NCBI GenBank assembly: GCA_016934715.1
Contig: JAFGSI010000012.1
Coordinates: 1 to 38,503, forward strand
Length of the DNA stretch: 38,503 bases
Reading direction: 5' to 3'
From: Anaerolineales bacterium
Lineage (GTDB): Bacteria > Chloroflexota > Anaerolineae > Anaerolineales > Villigracilaceae
In this document: piece by piece, positions 1 through 38,503 of the stretch
Layout: each line of letters starts with the position of its first letter
Position numbering within the stretch: the first letter of the stretch is position 1
The notes under the pieces: generated by a model
Databases searched by the model: none
Seen by the model: the letters and a program-made list of their open reading frames with translations, nothing else
Told to the model about the DNA's origin: nothing
Program-made: the position numbers and the translations under genes

Positions 1-1
1 C

Positions 2-541
2 CGGCAGGAGAGGGGCTGTTGGGCAGAAGCGAAGCGCTTCTATCGATTTATATGGAATGAGCGGTTCAATCATCATCAGTTGTTCAAAGGGCTGTACCAG
101 AATGCCCAGCGGACGCTGGCGGAAGAGGATCCGGAGTATCTGGTGATCGCTCTGGACCCGGTAAACTTTGAAAAGCCGTAGACGAAGAAGTTGGAAGGGG
201 TGAGCACGATGCACAAGAGCGCACCACCCGATCTGAAAGGCGAGGCTCGCCTAGCGCACGGCTACCCTGCCACGACCGCCACGGTGGTCAATACGTCTGT
301 GCCCGCCATCTCGTATCTCAACTGGTTTTCCTACCGGACCCCCGATTTCCTCGGCGAGAACCGGGAGATCCAGCGCTCGATCCGCACCACCCGCTGGGTC
401 TTTCCGGGCCGAAAATTGCGTTTTGTGGGCGATTCTGGCCTGGATGATCCAAAAACTTCGCTTTTTTGGGGGTAGACGAGTTCATCATCGCCGCCAAGCA
501 CATGGACCGGTTGGTAGAAGTCTATAACGGCCGACTGCACC
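2..541 (+). pseudogene. IS4-type transposase relic, 5' end outside window
   Basis: Decayed DDE transposase fragment. Frame 2 reads from the window edge through NHHQLFKGLYQNAQ and VIALDPVNFEKP, meets an amber stop at 179-181, then continues in the same frame (KKLEGVSTMHKSAPPDLKG, YLNWFSYRTPDFL, KLRFVGDSGLDD) to a stop at 473-475. Transposase-like sequence resumes in another frame (EFIIAAKHMDRLVEVYNG) and ends near 541, where deaminase sequence on the other strand begins. The Asp in ALDPVN and the Asp in GDSG fit the first two residues of a DDE triad; the third and the C-terminal half are missing. With a nonsense codon, a frameshift and a truncation it cannot be active. The family call rests on remembered IS4/IS1634-like transposases and was not searched. 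Confidence 0.7.
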
Positions 542-786
542 GTATGTGGGTCGATCGCATCGTAGTCGAGAACCGACAGGGCCTCGACCTCGGCATGCGC
601 GAGTGGTGCGCCATTCGTACCCCCGCCCGGTTTGACCCTTTCAAAGATCCGGTTGCGGCCGCGCGAAAGAATCTCCCCATCGGCCGCGGTCACAACCGCA
701 CCGATGGGGATGCAATCCTCACAGTATGCCTCCCAGGCCTGTTCGAGGCAGGCCCGCCAGGGAGCTGGTAACGAATCCCAATTCAA
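542..786 (-). pseudogene. Truncated nucleoside/tRNA-type deaminase
   Basis: N-terminal half of a zinc-dependent cytidine/adenosine deaminase-like protein. It starts at TTG 786, whose TTGA overlaps the selD stop. Visible parts are PIGAVVTAADGEILSRGRNR and the zinc/proton-shuttle motif LAHAEVEAL. After DYDAIDPHT the frame runs into the antisense of the transposase relic, so the PCxxC motif that supplies the other two zinc ligands is gone; the open frame continues to 331 as a nonsense chimera. The protein would lack a complete active site, so this is called a pseudogene broken by the insertion-sequence relic. It was probably the last gene of the SPFH-selD transcription unit. Confidence 0.65.
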
Positions 787-1847
787 ACGACTTCAATTCC
801 CTTTCCCGCGACGACTTCACCGATGACCCAGGCCGGCTGGCCGGTCTTGTCCGCCCGGCGCAGAAAGGCCTTCCGCTGCGGCCCGGGAACAGCCAGTAAA
901 AGCCCGCCGCTGGTCTGCGGATCGAACAAGAGCATGCGTTGTTCCTCCGAGATCCCGGCCGCGAAGCGAACCCGCGGCCCGAAGTACAGGCTGTTGTCCG
1001 CGGCACCGCCGGGAAAGGTCCACATTCCGGCATATTTCTGGGCGCCCGAGACAAAGGGGATCTTTTCCATCACCAACCGCAGGCCGACCTGCGAGGCCTC
1101 GGCCATCTCCATGGCGTGTCCGAGCAGGCTGAAACCGGTCACGTCGGTCCCGGCGCGCAGGCCGAACTCAACCGCCAATGCGGCAGCCTCGCGGTTGAGA
1201 CGCCCCATCCAGTCAATGACCTCGGCCAGGTCTTGCGGAGCGGCTTTCTCCTGCTTGAGAGCTGTGGTCGTGACGCCGAACCCGAGCGGCTTGGTCAGGA
1301 CCAGGGCATCGCCGGGACGCGCCCCGCCCTTGGTCAGCATCTTGGCCGGGTGGGCAAAACCCAGCACCACCAGCCCGTACTTCGGTTCCTTGTCCTGGAT
1401 GGTATGTCCCCCGGCAAGGACCACCCCGGCCTCCTTGCACTTGTCGGCCCCGCCGCGCAGGATCGCCCCGTTGACTTCCGGGGGCAGATCCGGCGGCAGG
1501 GCGGCCACGTTCAAAGCCAGGAACGGCTGTCCGCCCATGGCGTAGACATCCGACAGGCTGTTGGCGGCTGCGATCTTCCCATACTCGTAGGGGTCGTCGA
1601 CCACCGGCGTGAAGAAATCGGTGGTCACGACCAGGGCCCGCTCGTCGTCCAGCTTCCAGACGGCGGCATCATCCGGGTCGCCAAGACCGACCAGCAGGTC
1701 CGGATAGGACCGGGGGTCAAACAGGCCTTGGATCGGGCGCAGGACCTGCGCCAGCGTCTCCGCGTTCAGCTTCGACGCTCAACCAGCACAGCTCGACAAA
1801 CTGGTCAGGCGGATCTGCTTGCCGGATGGGGAAGGAATATCACTCAT
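783..1847 (-). CDS. selD: Selenophosphate synthetase, selenocysteine-containing
   Basis: SelD makes selenophosphate from selenide and ATP, the Se donor for tRNA-Sec and selenouridine. A conventional reading starts at 1628 and loses the N-terminus. Reading upstream in the same frame from ATG 1845-1847 gives an N-terminus with a single in-frame TGA at 1779-1781 (residue 23) in the context SLSSCAG-U-ASKL. That is the position of the catalytic Cys/Sec, followed three residues later by the essential Lys (Lys26). Downstream are the ATP-binding features GLGDPDDAAV, TTDFFTPVVDDPY, AANSLSDVYAMGG, AGGHTI and DVTGFSLLGH. With Sec the product is 354 residues, the family's usual length. A bSECIS-like hairpin follows the UGA. 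The gene lies 15 bases after the SPFH gene and overlaps the deaminase relic. Confidence 0.93.
1736..1752 (-). promoter_or_regulatory. Candidate bSECIS hairpin in selD
   Basis: On the minus strand, 27 bases after the UGA (1779-1781), the mRNA can form GGCGCAG-GUC-CUGCGCC, a perfect 7-bp stem with a 3-base loop (or 6 bp with loop GGUCC). The apical GCAGGUC...UGC resembles the SelB-binding loop of E. coli fdhF (GCAGGUCUGC). The distance fits bacterial SECIS elements, which place the apical loop a few tens of bases after the UGA. This supports Sec insertion rather than termination. Folding and SelB binding are inferred. Confidence 0.65.
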
Positions 1848-1862
1848 GCGAATGCTGAAATC

Positions 1863-2879
1863 CTATGGAGCCGTTGTGCCCGGCAGAGGGAAGATGAACG
1901 GAGCATCACTGGGCAGGAACATGACTTCCACATTGGGGGAGAGCTTATCAATGTAGAGATAGGTCAGCATGTCAGGGTTGTCGGCCAGGGCTGCGGCGAT
2001 CATGCGCAGGGCTTCGGCTTCTGCTTCGGCCTCGATCAGGCGAGCCTCCGCCGCGCCCTCGGCTGCGATCACGGCTGCATCGGCCTGGCCCTGGGCCACC
2101 TGGCGGGCCTGCTCGGCCTCCTGGCGGCGCTGCTCGACCACCAGCTGTGCCTGCAGGGCCTGCTGCTCGGCGATCTGCTTCTGCTCGACCGCCGCGGCGT
2201 ACTCCTCGCTGAAGTGGATATCGCGCAGGACGAAATCGATCAGGATCAGGTCGTTCTCGGCCAGCTTGAGCGCCAACGCATCGGTGATGAATATCTCCAT
2301 CGTGGCACGCTGGGTGCTGACGATCTCCTCCACGCCGTACTGGGAGGCAGCATCCCGGATGATCCCGCGCGTGAGCGGCCGGACGACTTCGTCCTGGTAA
2401 CGCCGCTGCCAGTCGATGTGCAGGGAAATCACCTGATCCGGATCGATCTGGTAGATCACCGAGGCATCGACGAAGATCTCCTGCCCGTCGCGGGTGCGGG
2501 CGCGGATCGAATCATCGTCGTACAGGTCACCACTGCCGGTGATCACCGACATGGTATAGGTCTGGCGCGAAATGCTGTAGACGACCACCTGCTCGCCGGG
2601 GATCACCCAGTGCAATCCGGGACCGAGAGTACTGGTGCGATACCCCTGCGAGTCGTAGGGCGAGACGACCACTCCGCGCTCATCGGGCTGGATGAAAACC
2701 AGGCCGGCGCTGATCAGGGTCAGCAGGACGGCGGCGATCACAACGCCGATGATCAACGAGACGGCACCCTTCAGCGGCCGGCCGCGCGAGGCGCGCACCA
2801 CCGCCAGGACCACCAGGCCGACTGCAATCAGCCAGACAAAGGTGGCGATCCCCTTAAAGACATCTGCAAAATTAAGCAT
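1863..2879 (-). CDS. SPFH/Band-7 domain membrane protein
   Basis: A 338-residue prohibitin/stomatin-type protein. Two N-terminal membrane segments (about residues 8-26 and 37-62) are followed by the SPFH domain (FIQPDERGVVVSPY, GPGLHWVIPGEQ, DGQEIFVDASVIYQIDP), then an Ala/Glu-rich coiled coil (about 225-295). Such proteins form ring-like membrane scaffolds around microdomains and proteases. Start ATG 2879 is chosen because AGGAGGA lies directly upstream and a TATAAT box sits at 2918-2913, giving an ordinary leader of about 27 bases. It is first in an apparent operon with selD, with 15 bases between them; the functional link to selenium is unknown. A second SPFH gene lies at 7290. Confidence 0.88.
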   Translation of the reverse strand: MLNFADVFKGIATFVWLIAVGLVVLAVVRASRGRPLKGAVSLIIGVVIAAVLLTLISAGLVFIQPDERGVVVSPYDSQGYRTSTLGPGLHWVIPGEQVVVYSISRQTYTMSVITGSGDLYDDDSIRARTRDGQEIFVDASVIYQIDPDQVISLHIDWQRRYQDEVVRPLTRGIIRDAASQYGVEEIVSTQRATMEIFITDALALKLAENDLILIDFVLRDIHFSEEYAAAVEQKQIAEQQALQAQLVVEQRRQEAEQARQVAQGQADAAVIAAEGAAEARLIEAEAEAEALRMIAAALADNPDMLTYLYIDKLSPNVEVMFLPSDAPFIFPLPGTTAP

Positions 2880-2936
2880 TGCTCCTCCTATTGAATTCTT
2901 GCGGATACAACCATTATAACTGACGCGCAACAAAAA

Positions 2937-2958
2937 AGCGGATGCAAGCGCATCCGCT
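2937..2958 (-). terminator. Rho-independent terminator of the secreted repeat gene
   Basis: Perfect 9-bp stem AGCGGATGC/GCATCCGCT with a 4-base loop. On the minus strand it is followed by TTTTTTG (2937-2931). It lies just past the stop at 2979 and before the SPFH promoter, so it separates the two minus-strand units. Confidence 0.85.
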
Positions 2959-2978
2959 GGATGTTGGACGATGAGATC

Positions 2979-3938
2979 TCAGCGCCAGATTCGGAAAGAG
3001 GTCGTCGTATGCGCGGAATGGCCACCTGCTGATACGGCCACATCGATCACCACCAGGCTGCCATACGGTTGTTCGGTGAAGATGACATTGTCGACCAGCG
3101 CAATCCCATTGGCATCCGTAAAGGCCCGGAAGGTCTGGGGCGAGCCGTTCGTCAGGTTCACTGTCACGATCACCTCTGCATTGGACACCGGCGTACGGGT
3201 CTGGTCCTGCACGATAACATAGATCTTCTGGCTGTCGCTCGGCAGGGTGACCGCTTTCCAAACGAAGGCCATTACCCGCAAGGAGGTGATGCTCTGCTGC
3301 CGGACATTGAGATCCGGGTGAGGCTGGTCGGGATCGCGCAGTGTCGGATCTTCGTTCAGGTACTCAAAGGCCAGCGTTCCCAACTCGGCCAGGGTGACAT
3401 TCTGGCCGCGCGGGTATTCGGGATGCCATTCCAGCCGGGCGCGTTCGAAATGCTGGACGATCCGGCCGTCGGGTTGGAACTCGAAGGCCGAGATCGGATT
3501 ACCAAAGCGCGCCAGGCCACCATACTGGTCAAAGAAAGTCAGGAAATCGTAACAAACTGAATAACCGGTGGCGAATGATCGGCAGGCGCCGGGGGTGCTG
3601 ACATCCAGGGAGGGAGCACCCGGGGTGTACAACAGCGATCCCAGGGCAGAGATCTGCACCTGTTGACCCAGCGGCCGTGCCGGATAGTATTCAAAGCGGG
3701 CCCGCTGGAAATACTGCACCGTGATCCCCTGGCTGTTTTCGAATTGATCCGTAATGGGATAGCCGAAGAGCAAATTCGCGTTATCAACGCTCTGATAGTA
3801 GGTCCAGAAAGCATCCAGGACATTGTGGCGCGTTTCCAGAAAATAAAAGCCGGACGTCTGCTGGGCATGCGCGGCTGTCACACCGGTCGTTCCCAGCAGA
3901 AGGATACACATCACGACGAGAAGAACGCGTTTTCTCAC
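2979..3938 (-). CDS. Secreted protein with LGFP-like repeats and Ig-like tail
   Basis: A 319-residue exported protein of unknown function. GTG 3938 is preferred because it directly precedes a classic signal peptide (RKRVLLVVMCILLLGTTG, cleavage near AHAQQ). Two repeats of about 85 residues follow, each built as FGYPI/FGNPI...FE...G..VQ(Y/H)FQRARFEYYP or HFERARLEWHP, resembling LGFP-type repeats of extracellular hydrolase-associated proteins. The last ~110 residues (KIYVIVQDQTRTPVSNAEV...DANGIALVDN) look like a Big/carboxypeptidase-regulatory beta-sandwich. A TATAAT box at 4001-3996 would give a leader of about 50 bases. It follows wecCB on the same strand, fitting a role at the cell surface. 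A cell-wall or glycan-binding role is inference. Confidence 0.72.
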   Translation of the reverse strand: MRKRVLLVVMCILLLGTTGVTAAHAQQTSGFYFLETRHNVLDAFWTYYQSVDNANLLFGYPITDQFENSQGITVQYFQRARFEYYPARPLGQQVQISALGSLLYTPGAPSLDVSTPGACRSFATGYSVCYDFLTFFDQYGGLARFGNPISAFEFQPDGRIVQHFERARLEWHPEYPRGQNVTLAELGTLAFEYLNEDPTLRDPDQPHPDLNVRQQSITSLRVMAFVWKAVTLPSDSQKIYVIVQDQTRTPVSNAEVIVTVNLTNGSPQTFRAFTDANGIALVDNVIFTEQPYGSLVVIDVAVSAGGHSAHTTTSFRIWR

Positions 3939-4037
3939 AATGCCTTTTCGCCTGCAGCCTGGACAAATCAAAGGGATCACGGGATTGCCATCCCTATTAT
4001 ACACAATCCCGGGATTACAAACAATATCGGCATCCGT

Positions 4038-5174
4038 CTATTTTCCACCTGTCGTCTGGACCAATTTCTGAACAATGCGAACGGCCGCCTTCCCATCGCC
4101 GAACGGATTGGCAGCCCGCGCCATGCGGGCAAAGGCTGTTTCGTCGTCGAGCAGACGGAAGGCCTCCCGGACGATCGACTCGCGCCCAGTCCCGACCAGC
4201 TTTAACACCCCGGCCTCGACGCCCTCCGGTCGCTCGGTTGCCTCGCGCAGCACCAGCACCGGCACGCCAAAGGTCGGTGCCTCCTCCTGGATGCCGCCTG
4301 AATCGGTCAGCACCAGTGTGGCCCGCTTCATCAAGTGGACCAGCGACAGGTAATCCAACGGCGGCAGCAGGGTCACATGGGCCACTTCCTCCAGCTGACG
4401 CCGGACCGGTTCCTGGATGTTCGGGTTGCGATGCACCGGATAGACGATCTCCACATCGCCGCGTCGGGCCAGGTCACGCAGGGCGGCACACACCTCTTCC
4501 AGCGGCCGGCCGAAATTCTCACGGCGGTGGGCGGTGACCAGGATCAACCTTTTTCCCGCCCGCTGCGCGTCCGCGGCGACGCCAATGTCGCCGAGCAGCG
4601 AGACCACACGGGCAGGCGACGGCTGCCCGGCAACAATGTGAAGGGCGTCGATAACCGTGTTGCCGGTCACCGCGATGGCCGTGTCGGGGATCCCTTCGCG
4701 CAGCAGATTCTGCCGGGCCCACTCGGTAGGCGCAAAATGCAGGTCGGCTGCAACCCCGGCCACCCGGCGGTTGATCTCCTCCGGGAACGGCTGCCACTTG
4801 TCGTGGGTCCGCAGCCCGGCCTCGACATGCCCGACGCGCATACGCCGGTAATACGCCAGCAGGGCCGTGATGGCAACCGTGGTCGTGTCGCCCTGCACCA
4901 GGACCCAGTCCGGCTGGAGGTCGGTCAGGACCGGGTCAAGACGGGTGAAGATAGCCGCCGAGAGTTCGGCCAGTGACTGATCGGGGCGCATCAGATCGAG
5001 GTCCACGTCGGGCCGGATATCGAACAGGTCAAGCACCTGGTCGAGCATCTCGCGGTGCTGGGCGGTGACACAGACATGCGCCTCCACACCCGGTGTCCGG
5101 GACAGGGTCTGGACCACCGGGGCCATTTTGACCGCTTCCGGCCGGGTACCGAAGACAGACAGGACGCGCATCAT
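4038..5174 (-). CDS. wecB: UDP-N-acetylglucosamine 2-epimerase (non-hydrolysing)
   Basis: Interconverts UDP-GlcNAc and UDP-ManNAc in the cytoplasm, supplying surface polysaccharide or teichoic-type polymers. The 378-residue sequence has the family signatures VLSVFGTRPEAVKMAPV at the N-terminus, TAQHREMLDQ, VQGDTTT, GHVEAGLRTHDKWQPFPEE, VTAHRRENFG, YPVHRNPN and LTDSGGIQEEAPTFGVPVLV with REATERPEG. Length is typical. The start ATG (5174) overlaps the wecC stop as ATGATGA, so the two are translationally coupled; the adjacent ATG at 5171 is an alternative. The neighbour oxidises the product to UDP-ManNAcA. Confidence 0.95.
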   Translation of the reverse strand: MMRVLSVFGTRPEAVKMAPVVQTLSRTPGVEAHVCVTAQHREMLDQVLDLFDIRPDVDLDLMRPDQSLAELSAAIFTRLDPVLTDLQPDWVLVQGDTTTVAITALLAYYRRMRVGHVEAGLRTHDKWQPFPEEINRRVAGVAADLHFAPTEWARQNLLREGIPDTAIAVTGNTVIDALHIVAGQPSPARVVSLLGDIGVAADAQRAGKRLILVTAHRRENFGRPLEEVCAALRDLARRGDVEIVYPVHRNPNIQEPVRRQLEEVAHVTLLPPLDYLSLVHLMKRATLVLTDSGGIQEEAPTFGVPVLVLREATERPEGVEAGVLKLVGTGRESIVREAFRLLDDETAFARMARAANPFGDGKAAVRIVQKLVQTTGGK

Positions 5175-6484
5175 CCTTCCTTGTTCACGCCAAGGCAAAA
5201 TGTCTCGAACCCGGCTGCCTGCCAGGCTGCCGGATCGAGGATCCTGCGGGTGTCCACCACGCAGCGGGCGGGAGTCTGTCCAGCAACCGTCTGCGGGTCG
5301 AGGGTCTTGAACCCGGCATGTCCCACCAGAATGACGACCAGGTCAGCATCCTGCAAGGCCGCCTCGAGCGTGGGAGCGGTGGTGAAACCTGCGAATTGGG
5401 CCTCGGGTTTGTTCGGTTCGAAGGCCCGCACGTCCGCGCCCGCCTGGGCCAGCAACCCGGCGATCTCGACGGCCGGGCTTTCGCGCAGATCATCGACGTC
5501 TTCCTTGAAGGCCAGGCCGAGAGCCGCGACCTTCTTGCCGGCCAGTGTCCCGCCAGCCGCCCTTTCGATCAGAGCCAGGGCAAAGTGTGGCTGAGAATCG
5601 TTGACCTGCCGGGCGGCAGCGATCAGCGTGGTCAGATCGGGAGCCGCCTCGACGAAGAACCACGGATCGACGCTGATGCAGTGCCCGCCCACGCCCGGTC
5701 CTGGGTGCAAGATCTTAACCCGCGGGTGCAGGTTAGCGATCGCGATCGCCTCCCAGATGTCGACCCCAAAACGGTCGGCCAGACGGGCGAACTCGTTGGC
5801 GATGGCGATGTTGACGTCGCGGTAAGTATTCTCCATGATCTTGACCATCTCGGCGGTGGTGGCGTCGGTCGTGACGATCTCGCCCTTGACGAAGATCGCG
5901 TACAGGTCCCGGCCGGCCTGGGCCGATTCGGGAGTCAGCCCGCCGATGACCCTGGCATTCTCGATCAATTCGCGCAGGATCTGCCCGGGCAGGACCCGCT
6001 CGGGCGAATAGGCCAGCAGAAAGTCCGCACCGGCCCTGAGGCCGGATCTCTCCAGGATGGGGGCAACCAAGTCGATCGTGGTGCGCGGCGGAGAGGTCGA
6101 CTCGAGCACCACCAGGTTGCCCTTGCGCAAGACCGGGACGATCGCCTCCGTCGCCGCGGTCACTGCCCGCATGTCGGCCAGCTTGAAGCGCGCCCCGGCG
6201 TGCTCACCAAAACTGTCCTCATAAAAAGGTGTTGGGACGGCGATGATGAAGGCATCCGCCTCTTCGGGCTTTGTGCTGACGCGCAGCTTGCCTGATTTGA
6301 GCGCCGCCTCGACGATGGTCCGCAGCCCGGGCTCCTGAATGTGGACATCGCCGTTGCGCAGCGTCGCGATGATCTGCTGGTTGACATCCACGCCAACGAC
6401 CTCGAGGCCGTGGGCAGCAAAGGTGCTGGCCGTAGGCAGACCGATATACCCGAGGCCCATGACACAGATTTTGTCGATTTTCAC
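5171..6484 (-). CDS. wecC: UDP-N-acetyl-D-mannosamine dehydrogenase
   Basis: NAD-dependent oxidation of UDP-ManNAc to UDP-ManNAcA (UDP-glucose/GDP-mannose dehydrogenase family). In 437 residues: Rossmann motif ICVMGLGYIGLPTAS at the N-terminus, ESTSPPRTT, YSPERVLPGQ, MENTYRDVNIAIANE, the catalytic-Cys motif GVGGHCISVDPWF, and the C-terminal domain LGLAFKEDVDDLRESP. GTG 6484 is chosen because the upstream extension of the frame lacks family similarity, the Rossmann fold begins at once, and GGAG lies seven bases upstream. It is the first gene of a unit with wecB and divergent from the NfeD gene. WecC rather than UDP-glucose dehydrogenase is favoured by the coupled wecB. Confidence 0.92.
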   Translation of the reverse strand: MKIDKICVMGLGYIGLPTASTFAAHGLEVVGVDVNQQIIATLRNGDVHIQEPGLRTIVEAALKSGKLRVSTKPEEADAFIIAVPTPFYEDSFGEHAGARFKLADMRAVTAATEAIVPVLRKGNLVVLESTSPPRTTIDLVAPILERSGLRAGADFLLAYSPERVLPGQILRELIENARVIGGLTPESAQAGRDLYAIFVKGEIVTTDATTAEMVKIMENTYRDVNIAIANEFARLADRFGVDIWEAIAIANLHPRVKILHPGPGVGGHCISVDPWFFVEAAPDLTTLIAAARQVNDSQPHFALALIERAAGGTLAGKKVAALGLAFKEDVDDLRESPAVEIAGLLAQAGADVRAFEPNKPEAQFAGFTTAPTLEAALQDADLVVILVGHAGFKTLDPQTVAGQTPARCVVDTRRILDPAAWQAAGFETFCLGVNKEG

Positions 6485-6601
6485 AGTGACTCCAGTTGTG
6501 GGTTGGAATGATGACTTTCCGAATTCTACTCCAAACTGGCCAAAGCGTAAAACCTGGCGAATGGATTTACGTAGTTTAACATGAGACTCATCGAATTGTT
6601 G

Positions 6602-6607
6602 TATAAT
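6602..6607 (+). promoter_or_regulatory. -10 box for the NfeD-SPFH unit
   Basis: A perfect TATAAT lies 31 bases before the NfeD start, in the intergenic region divergent to wecC. No good -35 box is seen at 17 bases. GAAAGGA at about 6623 serves as ribosome-binding site. Confidence 0.5.
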
Positions 6608-6637
6608 GAATTCGGGCGAATCGAAAGGACACACACC

Positions 6638-7258
6638 ATGGAAGCACTGGATATCCTCTTCAATCCCAACCTGGCGTACATCCTGCTGGTGCTCGGCATC
6701 GTCCTGGGTCTGCTGGCCATCGTCACGCCGGGGAGCGGGATCTTGGAAATTGGCGCCCTGTTCTGCCTCGTCCTGCCGGTCTACGTCGCTTACCGGCAGG
6801 GCCTTAACTGGTGGGCGCTGTTCGTGCTGGCAGGCAGCCTGGTCCCCTTCCTGTATGCCATCCGCAAGCCCAAACGGGAGTGGGCCCTTGGCCTGACCAT
6901 CCTGATCCTGATCCTCGGCTCGATCTATCTCTACCCGGACCTCGAAGGACGCTGGTGGGTGCCAGGGGTCAACCCGCTGCTGGCCCTGATCGTCTCGGCG
7001 ACCGCCGCCGCTTTCCTGTGGTTTGTCATCTTGAAGGCCGTCAAGGCCATGCAGGCCCGCCCTTCCCACGACCTTGGAGCCCTGATCGGCCAGGTCGGGG
7101 AGGCCAAGACCCGCATCCACGAAGAAGGCTCCGCGCAGGTGGCCGGAGAGCTATGGAGCGCTCGCAGCGCGAAACCGATCGCAGCCGGTTCGGCTGTACG
7201 CGTCGTCAATCGCGAGGGCTTCGTCCTGACCGTCGAATCCGACAAACCGTCGGCATAA
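6638..7258 (+). CDS. NfeD family membrane protein
   Basis: A 206-residue NfeD-type protein, the partner of SPFH proteins. About four hydrophobic segments (residues 8-40, 48-85, 90-110, 115-140) precede a C-terminal OB-fold-like domain (ALIGQVGEAKTRIHEEGSAQVAGEL, ending VRVVNREGFVLTVE). It lacks the ClpP-like protease domain of long NfeD. ATG 6638 is chosen over an upstream in-frame start because GAAAGGA sits at the right distance and the TATAAT box at 6602 would exclude the longer start. The SPFH partner follows after 31 bases with its own strong ribosome-binding site. The pair is a common membrane-microdomain module. Confidence 0.88.
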   Translation: MEALDILFNPNLAYILLVLGIVLGLLAIVTPGSGILEIGALFCLVLPVYVAYRQGLNWWALFVLAGSLVPFLYAIRKPKREWALGLTILILILGSIYLYPDLEGRWWVPGVNPLLALIVSATAAAFLWFVILKAVKAMQARPSHDLGALIGQVGEAKTRIHEEGSAQVAGELWSARSAKPIAAGSAVRVVNREGFVLTVESDKPSA

Positions 7259-7289
7259 TCATGCATCCATCACATCCTTAGGAGGAAAT

Positions 7290-8159
7290 ATGGGAACAAC
7301 TGGTTTGGTTACAACGTTGTGTTTCATCGCCGTGGGCGTACTGATCATCATCTCCATCCTGGCGAGCGCCATTCGCATCGTGCCCGAGTATCAGCGCCTG
7401 GTGGTCTTCCGCCTGGGCCGCTGCGTCGGGACACGCGGACCTGGCCTGATCCTGCTCATCCCGGTCATCGACCGGGCTGTGAAGGTGGACCTGCGCGAAC
7501 AGGTGCGCGAGATCCCGCACCAGACCGCCATCACCAAGGACAATGCCGGCATCTCGGTCGACTTCATCTGGTACTACAAGGTCCTCGACCCGACCGAATC
7601 GGTCCTGGCAGTCGGCAACTTCGAGGTCGCCGCCCAGGGCATGGCCACCACCACCCTGCGCGCCGTCATCGGCGGTATTCCACTGGACGATGCGCTCTCC
7701 GAGCGCGAGCATATCAACACCATGCTGCGCACTCGTCTTGACGAGGTTACCGAGCGCTGGGGTGTCAAGGTGACCAACGTGGAAATCCGCGAGATCATCC
7801 CGCCGCGCGAGATCCAGGAGTCGATGAACCGCCAGATGTCGGCCGAGCGTATCCGCCGCGCCGTGGTGACTGAATCGACCGGTACCCGCGAGGCCGCCAT
7901 CAACGTGGCCGAAGGCGAGAAACAGGCCTCCATCCTGAAGGCGGAGGGCCAGAAACAGGCCGCCATCCTGGAGGCCGAGGGATATTCCCTGGCCCTGGAG
8001 AAGATCTACAGCGCCGCCAAGGTGGTCGACCAGAAGACCATGACCCTGCAGTACTTCGAAACGCTCAAGAACCTGGGCGCCGGCGCCTCGACAAAGTTCA
8101 TCTTCCCGATGGAATTCACCAGCATGCTCGAGAATTTCATCAAGGGCAAGGAAAAGTAG
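7290..8159 (+). CDS. SPFH slipin/stomatin-like protein
   Basis: A 289-residue slipin: one N-terminal membrane segment (about residues 5-28), then the SPFH domain (IVPEYQRLVVFRLGRCVGTR, GPGLILLIPVIDRAVKVDLR, ITKDNAGISVDFIWYYKV), then the oligomerisation helix (IIPPREIQESMNRQMSAE, AEGEKQASILKAEGQKQAA). The sequence is strongly family-typical. Start ATG 7290 follows AGGAGGAA. It forms an operon with NfeD, and a strong hairpin terminator follows at 8188. It probably organises a membrane microdomain; the client is unknown. Confidence 0.93.
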   Translation: MGTTGLVTTLCFIAVGVLIIISILASAIRIVPEYQRLVVFRLGRCVGTRGPGLILLIPVIDRAVKVDLREQVREIPHQTAITKDNAGISVDFIWYYKVLDPTESVLAVGNFEVAAQGMATTTLRAVIGGIPLDDALSEREHINTMLRTRLDEVTERWGVKVTNVEIREIIPPREIQESMNRQMSAERIRRAVVTESTGTREAAINVAEGEKQASILKAEGQKQAAILEAEGYSLALEKIYSAAKVVDQKTMTLQYFETLKNLGAGASTKFIFPMEFTSMLENFIKGKEK

Positions 8160-8187
8160 TCTGAACGGGTAAAACCAATTACAATAT

Positions 8188-8211
8188 GGCCTCCCGCGCT
8201 TGCGGGAGGCC
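8188..8211 (+). terminator. Hairpin terminator after the SPFH gene
   Basis: Perfect 10-bp stem GGCCTCCCGC/GCGGGAGGCC with loop GCTT, 28 bases after the SPFH stop. The downstream T-run is weak (TTCGCTT). Confidence 0.65.
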
Positions 8212-8237
8212 TTCGCTTGCCCACTCCCGATCCCAGC

Positions 8238-8669
8238 ATGGATATCCTTCCCGCCACCCTGCTCGACCTGAACAGCCTGCGGAAGATTGAAAAGATCTGC
8301 TTCCCCAAGGACGCCTGGCCACTGCTCGACCTGATCGCCGTCCTATCGATGACAGAGGTGATCCGCCTGAAGGGAGTCGCGGGCGGGCAGATGATCGCCT
8401 TCATCGCCGGCGACCCGCGCCCCGCCCAGAACACGGACTGGATCGCCACCATCGCGGTCCTGCCGGAATACCAGGGCCACGGCTACGGCCGCCAGCTGCT
8501 GGAGGCCTGCGAGGCCCGCCTGACCCAAGCGTGCATCCGCCTGTGCGTGCGCATCTCGAACGAAGCGGCCATCCGTATGTACAAGGGCGCCGGGTACTGC
8601 GCGGTCGACACCTGGGGGCAGTACTACAAGGACGGGGAGAACGCTCTGGTGATGGAAAAGATCCGCTGA
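8238..8669 (+). CDS. GNAT-family N-acetyltransferase, RimI-like
   Basis: A 143-residue acyl-CoA N-acetyltransferase. Visible parts are the N-terminal strand-helix (DILPATLLDLNSLRKIEKIC), the acetyl-CoA pyrophosphate-binding motif A (IATIAVLPEYQGHGYGRQLL, with Q/R-x-x-G-x-G/A as QGHGYG) and the C-terminal RISNEAAIRMYKGAGY. This resembles RimI-type protein acetyltransferases; the substrate is not predictable. ATG 8238 is preferred to an upstream in-frame TTG at 8217. No clear ribosome-binding site is seen. It lies between the SPFH terminator and the rnd promoter. Confidence 0.82.
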   Translation: MDILPATLLDLNSLRKIEKICFPKDAWPLLDLIAVLSMTEVIRLKGVAGGQMIAFIAGDPRPAQNTDWIATIAVLPEYQGHGYGRQLLEACEARLTQACIRLCVRISNEAAIRMYKGAGYCAVDTWGQYYKDGENALVMEKIR

Positions 8670-8729
8670 CAATTTCCCCCACGACTGGTGCGCCACTCCC
8701 GCCGACCCGGGAAATGCAAATGGGTGGGG

Positions 8730-8735
8730 TATAAT
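8730..8735 (+). promoter_or_regulatory. -10 box of rnd, predicted leaderless
   Basis: TATAAT ends six bases before the GTG start at 8742. Transcription starting seven bases after the box would begin on the G of GTG, so the mRNA would have no leader. No Shine-Dalgarno sequence is present. Confidence 0.6.
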
Positions 8736-8741
8736 GCACCT

Positions 8742-9866
8742 GTGTCATCCGCAACATTACCGCCCCCCATCTGGGTCGATACGCCTGCCTCTCTCGACGC
8801 ATTGACCGCCCAACTCGCCCGGCAGCCCCGCCTGGCCGTGGATACCGAGTCCAACAGCCTGCACGCTTACCGTGAGCGAGTCTGCCTGATCCAATTCTCC
8901 ACTCCCCGGCAGGATTTTTTGCTCGACCCCCTGGCAATCCCCGATCTGGCCTCCCTGAAGGCCATTTTTTCTGACCCCCGGATCGAGAAAGTCTTCCACG
9001 CCGTCGAGTACGATCTGATCGGAATGCGGCGTGATTTCGATTACGCGATCGTCAACATCTTCGACACCATGCAGGCTGCCCGCATCCTGGGCTACACCAG
9101 GGTCGGGCTGGACGGCATGCTGGCCGAGAAATTCGATCTCAAGGTCGACAAGCGTTTCCAGAAGGCCGATTGGGGACGCCGCCCGCTGCCCGCCGACCAG
9201 TTGAACTACGCCCGCCTCGACACCCACTACCTGCTCGACCTGCGCGACAGCCTGTACACCGAACTGGTCGAACGCGACCTGTGGCCACTGGCCAGTGAAG
9301 AGTTTGCCCGCCTGTCCCAGGGCAACGGCAACGGTAAAAATGATCACCCGGTCTGGCAGCGCGTCGGTCAGGCCAACCGGCTGGACGAGCGCCAACTGGC
9401 CATCCTGCAGGAACTGTGGAACTGGCGCGAGTCCCTGGCTGAACGCATGGACCGCCCGGTGTTCAAAGTCATCAGCGAGAAATGGCTCATCCAGCTGGCA
9501 AAATCCACGCCCGGGACAATGCACGGGCTGGACGCCCTTGGGCTGACCCCGCGTCAGATCCAATTATATGGCCGTTCGCTGCTCGAGGCCATCGAGCGCG
9601 GCCGGAAGGCCCGCCCGGTCAGCAAAACCCGCCATCCGCGCCCCAGCCAGGCCTACATCGACCGGCTGGATTCCCTCAGCGAGTGGCGCAAGCGCCTGGG
9701 TCGCGAGATGGGGGTCGATTCGGACATCATCCTGCCCAAGCCCTTCCTGCTCGCCATCGCAGAATCCAATCCCCGCACACTCACTGAACTGGCTACCGCC
9801 ATGCCCAATTCCCCCTGGCGGCTGGAAAAATTCGGGAACCAGATCCTCACAACCCTCCAACCGTGA
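8742..9866 (+). CDS. rnd: Ribonuclease D
   Basis: A 3'-5' exoribonuclease acting in tRNA and small-RNA maturation. In 374 residues: DEDDy exonuclease domain with Exo I LAVDTESNS, Exo II HAVEYDL, Exo III YARLDTHYLLDL (Tyr-x3-Asp), plus MLAEKFDLKVDK and QKADWGRRPL typical of RNase D. An HRDC domain follows (RLDERQLAILQELWNWRE, residues about 235-310), and a second HRDC-like region ends the protein. GTG 8742 is chosen because a TATAAT box lies six bases upstream, which excludes the longer reading from 8688. It is followed by the beta-CASP gene after 42 bases, suggesting a shared RNA-processing unit. Confidence 0.9.
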   Translation: MSSATLPPPIWVDTPASLDALTAQLARQPRLAVDTESNSLHAYRERVCLIQFSTPRQDFLLDPLAIPDLASLKAIFSDPRIEKVFHAVEYDLIGMRRDFDYAIVNIFDTMQAARILGYTRVGLDGMLAEKFDLKVDKRFQKADWGRRPLPADQLNYARLDTHYLLDLRDSLYTELVERDLWPLASEEFARLSQGNGNGKNDHPVWQRVGQANRLDERQLAILQELWNWRESLAERMDRPVFKVISEKWLIQLAKSTPGTMHGLDALGLTPRQIQLYGRSLLEAIERGRKARPVSKTRHPRPSQAYIDRLDSLSEWRKRLGREMGVDSDIILPKPFLLAIAESNPRTLTELATAMPNSPWRLEKFGNQILTTLQP

Positions 9867-9908
9867 ACAAGAATCCGGAGACACCACCGTCCCGAAAAAG
9901 GAGACCCG

Positions 9909-11300
9909 ATGCGCATTCACTTCAATGGTGCCGCCCGCACTGTCACCGGTTCACAACACCTGATCGAAGCCAACGGCGCCCGGATCCTGCTTGATTGCGG
10001 CCTCTTCCAGGGCCGCCGGGCGGAGACCTACGAGCGCAACCGGACCTTCCGCTTCGACCCGACCTCGATCGACGCCGTCCTGCTCTCCCATGCCCACATC
10101 GACCACAGCGGCAACCTGCCGCACCTCGTCAAACACGGCTACAGCGGGCCGATCTACGCCACCGCCGCGACCGCCAGCCTGACCGAGATCATGCTGCTCG
10201 ACTCGGGTCACATCCAGGAAGCAGACGTCCAATATGTCAACAAGCGCCGCAAGAAGCGCGGCGAGCCGCCGATCGAGCCGCTCTACACTCAGGAGGATGC
10301 TGCCCGGGTGGCCGAGTTCCTGCGTCCCATTCCCTACAACCAGCTCTTCGAAGCCGGCCCGGGCGTGACCGCCGAGTTCATCGATGCCGGACACATCCTC
10401 GGGTCGGCGGCGATCCGGCTCATGATCCGCGAGAACGGCCGCACGACCCGACTGTGGTTCTCGGGCGACATCGGGCGTCCCGGCATGCCGATCATCCGTG
10501 ACCCGATCCTGCCCGATGACGTCGACTACCTCCTGATGGAATGCACCTACGGTGACAGGCCCCACCGCGACCCGGAGCTGGCCCACCGCGAGTTCGCTGC
10601 CGTGGTCAAACGGACGGTGCAGCGCGGCGGCAAGGTCATCGTCCCGGCCTTCGCCGTCGGCCGGACCCAGGACCTGGTCTACACGCTCAACATGCTGATC
10701 CGCGACGGCCTGCTGCCTGCGATCCCGGTCTTCGTCGACAGCCCGCTGGCCGTGCGCGCCTCGCAGATCTTCCTCAAGCACCCGGAATGCTACGACGCCG
10801 AGACGCTGGAGTTCATTCGCGAGGAGAAGCACCCGGCACTGAATTTTCCCGGCCTGACCTACGTCACGTCGGTGGATGAATCCAAGGCTCTCAACGAACG
10901 CAAGGACCCGATGGTGATCATCTCGGCCTCGGGAATGGCAGAAGCCGGAAGGATCCTGCACCACCTCAAAAACAACATCGACCAGCCGAACAACACCATC
11001 CTGATCATATCCTGGCAGGCTCCCAATACGCTCGGCCGCCGGCTGGCCGAGCGGCAGGTCGAGGTACGCATCTTCGGCGAGACCTACCACCGCAAGGCCG
11101 ATATCGCCACCATCGGCGGGCTCTCGGCCCATGCCGGCCAGGACCTGCTGGTCCGGTACGCCCAGGCGGTCGGTAAGGCCAAAGGCATCCTGCTGGTCCA
11201 CGGCGAAGAGGATGCTGCCACTGCCCTGCGCGAAAAACTGGAAGAGGTCGGTATCAAGCGGGTCGTCTATCCCGACTTGCACACCACCATCGACCTGTAG
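9909..11300 (+). CDS. MBL-fold beta-CASP RNA metallo-hydrolase
   Basis: A 463-residue metallo-beta-lactamase/beta-CASP nuclease of the CPSF-73/RNase J-related group (YsxA/TTHA0252 type). Motifs: N-terminal FNGAARTVTGSQHLIE, motif 2 SHAHIDHSG (HxHxDH), DAGHILGSAAIRL, FSGDIGRPG, ECTYGDR, PAFAVGRTQDLVY, then ISASGMAEAGR and GGLSAHAGQDLL (beta-CASP motifs A-C), HGEED near the end. Likely an endo/5'-exoribonuclease in RNA turnover. AAGGAGA lies before ATG 9909. It is adjacent to and co-oriented with rnd. Confidence 0.92.
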   Translation: MRIHFNGAARTVTGSQHLIEANGARILLDCGLFQGRRAETYERNRTFRFDPTSIDAVLLSHAHIDHSGNLPHLVKHGYSGPIYATAATASLTEIMLLDSGHIQEADVQYVNKRRKKRGEPPIEPLYTQEDAARVAEFLRPIPYNQLFEAGPGVTAEFIDAGHILGSAAIRLMIRENGRTTRLWFSGDIGRPGMPIIRDPILPDDVDYLLMECTYGDRPHRDPELAHREFAAVVKRTVQRGGKVIVPAFAVGRTQDLVYTLNMLIRDGLLPAIPVFVDSPLAVRASQIFLKHPECYDAETLEFIREEKHPALNFPGLTYVTSVDESKALNERKDPMVIISASGMAEAGRILHHLKNNIDQPNNTILIISWQAPNTLGRRLAERQVEVRIFGETYHRKADIATIGGLSAHAGQDLLVRYAQAVGKAKGILLVHGEEDAATALREKLEEVGIKRVVYPDLHTTIDL

Positions 11301-11387
11301 GTCTGAGCGGCAACCTGATCGATGATCGATCGGAAGCGTGAAAAACCCTGAATTTAAGATATAATAGCGCCCGCTGACGCGCACCCT

Positions 11388-11478
<91 letters not shown>

Positions 11479-11480
11479 GA

Positions 11481-11509
11481 CTGCCAGGACAGGTGGGATG
11501 TCCTGGCAG
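11481..11509 (+). terminator. Terminator after tRNA-Ser
   Basis: Perfect 11-bp stem CTGCCAGGACA/TGTCCTGGCAG with a 7-base loop, followed by CATCTTTT. It starts four bases past the tRNA CCA. Confidence 0.8.
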
Positions 11510-11565
11510 CATCTTTTGGGCGGCCATTGCATTCTGGCTACAGAAATCATAAGGAGAGAATACGA

Positions 11566-11955
11566 ATGGAAACACCTGAAGTCCACCCCAAAACAGGAAG
11601 AACCAATGAAAACAGAGTCCTCAACAAACGCCTGGAACTGATCGCCTGGGGCTCTTTTTTCATATTAATAGGAGGATTCGCCCTGGTACCCGATGAGATC
11701 ATCCCCCACGGTGCCTGGTCGATTGGCCTGGGGCTGATCTTGCTGGGCCTGAACGCCGCCCGCTACTTCCTGAGAGTCAAGATGAGCGGCTTCACCACCT
11801 TCCTGGGCATCGCCGCCCTGCTGAACGGCATCCTGGAGTGGGCTGGCATCAACGACATCGGCGGGGCGCTGCTGCTCCTCATCTTGGGCGCTTACCTGAT
11901 CCTCAAACCCTGGTTCGACAAGCAGCAGCTCTTTGGCAAGGCCGAGGGCAGCTAA
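11566..11955 (+). CDS. Small integral membrane protein, unknown function
   Basis: I do not recognise this 129-residue protein. After a charged ~22-residue N-terminus it has four hydrophobic segments (about residues 25-42, 48-68, 75-90, 95-112), including ELIAWGSFFILIGGFALVP and GGALLLLILGAYLILKP, and ends in a charged tail (FDKQQLFGKAEGS). The layout resembles small DUF-type membrane proteins of four helices. ATG 11566 follows AAGGAGAG, a good ribosome-binding site; longer readings would run back through the tRNA gene and are excluded. A terminator follows at 11975. Confidence 0.7.
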   Translation: METPEVHPKTGRTNENRVLNKRLELIAWGSFFILIGGFALVPDEIIPHGAWSIGLGLILLGLNAARYFLRVKMSGFTTFLGIAALLNGILEWAGINDIGGALLLLILGAYLILKPWFDKQQLFGKAEGS

Positions 11956-11974
11956 AGCAATGCAGTGAAACCAT

Positions 11975-11999
11975 CCGACCCCGGCCCACCCGGGGTCGG
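11975..11999 (+). terminator. Hairpin terminator
   Basis: Perfect 10-bp stem CCGACCCCGG/CCGGGGTCGG with loop CCCAC, 20 bases after the small membrane protein stop. No T-run follows. Confidence 0.6.
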
Positions 12000-12026
12000 T
12001 GCGTTCCCGAAACCCCGCCCACATGG

Positions 12027-12032
12027 TATAGT
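12027..12032 (+). promoter_or_regulatory. -10 box of the NAD synthetase pair, predicted leaderless
   Basis: TATAGT ends six bases before ATG 12039, so the predicted transcription start coincides with the start codon. No ribosome-binding site is seen. Confidence 0.55.
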
Positions 12033-12038
12033 TGAGCC

Positions 12039-12890
12039 ATGCCCATCCACCTCGCCCTGGCCCAGATCCACACCCGCCTCGGGGATGTCCAGGCCAACCT
12101 GGAGAAACACCTCGACCTGGTCAAACAGGCCCGTAAGGCCGGTGCTGACCTGCTGCTCTTTCCTGAGCTCTCGCTTACCGGTTACGTGCTCCAGGACCTG
12201 GTCCCGGCGGTCGCCTGCCGGCCACGTCCCGGCGACCCGCTCTTCGCGCCGCTGCTTGAGGCCAGCCGCGACCTCGACCTGGTGGTCGGCTTTGTCGAGG
12301 AGGACGTGCGCAACCGCTTCTACATCGCCAGTGCCTACCTCTCTCAGGGAAAGGTCATCCACGTTCATCGCAAGGTATATCTGCCAACCTACGGACTGTT
12401 TGACGAGGGCCGCTTCTTCGCCCCCGGCGAGGCGGTGCGAGCCTTCGATACCCGCTTCGGACGGGCCGGGATGCTGATCTGCGAGGACTTCTGGCACGCC
12501 TCCCCGCCCTACCTGCTGTGGATGGACGGCGCCGACCTGCTGCTCTTCTCATCGGCCTCGCCCGGGCGCGGCATCAGCGCCGAACCGAAACTGGCCTCCT
12601 CGGCCTGGGTCGAGCACACCAACCGGGCCTATGCCGGCCTGTTCACCACCTTCGTCGCCCACGCCAACCGGACCGGCTTCGAGGATGGGCTCAACTACTG
12701 GGGCGGCTCGACGATCTTCGACCCCAACGGGGACCTGCTCGTCCAGGCGCCCTACTTCGAAGAGTCCCTGACCGTCACGCCGCTCGACCTCAATCAACTT
12801 CACCGCACGCGCGCCCGCCTTCCGCTGCTGCGTGACGAACGCCCCGAACTGGTCCAGCGCGAACTGGAAAGGATCCTGGCCCATGCGTGA
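12039..12890 (+). CDS. Nitrilase-family glutaminase subunit of NAD synthetase
   Basis: A 283-residue carbon-nitrogen hydrolase with the complete nitrilase triad: Glu43 (LLLFPELSLTGY), Lys112 (VHRKVYLPTYG) and Cys148 (GMLICEDFWH). The motif style matches the glutaminase domain fused to NadE in glutamine-dependent NAD synthetases, where it releases ammonia from glutamine. Here it is a separate gene whose stop overlaps the nadE start (ATG 12883 to stop 12890), supporting a two-subunit enzyme. A box at 12027-12032 suggests a leaderless mRNA. Ammonia channelling between subunits is inferred. Confidence 0.85.
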   Translation: MPIHLALAQIHTRLGDVQANLEKHLDLVKQARKAGADLLLFPELSLTGYVLQDLVPAVACRPRPGDPLFAPLLEASRDLDLVVGFVEEDVRNRFYIASAYLSQGKVIHVHRKVYLPTYGLFDEGRFFAPGEAVRAFDTRFGRAGMLICEDFWHASPPYLLWMDGADLLLFSSASPGRGISAEPKLASSAWVEHTNRAYAGLFTTFVAHANRTGFEDGLNYWGGSTIFDPNGDLLVQAPYFEESLTVTPLDLNQLHRTRARLPLLRDERPELVQRELERILAHA

Positions 12891-13704
12891 CCTTGCGATC
12901 AACACCGACCTCGTTGTCACGATCCTGACCGGGTTTATCAAGACCGAGATCACCCGGGCCGGGTTCACGAGGGCGGTGGTCAACCTGTCGGGCGGGCTCG
13001 ACTCGACCGTCGCGTGCATGCTGGCAGCCGAAGCCCTCGGTCCGGACAACATCCTGGCCCTGCGCCTGCCTTACAGGACCTCCTCAGCCGACTCTCTCGA
13101 ACATGCCCAGATGGTCATCGATCAGACCAGGATCCGGTCACTGACCATCGCGATCACCGAGATGGTCGATCCACTGATCGCCCGTGAGCCAGAGATGTCC
13201 TCGATCCGCAAGGGCAACCTCATGGCCCGCGGGCGCATGATCGTGGCCTACGACCAATCAGAGGCCTTCGGCGGCCTGGTGGTCGGAACCAGTAACAAAA
13301 CCGAGATCCTGCTTGGCTACTCGACCCTGTACGGCGACTCGGCCTGCGCCCTCAATCCGATCGGCGACCTCTACAAGACCCAGGTCCGGCAACTGGCCCG
13401 GGCGATCGGGGTCCCCGAAGCGATCATCGCCAAACCTCCGTCCGCCGACCTGTGGGCTGGACAGAGCGATGAGGGCGAACTGGGCTTCACCTACGATGAG
13501 GTCGACAAGCTGCTCTTCCTGCTGGTCGACCAGCGCTACAGCCCACTGGAATGCGTCGAGGCAGGCTTCGCCGCAGACTTTGTCGATAGGGTCGTCGCGC
13601 GCGTCCGGCGCAACCACTTTAAGCGGGTCCTGCCGCCGATCGCCAAGCTCAGCAACCGCACGGTCGGCTACGACTTTCTTTACCTGCGCGACTGGGGAAC
13701 GTAA
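12883..13704 (+). CDS. nadE: NAD(+) synthase, synthetase subunit
   Basis: Adenylates and amidates nicotinate adenine dinucleotide to NAD. The 273-residue protein has the PP-loop SGGLDSTVACMLAAEALG, LRLPYRTSSADSLEHAQ, VVGTSNKTEILLGYSTLYGDSACALNPIGDLYKTQV, PPSADLWAGQSDEGELGF with YDEVD, and RVRRNHFKRVLPP near the C-terminus. Length matches stand-alone synthetase domains. ATG 12883 is chosen because it starts the conserved N-terminal helix and overlaps the glutaminase gene by eight bases. A 14-bp hairpin terminator follows. Confidence 0.95.
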   Translation: MRDLAINTDLVVTILTGFIKTEITRAGFTRAVVNLSGGLDSTVACMLAAEALGPDNILALRLPYRTSSADSLEHAQMVIDQTRIRSLTIAITEMVDPLIAREPEMSSIRKGNLMARGRMIVAYDQSEAFGGLVVGTSNKTEILLGYSTLYGDSACALNPIGDLYKTQVRQLARAIGVPEAIIAKPPSADLWAGQSDEGELGFTYDEVDKLLFLLVDQRYSPLECVEAGFAADFVDRVVARVRRNHFKRVLPPIAKLSNRTVGYDFLYLRDWGT

Positions 13705-13711
13705 GCTGCCC

Positions 13712-13749
13712 CGTGCCGAAAGCCCAGGGGCTTCCGGGCTTTCGGCACG
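13712..13749 (+). terminator. Strong hairpin terminator after nadE
   Basis: Perfect 14-bp stem CGTGCCGAAAGCCC/GGGCTTTCGGCACG with a 10-base loop, eight bases after the nadE stop. No T-run follows; the rest of the gap up to 13855 shows nothing else. Confidence 0.75.
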
Positions 13750-13855
13750 CTGACGGAACGGCCCTGGGCGGGGTTCCGGCCGACCGCTGCCCTACGCTTT
13801 CCCGACGGCTACCATACAATTCCATTAGAATTTCAGTAGATTCACGGTCCGCTGG

Positions 13856-13884
13856 TTGACTCGCGGGGCGAATTCCTATATACT
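13856..13884 (+). promoter_or_regulatory. Sigma-70-type promoter of the SWIM leader
   Basis: TTGACT (13856-13861), a spacer of exactly 17 bases, then TATACT (13879-13884). Predicted transcription start is near 13891, about 105 bases before the SWIM gene. Confidence 0.75.
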
Positions 13885-13890
13885 GAGGTC

Positions 13891-13976
13891 AGGTATTCCG
13901 CCTATGCGAGTCTTGGACGCAATCCCACAACCGGTTTCTTGAGAGGCACGCGCCTTTTCGCGTGCCTCTCATTTTT
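13891..13976 (+). ncRNA. Attenuator-like leader or small terminated RNA
   Basis: The predicted transcript from the 13856 promoter would first meet a near-ideal intrinsic terminator: 12-bp stem GAGAGGCACGCG (13941-13952) / CGCGTGCCTCTC (13959-13970), loop CCTTTT, then ATTTTT. This would give an RNA of about 86 bases. It contains a short frame (13904-13942) encoding MRVLDAIPQPVS whose stop codon overlaps the base of the stem. Either transcription attenuation of the SWIM gene or an independent small RNA is possible. Confidence 0.55.
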
Positions 13977-13994
13977 CCTTGAGGAGGAAAACGC

Positions 13995-14237
13995 ATGGAT
14001 TATGGAATGATCGGCAAGATCGAGAAAGCCAAGCGTTATGCCACGGAACGACACCGCTTCCACTTTGAAACATTTACCGTCAACATCGATGGGGAAAACA
14101 ACGCTCACCGGGTCAGTTTCGACAATGGCCAGTGGAGTTGCGATTGCGACTTCTTCCAGACTCGCAGTGTCTGCACCCACACCATGGCCCTGGAGGAACT
14201 GCTCAAGGACATGCTCCCGATCCCGGTCGAATCCTGA
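13995..14237 (+). CDS. Small SWIM zinc-finger protein
   Basis: An 80-residue protein with a complete SWIM zinc-finger signature CxCx8CxH: Cys49, Cys51, Cys60 and His62 in WSCDCDFFQTRSVCTHTMAL. SWIM fingers bind nucleic acids or proteins; here the domain stands alone, preceded by a basic-aromatic segment (KAKRYATERHRFHFETFTVN). GAGGAGGA lies just upstream of ATG 13995. Transcription would have to pass the terminator hairpin at 13941-13976. A terminator follows at 14260. Similar small SWIM proteins occur in Chloroflexota and Cyanobacteria as hypothetical genes; the function is unknown. Confidence 0.85.
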   Translation: MDYGMIGKIEKAKRYATERHRFHFETFTVNIDGENNAHRVSFDNGQWSCDCDFFQTRSVCTHTMALEELLKDMLPIPVES

Positions 14238-14259
14238 ACTGGCACACAATCGAGAGACG

Positions 14260-14300
14260 AAGCATCTCCTGCCTCATTCTCAGGAGGTGCTTTTGTTTTC
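14260..14300 (+). terminator. Rho-independent terminator after the SWIM gene
   Basis: Stem AAGCATCTCCTG (14260-14271) / CAGGAGGTGCTT (14281-14292) with one G-U pair and a 9-base loop, followed by TTGTTTTC. Confidence 0.8.
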
Positions 14301-14313
14301 GGACAATTTCAGG

Positions 14314-14319
14314 TAAAAT
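14314..14319 (+). promoter_or_regulatory. -10 box of the L,D-transpeptidase, predicted leaderless
   Basis: TAAAAT ends eight bases before ATG 14328; no ribosome-binding site lies between. The predicted start of transcription is at or within two bases of the ATG. Confidence 0.5.
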
Positions 14320-14327
14320 TCAACCCT

Positions 14328-15368
14328 ATGAAACGTTCCCTCTCCCGCCGTGATTTCCTCAAGCTGGGCGGACTGGCCCTCGGCAGCCTGGCCCTCGCCC
14401 CGTTCGACGACGACTCGCGCTTCGAAGACGGCGAGCTCATCCGGGTAGCCAACGATGGGGTCTCTGTCCACGTCCAGCCCAACGACGAGTACCGCATTGT
14501 CGCCACCTGGCCACGCGACAGCATCCTCCACGTCTACGAAACCGTCGTTGCCGAGACCCCCGGCTACAACCCGGTCTGGTACCGGGTCTGGGGCGGCTAC
14601 ATGCACCGCGAGCACATGCAGCAGGTAAAGGTGATCTACAACCAGCCCTTGAGCACGGTTCCCGAGACCGGGTTGCTGGGCGAGATCACTGTCCCCTATT
14701 CACAGGCCTACCGCACCGCCTACAACGGCTGGCAGACGACCTACCGCCTTTATTATGAAACCGTCCATTGGGTAACGGGGATCGACACCGGCCCGGATGG
14801 CGGCCCCTGGTATCGCATTCTCGATGAACTGGACGAAGCCATCTACTACGTCCCGGCTGCGCACGTGCGCATCATTCCCGAGGCCGAATTGAACCCGATC
14901 AGCCCGGATGTTCCCCATGAGCACAAGCGCATTGAGGTCTCACTCGCCACCCAGACCCTGACCTGCTTCGAATACGACACCCCGGTCTTCGAGACCAATG
15001 TCTCCTCGGGCCGGGCCGGGCTGAACGGCCCGACCGGCGAACCGACCAGCACGCCGCGAGGGCGCTTCAATGTCCAGGTCAAGATGCCCTCCAAGCACAT
15101 GGGCGACGCCGACCTGGCCGCCGAGATCGACGATTACGTCCTGCCCGGTGTCCCGTGGGTGGGCTTCTTCACCGACCGCGGCCACGCCTTCCACGGCACC
15201 TACTGGCACGACAACTTCGGCGTCCCGATGAGCCACGGCTGCATCAATATGCGCACGGCAGAGGCCAAATGGCTCTTCCGCTGGACCCTGCCGGCGGCCC
15301 CCTTCGATGACATCGACAGGCAAACGCTTGACCGCAAGGGCTTCGGGACCTCGATCTACATTGACTAA
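14328..15368 (+). CDS. Tat-exported L,D-transpeptidase (YkuD)
   Basis: A 346-residue cell-wall enzyme. The N-terminus has a twin-arginine signal (LSRRDFLKLGGLALGSLAL), then an SH3-like region (about residues 35-110), and the YkuD domain from about residue 200 (KRIEVSLATQTLTCFEYD, TPRGRFNVQVK). The catalytic motif is HGTYWHDNFGVPMSHGCINM with nucleophile Cys305. Such enzymes make 3-3 peptidoglycan cross-links or attach proteins, outside the membrane; the Tat signal implies export of the folded protein. A TAAAAT box eight bases upstream of ATG suggests a leaderless mRNA. The methyltransferase gene follows after three bases. Confidence 0.92.
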   Translation: MKRSLSRRDFLKLGGLALGSLALAPFDDDSRFEDGELIRVANDGVSVHVQPNDEYRIVATWPRDSILHVYETVVAETPGYNPVWYRVWGGYMHREHMQQVKVIYNQPLSTVPETGLLGEITVPYSQAYRTAYNGWQTTYRLYYETVHWVTGIDTGPDGGPWYRILDELDEAIYYVPAAHVRIIPEAELNPISPDVPHEHKRIEVSLATQTLTCFEYDTPVFETNVSSGRAGLNGPTGEPTSTPRGRFNVQVKMPSKHMGDADLAAEIDDYVLPGVPWVGFFTDRGHAFHGTYWHDNFGVPMSHGCINMRTAEAKWLFRWTLPAAPFDDIDRQTLDRKGFGTSIYID

Positions 15369-15371
15369 CCC

Positions 15372-16592
15372 ATGCCAACCCTGACCTGGCCCTCGAAATC
15401 GCTTCCCGACCCGCAAACCGCCGACTTGAGCCGCACGGCGATCATTTACCCATCCGGGCAGGGTTACCCCGATGCCAACCCCGAAAATCATCTCATCCGG
15501 GGCGATAATCTCAGTGTCATGGCCGCCCTGCTGCCGGACCACGAGGGCCGGCTGGACCTGATCTATGCCGATCCGCCCTTCTTCACCAACAAGCGCTACC
15601 GGGCACGCATCGGCCGCGGCGAAGACTCCCGCCGCCCCCATGAATGGCAGCTGGCCGAAGGGTATGCCGACCATTGGAAGGATATTGATGCCTACCTGGA
15701 TTTCCTCTACCCGCGCCTGGCGCTGATGGCCCGCCTGCTCGCCCCTCACGGAACCCTGTACCTGCACCTCGACTGGCATGTCGATGCCTACGCCCGGCTC
15801 TTGCTCGACGAACTCTTCGGCCGCGAGCGCCTGCTGAACGAGATCATCTGGGCCTATCACGGTCCGTCGCCCATCCGGCGGGCTTTCAACCGCAAGCACG
15901 ATACCCTCCTGGTCTACACCAAGGGAGACGCTTACACCTTCAACGCGGATGCGGTTCGCGAACCGTACAACCCCAACACGGTCAAGACTTTCGCAACCTC
16001 GCTCAAGGCCGGCTTCGGAAAGATCCCCGACCTGGAACGCGGTAAGGTCCCGGAAGACTGGTGGTACTTCCCGGTCATCGCCCGCCTGCACCACGAACGG
16101 ACCGGTTACCCGACCCAGAAGCCGGAGGCCCTGCTGACCCGGATCGTGCTGGCCTCGTCCAACCCGGGCGATCTGGTGGCCGATTTCTTCTGCGGCTCAG
16201 GGACCCTGCCGCTGGTCGCCGCCCGTTACGGGCGCCGCTTTCTGGCCTGTGACGTCGTACCACGCGCCATCCAGACCACCTGCGGGCGACTGGTCAAAGC
16301 CGTTCGGGGACCTTTCGCCATCCTGGACGAGGCGAGGCCGGCCGGCCCACAGCAGGCTTCCAGCCTGGAGTTTGAGCGTAAAGGAAGAATCATCCGATTG
16401 AAAGATCCTCCGTCGCTGGAGTACTGGGAGGTGGATCCCGCCTGGGATGGGGAGACGTTCCGCAGTGCGGCCCAGGCCCAACGTCCCACCCGTTCGGGGG
16501 ACATTCCCCTGTGGCTATCGCTGCCGGTCGAGCCGCGCCGGATCTGTATCCGGGCGGTGACCGTCGACGGAGAACTGCTCCAGACAAGCTAA
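15372..16592 (+). CDS. Orphan site-specific DNA methyltransferase (beta class)
   Basis: A 406-residue amino-methyltransferase (N6-adenine or N4-cytosine). Catalytic motif IV (LIYADPPFFTNKRYRAR) comes first, then the SAM-binding region with PTQKPEALLTRIVLASSNPGD (motif X-like) and DFFCGSGTLPLVAARYGR (motif I). This IV-before-I order is the beta class used by type III Mod and many orphan enzymes. The GEDSRRPHEWQ insert and the last ~80 residues are not recognised. No restriction gene adjoins; it is read in one unit with the L,D-transpeptidase. The target site cannot be predicted. Confidence 0.87.
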   Translation: MPTLTWPSKSLPDPQTADLSRTAIIYPSGQGYPDANPENHLIRGDNLSVMAALLPDHEGRLDLIYADPPFFTNKRYRARIGRGEDSRRPHEWQLAEGYADHWKDIDAYLDFLYPRLALMARLLAPHGTLYLHLDWHVDAYARLLLDELFGRERLLNEIIWAYHGPSPIRRAFNRKHDTLLVYTKGDAYTFNADAVREPYNPNTVKTFATSLKAGFGKIPDLERGKVPEDWWYFPVIARLHHERTGYPTQKPEALLTRIVLASSNPGDLVADFFCGSGTLPLVAARYGRRFLACDVVPRAIQTTCGRLVKAVRGPFAILDEARPAGPQQASSLEFERKGRIIRLKDPPSLEYWEVDPAWDGETFRSAAQAQRPTRSGDIPLWLSLPVEPRRICIRAVTVDGELLQTS

Positions 16593-16612
16593 GGGCGGCC
16601 GCAAGGCCGCCC
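16593..16612 (+). terminator. Hairpin terminator after the methyltransferase
   Basis: Perfect 8-bp stem GGGCGGCC/GGCCGCCC with loop GCAA directly after the stop, followed by CTGGCTTT. It sits between convergent genes and may serve both strands. Confidence 0.65.
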
Positions 16613-16625
16613 CTGGCTTTCCAGG

Positions 16626-17288
16626 CTAGATATCCAGGCGATATCCCACCCCCCTGACCGTCTTCAAAAATTTTGGCTTTTTCGGGTTGGGTTCGATCGC
16701 CTCCCGTAGCCAGGAAACATGCACATCGAGGGTGCGTGTATCATCGGTGTAATCGGTCTCCCAGACCTGCGAGAAGAGCGCCCTGCGCTCGACCACGGCA
16801 CCGTGGTTTTCCATCAGGCTGCGCAGCAGGCGGACCAGCCGCGGGGTCAGGCGCGTCTTGCGCCCCAGGACACGCACGACGCGCGTCTCCAGGTCGAGGC
16901 GGATTGGGCCGACGTGCAGGCTTTGACCACCCTCGCCGGGCAGAACGTGCCGGATGCGGTTGACAAGCTTCTGGGCGGTGAAGGGCAGGATCAAGACGAC
17001 GTCGGCCGCGGCCTTTTCGACTTCGCACTCCTGGTCGAGCACCAGCAGGACCGGCAGGTTTTCGGCCGCCGCGTGCAACGCCTGACAGATGCGTTTGCCC
17101 GAGGAGCGCAGGGAAGCGGCATTCACCACCGCCGCCTGGAACGAATTCCTGCCCGCCAGCAACTTTAAAGCCTCGTTTCCCCTCGACACCGCTTCAACAT
17201 CGAAACCCTTACGGCGCAAGGCGGGAACAAAGGCTGGATAATCAGAATGCTTTCCTTCAACGACCAGGAGCTTGGCACGCTTTGTCAT
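16626..17288 (-). CDS. OmpR/PhoB-type regulator with degenerate receiver
   Basis: A 220-residue protein. The receiver fold at residues 1-115 keeps the layout but lacks the phosphorylation residues: the acidic pair is Glu11-Gly12 (VVEGKHSD), the phospho-acceptor position is Asn56 (AAVVNAASL) and the usual KPF lysine is Leu (VLILPFTAQ). The C-terminal winged helix is intact (LTPRLVRLLRSLMENHGAVV, VWETDYTDDTRTLDVHVSWLR, LKTVRGVGYRLDI). It therefore probably binds DNA independently of phosphorylation. ATG 17288 is preferred to an upstream start because a TATAAT box lies nine bases before it. No histidine kinase adjoins. Confidence 0.88.
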   Translation of the reverse strand: MTKRAKLLVVEGKHSDYPAFVPALRRKGFDVEAVSRGNEALKLLAGRNSFQAAVVNAASLRSSGKRICQALHAAAENLPVLLVLDQECEVEKAAADVVLILPFTAQKLVNRIRHVLPGEGGQSLHVGPIRLDLETRVVRVLGRKTRLTPRLVRLLRSLMENHGAVVERRALFSQVWETDYTDDTRTLDVHVSWLREAIEPNPKKPKFLKTVRGVGYRLDI

Positions 17289-17297
17289 GCTGCAACC

Positions 17298-17303
17298 ATT
17301 ATA
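17298..17303 (-). promoter_or_regulatory. -10 box of the pseudo-receiver regulator
   Basis: TATAAT on the minus strand, nine bases before ATG 17288, leaving at most a leader of two to three bases. No Shine-Dalgarno sequence. Confidence 0.5.
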
Positions 17304-17439
17304 CACCAATCTTAAAATTTCGCGCCATTGACCCGTATGGGGAGGGGATCCTGGCATCCGCAAAACCAGGCGCGCTGTTGCGCACTGCATAACGAGGTGG
17401 ACTGCCAAATTCGACCTTCCCAACCACGCCAGCCTCTGG

Positions 17440-17475
17440 TAAAATGTCGCGCCGGAGCGTTGTACCCTTCGCTCC
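17440..17475 (+). promoter_or_regulatory. rplI promoter and leader hairpin
   Basis: TAAAAT at 17440-17445 is a likely -10 box. The leader carries GGAGCG...CGCTCC, a 6-bp stem with a 10-base loop, ahead of GAAAGGGCTTGAGAC and ATG 17504. The hairpin could be a ribosomal-protein autoregulatory site, but this is only a suggestion. Confidence 0.4.
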
Positions 17476-17503
17476 TCATTCTGAGCAAGAAAGGGCTTGA
17501 GAC

Positions 17504-18181
17504 ATGAAAGTACTGTTGATCAAAGACGTCTACAAACTCGGACGAGCAGGTGACGTCAAACGGGTGGCCGATGGATACGGCCGCAATTATTTAATCCCCC
17601 AGGGTCTGGCTGTACTGGCCACACCTGGGGCCATCAAGCAGGTCGACCGCATCCGTTCCAGGGCATCCGAACAGCGTGCCGTCCTCAACGAAGAGATGGG
17701 CGCGGTTGCCGAACAACTCTCCAGCTTGAAGTTGTCCTTCGCAGCCAGGGCTGGCGAGACAGGAAAATTGTACGGCTCGATCACCAGCCAGGATGTCGTC
17801 GAAGCGATTCTGGAGAAACTGCCGGTTGACATCAAGCGCCAGCAGATCGACATGCAGCCACTGCGCACCCTGGGTGAGCACACCATCAGCATCCGCCTCA
17901 CCATGGACCTGATCCCCGAGATCAAGGTGATCGTCTTCCGTGAGGGCGAAGCGGAACCGACCCTGCCGATCGAACCCGAAGAGCAGGCCGAGGAGACCAG
18001 GGCGGTCGAGAACGCCGCCGCCGTAGAAGCCGTCGTGGCCGCAAGCCCCGAAGACACCGAAGCGGCTGCTGAGCCTGAACCCGGCCCAGACACCGAAGAA
18101 CCGGGACCGGAATCGGTCGAGGATGCTCCCGTCGAAGAACTGGCAGACGAGGCTTCTGCCGCAGACGACGAAACCGCCTGA
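17504..18181 (+). CDS. rplI: 50S ribosomal protein L9 with acidic C-terminal extension
   Basis: The N-terminal 50 residues are classic L9 (MKVLLIKDVYKLGRAGDVKR, ADGYGRNYLIPQGLA), followed by the connecting helix and the C-terminal domain (KLYGSITSQDVVEAI, HTISIRLTMDLIPEIKV) to about residue 150. Another ~75 residues rich in Glu, Ala and Pro follow (for example AAAEPEPGPDTEEPGPESVE), making 225 in total against about 148 normally. The extension should be disordered and very acidic. It lies upstream of the rodZ-like gene; the palindrome at 18211-18242 may terminate it. Confidence 0.94.
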   Translation: MKVLLIKDVYKLGRAGDVKRVADGYGRNYLIPQGLAVLATPGAIKQVDRIRSRASEQRAVLNEEMGAVAEQLSSLKLSFAARAGETGKLYGSITSQDVVEAILEKLPVDIKRQQIDMQPLRTLGEHTISIRLTMDLIPEIKVIVFREGEAEPTLPIEPEEQAEETRAVENAAAVEAVVAASPEDTEAAAEPEPGPDTEEPGPESVEDAPVEELADEASAADDETA

Positions 18182-18210
18182 ACCGGAAAACGACACAATC
18201 CGCGAACGAA

Positions 18211-18242
18211 CATCACCGGTTATAATAAACAGACCGGTGATG
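18211..18242. promoter_or_regulatory. Palindrome overlapping rplI terminator and rodZ promoter
   Basis: Perfect inverted repeat CATCACCGGT (18211-18220) / ACCGGTGATG (18233-18242). The 12-base centre holds TATAAT (18221-18226), and TTTCTTT follows the right arm. It can act as a terminator for rplI, as an operator around a -10 box, or both. Confidence 0.5.
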
Positions 18243-18246
18243 TTTC

Positions 18247-18252
18247 TTTAAT
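18247..18252 (+). promoter_or_regulatory. -10-like box just before the rodZ-like gene
   Basis: TTTAAT ends seven bases before ATG 18260, matching the leaderless pattern of other genes here. A second box, TATAAT at 18221, would give a leader of about 27 bases that has no ribosome-binding site. Confidence 0.45.
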
Positions 18253-18259
18253 CGATATC

Positions 18260-20611
18260 ATGACAGAGACAATCGGATCCATTCTCAAGCGAACCCGTGA
18301 GGCCCGCAACATCGCGATCGCAGATGTTGTTCGGGTCACCCGCATCCGCCCTCACTATATCGAGGCCCTGGAAGCAGACGATTTCGAGATCCTCCCTTCG
18401 ACGGCGCAGGCGCGTGGCTTCCTGCGCCTGTATGCCGAATTCCTTGGATATTCGCTCGACGAATTCTCCACCCTGACCGGGGGTGAGTCCGAGACGCCTG
18501 CCGCAGACGAGGAGCCTGACAGCAGCCTGTCTACTGCACCGGATGAGACCCCACAACAAGAGGTTCTCGAGCCCGGCTCGACAGCGGCAGGCGAGCCTGA
18601 AGTCACAGACGAACAGGCAGCTCCGCAATCCAAAAGCCCTATCCCGGTCGACGCGCCGCCAGGGCTCGAATCCTGGTACTCCCTGATCGCCGCCGAATCT
18701 GGACCCGAATCGGAACCACAATCGAACCTCCCGGAAATAGTCTGGCAGGAACCAATTAGCGAGCCTCCGCCCACGGCGGGGCCAACTCCCGTCGGCCGGG
18801 AAAGTGAAAAGAAGTCAGCCACTGGAACGTCCCCCACCCGAACCAGGGGAACCACCTCCGCGCCGGCCACAAAAGCTGCCGGCAAGAAGACCGCCACGAC
18901 CTCCAGGACCAAGGCTGCCTCCAGCGCTGAATCGAAGAAGACGCCGGCATCCAGCAGGCCGGCTGCGCCCAGGGCAAAGGCTGCCGGCAAGAAGACCGCC
19001 GCGACCTCCGGGACCAAGGCCGCCTCCAGCGCTGAATCGAAGAAGACGCCGGCGTCCAGCAGGCCGGCTGCGTCCAGGGCCCCTTCCAAAGTCAAGCCCG
19101 GGGCAAAGAAGGCCAGCCAGACCACCCCTGCGAGCACATCCAGGGCAAAGACTGCCGCGAAGCCGACCGCCGGTAAAAAGGCGACCACGATCCCTTCCCA
19201 AACCAAGGCCGCGACCAAGACCAGGGCTGAAACGAAGAAGACACCGGCCGCCGCCACAGCGAAAACCGCCGCGGCGACCACCGCAAGCAAGGCAGGCAAA
19301 GCCGCTTCCAAACCCACCCAACCAGCGGTCCACAAAAAAACGGTCGCGACCGGCACGCCGGAGCCAGCCAGGGCCAGAGCCACCTCCGCCAAAGCCCCCC
19401 CCGTCAGCCAGAGGCGGAAAACCGTTGAAAGAACCCCACCAACCCATGGCGAGCCACCTCCCGAAACGAAGATACCTCCCGGTCCGTTGGCCGTCGAGGC
19501 CCAGCCGGAGGCTATCCAGCCAACCATGGTCGAGACAGACATCCTCAGCATTCCGACAAGCCCCCCAATCGAGCTGGAACCCGGTCCCTCCACAGACGAT
19601 TCTGCTCCCGTTGAGGAGCCCGTCCTGGAGCAGAGCGGGCCTCCCCCGCCGCCCCCGGCTCAGATTTCAGCAGACATCTACACGGCCATAGGAGTAGAGC
19701 TTCGCCAGCGGCGGGAATTGCTCAGCCTGAACCTGGACGAAATCGAACGCCATACCCACGTTCGCCGGCAGCATCTCGAAGCCATCGAGGCCGGGGACTT
19801 CGACGGCCTGCCCTCGCCGGTGCAAACGCGCGGGATGCTCTACAACTACGCTGGATTCCTGGACCTGGACACGGATGTCATCCTGCTGCGCTTTGCCGAC
19901 GGCCTGCAACTGCAGCGCCTGGAACGCCAATCCAGTGAGCAAGGGAAGACCTCGCCGTCCCGCAAGAAACGCCGCTCAATCCTGCCACCTGCCATCCGGC
20001 GTTCCCTGTCGGCCGATTTGATCGTCTTCCTCCTGGTGGCAGGAATTCTCATCGCTTTTATCATCTGGGGGATATCTTCAGTATTCGCCCAACCGGCTGA
20101 ACCGACCTCGCAACCGCCTCCGATCTCGGATGTCTTGAGCACCACCCCGACCCCGCAAACAGCCGGGGAGGCCCTCCCGATCGAGGCCCCGGTCACCGCC
20201 ACCGCTGCCGTCCAGGAGGTCGCCGAGGCTCCCGAAGAGATCTTCCCGGCGGCTGTCGAGGGCAGCATCCAGATCGCGGTATTCGCAACCGAACGGACCT
20301 GGATGCGGGTTGTCGTAGATGGGGACGTGGCCTTCGAGGGGCGGACCACCGCCGGCGCCGTCTACGAATTCGCCGGGGGCCAGTTGATCGAGATCGTCAC
20401 CGGCAACGCGGCCGCCCTGAGGATCACCTACCAGGGCAACGACCTGGGCCCGCTGGGAGCCTTCGGTCAGGCGGTCGACCGGATCTACACCATCAGCGGG
20501 ATCCTCGAACCGACCTCTACGCCGGTCCCAACCCCGACGATCACCCCCACCCCCACCCGGACGCCGCGCCCGAGCGCGACCCCGCGCATCTCCCCCACCC
20601 CCCCGCCTTAA
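18260..20611 (+). CDS. RodZ-like double-HTH membrane protein with histone-H1-like linker
   Basis: A 783-residue protein. A RodZ-type HTH_25 domain (residues ~1-75: IGSILKRTREARNIAIADVV, RPHYIEALEADDFEILPS) is followed by an acidic/Pro linker, a ~200-residue Lys/Ala/Thr/Pro region (about 190-390) like bacterial histone-H1 tails (AAGKKTATTSRTKAA, ESKKTPASSRPAA), an acidic Pro-rich stretch, a second HTH_25 domain (~474-540), a basic stretch (SPSRKKRRSILPPAIRR), one membrane helix (~586-610) and an extracellular RodZ C-terminal-like domain (~660-745), ending in a Thr-Pro tail. RodZ links MreB to the wall machinery. The H1-like linker suggests possible DNA binding at the membrane; this is inference. 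No MreB gene is in view. Confidence 0.85.
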   Translation: MTETIGSILKRTREARNIAIADVVRVTRIRPHYIEALEADDFEILPSTAQARGFLRLYAEFLGYSLDEFSTLTGGESETPAADEEPDSSLSTAPDETPQQEVLEPGSTAAGEPEVTDEQAAPQSKSPIPVDAPPGLESWYSLIAAESGPESEPQSNLPEIVWQEPISEPPPTAGPTPVGRESEKKSATGTSPTRTRGTTSAPATKAAGKKTATTSRTKAASSAESKKTPASSRPAAPRAKAAGKKTAATSGTKAASSAESKKTPASSRPAASRAPSKVKPGAKKASQTTPASTSRAKTAAKPTAGKKATTIPSQTKAATKTRAETKKTPAAATAKTAAATTASKAGKAASKPTQPAVHKKTVATGTPEPARARATSAKAPPVSQRRKTVERTPPTHGEPPPETKIPPGPLAVEAQPEAIQPTMVETDILSIPTSPPIELEPGPSTDDSAPVEEPVLEQSGPPPPPPAQISADIYTAIGVELRQRRELLSLNLDEIERHTHVRRQHLEAIEAGDFDGLPSPVQTRGMLYNYAGFLDLDTDVILLRFADGLQLQRLERQSSEQGKTSPSRKKRRSILPPAIRRSLSADLIVFLLVAGILIAFIIWGISSVFAQPAEPTSQPPPISDVLSTTPTPQTAGEALPIEAPVTATAAVQEVAEAPEEIFPAAVEGSIQIAVFATERTWMRVVVDGDVAFEGRTTAGAVYEFAGGQLIEIVTGNAAALRITYQGNDLGPLGAFGQAVDRIYTISGILEPTSTPVPTPTITPTPTRTPRPSATPRISPTPPP
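18875..19084 (+). repeat. Two tandem 105-base coding repeats in the H1-like region
   Basis: Units 18875-18979 and 18980-19084 are nearly identical and in frame, each 35 residues long (AAGKKTA...ESKKTPASSRPAA). They show recent tandem duplication within the linker. Confidence 0.85.
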
Positions 20612-20678
20612 GTAAGCGGCCAGGCAGGATCGGAACTGCCATTTCCCATTCGTCCCTGGCGAAAGAGAATTTAGCGGT

Positions 20679-22016
20679 ATGAATCGACTGACCTTCCATG
20701 TGACCTCCCTGGGTTGCGCCAAGAACAGTGTCGACTCCGACTCGATGGCCCAATTGCTCGAGAGAGCCGGCTACCGCACCGTGAACTCTCCTGCGCGTGC
20801 CGACGTGCTGATTGTCAACACCTGCGGCTTCATCGGCCCGGCTCGTGATGAGTCCACCCAGGTTCTACAGAGTCTGGCCGAGGCCAAGCGACCCGGGCAG
20901 GTGCTGATCGCCGCCGGCTGCCTGACCCAGCGGTATGGGGCGGAGGTCGCCCGGCAGGTTCCCGGCCTGGACGGGATTCTCGGGACCCGCCGCTGGATGG
21001 ACATCGTCGAGGTCGTGCAGGCTGTCCGCAACAGGCCCCACCCCGAACCGTTCTACCACCTGCCGGAGGAGGCCGTCACCGTTGGCCCCGACCCGGATGC
21101 CGGCATCCTGCGAGCCAGCGTGGCCGGGACGAGCGCTTATCTAAAGATCGCTGACGGCTGTCGCCGCCCATGCGCTTTCTGCGCCATTCCTCTGATCAAG
21201 GGGACCGCTGTCAGCCGCCCGCTGGACGTGCTGCTCGATGAGGCCCGCCGCCTGCGCGAGCAGGGGCTGCGCGAGCTGGTCCTGATCGCCCAGGATACCA
21301 CTGACTACGGCCACGACCTGGGGATGAAAGATGGCCTGGCTGTTCTGCTCGAGAACCTGAACCGTGCCGTCCCCGACCTGGACTGGATCCGGATCATGTA
21401 CGCCTACCCCGGCTGCGTGACCGACCGGCTGATCGATTTGATGGCCTCCAGCCCACAGGTCCTGCCCTACCTCGACATTCCCCTCCAGCACGCCCACCCC
21501 GAGACCCTGACGCGCATGCGCCGCCCGGCCAACATGGAATGGGTGCGCAATACGATCGCCAGGATGCGGGCCGTCCTCCCACGTCTGGCGATCCGTACCA
21601 CATTCATCGTCGGCTACCCCGGCGAGACGGAGGCGGAATTCCAGACCCTGCTGGACTTCGTCGCCGAGACGCGCTTCGACCGGGTCGGTACCTTCCAATT
21701 CTCCTACGAGCCCGGTACCGTCTCGGCCGCCCTCGGAGACCCGGTCCCGGCGGAGGTCAAGGACGAGCGTTACCAGCGATTGATGCTGCTCCAGCAATCC
21801 ATCTCGCTGCAGATCAACCAGTCCTTCGTCGGGCAGACGCTCGACGTGCTCGTCGAGGGGATCGATAAAAACCTGTCGCTGGGACGTTCTTACCGGGACG
21901 CCCCCGAGATCGACGGCCTGGTGCTGATCGAAGGCCGGGCCAAGGTCGGACAAATCGTTCCGGTGCGAATCGGGGGGGCAATGCCCTACGACCTGAGCGG
22001 GGTCGTGAGCAGGTGA
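20679..22016 (+). CDS. rimO: Ribosomal protein S12 methylthiotransferase RimO
   Basis: Radical-SAM enzyme that methylthiolates the conserved Asp of ribosomal protein S12. In 445 residues: UPF0004 domain with TSLGCAKNSVDSD and NTCGFIGPARDES plus AAGCLTQRYG, radical-SAM domain with the 4Fe-4S motif DGCRRPCAFCAIPLIKG, LIAQDTTDYGHDLG, IMYAYPGCVTDRLIDLM, DIPLQHAHPETLTRMRRP, TTFIVGYPGETEAEF, and a C-terminal TRAM domain (VLVEGIDKNLSLGRSYRDAP). The CAKN signature separates RimO from MiaB. No strong ribosome-binding site lies before ATG 20679; a weak GAGAAT box eight bases upstream could make it another leaderless gene. Confidence 0.96.
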   Translation: MNRLTFHVTSLGCAKNSVDSDSMAQLLERAGYRTVNSPARADVLIVNTCGFIGPARDESTQVLQSLAEAKRPGQVLIAAGCLTQRYGAEVARQVPGLDGILGTRRWMDIVEVVQAVRNRPHPEPFYHLPEEAVTVGPDPDAGILRASVAGTSAYLKIADGCRRPCAFCAIPLIKGTAVSRPLDVLLDEARRLREQGLRELVLIAQDTTDYGHDLGMKDGLAVLLENLNRAVPDLDWIRIMYAYPGCVTDRLIDLMASSPQVLPYLDIPLQHAHPETLTRMRRPANMEWVRNTIARMRAVLPRLAIRTTFIVGYPGETEAEFQTLLDFVAETRFDRVGTFQFSYEPGTVSAALGDPVPAEVKDERYQRLMLLQQSISLQINQSFVGQTLDVLVEGIDKNLSLGRSYRDAPEIDGLVLIEGRAKVGQIVPVRIGGAMPYDLSGVVSR

Positions 22017-22020
22017 AAAA

Positions 22021-22036
22021 ACGGCCGGAAGGCCGT
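22021..22036. terminator. Bidirectional terminator between rimO and the CopD-like gene
   Basis: ACGGCC/GGCCGT stem with loop GGAA, preceded by A5 and followed by CTTTGTG, between convergent genes. Confidence 0.7.
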
Positions 22037-22058
22037 CTTTGTGCAACGAAAAACAGGA

Positions 22059-22559
22059 CTATGAGACCCGCGCCAGGGCCGTGGCCAGCAGGAGCAACAA
22101 CGCCAGGATCAGGTTGAGGTGCATCAGACCGGCCTCACGCCGTTGCAGGTCTGCCAACTGCCCCGCCTCTCCACTGCGCCTGTAGCGCAGCACCGCGCGC
22201 CGCAGGGCAGGCAGCACAGCCCAGGCCTGCACACCGCTGATCACCACCATGGTCAGGAACAAGAGATGCTTGATGAGAATGGCCGTCGACCAGCGATTGG
22301 CGGTCGAGATCAGGCCCGTGTAATTCTGACTGGCGCTCATCTGGAACATGCCGGTCGCCAGCAGGATCGCCAGGCAGAACCAGCCCAGCGACTCCAGGGG
22401 GCGCTGGATCCCCTCCAGCAGGGCCGCCCGGGCCGGCAAGTCCAGGGTCCGACGGGCGGCCGGCAGGACCAGCAGGGCCAGGGCGACCAGGCTGCCGATC
22501 CACACTACGGTCGCCAGCAGGTGCAGCCAGTAGACCAGGGTCAGGACCCAGACAGGCAT
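22059..22559 (-). CDS. CopD-like four-helix membrane protein
   Basis: A 166-residue integral membrane protein with four helices (about residues 5-32, 58-78, 90-112, 140-163), beginning VWVLTLVYWLHLLATVVWIGSL. The His in the first helix and the overall layout match the CopD/copper-resistance D domain or related DUF4149-like proteins, which may bind haem or copper. No copper genes are nearby, so the role is uncertain. It follows the tetratricopeptide-like gene by three bases and is probably co-transcribed with it. Confidence 0.7.
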   Translation of the reverse strand: MPVWVLTLVYWLHLLATVVWIGSLVALALLVLPAARRTLDLPARAALLEGIQRPLESLGWFCLAILLATGMFQMSASQNYTGLISTANRWSTAILIKHLLFLTMVVISGVQAWAVLPALRRAVLRYRRSGEAGQLADLQRREAGLMHLNLILALLLLLATALARVS

Positions 22560-22562
22560 AAC

Positions 22563-23570
22563 CTAGGGAGTGGGTGTCTCGGATAGAGTCGCAGTCGGGA
22601 TGGGTGTTGGCGGAACCGGAGTCCCATAACAAAGGATGTAGACCTGCTCGCGAACTGCGAAATACGGCTCATTCTGAGCGCTGGAGATCAGCAGGCCCTG
22701 GTCATAAAAGGCGATGGAATCGCAATACTGACCGGCTGCGCTCAGCTGCTCGGCATACTCCAGCGAAGCGATCCGATAGCGCTCCTGGGCTGTCAGGCAG
22801 GTTGGATCCATCATGTTGGGGACCGACGCCGCAACCTGACCAAACAGCAATTGAGCACTGTTCCAGTCAAGTTCCCAGTAGCTGGCGGCGCTCAGGTAAC
22901 GGCGGGCATTGCTGCGCAGCGCATCGGCGTATGAATCCAGAGGACCAAAACGCTCCGCCAGGGTCAGGTCATAGATGCCGGCCTCCAGATTCGTGTCCTG
23001 GCAGCTCGGCGGCAGGATGTTGGCAACCCCGCGATTGCGCAAGGCGATGTAGTACATGCCGTCGATTTCTATCGCCCGGTAAGCCGGGTCCCTGCGGCGC
23101 AAAGAATCGAGGGAGGCGATGGCCCCCGTCCAATCGCCGGCGTTCAGGGCCTGCGTGGCGCTGCTGAAAATCGCCTCGACCTCGCGCAGGTCGGGGGTCG
23201 GGGTGATGGTCGGAGTCAGCGTCAAGGTCGGGGTGGGCGAGATGCTGATCCTGCGAGCCAGTTCGACCATGCTCTCCTGCAGACCCGGATAGCCAGGTTC
23301 GTTCGCGTAGACGAAATTAAAATGTTCCTGGGCGCGTTCGTAGTATCCGGATTCCAGTGCTTCGACTCCGCGCCGGTACTGGTCATCGAGCTGCCCGGCG
23401 ATGACCGTCTTCTCATAATTCAGGCGCTGGATCACACCGGAGCCATACCCGCCCAGGATGCCGAGCGCCAGGATCAGGATCAATCCCAGGACGGCAAACA
23501 GACGGACGCGGCCTTTGCTGGATGACGGTTTTCCTACAGTGGTGGGTTGGGTATCTTTCATGGCACACAT
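22563..23570 (-). CDS. Membrane-anchored tetratricopeptide-like protein
   Basis: A 335-residue protein. After a short basic N-terminus, one membrane helix (about residues 23-45, RLFAVLGLILILALGILGG) anchors an extracellular part with TPR-like helical pairs (YRRGVEALESGYYERAQEHF, QALNAGDWTGAIASLDSL, EQLSAAGQYCDSIAFYDQ) separated by Thr-Pro linkers (TPTLTLTPTITPTPD) and ending in a TPTP tail. Four Cys lie in the extracellular part. The start ATG 23570 is fixed by a TATAAT box seven bases upstream. It precedes the CopD-like gene and follows murJ; a cell-envelope scaffold role is plausible but unproven. Confidence 0.75.
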   Translation of the reverse strand: MCAMKDTQPTTVGKPSSSKGRVRLFAVLGLILILALGILGGYGSGVIQRLNYEKTVIAGQLDDQYRRGVEALESGYYERAQEHFNFVYANEPGYPGLQESMVELARRISISPTPTLTLTPTITPTPDLREVEAIFSSATQALNAGDWTGAIASLDSLRRRDPAYRAIEIDGMYYIALRNRGVANILPPSCQDTNLEAGIYDLTLAERFGPLDSYADALRSNARRYLSAASYWELDWNSAQLLFGQVAASVPNMMDPTCLTAQERYRIASLEYAEQLSAAGQYCDSIAFYDQGLLISSAQNEPYFAVREQVYILCYGTPVPPTPIPTATLSETPTP

Positions 23571-23577
23571 GGCGGTT

Positions 23578-23583
23578 ATTATA
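23578..23583 (-). promoter_or_regulatory. -10 box of the TPR-like gene, predicted leaderless
   Basis: Minus-strand TATAAT seven bases before ATG 23570, with only AACCGCC between. It lies just before the murJ stop, so the gene has its own promoter. Confidence 0.6.
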
Positions 23584-23591
23584 CCGCACGT

Positions 23592-25136
23592 TTAGAGGGT
23601 GAAGAGCAATCGAATTTCCTTCCAGATGAACGGCAGGGCAACCAGGCCGCCGGCGACCATCCCGACCAGGGCAGTCACAACCCCCGGCCCTGGCAGATAG
23701 ACCGCCAGGGCATAGGCCAGAGCCCCACTGATGACCGCCGCCAGCAAGCCTTGCCTGAGAGCGACCCAGGCCGTGACCCGCTCCGGCAGCCTGCGGTTGA
23801 GCCAGAAGAACAGGACCAGTGCCTCGATCGTGATGGCGATCTCTGCCAGGGCGATAACGGGAGCCCCCTGGGCGCGCAGGACGGTCACCGCCAGGACCCC
23901 GATCACCAGATAGATGCTCAGGCGGATCAGGACACCCCATAAAGGAAAGAGTGGCTCCTTGCGGGCATAGAAGGCCCGGACCATGACCTCGTGCAGCGAA
24001 TAGCCGACCAGGACAATGAGATAGGCACGCGTCGTCCAGGTCAGGAGATCGGTACCGGCATCGTCGAAGCCAAAGACCACCGCCGTCAGTGGCCGCAACC
24101 CGGCGGCAATGACCGCTGCCACCGGGATGGTCAAGGCCACCAGGACCCGGGTGGCCTTTTCGACCGTTTCGCGGAAGGTGGCCCATTCCTGGCGGGCAGC
24201 ATACTCGGCCAGGGTCGGCAGGAGGGCAGTGGCAATGGCGGTTCCCAACAGCGTCTCCGGGACCTGCATGATCATCCAGCCGTAGGTCAGGACCGAGGCC
24301 GCCCCGACCTGGTCAAGGCGCGAGGCCAGGTTATCGCGGGCGATGAACATCAACTGGATGCCGAACATGGTCAGCAGGCGTGGAGCGATCAACTTCAGGG
24401 CCTCGAGCAGGCCGGTGTGGCGGATGTTCAGGGCCGGGGTCCAGCGGAATCCATATCGGATCAGGGCCGGGATCTGGATCGCCAGGTGCAGGGCAGCACC
24501 CAGGATCACACCGTAAACCAGCCCATGAACCCCCAGCCCAAAGGCCGGCAGCGTCAGCGGGCCGATGGCATATGGCTCGCTCGGAGAGAGGATCACCGCC
24601 CCGAAGATCTGCCCGATATTGTAGAGCAGCGGCGCGATGGCAGGCATCACGAAGTGCTGGTTGGCCTGCAAGCCGGCCATCACCAGGCCGCTGATCGAGA
24701 AGATCAGGGTGGCGATCAGGTTCAGGCGCATCAACTCGGCCACCAGGCCCTGCTGCTCCGGGGTATACCCGGGCGCAATTCCGATCTCGGCCTGTACGAT
24801 CTGGTCGGCGAAGACGGCGATGAAGACTGCCAGGCCTGCCGTGACGGTGAAGGCCAGGTTGGCCACCCGCGAGAACAGGTCCCAGGTTGCCGGGCGGCCC
24901 CTGCTGGTCAGGTATTCCGACAGAAGCGGGATGAAGGCCATCGCCAGCGCCCCGCCCGAGATGAGTGCGAAGAGCAGGTCGGGCAGATTGTTCGCCACGT
25001 TGAAGGCGTCCAGTTCGGACGAGAGGCTGAACTGGCGCGCAATGATGACCGAACGGAAGAAGGCCACAACCTTGTCCAGGGCAAAAAGCATCCCCAGCAT
25101 GAGCGAGGTGCGGGTGAGGTGGGAGAGTTTACGCAT
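23592..25136 (-). CDS. murJ: Lipid II flippase MurJ
   Basis: MOP-superfamily transporter that flips lipid II across the membrane for peptidoglycan synthesis. The 514-residue protein has about 14 hydrophobic segments and the family N-terminus (TSLMLGMLFALDKVVAFFRS with SSELDAFNVANNLPDLLFAL), then AMAFIPLLSEYL and Arg-rich loops (RDNLASRLDQVGAASVLTYGW, VPETLLGTAIATALLPTLAEYA). Start ATG 25136 is preferred over GTG 25142 because a TATAAT box ends seven bases upstream of the ATG; initiation at the GTG would lie at the edge of the promoter. It is followed by the TPR-like gene. Confidence 0.93.
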   Translation of the reverse strand: MRKLSHLTRTSLMLGMLFALDKVVAFFRSVIIARQFSLSSELDAFNVANNLPDLLFALISGGALAMAFIPLLSEYLTSRGRPATWDLFSRVANLAFTVTAGLAVFIAVFADQIVQAEIGIAPGYTPEQQGLVAELMRLNLIATLIFSISGLVMAGLQANQHFVMPAIAPLLYNIGQIFGAVILSPSEPYAIGPLTLPAFGLGVHGLVYGVILGAALHLAIQIPALIRYGFRWTPALNIRHTGLLEALKLIAPRLLTMFGIQLMFIARDNLASRLDQVGAASVLTYGWMIMQVPETLLGTAIATALLPTLAEYAARQEWATFRETVEKATRVLVALTIPVAAVIAAGLRPLTAVVFGFDDAGTDLLTWTTRAYLIVLVGYSLHEVMVRAFYARKEPLFPLWGVLIRLSIYLVIGVLAVTVLRAQGAPVIALAEIAITIEALVLFFWLNRRLPERVTAWVALRQGLLAAVISGALAYALAVYLPGPGVVTALVGMVAGGLVALPFIWKEIRLLFTL

Positions 25137-25143
25137 GCGCACA

Positions 25144-25149
25144 ATTATA
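25144..25149 (-). promoter_or_regulatory. -10 box of murJ, predicted leaderless
   Basis: Minus-strand TATAAT, then TGTGCGC, then ATG 25136. No ribosome-binding site. It decides the start codon. Confidence 0.6.
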
Positions 25150-25209
25150 AACGCTCCCGCCAGAGACAGGGACGGCAGACCGCAACCGATCCACAGTCAA
25201 GGAAATGCA

Positions 25210-25243
25210 GTGGTCTCCTGCAGCAATCACTGCAGGAGACCAC
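25210..25243 (-). terminator. Terminator of the sugar ABC operon
   Basis: Perfect 14-bp stem GTGGTCTCCTGCAG/CTGCAGGAGACCAC with a 6-base loop, 26 bases past the second permease stop; on the minus strand TGCATTTCC follows. Confidence 0.8.
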
Positions 25244-25268
25244 ATCGGGGGAGGAAGAAACGCAAAGC

Positions 25269-26117
25269 TCAACCTTTGAGCGCACCCGCCATCAGACCGC
25301 GTAGGAAATAACGACCGAGGAAGATGTATACCAGCAGGGTCGGCAGGGCCGTCAGGAGCGCCCCGGCCATCTGGACATTCCAGGCAATGATCTGGCTGCC
25401 AGCCAGGTTGTTGAGGGCCACGGTGACCGGCCAGAACTCGGGCTTGGTCAATACGACCGCGAACAGAAAATCATTCCAGGCCGAGGTGAACTGCCAGATC
25501 AGCACGACGACAAAGCTTGGGATCGAGACGGGAAGGATGATGTGGCGGTAAGTCTTGAGCAGATCGGCTCCATCCATGCGGGCCGCCTCGATGATCTCCT
25601 TCGGGATGGTGGCGTAGTAATTGCGGAACGTCAGGGTGGTGATGGGGATCCCGTAAATGACGTGCGCCATGATCAACCCCGGCAGGCCGCCGTACATGTT
25701 GATCGTGCGCATGAACTCGACCAGCGGGATCAGGATGCTTTGATAGGGGATGAACATTCCGAAGAGCAGGATCGGAAAAATGATGTCGGCGCCGCGAAAT
25801 TTCCAACGGGCCAACACGAAGCCGTTGATCGAACCGATGAAGGACGAGATGATCGCCGCCGGGACGACCATGTTGATGCTGTTCCACAGGGACGGGGCCA
25901 GGTTCTGGTAGGCCACGACAAAGTTATCGAAATTGATCCCCGAGGGCAGGGTCCACATTGTCCGCAAACTGATCTCGTCGAAACTCTTCAGGCCTGTCAC
26001 GATCACCACGTACATGGGGATCAGGTAGAACACTGACATGAGGAGCAGCGGGATGTACAACAGGTACCGTGGCTGGAAGCGGAAGTGGAAGCGGGGGCGC
26101 CGGGTGAGGCTGCTCAT
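25269..26117 (-). CDS. Sugar ABC transporter permease, MalG/CUT1 type
   Basis: A 282-residue inner-membrane permease with six hydrophobic segments. The first follows a basic N-terminus (RFHFRFQPRYLLYIPLLLMS). The EAA loop that contacts the ATPase is IIEAARMDGADLLKTYRHII. The C-terminal helix ends YIFLGRYFLRGLMAGALKG, typical of MalG. Its ATG overlaps the stop of the first permease (26114-26117). No ATP-binding gene is present, so a shared MsmK-like ATPase elsewhere is expected. Confidence 0.94.
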   Translation of the reverse strand: MSSLTRRPRFHFRFQPRYLLYIPLLLMSVFYLIPMYVVIVTGLKSFDEISLRTMWTLPSGINFDNFVVAYQNLAPSLWNSINMVVPAAIISSFIGSINGFVLARWKFRGADIIFPILLFGMFIPYQSILIPLVEFMRTINMYGGLPGLIMAHVIYGIPITTLTFRNYYATIPKEIIEAARMDGADLLKTYRHIILPVSIPSFVVVLIWQFTSAWNDFLFAVVLTKPEFWPVTVALNNLAGSQIIAWNVQMAGALLTALPTLLVYIFLGRYFLRGLMAGALKG

Positions 26118-27007
26118 AGGTCGGCCTCGTTTCTGATGTTGTAGATAATGTAAGGAATGATGAGCAAGGACACCGCCAGCAACAACAGAATCGCGATCGC
26201 CGCTCCGCGTCCGAAGAAATAACCGTCAAAGGTAGCCTGCCACATATAGATTGCCGGGACATCGAGGGGAAGCTGTTTCCCGGCAATCGCGATGATCAGG
26301 TCGAAGACTTTCAGGGAAATGTGCCCCAGGATGATCAAGGCGCTCAACGTGACCGGGTTGAGCATCGGCAGAACGATGTGACGGTAGATCTGCAATTCAG
26401 TCGCCCCATCGACGCGAGCCGCTTCGCGCAATTCATCGGGAACGCTGCGCAGGCCGCCCAGGTAGAGCGCCATGGTAAATCCCGACATCTGCCATATGGC
26501 AGCCAGGGCAATGGCTGCGATGCCCCAACGGGGGGTGGTATGCCAGGTGTTGATCAGAAAATCCAGACCGATCGCATCGAAGAGCTGATTGAACCCGCTG
26601 ATCCGGGTGCCGGTCGCCGGGTTCATCAGCCAGCGCCAGACGACGCCGGTTACGATGAACGAGATGGCCATCGGGAACAGGAACAGGCTGCGGAAGAAAT
26701 TCTCCCCCGGCAGGTTCTGGTCCAGCAGCACCGCCAGAAAGAGGCCAAGCAGGATCGACCCGATGACGAAGACAGATGTAAAAGTGATGGTGTTGCGAAT
26801 ATCGATCCAGAAACGCGGATCGGAGAAGAGTTCAATGTAATTCTTCAAACCCACCCAGGTATAGTCGGGGAGCAGGCCCTTCCAGGCGCTGAACGACACG
26901 CGCATCGACCAGGCAATGAATCCATAGACAAAGATGCCGACCGCAAGGATTGAAGGCGCCACGAGCGCAATGGACGTAATCGTGTCTTTATTCTTCAGTC
27001 GTGACAT
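26114..27007 (-). CDS. Sugar ABC transporter permease, MalF/CUT1 type
   Basis: A 297-residue permease. The N-terminus SRLKNKDTITSIALVAPSIL leads into six membrane helices. A conserved FSDPRFWIDIRNTITFTSVF region and the EAA loop LREAARVDGATELQIYRHIV mark the CUT1 family. ATG 27007 is preferred to an upstream in-frame start because GAGGAAA lies at the right distance before it. It is coupled to the second permease by an ATGA overlap. The substrate is probably an oligo- or monosaccharide, not predictable from sequence. Confidence 0.94.
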   Translation of the reverse strand: MSRLKNKDTITSIALVAPSILAVGIFVYGFIAWSMRVSFSAWKGLLPDYTWVGLKNYIELFSDPRFWIDIRNTITFTSVFVIGSILLGLFLAVLLDQNLPGENFFRSLFLFPMAISFIVTGVVWRWLMNPATGTRISGFNQLFDAIGLDFLINTWHTTPRWGIAAIALAAIWQMSGFTMALYLGGLRSVPDELREAARVDGATELQIYRHIVLPMLNPVTLSALIILGHISLKVFDLIIAIAGKQLPLDVPAIYMWQATFDGYFFGRGAAIAILLLLAVSLLIIPYIIYNIRNEADL

Positions 27008-27089
27008 GGGTTTCCTCAGGAAAGCAAGATGCAAAAGGGTTCGACACACATATTTTATCCAAAACCTGGCAATAATTGCTTGATAAAGT

Positions 27090-27117
27090 GCGGGGGATAC
27101 CCGGAGGTATCCCCCGC
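27090..27117 (-). promoter_or_regulatory. Intercistronic hairpin between binding protein and permeases
   Basis: Perfect 12-bp stem GCGGGGGATACC/GGTATCCCCCGC with loop CGGA, 20 bases after the binding-protein stop. On the minus strand only ACTTTATC follows, so it may partly terminate or stabilise the upstream mRNA and raise the binding-protein to permease ratio. Confidence 0.6.
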
Positions 27118-27136
27118 AGACGTACAGCGTGAAGAC

Positions 27137-28477
27137 TTACGGGCAGGGACCGGAGCTTGAGCAGGCTGCCGTCAGTGCAGCCTGGAAGCCCTCGATATTC
27201 CGCTCGGCCAGGAATACGCCGAGCGCATTGTCGATCTCGACCTTCCAGGAGTCGTTGGCAACCACACCGTGAGTCAGCGAGCCGACGACGATGTTGCTGG
27301 CCCAGTCATCCATGGCGGACTGCAGATAGACGCCGAAGAGGGCGGGATCGCAGTCGGTGCGGGCGCAGATCGAGCCCTTGACCGGATTGAAGGCTTCCTG
27401 TCCCGCGCGCGAGCCGGCGGTGGTCAGCCAGGCGATGGAGGCATCACGATGCGGCGCACTGACCGGCAGGACGAAGGAGTCGGACAGGAACTGGAAGGTG
27501 CCGCCGGTACCCGGGACAGCCGCCCAGCCGTAATCGACATTGGGTTCCATGCCGAGTTCGCGGAAGTACCCTTCCGCCCAGTCGCCCATCACATTGAATG
27601 CCGCGTCGCCGTTGACTACCAGCTGGGCAGCATCTTGCCAGGTCAGAGAAGACGAATCAGCGTTGGTGTAGGCCAGGATCCGCTCGAAATCCTCGAGGGC
27701 AGCCAAGACTTCAGCGCTGTCCCAGGCAGTCGTGCCATCCCACAGGCCGTTGTAGGCATCGGGGCCAAGCGAAGCGAGCATGACGGTCTCGTACAGGTGC
27801 ATGACGGTCCACTGCTCACCCAGAGCCAGCGGGATCACATCCGTCCCCTGCAGCACATCCATGGCGGCAAACCATTCGTCGAGGGTCGTCGGAACGGCAA
27901 TGCCATTCGCTTCCAGGATCGCCGGGTTGTACCAGAGCACATTGGCGCGATGGATGTTGACCGGGACCGAGTAGATGTTGCCGTCCTGCGAGATGAGCGG
28001 GATCAGGGTCTCGGGCATGACCTCAAGCCAGCCTTCCTGTTCGTACAGGAAGTTCAGGGGCTCGAGCTGGTTGGCAGCCACGTAGGTACCGATCAGTTCC
28101 TGACCGGCATGGCCCTGCCAGGAGTCGGGCGGATCGCCAGCCTGCAGGCGGGTGGCCAGGACGGCGCGGGCATTGGTGCCGGCGCCACCGGCTACGGCGG
28201 CATTGACGAATTCAATGTCCGGGTACTCGACCGCGAAGACCTCGATCATGGCTTCCAGGCCGGCAGCCTCGCCGCCGCCTGTCCACCACGAGAAGACCTC
28301 CACCTGGTCACCTTCGGCCAGCGGAGCTTCGGTCGCTTCCGGGGCCTCGGTGGCCTCGGTGACATCGGCGGGCTCGACGTCCTCGGTTTCCGCGACTCCA
28401 CCACCGCAGGCGGTCAGAGCCAGGACCAGGACCAGCACGAAGCTAAGCGTCATCCAACTGAATTTCTTGTGAGACAT
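27137..28477 (-). CDS. Sugar-binding lipoprotein of the ABC importer
   Basis: A 446-residue extracellular solute-binding protein (family 1). Signal peptide with lipobox LALTACGGG gives a lipid-anchored Cys near residue 23; an acidic Thr/Glu/Ala linker follows (VTEATEAPEATEAP). The mature domain starts VEVFSWWTGGGEAAGLEAMI, with DPPDSWQGHAGQEL, VPVNIHRANVLWYNPAILEA and MGDWAEGYF, typical of CUT1 glucose/mannose-type binding proteins. AAGGAGAAA precedes ATG 28477. It is the first gene of the operon with both permeases. Confidence 0.93.
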   Translation of the reverse strand: MSHKKFSWMTLSFVLVLVLALTACGGGVAETEDVEPADVTEATEAPEATEAPLAEGDQVEVFSWWTGGGEAAGLEAMIEVFAVEYPDIEFVNAAVAGGAGTNARAVLATRLQAGDPPDSWQGHAGQELIGTYVAANQLEPLNFLYEQEGWLEVMPETLIPLISQDGNIYSVPVNIHRANVLWYNPAILEANGIAVPTTLDEWFAAMDVLQGTDVIPLALGEQWTVMHLYETVMLASLGPDAYNGLWDGTTAWDSAEVLAALEDFERILAYTNADSSSLTWQDAAQLVVNGDAAFNVMGDWAEGYFRELGMEPNVDYGWAAVPGTGGTFQFLSDSFVLPVSAPHRDASIAWLTTAGSRAGQEAFNPVKGSICARTDCDPALFGVYLQSAMDDWASNIVVGSLTHGVVANDSWKVEIDNALGVFLAERNIEGFQAALTAACSSSGPCP

Positions 28478-28603
28478 TCTCTTTTCTCCTTGTTAGAAAG
28501 GTGTTTGAAAGGGGGAAGGACATTGGGATTTTCTTTTACCTCTACACCTCCTTGGACTAGAATCAGAAGACACCGGGGGAGCAGACAATAACAGTATATA
28601 AAT

Positions 28604-28609
28604 TATAAT
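28604..28609 (+). promoter_or_regulatory. -10 box of the signalling pair, predicted leaderless
   Basis: TATAAT ends six bases before GTG 28616, with CAGACA 16 bases upstream as a -35 candidate (4 of 6). Predicted transcription start coincides with the G of GTG. Confidence 0.6.
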
Positions 28610-28615
28610 GACCCG

Positions 28616-29881
28616 GTGAGCAGTTCTCAATCAGTTAACGGCCATCCTATGGACACAGAACGGCCATTCAGAAATATGAATATCCAAGAATTCTCGAACC
28701 TCTTCAAAGACCTCGTCGCCAGGCTGTACGACCGGACTGCCATCGAGACGCACCCGCTGGCGGTCGCCTTCCCGGTTGCCTCCCAGGCGACCTCCCACCG
28801 GGCCGAGCAGATCCAGAATCTGGTCTTCGCAGAAATCGACCAACTGCGCCCTGATCCGGGTGAGCCCCAGGCGCAATCGCCGGAGTGGCGGCCCTTCCTG
28901 ATCCTGCACCGGCGCTATGTCGAGGGGCAGGATCCGCAGGCCATCGCCGAGGCCCTGTTCATCAGCGACCGCCAGTTTCGCCGCGACCACAGCCGGGCCC
29001 TGCTGGCCCTCACCTCGCGCATCTGGGAACGTTACTTCCAGCCCACCTCACCAGAGCAGCACGGTCCTGGCGAGGGCCATCCGGACGATCAACCCGACTT
29101 CGACCTGCACGCCGAGCCGCTCGACCTGCACGAGGTCCTGCAAGGGGTCGTTGAACTGATCGCCTTCCGCCTGAAGGACGAGGCGACTCGTTGTGAACTC
29201 GACCTCGCCCCGGCGCCCATGGAACTGGTCACTGACCGGACCCTGTTGCGCCAGGTCCTGATCAATTTGATCAACCACAGTCTGCGCCTGCAGGCGAAAC
29301 CGGTGATCCACCTGCGAACCATCCAGGAAGACCACCTGACCCTGTCGCTCGCATTCGCCGTCCAGGCAAACTGGGCCGAGGTGCTCGACGAGGGACTGGA
29401 CTCGATCTCCTTTGTCCGGGAAATGGGACCCCGCCTGCCGGCCCATCTGGAGGAGCGCTACCCGCCGCGCGGGCAGGCCGGCAGCGCCGAGGTCCGGCTG
29501 GTCTTCAGGGCTTCCCCTTCACGAACGATCCTGGTCGTGGACGACCAGCCCGCAGCCTTGAAGATGTTCCAGCGCTACCTCAGTCGCACCGACCTGGAAC
29601 TGGTCGGGGTCAATGACCCGGCCCAGGCTGTCTCCATCGCCCGCCAGACCCGCCCGGCCCTGATCATCCTGGACGTGATGATGCCGCACATGGATGGCTG
29701 GGAGGTCCTGCAGGCCTTCAAGATCGACCCGTTCCTGCGCGAGGTCCCGGTCATCGTCTGTTCGGCCTGGGGCGAGCCCGAACTGGCCCGTTCGCTCGGC
29801 GCAGTCACCTTCCTCAAGAAACCGATCTTCCAGAAAGACATCCTTGAAGTGCTGGCCCGGCTCGGGCTGATCGAGGGATAA
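28616..29881 (+). CDS. HTH, degenerate kinase-like and receiver-domain signalling protein
   Basis: A 421-residue protein. Residues ~20-145 include a sigma-like HTH segment (LHRRYVEGQDPQAIAEALFI, SDRQFRRDHSRALLAL). Residues ~170-290 resemble the start of a histidine-kinase ATPase domain with an N-box-like TDRTLLRQVLINLINHSLRL, but I see no G-boxes and no phospho-acceptor H-box, so it is probably inactive as a kinase. The C-terminal receiver (~300-420) is intact: TILVVDDQPAAL, phospho-Asp in ILDVMMPHMDGWE, and Lys in TFLKKPIF. Start GTG 28616 is set by the TATAAT box six bases upstream. The hybrid kinase follows after two bases and is the likely partner. Confidence 0.78.
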   Translation: MSSSQSVNGHPMDTERPFRNMNIQEFSNLFKDLVARLYDRTAIETHPLAVAFPVASQATSHRAEQIQNLVFAEIDQLRPDPGEPQAQSPEWRPFLILHRRYVEGQDPQAIAEALFISDRQFRRDHSRALLALTSRIWERYFQPTSPEQHGPGEGHPDDQPDFDLHAEPLDLHEVLQGVVELIAFRLKDEATRCELDLAPAPMELVTDRTLLRQVLINLINHSLRLQAKPVIHLRTIQEDHLTLSLAFAVQANWAEVLDEGLDSISFVREMGPRLPAHLEERYPPRGQAGSAEVRLVFRASPSRTILVVDDQPAALKMFQRYLSRTDLELVGVNDPAQAVSIARQTRPALIILDVMMPHMDGWEVLQAFKIDPFLREVPVIVCSAWGEPELARSLGAVTFLKKPIFQKDILEVLARLGLIEG

Positions 29882-29883
29882 CC

Positions 29884-32034
29884 ATGCGCTGGCTCCAGAT
29901 GCTCAAACCGAACCCCGAACTTGACGACCTGATGCGCTCGACCACCCGCAACGTGGTCGGGACCGTGGCCGGGCTGTATGTGGCCTGGCACATCATCGCC
30001 ACCGTTGGTTACCCGGCCATCTTCAGCCCCACCATCTGGATCACTTCGCTGTGCATGTTGGGCCTGGTCTCACTGACCCTGCGCCTGAACGAAAAGTACT
30101 ACCTGCTTTCACAGAGCGTCTTCCTGGTCGGCCTGACCGCCGCGATCGTCATCACCTATGCCAACTTCCACTATCCAGCGATCCTGTTCATGCTGCCGCT
30201 CGTCCCGCTGATCGCCATCGTGACGATGGGCACCCCGGCCACGGTGGTCAGCGTCCTGGCCAACACCAGCATCATGCTCATCATCGCCCGCCTGGACGGC
30301 CTGTCCTCGCTGACCGTCACCGGGATTTCGCTGGCCAGCGTCTTCAGTGCTGTTTTCGGCCGGGGGGTTTCCACCAACCTGCTCACCGCCCTCAATGCTG
30401 CCTCCTACCACTACGGCGAAGCCCGCCGCCTGCTGGACGAGACCCGCAAGCACCGGGCCGAGATCAGCCGCATGCTCAAGGACCGCAACCAGGTGAATTA
30501 CCAGCTCGAACGGATGAACGAGATGCTGACCGTTGCCCGGGCCCAGGCTGACGAGGCCCGCGAGAATCGCAACCGCTTCATGCTCGCCGTCAGCCACGAA
30601 CTGCGCAGCCCGCTGAACTTCATCATCGGCTTCAGCGACCTGATGGTCAACGCCCCCGAGACCTATGCACCTCTCGATGGTTGGCCGACCGGCCTGTATG
30701 ACGATGTCCAGGAGATCTACACATCCAGCCGCCATCTGATGCGCCTGATCAACGACATCCTGGACATGGGTAAGATCGAGGCCGGGCAGGCTCCCCTCTA
30801 CCGGGAAAAAGCCGAGATCGACCAGGTGATCGAGGACGTGCGCACCATGCTGTCCAGCGCTTTCGAGCAGAAGGGCATCGCCCTGCACATCGATGTCCCC
30901 GCCAGCCTGCCGTCGATCTTCGTCGACACGACCCGCATCCGCCAGGTGCTGCTCAACCTGCTCAACAACGGGCTGCGCTTCACCGACCAGGGTCACGTCA
31001 ACCTGCGGGTCGAAAAACGCGCCCACGAGCTTTACATCAGCGTCCGGGACACCGGCACCGGCATCGCACCCGAGGACCTGCCCCAGGTGTTCAGCATGTT
31101 CCGCCAGGTGGGCGAGGAGAACTGGCGGCGCCGGGCGGGAACCGGGCTGGGCCTTTACATCAGCCGCCAGTTCATCGAACTGCACGGTGGCCAGATGGAT
31201 GTCGAGAGCACCTCCGGCGAGGGAACCTGCTTCTACTTCACCCTGCCGCTCAACTCGCCAATTCCCGACCTGCCGCAACTCAGGGAATCCCCGCGGCCAG
31301 CCGACAAAGACAATCGCCTGGTCCTGCTGGTCAGCCCCAGCCCGGACGATGGGCGAATCTTCCAGCACGAACTGGAAGGCTACACTCTGAAACTGCTGGC
31401 CGATGTCGAACAGGTCGCCAGCCAGACGGGCGACCTGTACCCGTGCGCCGTCCTGGTCGCCGCCGATGCCGGGGCCCTGCAGGCCGAGAAACTGCCCTAT
31501 GACCTGCCGGTGATCCGCTACAGCCTGCCCCACGCCGGCGGACACCCGGCCAATGTCCGCAGCCAACTGGTCAAGCCGGTGCCGCGCGAAACCCTGATGG
31601 AGGCCATCCACGCCCTCGGTGCCGACCGGCACCGCCTGATGGTGGTGGATGACGACCCGGCCATGGTCCGCTTCGTGGCCCAGTCGCTGCGGGCCGGCAA
31701 ATCTCCCGCCGAGTACACCCTCCTGACCGCCTTCGACGCCGCCCAGGCCACGGCCCTGCTCGAAGAACACCCGGTCGACGCCATCCTACTCGACCTGGAA
31801 CTACCCGATGTCAACGGCTGGGAGTGGCTGCGCCAGATCCAGGAAAATCCCCATTGGGCAGACATCCCGGTGATCATCATCTCAGCCCAGGACCTGCCAG
31901 AAATGAACTTCGTCCCTGGCACCAATGCCATGGAACTCGTCCTGCGCCGCTCGTTGCGGGTGCCCGAACTCAGCCGGATGGTCCGGGCAGTGCTCGAAAA
32001 CATTCAGCCGCAGTATCCGCAAGCGGCCCGTTGA
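29884..32034 (+). CDS. Membrane hybrid histidine kinase with two receiver regions
   Basis: A 716-residue sensor. Five to six hydrophobic segments (residues ~20-170) without a large extracellular domain are followed by a coiled coil (EARRLLDETRKHRAEISRML), then HisKA with the phospho-His (FMLAVSHELRSPLNFIIGF) and HATPase with N-box RIRQVLLNLLNNGLRF, G1 DTGTGIAPEDL and G2 GTGLGLYISRQF. A first receiver-like region (~475-575) lacks the phospho-Asp (VLVAADAGALQ), while the second (~580-705) is intact (LMVVDDDPAMVRF, AILLDLELPDVNGWE). It is co-transcribed with the preceding receiver protein, which may take its phosphate. The signal is unknown. Confidence 0.92.
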   Translation: MRWLQMLKPNPELDDLMRSTTRNVVGTVAGLYVAWHIIATVGYPAIFSPTIWITSLCMLGLVSLTLRLNEKYYLLSQSVFLVGLTAAIVITYANFHYPAILFMLPLVPLIAIVTMGTPATVVSVLANTSIMLIIARLDGLSSLTVTGISLASVFSAVFGRGVSTNLLTALNAASYHYGEARRLLDETRKHRAEISRMLKDRNQVNYQLERMNEMLTVARAQADEARENRNRFMLAVSHELRSPLNFIIGFSDLMVNAPETYAPLDGWPTGLYDDVQEIYTSSRHLMRLINDILDMGKIEAGQAPLYREKAEIDQVIEDVRTMLSSAFEQKGIALHIDVPASLPSIFVDTTRIRQVLLNLLNNGLRFTDQGHVNLRVEKRAHELYISVRDTGTGIAPEDLPQVFSMFRQVGEENWRRRAGTGLGLYISRQFIELHGGQMDVESTSGEGTCFYFTLPLNSPIPDLPQLRESPRPADKDNRLVLLVSPSPDDGRIFQHELEGYTLKLLADVEQVASQTGDLYPCAVLVAADAGALQAEKLPYDLPVIRYSLPHAGGHPANVRSQLVKPVPRETLMEAIHALGADRHRLMVVDDDPAMVRFVAQSLRAGKSPAEYTLLTAFDAAQATALLEEHPVDAILLDLELPDVNGWEWLRQIQENPHWADIPVIIISAQDLPEMNFVPGTNAMELVLRRSLRVPELSRMVRAVLENIQPQYPQAAR

Positions 32035-32056
32035 GAATACATTCTGCCTACACGAA

Positions 32057-32091
32057 ACCGCGGACATTGGGGGCCATCCACCGTCCGCGGT
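32057..32091. terminator. Bidirectional terminator between kinase and ammonia-lyase
   Basis: Stem ACCGCGGAC/GTCCGCGGT with a 17-base loop; CGGTTTT follows on the plus strand, GGTTTCG on the minus strand. Genes on either side are convergent. Confidence 0.7.
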
Positions 32092-32112
32092 CGGTTTTGG
32101 CGTGAAGCCCGG

Positions 32113-33636
32113 CTAAGCCAGCGGCCCGATCGCGGCTTCGACCGCGTTCAGGATCTCGCCCGAGCGAACCAGTTCCTTCATCGTGTTGTGGTCCGGGTAG
32201 AGCGGTCGATCAATGTCAAGGTGGGCAACATGCTGGCGAATCGCCGTGTGTGCCGCCCGGGTTCCCATGCCGGGGGTGAACTGGCGAAAATCGAGCGCCT
32301 GGGCGGCAGCCATGAACTCGATCCCCAGCACACCGCAGGCGTTCTCGAGGATCTGGCCGTTCTTGAGCGCCGTGTTCATGCCCATCGAGACGAAGTCCTC
32401 CTGATCGGCCGCCGCCGGGATCGACTGGATGCTGGCCGGGGCCGAGAGGATGCGCTGCTCGACGATCAGCATGTCGGCGGTGTACTGGCTGAGCATCAGG
32501 CCCGAGTAGAAACCCGGGTCGGGGGTCAGGAAGTCAGGCAGACCCTGGCTGAGAGCCGGGTTGGTCAGCCGGTTCATGCGCCGCTCGGACAGCACGCAGA
32601 CCATCGTCACGGCTGCCCCGGCCATGTCCATCGGCAGCGCGACCGGCGAACCCTGGAAGTTGGCTCCGGTGAGGGTCAACTTCATTTCAGGGATGAAGAT
32701 CGGGTTGTCACCAACGCCGTTGAGCTCGATTTCGACCTGCGAGCGGGCGTAGGCGATCGCGTCACGGGCTGCCCCGATGACCTGCGGCGTGGAACGCATC
32801 GAGTAGGCATCCTGGACCTTGGTCTTCATCTTGCCGGTGGTCAGATCGGAACCCGCAATGAGGTTGCGCAGGTTCTCGGCGCTGGCCATGGCGCCCCTGA
32901 AGCCGCGCAGTTCGTGCAATTTGGGGTTGTACGGTTTCAGGTTGCCCAGCAAGGCTTCGATCGACATCGCCGCGGCGATCTCGGCCTGTTTCAGCAAGCG
33001 CTCCATATCGTAGATGGCGATTGCGGACATGGCCGTCAGCAGGTTGGACCCGTTGATCACCGCCAGGCCATCGCGGGCTTGCAGCTTGGGGACCGGAATC
33101 CCCGCCCGCTTCATCGCCTCGGCCCCCGGCAACCGCTCTCCGTGATAGAACGCCTCGCCCTCTCCCATCAACAGCAAGGCGGCCTGGGCCATCGGCGCCA
33201 GGTCGCCGCAGGCACCCACCGAGCCCTTCTGACAGACGACCGGCGTGACGCCCTTGTTCAGCATCGCGACCAGTGTCAGGGTGATCTCCGGGCGGCAGCC
33301 CGAATTGCCGTGGGCGTGGACATTGATCCGCCCCGCCAGGGCCCCCCGCACGTGTTCGACCGGAGCCGGGTCACCGATGCCAGCGGCATGATTGTAGATG
33401 AGATATTTCTGGAAATCCTTGACCTGCTCGTCGGAGAGAATCTTCTCTGAGAACTCGCCGATGCCGGTGTTGGTGCCGTACATGATCTCCTTGGCGGCAA
33501 GCTTTTCCTCCAGCATCGCCCGGCAGATCTTGATCCGCTCCAGGGCAGCCGGGTCGAGGGTCACTTCCTCGCCCTGCCGGGCTATGGCGACCAGTTTTTC
33601 GATCGTGAGGCTGGATCCATCGAGGACAATCGTCAT
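32113..33636 (-). CDS. MIO-type aromatic amino acid ammonia-lyase, HutH-like
   Basis: Histidine ammonia-lyase superfamily, 507 residues (HutH length). Start ATG 33636 is chosen over ATG 33642 because AGGAG sits six bases upstream of it. With this start, Tyr53 (MYGTNTGIGEFS) and His83 (YNHAAGIG) fall at the numbers of the P. putida HutH active-site residues. The MIO cofactor triad, normally Ala-Ser-Gly, is Ala-Cys-Gly (GSVGACGDLAPM, Cys143, codon TGC at 33210-33208). Other family motifs are VINGSNLLTAM, VQDAYSMR and NPIF. Substrate-pocket segments differ from HutH: GANFQGSPVALPMD instead of the HutH-type GNFHAEP, and QEDFVSMG instead of QEDHVSM. Histidine is therefore not certain; a tyrosine/phenylalanine lyase or aminomutase is possible. 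No hut neighbours. Confidence 0.85.
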   Translation of the reverse strand: MTIVLDGSSLTIEKLVAIARQGEEVTLDPAALERIKICRAMLEEKLAAKEIMYGTNTGIGEFSEKILSDEQVKDFQKYLIYNHAAGIGDPAPVEHVRGALAGRINVHAHGNSGCRPEITLTLVAMLNKGVTPVVCQKGSVGACGDLAPMAQAALLLMGEGEAFYHGERLPGAEAMKRAGIPVPKLQARDGLAVINGSNLLTAMSAIAIYDMERLLKQAEIAAAMSIEALLGNLKPYNPKLHELRGFRGAMASAENLRNLIAGSDLTTGKMKTKVQDAYSMRSTPQVIGAARDAIAYARSQVEIELNGVGDNPIFIPEMKLTLTGANFQGSPVALPMDMAGAAVTMVCVLSERRMNRLTNPALSQGLPDFLTPDPGFYSGLMLSQYTADMLIVEQRILSAPASIQSIPAAADQEDFVSMGMNTALKNGQILENACGVLGIEFMAAAQALDFRQFTPGMGTRAAHTAIRQHVAHLDIDRPLYPDHNTMKELVRSGEILNAVEAAIGPLA

Positions 33637-33668
33637 GGGCATCTCCTAAGGGGAATTGGGATATCCTG

Positions 33669-33674
33669 ATTGTA
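33669..33674 (-). promoter_or_regulatory. -10 box of the ammonia-lyase gene
   Basis: Minus-strand TACAAT about 33 bases before ATG 33636, giving a leader that includes AGGAG. It is divergent from the ArsR promoter. Confidence 0.45.
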
Positions 33675-33761
33675 CCTCCCTTGTGCACCAGGGCCATCTG
33701 GCAGATGTCACCAGATCACCGGATGGCTTTCCCATTTGCGGGTCCAAAAGGGAAAACCTCG

Positions 33762-33790
33762 TTGACTCAGAGATTTTTTAGCGCTATAAT
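33762..33790 (+). promoter_or_regulatory. Sigma-70-type promoter of the ArsR-MFS unit
   Basis: TTGACT (33762-33767), 17 bases, TATAAT (33785-33790). Predicted start near 33797 with a leader of about 40 AT-rich bases. It has the same -35 hexamer and spacing as the SWIM promoter at 13856. Confidence 0.8.
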
Positions 33791-33836
33791 TTTATTTACC
33801 GATAAAAATAGATTATTCAGTGGACAGGATTTCAGG

Positions 33837-34451
33837 ATGGCATCTCCCGAACCCTTCATGATCAACGACCTCGAGACCCTGCGCGTGCTCTCCGACCCGC
33901 TGCGCACAATGATCCTCGAGACGGTCGAGAGTGAGCCGCAGACCGTCAAACAGGTAGCGGAGAAACTTGGCCTGGCCCCCAGTCGGCTGTATTACCATGT
34001 CAACCTGCTCGAAAAGCATGGCTTTCTGACGGTGGTCGAGAGGCGCTTGGTCGCCAACATGGTCGAGAAGATCTACCGGGCCACATCTTCCCGAGTGGAG
34101 ATCGCGCCCGACCTGCTGGATTTCCGCACGGAGGCAGGCAAGCAGGCCATTGATAACATGCTGCTCCAGACCATCGACACCACCCGCGAGGACCTGCTGC
34201 GCAGCCTGCAGACCCGCTATCGGCAGCTCGAAGAGGGCGCCGAGCAGCGCCCTCGCAGCGTGGTGGTCAACCGCAGCCTGGCCCGCCTCCCCGACGAACG
34301 CGCCGACGAGTTCTGCGAACGCCTCAAGGAGCTCCTGCAGGAGTTCGAGGTCGCCGGAGGCGACTCCCCCGCCCCGGAACAGCAGACCTACGCCCTGACG
34401 GTCGCCTTCTATCCATCCTTCCGCTTCGATCGTTCGAAGGAAACCCGTTGA
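33837..34451 (+). CDS. ArsR-like winged-helix regulator
   Basis: A 204-residue transcription factor. An N-terminal wHTH (residues ~10-90: ETLRVLSDPLRTMILETVES, QVAEKLGLAPSRLYYHVNLL, HGFLTVVERRLVANMVEKIY) is followed by a helical C-terminal region (EAGKQAIDNMLLQTIDT, LLRSLQTRYRQLEEG) likely for dimerisation or ligand sensing. No Cys metal-sensing box (CxCxxC) is present, so it is not a metal ArsR. ATG 33837 follows GGACAGGA. It overlaps the MFS gene by TTGA and probably controls it, and perhaps the divergent ammonia-lyase. Confidence 0.85.
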   Translation: MASPEPFMINDLETLRVLSDPLRTMILETVESEPQTVKQVAEKLGLAPSRLYYHVNLLEKHGFLTVVERRLVANMVEKIYRATSSRVEIAPDLLDFRTEAGKQAIDNMLLQTIDTTREDLLRSLQTRYRQLEEGAEQRPRSVVVNRSLARLPDERADEFCERLKELLQEFEVAGGDSPAPEQQTYALTVAFYPSFRFDRSKETR

Positions 34452-35809
34452 CAGAAACTGCTCTCCCCACCCCGGACACCAGCCTGCCGCGCGGCATGAA
34501 GACCTTTCTCATCATCTGGCTGGGCGAGCTGGTCTCGATGATCGGCTCCGGCCTGACCGGTTTTGCATTGGCGGTCTATATTTACCAGGAGACCGGCCAG
34601 GCAACGCCCTTCGCCCTGACTGTGCTCTTCGGTAACCTTCCCGCCCTGCTGCTCCTGCCTATCGCCGGGTCAGTTGCCGACCGGTTCGACCGCCGCTGGA
34701 TCATGCTCCTGGCCGACTGTGGCGCAGCGCTGACCACCCTGCTGGTCCTGATCCTGCTCTTTTTTGGCGATCTGCAGATCTGGCACATCTACACGCTGGC
34801 CTTCATGGGCGCTGTATTCGGGGCCTTCCAGGAACCGGCGTATACCGCCTCGACCGTCATGCTGGTTCCCAAGCAACAACTGGCCCGCGCCAACGGGATG
34901 GTCCAGATGGGCCAGGCCCTGTCGTCCATCGTCACCCCACTCCTGGCTGGTTTCCTGTTCGTTGCCATTGGATTAAGCGGGATCGTGATCATCGACTTCG
35001 TCACTTTCTTCTTTGCCATTGGAGCGCTGCTCTCCGTCCGCATCCCCCCTCCAGAGCGGACCACCGGATCAACCCTGCAGGAAGGCCACATGAACAATCT
35101 GCTGAGCGACGTCGCCTTCGGCTGGCAATACCTGCGGGTTCGCAGCGGGCTGATCGGCCTGCTGGGTTACTTCGCCATGGTCAATTTCCTGCTCAATTTC
35201 TCGGCCGTGCTTTCCAGTCCGCTGGTGCTCTCCAATCATCCGGCCAGCGTTCTGGGAATCGTCCAGATGTTCGTCGGACTGGGAATGCTGGCCGGCGGGA
35301 TCACCTTGAGCATCTGGGGCGGGCCAAGACAGGGTCGTCGCATCCCGCTGGTCATCGGCTTCATCGGCCTGGCGATGATCGGGCTGATCGTCACCGGCCT
35401 GCGCCCGGGGGCAGTCTATATCTCCGCCGGAATGTTCATCCTGCTCTTCATGATCCCGCTGGCCTCCGGCCTAAGCCAGTCGGTCTGGCAGGTCAAAGTC
35501 GCCCCCGACGTCCAGGGACGGATCTTCTCGATCCGGGCCATGCTCTCGCGTTCGATGATGCCGCTGGCCTTCCTGCTGGCCGGCCCGCTGGCCGACCACG
35601 TTTTCGAGCCGTTGATGCGCGCCAACGGTGCCCTGGCGAACACCTTCGTCGGGAGCCTGCTCGGCAGCGGGCCCGGGCGCGGCATCGGGCTGATCTTCGT
35701 CCTCTCCGGTCTGATCGGGATCCTGGTCACCGGGCTGGTCTATCGCAACCGCCACATCCGCAACGTTGAGGATGAGCTGCCCGATGCGGTCGCCGAGCAG
35801 CCGTCATAG
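34448..35809 (+). CDS. MFS transporter
   Basis: A 453-residue major-facilitator protein with about 11-12 hydrophobic segments. The loop 2-3 signature GSVADRFDRRWIMLLADCGA is of the drug/macrolide exporter-like MFS_3 group. Further segments include FLIIWLGELVSMIGSGLTG, EPAYTASTVMLVPKQQLARA and QVKVAPDVQGRIFSIRAMLS. The TTG start overlaps the ArsR stop (TTGA), so translation is coupled. Export of a small molecule under the control of the ArsR-like regulator is the simplest reading; the substrate is unknown. Confidence 0.9.
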   Translation: MTETALPTPDTSLPRGMKTFLIIWLGELVSMIGSGLTGFALAVYIYQETGQATPFALTVLFGNLPALLLLPIAGSVADRFDRRWIMLLADCGAALTTLLVLILLFFGDLQIWHIYTLAFMGAVFGAFQEPAYTASTVMLVPKQQLARANGMVQMGQALSSIVTPLLAGFLFVAIGLSGIVIIDFVTFFFAIGALLSVRIPPPERTTGSTLQEGHMNNLLSDVAFGWQYLRVRSGLIGLLGYFAMVNFLLNFSAVLSSPLVLSNHPASVLGIVQMFVGLGMLAGGITLSIWGGPRQGRRIPLVIGFIGLAMIGLIVTGLRPGAVYISAGMFILLFMIPLASGLSQSVWQVKVAPDVQGRIFSIRAMLSRSMMPLAFLLAGPLADHVFEPLMRANGALANTFVGSLLGSGPGRGIGLIFVLSGLIGILVTGLVYRNRHIRNVEDELPDAVAEQPS

Positions 35810-35861
35810 CGGTAACTACAGGCCAGATCAGATCCCCCGTCCGATCCACAAGGGATACGAT

Positions 35862-35892
35862 CTGCGGGACGGCCATTCAGGTCGTCCCGCAG
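35862..35892. terminator. Bidirectional terminator after the MFS gene
   Basis: Perfect 10-bp stem CTGCGGGACG/CGTCCCGCAG with an 11-base loop, then GTGTTTCTT, between convergent genes. Confidence 0.8.
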
Positions 35893-35932
35893 GTGTTTCT
35901 TGCCGGAGTTCTTCCGCGTTCAGGAAAGCAGC

Positions 35933-38503
35933 CTAGTGCCTGCAGGAGTGATACCGGCGATCGCCGTGATAGGCCGAATGGGTCCAGTTGTGGCAGCCGT
36001 GATGGCAGCCGTGATGGCAGCCACTGCTTCCACTTCCACACACGCCTGCGCGGACAGAGGTGTTCCCGGAACTGTTGCTGGCGAACAGCGGATCGTCGCT
36101 GAGGGTCAACGCAGCGTTGACGACCTTGATCCCGTGCCCGTGATTGCCGGTAAAGGCACCGCTGATCACGTAGACCTCAATACAACCATCGCCGACCACG
36201 TAGACGCCATGCGAACCATTGTCAACTGCGCTCACGCTGGTCAGGGTCGCCACCCCGGCGGTCTTGGCCGAAAGGCCGAGGCTGCCGTTGTCCGCAAAGG
36301 TGCTGCCGGTGACATTCACATCGCCGACCGCGACCAGGGTTGCGCCGTTGCTCTTGTTTCCCGAGGCGGTCACTGCAAAGAGAGTGATCTGCTCCCCGGC
36401 GGTTGCGACGAGCCCGTTGCCCCTGGTGTTGTTGCTGAAAGAACCACCGTAGACACTGATCTCTCCCTGTGCGACCAGGGTGGCCCCTGCAACCGCATTG
36501 CCGTTGGCGACCACCTCGTAGAGGTCGATGTTGCCATCTGCATCGATGTTCAGGCCATATCCGGTGGCGGTGCAGCATCCGCAATGGGTGCAGACGCAGA
36601 CCTTATTGCCGGAGAAACTGCTGCTGGAGACCGAAACGTCCATCCCTGACTGGATATTCGCCCCGTACAGGTGGTTGTTGTCGGCGGTGACGTCGTACAG
36701 CGAGACAACCCCGTCGCTTTTGATCTGCAAACCGTAGCCAGTGGCGACCTTGTTGGACAGGGCAAAGCCATTTCCGCTGAAACTGCTCGCGCCCACCGTG
36801 ACCCCACCAGCCGCATCCAGGTTGGCCCCGAACAGGTGGTTCGCGTCGGCAACAACAGCATTCACGGAGGCATAGCCATCGGTTGTAACCTTCAGGCCAT
36901 ATCCGTATACGCTGGTCCCGCCGCAGGAGCTGCATGTCGTGGAACCGTTGCCCGAGAAACTGCTGCTGGAAATCGACACATCGGCAATCGCCACGATGTT
37001 GGCGCCGTAGAGGTTGTTGTCATTGGCGGTCACGTCGTACACAGAAACATAGCCACCGCTGTTGACCTGCAACCCGTACCCGTTGACATCTTTGGAGATG
37101 TGCGCCCCGTTGCCGTTGAACTCGCTGCTGGTGACCGATACGTTGCCATTGGCATTCAGGGAGGTGCCATAGAGGTTGTTCCCGTTGGCAACCACGCCAT
37201 AGACGTTGATGTTCGCGGCTGTCTCCACTTTCAATCCATAACCAAGGGCCTGGCAACTGCTGCAGTAAGTACAGACCGTCAGTGCGTTCCCGGAAAAACT
37301 ACTGTTGGAAACCGAGACATCCGCGGTCGTCAGAATGTAGGCACCGTAAAGGTGGTTGTTGTCGGCTGTGACATCATACAGCGAGACATATCCATCGCTC
37401 TTGATTTGCAGCCCGTAACCGGTGGCGACCTTGTTGGACAGGGCAAAGCCGTTGCTGCTGAAGCTGCTCGCGCCGACCGAGGCGCCGCTGTTTGTCTCCA
37501 GGTAGCTGCCATACAGGTTGTTGCTTTCAGCGGTGACCTCATACAGCGAGATGTAGCCTCCAGCGACGACCTTCAGGCCGTAACCGTAGACATGCAAGCC
37601 GCTGCAGTGACCACACGTGTAGCTGCCGTTGCCGGAGAAACTGCTGCTGGTCACGGCGAAGTCGCCGGTCACATCGATGGCAGCGCCGAAGACATTGTTG
37701 CCATCGGCAATGACATCATACAGGGTGACCGAGCCACCGCTCGCGACGTCCAGACCGCCGCCTGCGACGTGTCCATTCTGGCTGCTGCCGTTGTTGCTGA
37801 AGGAGCTGGCGTAGACCTCTACATTGCCTCCAGCGACGATTTCGGCCCCGGTCGTGGCATTGTTGTCAGCAGTGACACCATCCAGGACAACAGCACCACC
37901 CGCAGCGACGACCACTCCGGCAGCACTGTCGGTGAACATGCTGTCGGTGATGATCACATCCTGCGCGGAGCAGATCGTCAAGGCCACCTGGGCATCGACG
38001 CCGTCGATCATCAGGTTGTCGATGAAGATCGAGCCGAGCCAGGGGTTCGCTGTGGACCCAATGCTGATCGGGACGACGAATTGCGACAGGCTGTCATCGT
38101 CGACCTGGTGGGTGCCGGGATTCCAGCCGCCCTGAAGCGACAAATCGTAGTTGTTCAGCGAACCGAAAAGATAATCGTTGAAGTCGATGCTGGTCTCATC
38201 CCCGGCATAATCGCCTGTCTCAATATAGATCACGCCGGCCTGTTGATAGAGAACGTCATTTTCGTTCCCCTGAAGATAGGTCAGCAGGGCATCAAAACTG
38301 GCAAACGTGTCCGTGCATCCATTTTCACCAGGAATGGGCGGCTGGCCGGCCGGGCACCAGATCGGATCACCGTTGGCGATCACGTCGACCGCGTCCTGCC
38401 CTGCCAGGGGCAGGACCGCTCCGTGATCGTCCAGGGGCACGATCACGGTGTCGTCGGGCACCTGTTCCAGAAGGCCATCTGCCGGCTCCTCGGCGGGCAG
38501 GTC
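35933..38503 (-). CDS. Repetitive beta-helix surface protein, start outside window
   Basis: At least 856 residues; the frame is open to the window edge. After the segment IWCPAGQPPIPGENGCTDTF and a parallel beta-helix entry (LSLQGGWNPGTHQVDDDSLS) come about ten repeats of 47-59 residues built as VSSSSFSGNG...GYGLKV...YVSLYDVTADNNHLYGA. Repeats alternate: every second one (2, 4, 6, 8) is about four residues longer and carries a Cys cluster (TCGHCSG, CTYCSSC, TCSSCGG, CVCTHCGCC), while the others have none. The tail is rich in His and Cys (CHHGCHHGCHNW...YHSCRH). Secretion is expected but the signal peptide is out of view. It resembles right-handed beta-helix adhesins of Chloroflexota; metal binding is a hypothesis. 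Confidence 0.8.
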   Translation of the reverse strand, partial: DLPAEEPADGLLEQVPDDTVIVPLDDHGAVLPLAGQDAVDVIANGDPIWCPAGQPPIPGENGCTDTFASFDALLTYLQGNENDVLYQQAGVIYIETGDYAGDETSIDFNDYLFGSLNNYDLSLQGGWNPGTHQVDDDSLSQFVVPISIGSTANPWLGSIFIDNLMIDGVDAQVALTICSAQDVIITDSMFTDSAAGVVVAAGGAVVLDGVTADNNATTGAEIVAGGNVEVYASSFSNNGSSQNGHVAGGGLDVASGGSVTLYDVIADGNNVFGAAIDVTGDFAVTSSSFSGNGSYTCGHCSGLHVYGYGLKVVAGGYISLYEVTAESNNLYGSYLETNSGASVGASSFSSNGFALSNKVATGYGLQIKSDGYVSLYDVTADNNHLYGAYILTTADVSVSNSSFSGNALTVCTYCSSCQALGYGLKVETAANINVYGVVANGNNLYGTSLNANGNVSVTSSEFNGNGAHISKDVNGYGLQVNSGGYVSVYDVTANDNNLYGANIVAIADVSISSSSFSGNGSTTCSSCGGTSVYGYGLKVTTDGYASVNAVVADANHLFGANLDAAGGVTVGASSFSGNGFALSNKVATGYGLQIKSDGVVSLYDVTADNNHLYGANIQSGMDVSVSSSSFSGNKVCVCTHCGCCTATGYGLNIDADGNIDLYEVVANGNAVAGATLVAQGEISVYGGSFSNNTRGNGLVATAGEQITLFAVTASGNKSNGATLVAVGDVNVTGSTFADNGSLGLSAKTAGVATLTSVSAVDNGSHGVYVVGDGCIEVYVISGAFTGNHGHGIKVVNAALTLSDDPLFASNSSGNTSVRAGVCGSGSSGCHHGCHHGCHNWTHSAYHGDRRYHSCRH
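35991..36026 (-). repeat. Three 12-base tandem repeats encoding GCHH units
   Basis: TGGCAGCCGTGA at 35991-36002 and 36003-36014, and a third diverged copy from 36015. On the minus strand they encode the Gly-Cys-His-His units of the C-terminal tail. Confidence 0.85.
36640..37488 (-). repeat. Higher-order duplication in the beta-helix gene
   Basis: The segments 36640-36807 and 37322-37488 are nearly identical, including SNKVATGYGLQIKSDG and LYDVTADNNHLYGA. They lie about 684 bases (228 residues, four turns) apart, so the array has a four-repeat superunit on top of the two-repeat alternation. Confidence 0.75.

Follow-up and report, generated by a model that had tools for sequence, protein, structure and literature searches.

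Cys-rich beta-solenoids are known from the ice-binding proteins of insects and algae, and the disulfides of the insect proteins brace the coils from inside. Chlamydial Pmps are autotransporters in which beta-helix repeats are combined with a beta-barrel, and the Cys-rich outer-membrane complex of chlamydiae is disulfide-linked. Passages of one account present these Pmps as surface autotransporters located beside a Cys-rich protein envelope that is believed to substitute for peptidoglycan (PMC2811131). The nearest published likeness found to the protein reported here is that of the Candida glabrata cell-wall adhesins Awp1, Awp2 and Awp3b, and it is a likeness in kind (PMC8746771). According to passages of that paper, the Awp adhesins are surface proteins with exposed tyrosines and, like our protein, right-handed beta-helices, and the T1 loops of turns 4-6 of Awp3b are cross-linked by two disulfides (PMC8746771). 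However, unlike the rod described here, these adhesins are fungal, GPI-anchored and nine turns long, and no four-coil hairpin comb appears in the same passages (PMC8746771). Tad pili are described in an envelope paper on Chloroflexota, in passages of which no beta-helix was found (PMC13319060).

In this study, a protein encoded at the end of the window (the whole stretch of DNA analysed, 38,503 bases from an Anaerolineales bacterium) was investigated using profile searches, structure prediction and comparison with homologues. The right-handed beta-helix of this protein is itself a known fold; the alternating comb of hairpins predicted for it appears to be new. No family reported in Pfam or NCBIfam covers its N-terminal domain or its loop alternation, and no treatment of the protein family was recognised from titles and abstract openings in the open-access literature, which is weak evidence of absence. 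The reading that we tentatively favour, holding it to be somewhat short of an even chance, is a secreted, adhesin-like rod associated with the cell envelope or a Tad pilus, whose hairpin comb would be locked or cross-linked by disulfides.

Methods

The repeat array was segmented with a profile of the two-coil body, thereby giving units of 57 residues with loops between them. Loop length, and not Cys, determined the phase assigned to each array, and loops shorter than 5 or longer than 45 residues were excluded from the phase counts. Fifteen genomes were recognised as array-bearing, and 14 arrays could be segmented, including that of the window protein, which lacks its N-terminus. One locus (L052/L044 in genome G024) was left out of the loop counts because its gene is cut inside, and L037 (genome G054) was included in the loop counts and is absent from the structure alignments. 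Most neighbouring genes were assigned by phmmer comparison with two Tad-domain frames and one lipoprotein-like frame.

Results and discussion

The open reading frame of the beta-helix protein occupies positions 35933 to 38503 on the minus strand, to which all features below belong, and encodes 856 residues followed by a stop codon. The contig is exactly 38503 bases long and the frame runs off its end, so that the N-terminus of the protein is missing. As judged by eye, homologous frames open with a signal-peptide-like stretch followed by a Pro/Thr/Glu-rich linker, and these correspond to the part lost here at the contig end; the protein is probably secreted. An N-terminal domain was delimited from the alignment of homologues (residues 46-179, positions 37967 to 38368), in which W49-C50-P51 and C63 are invariant in 13 of 13 aligned sequences. 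It is followed by the right-handed parallel beta-helix (residues about 183-820, positions 36044 to 37957), which includes the array of 57-residue units. The C-terminal cap (positions 36038 to 36184) contains C774, close to which a Cys was also seen by eye in homologues, and C822, which is nearly invariant across the alignment. The protein ends in a His/Cys-rich tail (residues 823-856, positions 35936 to 36037), of whose 34 residues 9 are His and 4 are Cys, with a repeated CHHG motif; this tail is predicted to be disordered (AlphaFold2 pLDDT below 50), and the window protein matched no autotransporter model in Pfam at E values up to 1.

The initial annotation had proposed a beta-helix, and this fold was supported by profile, model and structural comparison. 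The Beta_helix family of Pfam (PF13229) was matched at 70.5 bits against a curated cut-off of 25.9 (E 1.6e-19), and AlphaFold2, using 13 aligned sequences, returned a confident right-handed parallel beta-helix with a mean pLDDT of 87.7 and a pTM of 0.82. AlphaFold2 is reported to over-predict beta-solenoids from perfect repeats (PMC11795689); the repeats of the window protein are diverged rather than perfect, and the Pfam match is independent of AlphaFold2. Structural neighbours found with Foldseek and VIA were right-handed beta-helices, namely phage tail and tailspike proteins, mannuronan epimerases, the secreted adhesin EtpA and NosD. The VIA comparisons gave Z 29.4 for the AlgE6 A-module (rmsd 3.4, 313 aligned) and Z 28.1 for EtpA (rmsd 2.7, 424 aligned), and fold comparison with the NosD part of NosDFY gave Z 26.0 (rmsd 3.5, 288 aligned). 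No solved homologue was detected by sequence at E 0.001. The fold and the coil motif are shared with the NosD and Beta_helix families; for NosD (PF05048), the window protein scored 16.5 bits against a cut-off of 23.6, which was passed by homologue L059 (27.5) and the C59 paralogue (30.6) and failed by L057 (19.5). Mannuronan epimerases, lyases and tailspikes are among the top structural matches, as would be expected of a polysaccharide-active lyase or epimerase with a pectate-lyase-like fold. However, no Pfam enzyme family was over its cut-off, NCBIfam gave no match, and the number of array units varies among homologues from 7 to 18, unlike a fixed active site, and we regard an enzyme as very improbable.

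Cys codons located by script coincide with the four clusters that had been placed at about 37610, 37262, 36928 and 36583. These codons start at 37615 and 37606 (residues 297 and 300); at 37273, 37264 and 37255 (residues 411, 414 and 417); at 36934 and 36925 (residues 524 and 527); and at 36598, 36592, 36583, 36577 and 36574 (residues 636, 638, 641, 643 and 644). The corresponding residues C300, C414, C527 and C641 are 114, 113 and 114 residues apart, that is, 342, 339 and 342 bases, and autocorrelation of the protein over lags of 15-129 exceeded 0.22 only at 113, 114 and, more weakly, 59. The reported spacing close to 342 bases was thus reproduced, but its equation with two turns was not: each 57-residue unit consists of two coils and a loop, which makes the period four coils. 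Residues 194-694 contain 12 Cys, all of them within four alternate loops that make up 52 of these 501 positions (naive probability 1.6e-12). A recent tandem duplication of DNA was rejected as the source of the repeat, since corresponding units have diverged to DNA identities of 0.57-0.69 with many synonymous changes; for example, units 3 and 7 have 44 of 59 residues in common, of which 23 are encoded by different codons.

The loops of the window array alternate between long loops of 13 residues with Cys (A loops) and short loops of 8-9 residues without Cys (B loops). In the AlphaFold2 model, which has two coils per unit, all four A loops are short hairpins. Hairpin 1 (SYTCGHCSGLHVY, residues 294-306, positions 37586 to 37624, 2 Cys) has modelled strands at residues 294-296 and 304-306, and hairpin 2 (LTVCTYCSSCQAL, residues 408-420, positions 37244 to 37282, 3 Cys) at 408-411 and 417-420. 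The strands of hairpin 3 (STTCSSCGGTSVY, residues 521-533, positions 36905 to 36943, 2 Cys) are modelled at 521-525 and 529-533, and those of hairpin 4 (VCVCTHCGCCTAT, residues 635-647, positions 36563 to 36601, 5 Cys) at 635-638 and 644-647. Among the four B loops, SSQNGHVA ahead of hairpin 1 (residues 240-247, positions 37763 to 37786) is modelled as a tight hairpin with strands 240-242 and 245-247; the first FALSNKVAT loop (residues 353-361, positions 37421 to 37447) has two-residue end strands; and AHISKDVN (residues 467-474, positions 37082 to 37105) and the second FALSNKVAT loop (residues 580-588, positions 36740 to 36766) are modelled without strand. The initial annotation had described a Cys-free SNKVATGYG version in the intervening turns: the intervening loops are indeed Cys-free, whereas SNKVATGYG itself is present in two of the three. 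Its uniform CxxC pairs gave way to 2, 3, 2 and 5 Cys in the window loops and 0-5 in those of homologues, and its placing of the clusters always at the same point of the repeat agrees with the constant place of the A loops.

Model confidence within the array is lowest in the A and B loops, with ten-residue blocks over the hairpins at 67-79. A second model, of the Cys-poor homologue L054 (pLDDT 83.7, pTM 0.73), contains a hairpin in 5 of 6 A loops against 0 of 6 B loops. Two of these five hairpins are formed by Cys-free A loops, which argues that the hairpin needs no Cys. The contrast between the two kinds of loop is not clean, as one B loop of the window protein is a hairpin and one A loop of L054 is not.

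If the canonical beta-helix rise of 4.8 Å per coil holds, Cys loops four coils apart would be separated by about 19 Å along the axis. Such a gap is too long for disulfides between successive clusters and for electron transfer without cofactors, and disulfides of this kind are judged unlikely. A wire for electrons along the rod, suggested in the initial annotation, could draw on redox-capable residues at regular spacing; we consider it hardly credible given the inferred gap between successive clusters, the retention of the architecture in homologues with few or no Cys, and the complete absence of CxxCH, a feature of multiheme conductive filaments, from 14 proteins (that of the window without its N-terminus). 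The array also differs from the insect ice-binding solenoids, since its coils contain no Cys.

A match was present in 48 of 152 genomes of the window's family, its own genome included, and a scan of genome contigs with the single protein gave no match. Searching with the N-domain alignment recovered 29 loci, of which 13 have at least five array units and 16 have none to four; named records among them belong to Anaerolineales, Anaerolineae, Anaerolinea, Leptolinea or Chloroflexi. The N-domain profile matched 13 of 396 sampled genomes of the class, and a 114-residue profile matched 7 of 400 sampled genomes of the phylum with one gene each; all matches of both profiles lie in the window's family. 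A phage origin was rejected after a tblastn search of 50,697 phage records found nothing at E 1e-5, and a defence system was rejected because no PADLOC family was matched.

Across the 14 segmented proteins, Cys is present in 50 of 69 A (long-phase) loops against 1 of 71 B (short-phase) loops. Of the 100 array Cys, 99 belong to A loops and the remaining one to a B loop, so that no coil carries any. Loop length alternates strictly in 11 of the 14 arrays. The alternation is weak in L049, which has two B loops of 19 and 15 residues and a last A loop of 8, and in L046 and L047, whose arrays are short with two A loops each. The alternation is thus kept in homologues, and the non-conservation that would have spoken against the initial annotation was not found. 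The nearest coil body in another genus shares the A or B label in 116 of 140 cases; random phase flips per protein gave a mean of 70.2 and a maximum of 110, and 0 of 500 reached 116. A and B coil bodies are therefore recognisably distinct across genera, which suggests that the four-coil unit is probably older than the genera.

The number of Cys per A loop ranges widely: 0 in 19 loops, 1 in 20, 2 in 17, 3 in 9, 4 in 2 and 5 in 2. In the 30 A loops of 13 residues, Cys occupies position 7 in 21; at position 4, Tyr is found in 13 loops, Cys in 7 and Phe in 6. A lone Cys (20 loops) is at position 7 in 15, at position 6 in 4 and at position 12 in 1, whereas a Cys at position 4 is accompanied by at least one further Cys in all 22 A loops that have it. 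These counts indicate that the tip Cys can be alone and that a potential partner for the position-4 Cys is always available within the same loop. The number of Cys is odd in 31 of the 50 Cys-bearing A loops, which purely intra-hairpin disulfides do not predict, and the 19 of 69 A loops without Cys show that Cys is not essential to the comb. On sequence comparison, what is conserved is the loop and its place, CxxC being a local elaboration. The A loops are under purifying selection: those of two genus-mates, L036 and L038, have dN 0.111 and dS 0.861, similar to the coils (dN 0.115, dS 0.938). Four pairwise comparisons between relatives showed loop Cys retained at 12 of 15, 2 of 3, 4 of 4 and 10 of 12 sites.

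The same loops are mostly rich in Tyr. Tyr is found at position 2 in 21 and at position 13 in 15 of the 30 A loops of 13 residues, and the aromatic share is higher in A than in B loops in 13 of 14 proteins, the exception being L037. It is conceivable, though doubtful, that the hairpins are adhesive or sugar-binding through Tyr-rich strands, with Cys as incidental stabilisers that are gained and lost; on this view, conservation would attach to the hairpin and these strands. The persistence of hairpins without Cys in L054 is in keeping with this, as are the exposed tyrosines and loop disulfides of the Awp beta-helix adhesins in the passages cited above (PMC8746771). However, incidental stabilisers sit poorly with the near-exclusive placement of array Cys in A loops and their absence from coils, with the retention of most loop Cys sites between relatives, and with the scarcity of aromatics in both kinds of loop in the window protein (A 0.08, B 0.06 of residues).

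The genomic setting differs between the window's genus and the others. Outside the window's genus, a Tad-like frame lies just upstream in 11 of 12 loci, and a lipoprotein-like frame of about 200 residues, with a lipobox recognised by eye, lies directly downstream in all 11 testable loci, at 30-183 bases (offsets between stop-to-stop frames). PF13400 was present in the three neighbouring Tad-like frames tested for it; four homologues with intact N-termini were without a match to it at E values up to 0.1. In the window's genus, two loci with both flanks had neither a Tad nor a lipoprotein neighbour (0 of 2), and both are followed by a gene for an aromatic amino acid lyase, 93 and 193 bases away. 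In the window, a PF00221 lyase is located 2291 bases downstream of the reading frame, past an MFS gene and an ArsR-type gene. Two N-domain paralogues elsewhere in the window's genome flank one gene, the product of which is 43% identical over 159 residues to the lipoprotein-like protein. VKOR and Thioredoxin_4 each exceed their cut-off at four places in the window's genome, and with these VKOR and DsbA-like genes present, extracytoplasmic disulfides are expected.

Those disulfide genes also bear on the metal ladder raised in the initial annotation, in which CxxC tips would form knuckle-like half sites for Zn, Cu or Fe every 19 Å, completed by a neighbouring rod or by the His/Cys tail. A hairpin-tip C-x-x-C followed by G or S resembles the knuckles of zinc ribbons and rubredoxins. 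The 9 His and 4 Cys of the window tail, homologue L040 with two CxxC in one A loop, and the NosD part of NosDFY among the fold matches all point in the direction of metal. Against this, CxxC is lost and the loop kept between the close relatives L036 and L038, solitary Cys are frequent (20 loops), the correlation between the His/Cys content of the tail and the number of Cys in each A loop is only weak (rho 0.50, p 0.066, n=14), and the genome encodes disulfide-forming proteins. Such a ladder is clearly unlikely, and the CxxC tips and His/Cys-rich tail of the window protein leave room for a metal role there.

Conclusions

Our preferred reading remains the disulfide-locked, adhesin-like rod, for which we infer surface location, disulfide chemistry and an adhesive or cohesive role. 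The protein would form a right-handed beta-helix rod on the cell envelope or on a Tad-pilus-like appendage, and in relatives the rod may be tied to such an appendage or to a lipoprotein anchor. A longer loop, mostly a hairpin, would project from one place at every fourth coil, about every 19 Å, and the intervening loops would be kept short and Cys-free, leaving the long loops as the working surface. These long loops would mostly be Tyr-rich hairpins regardless of Cys content, most with Cys near the tip. In the oxidising extracytoplasmic space, the tip Cys would most likely enter disulfides, pairing inside its own hairpin if that holds a second Cys and with a neighbouring rod or partner if the tip Cys is alone. 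The outcome would be an evenly spaced, covalently locked comb of contacts serving adhesion or envelope cohesion.

In a further version, which seems to us rather unlikely, solitary tip Cys would zip neighbouring rods together through intermolecular disulfides or a shared metal, thereby knitting a protein sheath or a bundle of pili; if this were true, cross-link density would be tuned by the number of Cys-bearing hairpins. No role is known for many surface proteins of uncultured Chloroflexota. The conserved rod with its lineage-tuned Cys offers a testable model of covalent cross-linking at fixed extracellular spacing, and the rod may serve as a natural template for beta-solenoid materials that bear evenly spaced thiols.

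Genomic context

Genes encoding an aromatic amino acid lyase (window 32113-33642) and a hybrid histidine kinase (window 29884-32034) are kept near the beta-helix gene in the window's genus (window, L059 and L056). At the homologous array locus L058, four consecutive Tad-like frames were located upstream of the array gene (L058:3-5522), one of which weakly matches DUF7305 at its C-terminus, with a score under the cut-off of this model. Two paralogues carrying the N-terminal domain of the beta-helix protein were found on contig C59 of the window's own genome (L006:4786-10691), and the gene between them encodes a homologue of the lipoprotein-like protein encoded after array genes in other genera. 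The window also contains a gene for a RodZ-like protein with HTH_25 and RodZ_C (window 18260-20611), whose Lys/Ala/Ser/Thr-rich linker includes a 105-base repeat in two copies with a 94% match (window 18870-19080).

C-terminal tails and A loops

The beta-helix protein ends in a His/Cys-rich tail (window 35936-36037) containing two overlapping CX3CH stretches; this motif was found in none of its 13 homologues, and the tails of most homologues terminate, as judged by eye, with a short run of basic or aromatic residues. In the array of L037 (genome G054), units 8 and 10 have long A loops (38-39 residues), with Ser-rich linkers and 4-5 Cys. The two loops are nearly identical in sequence, thereby suggesting that they arose by recent internal copying.
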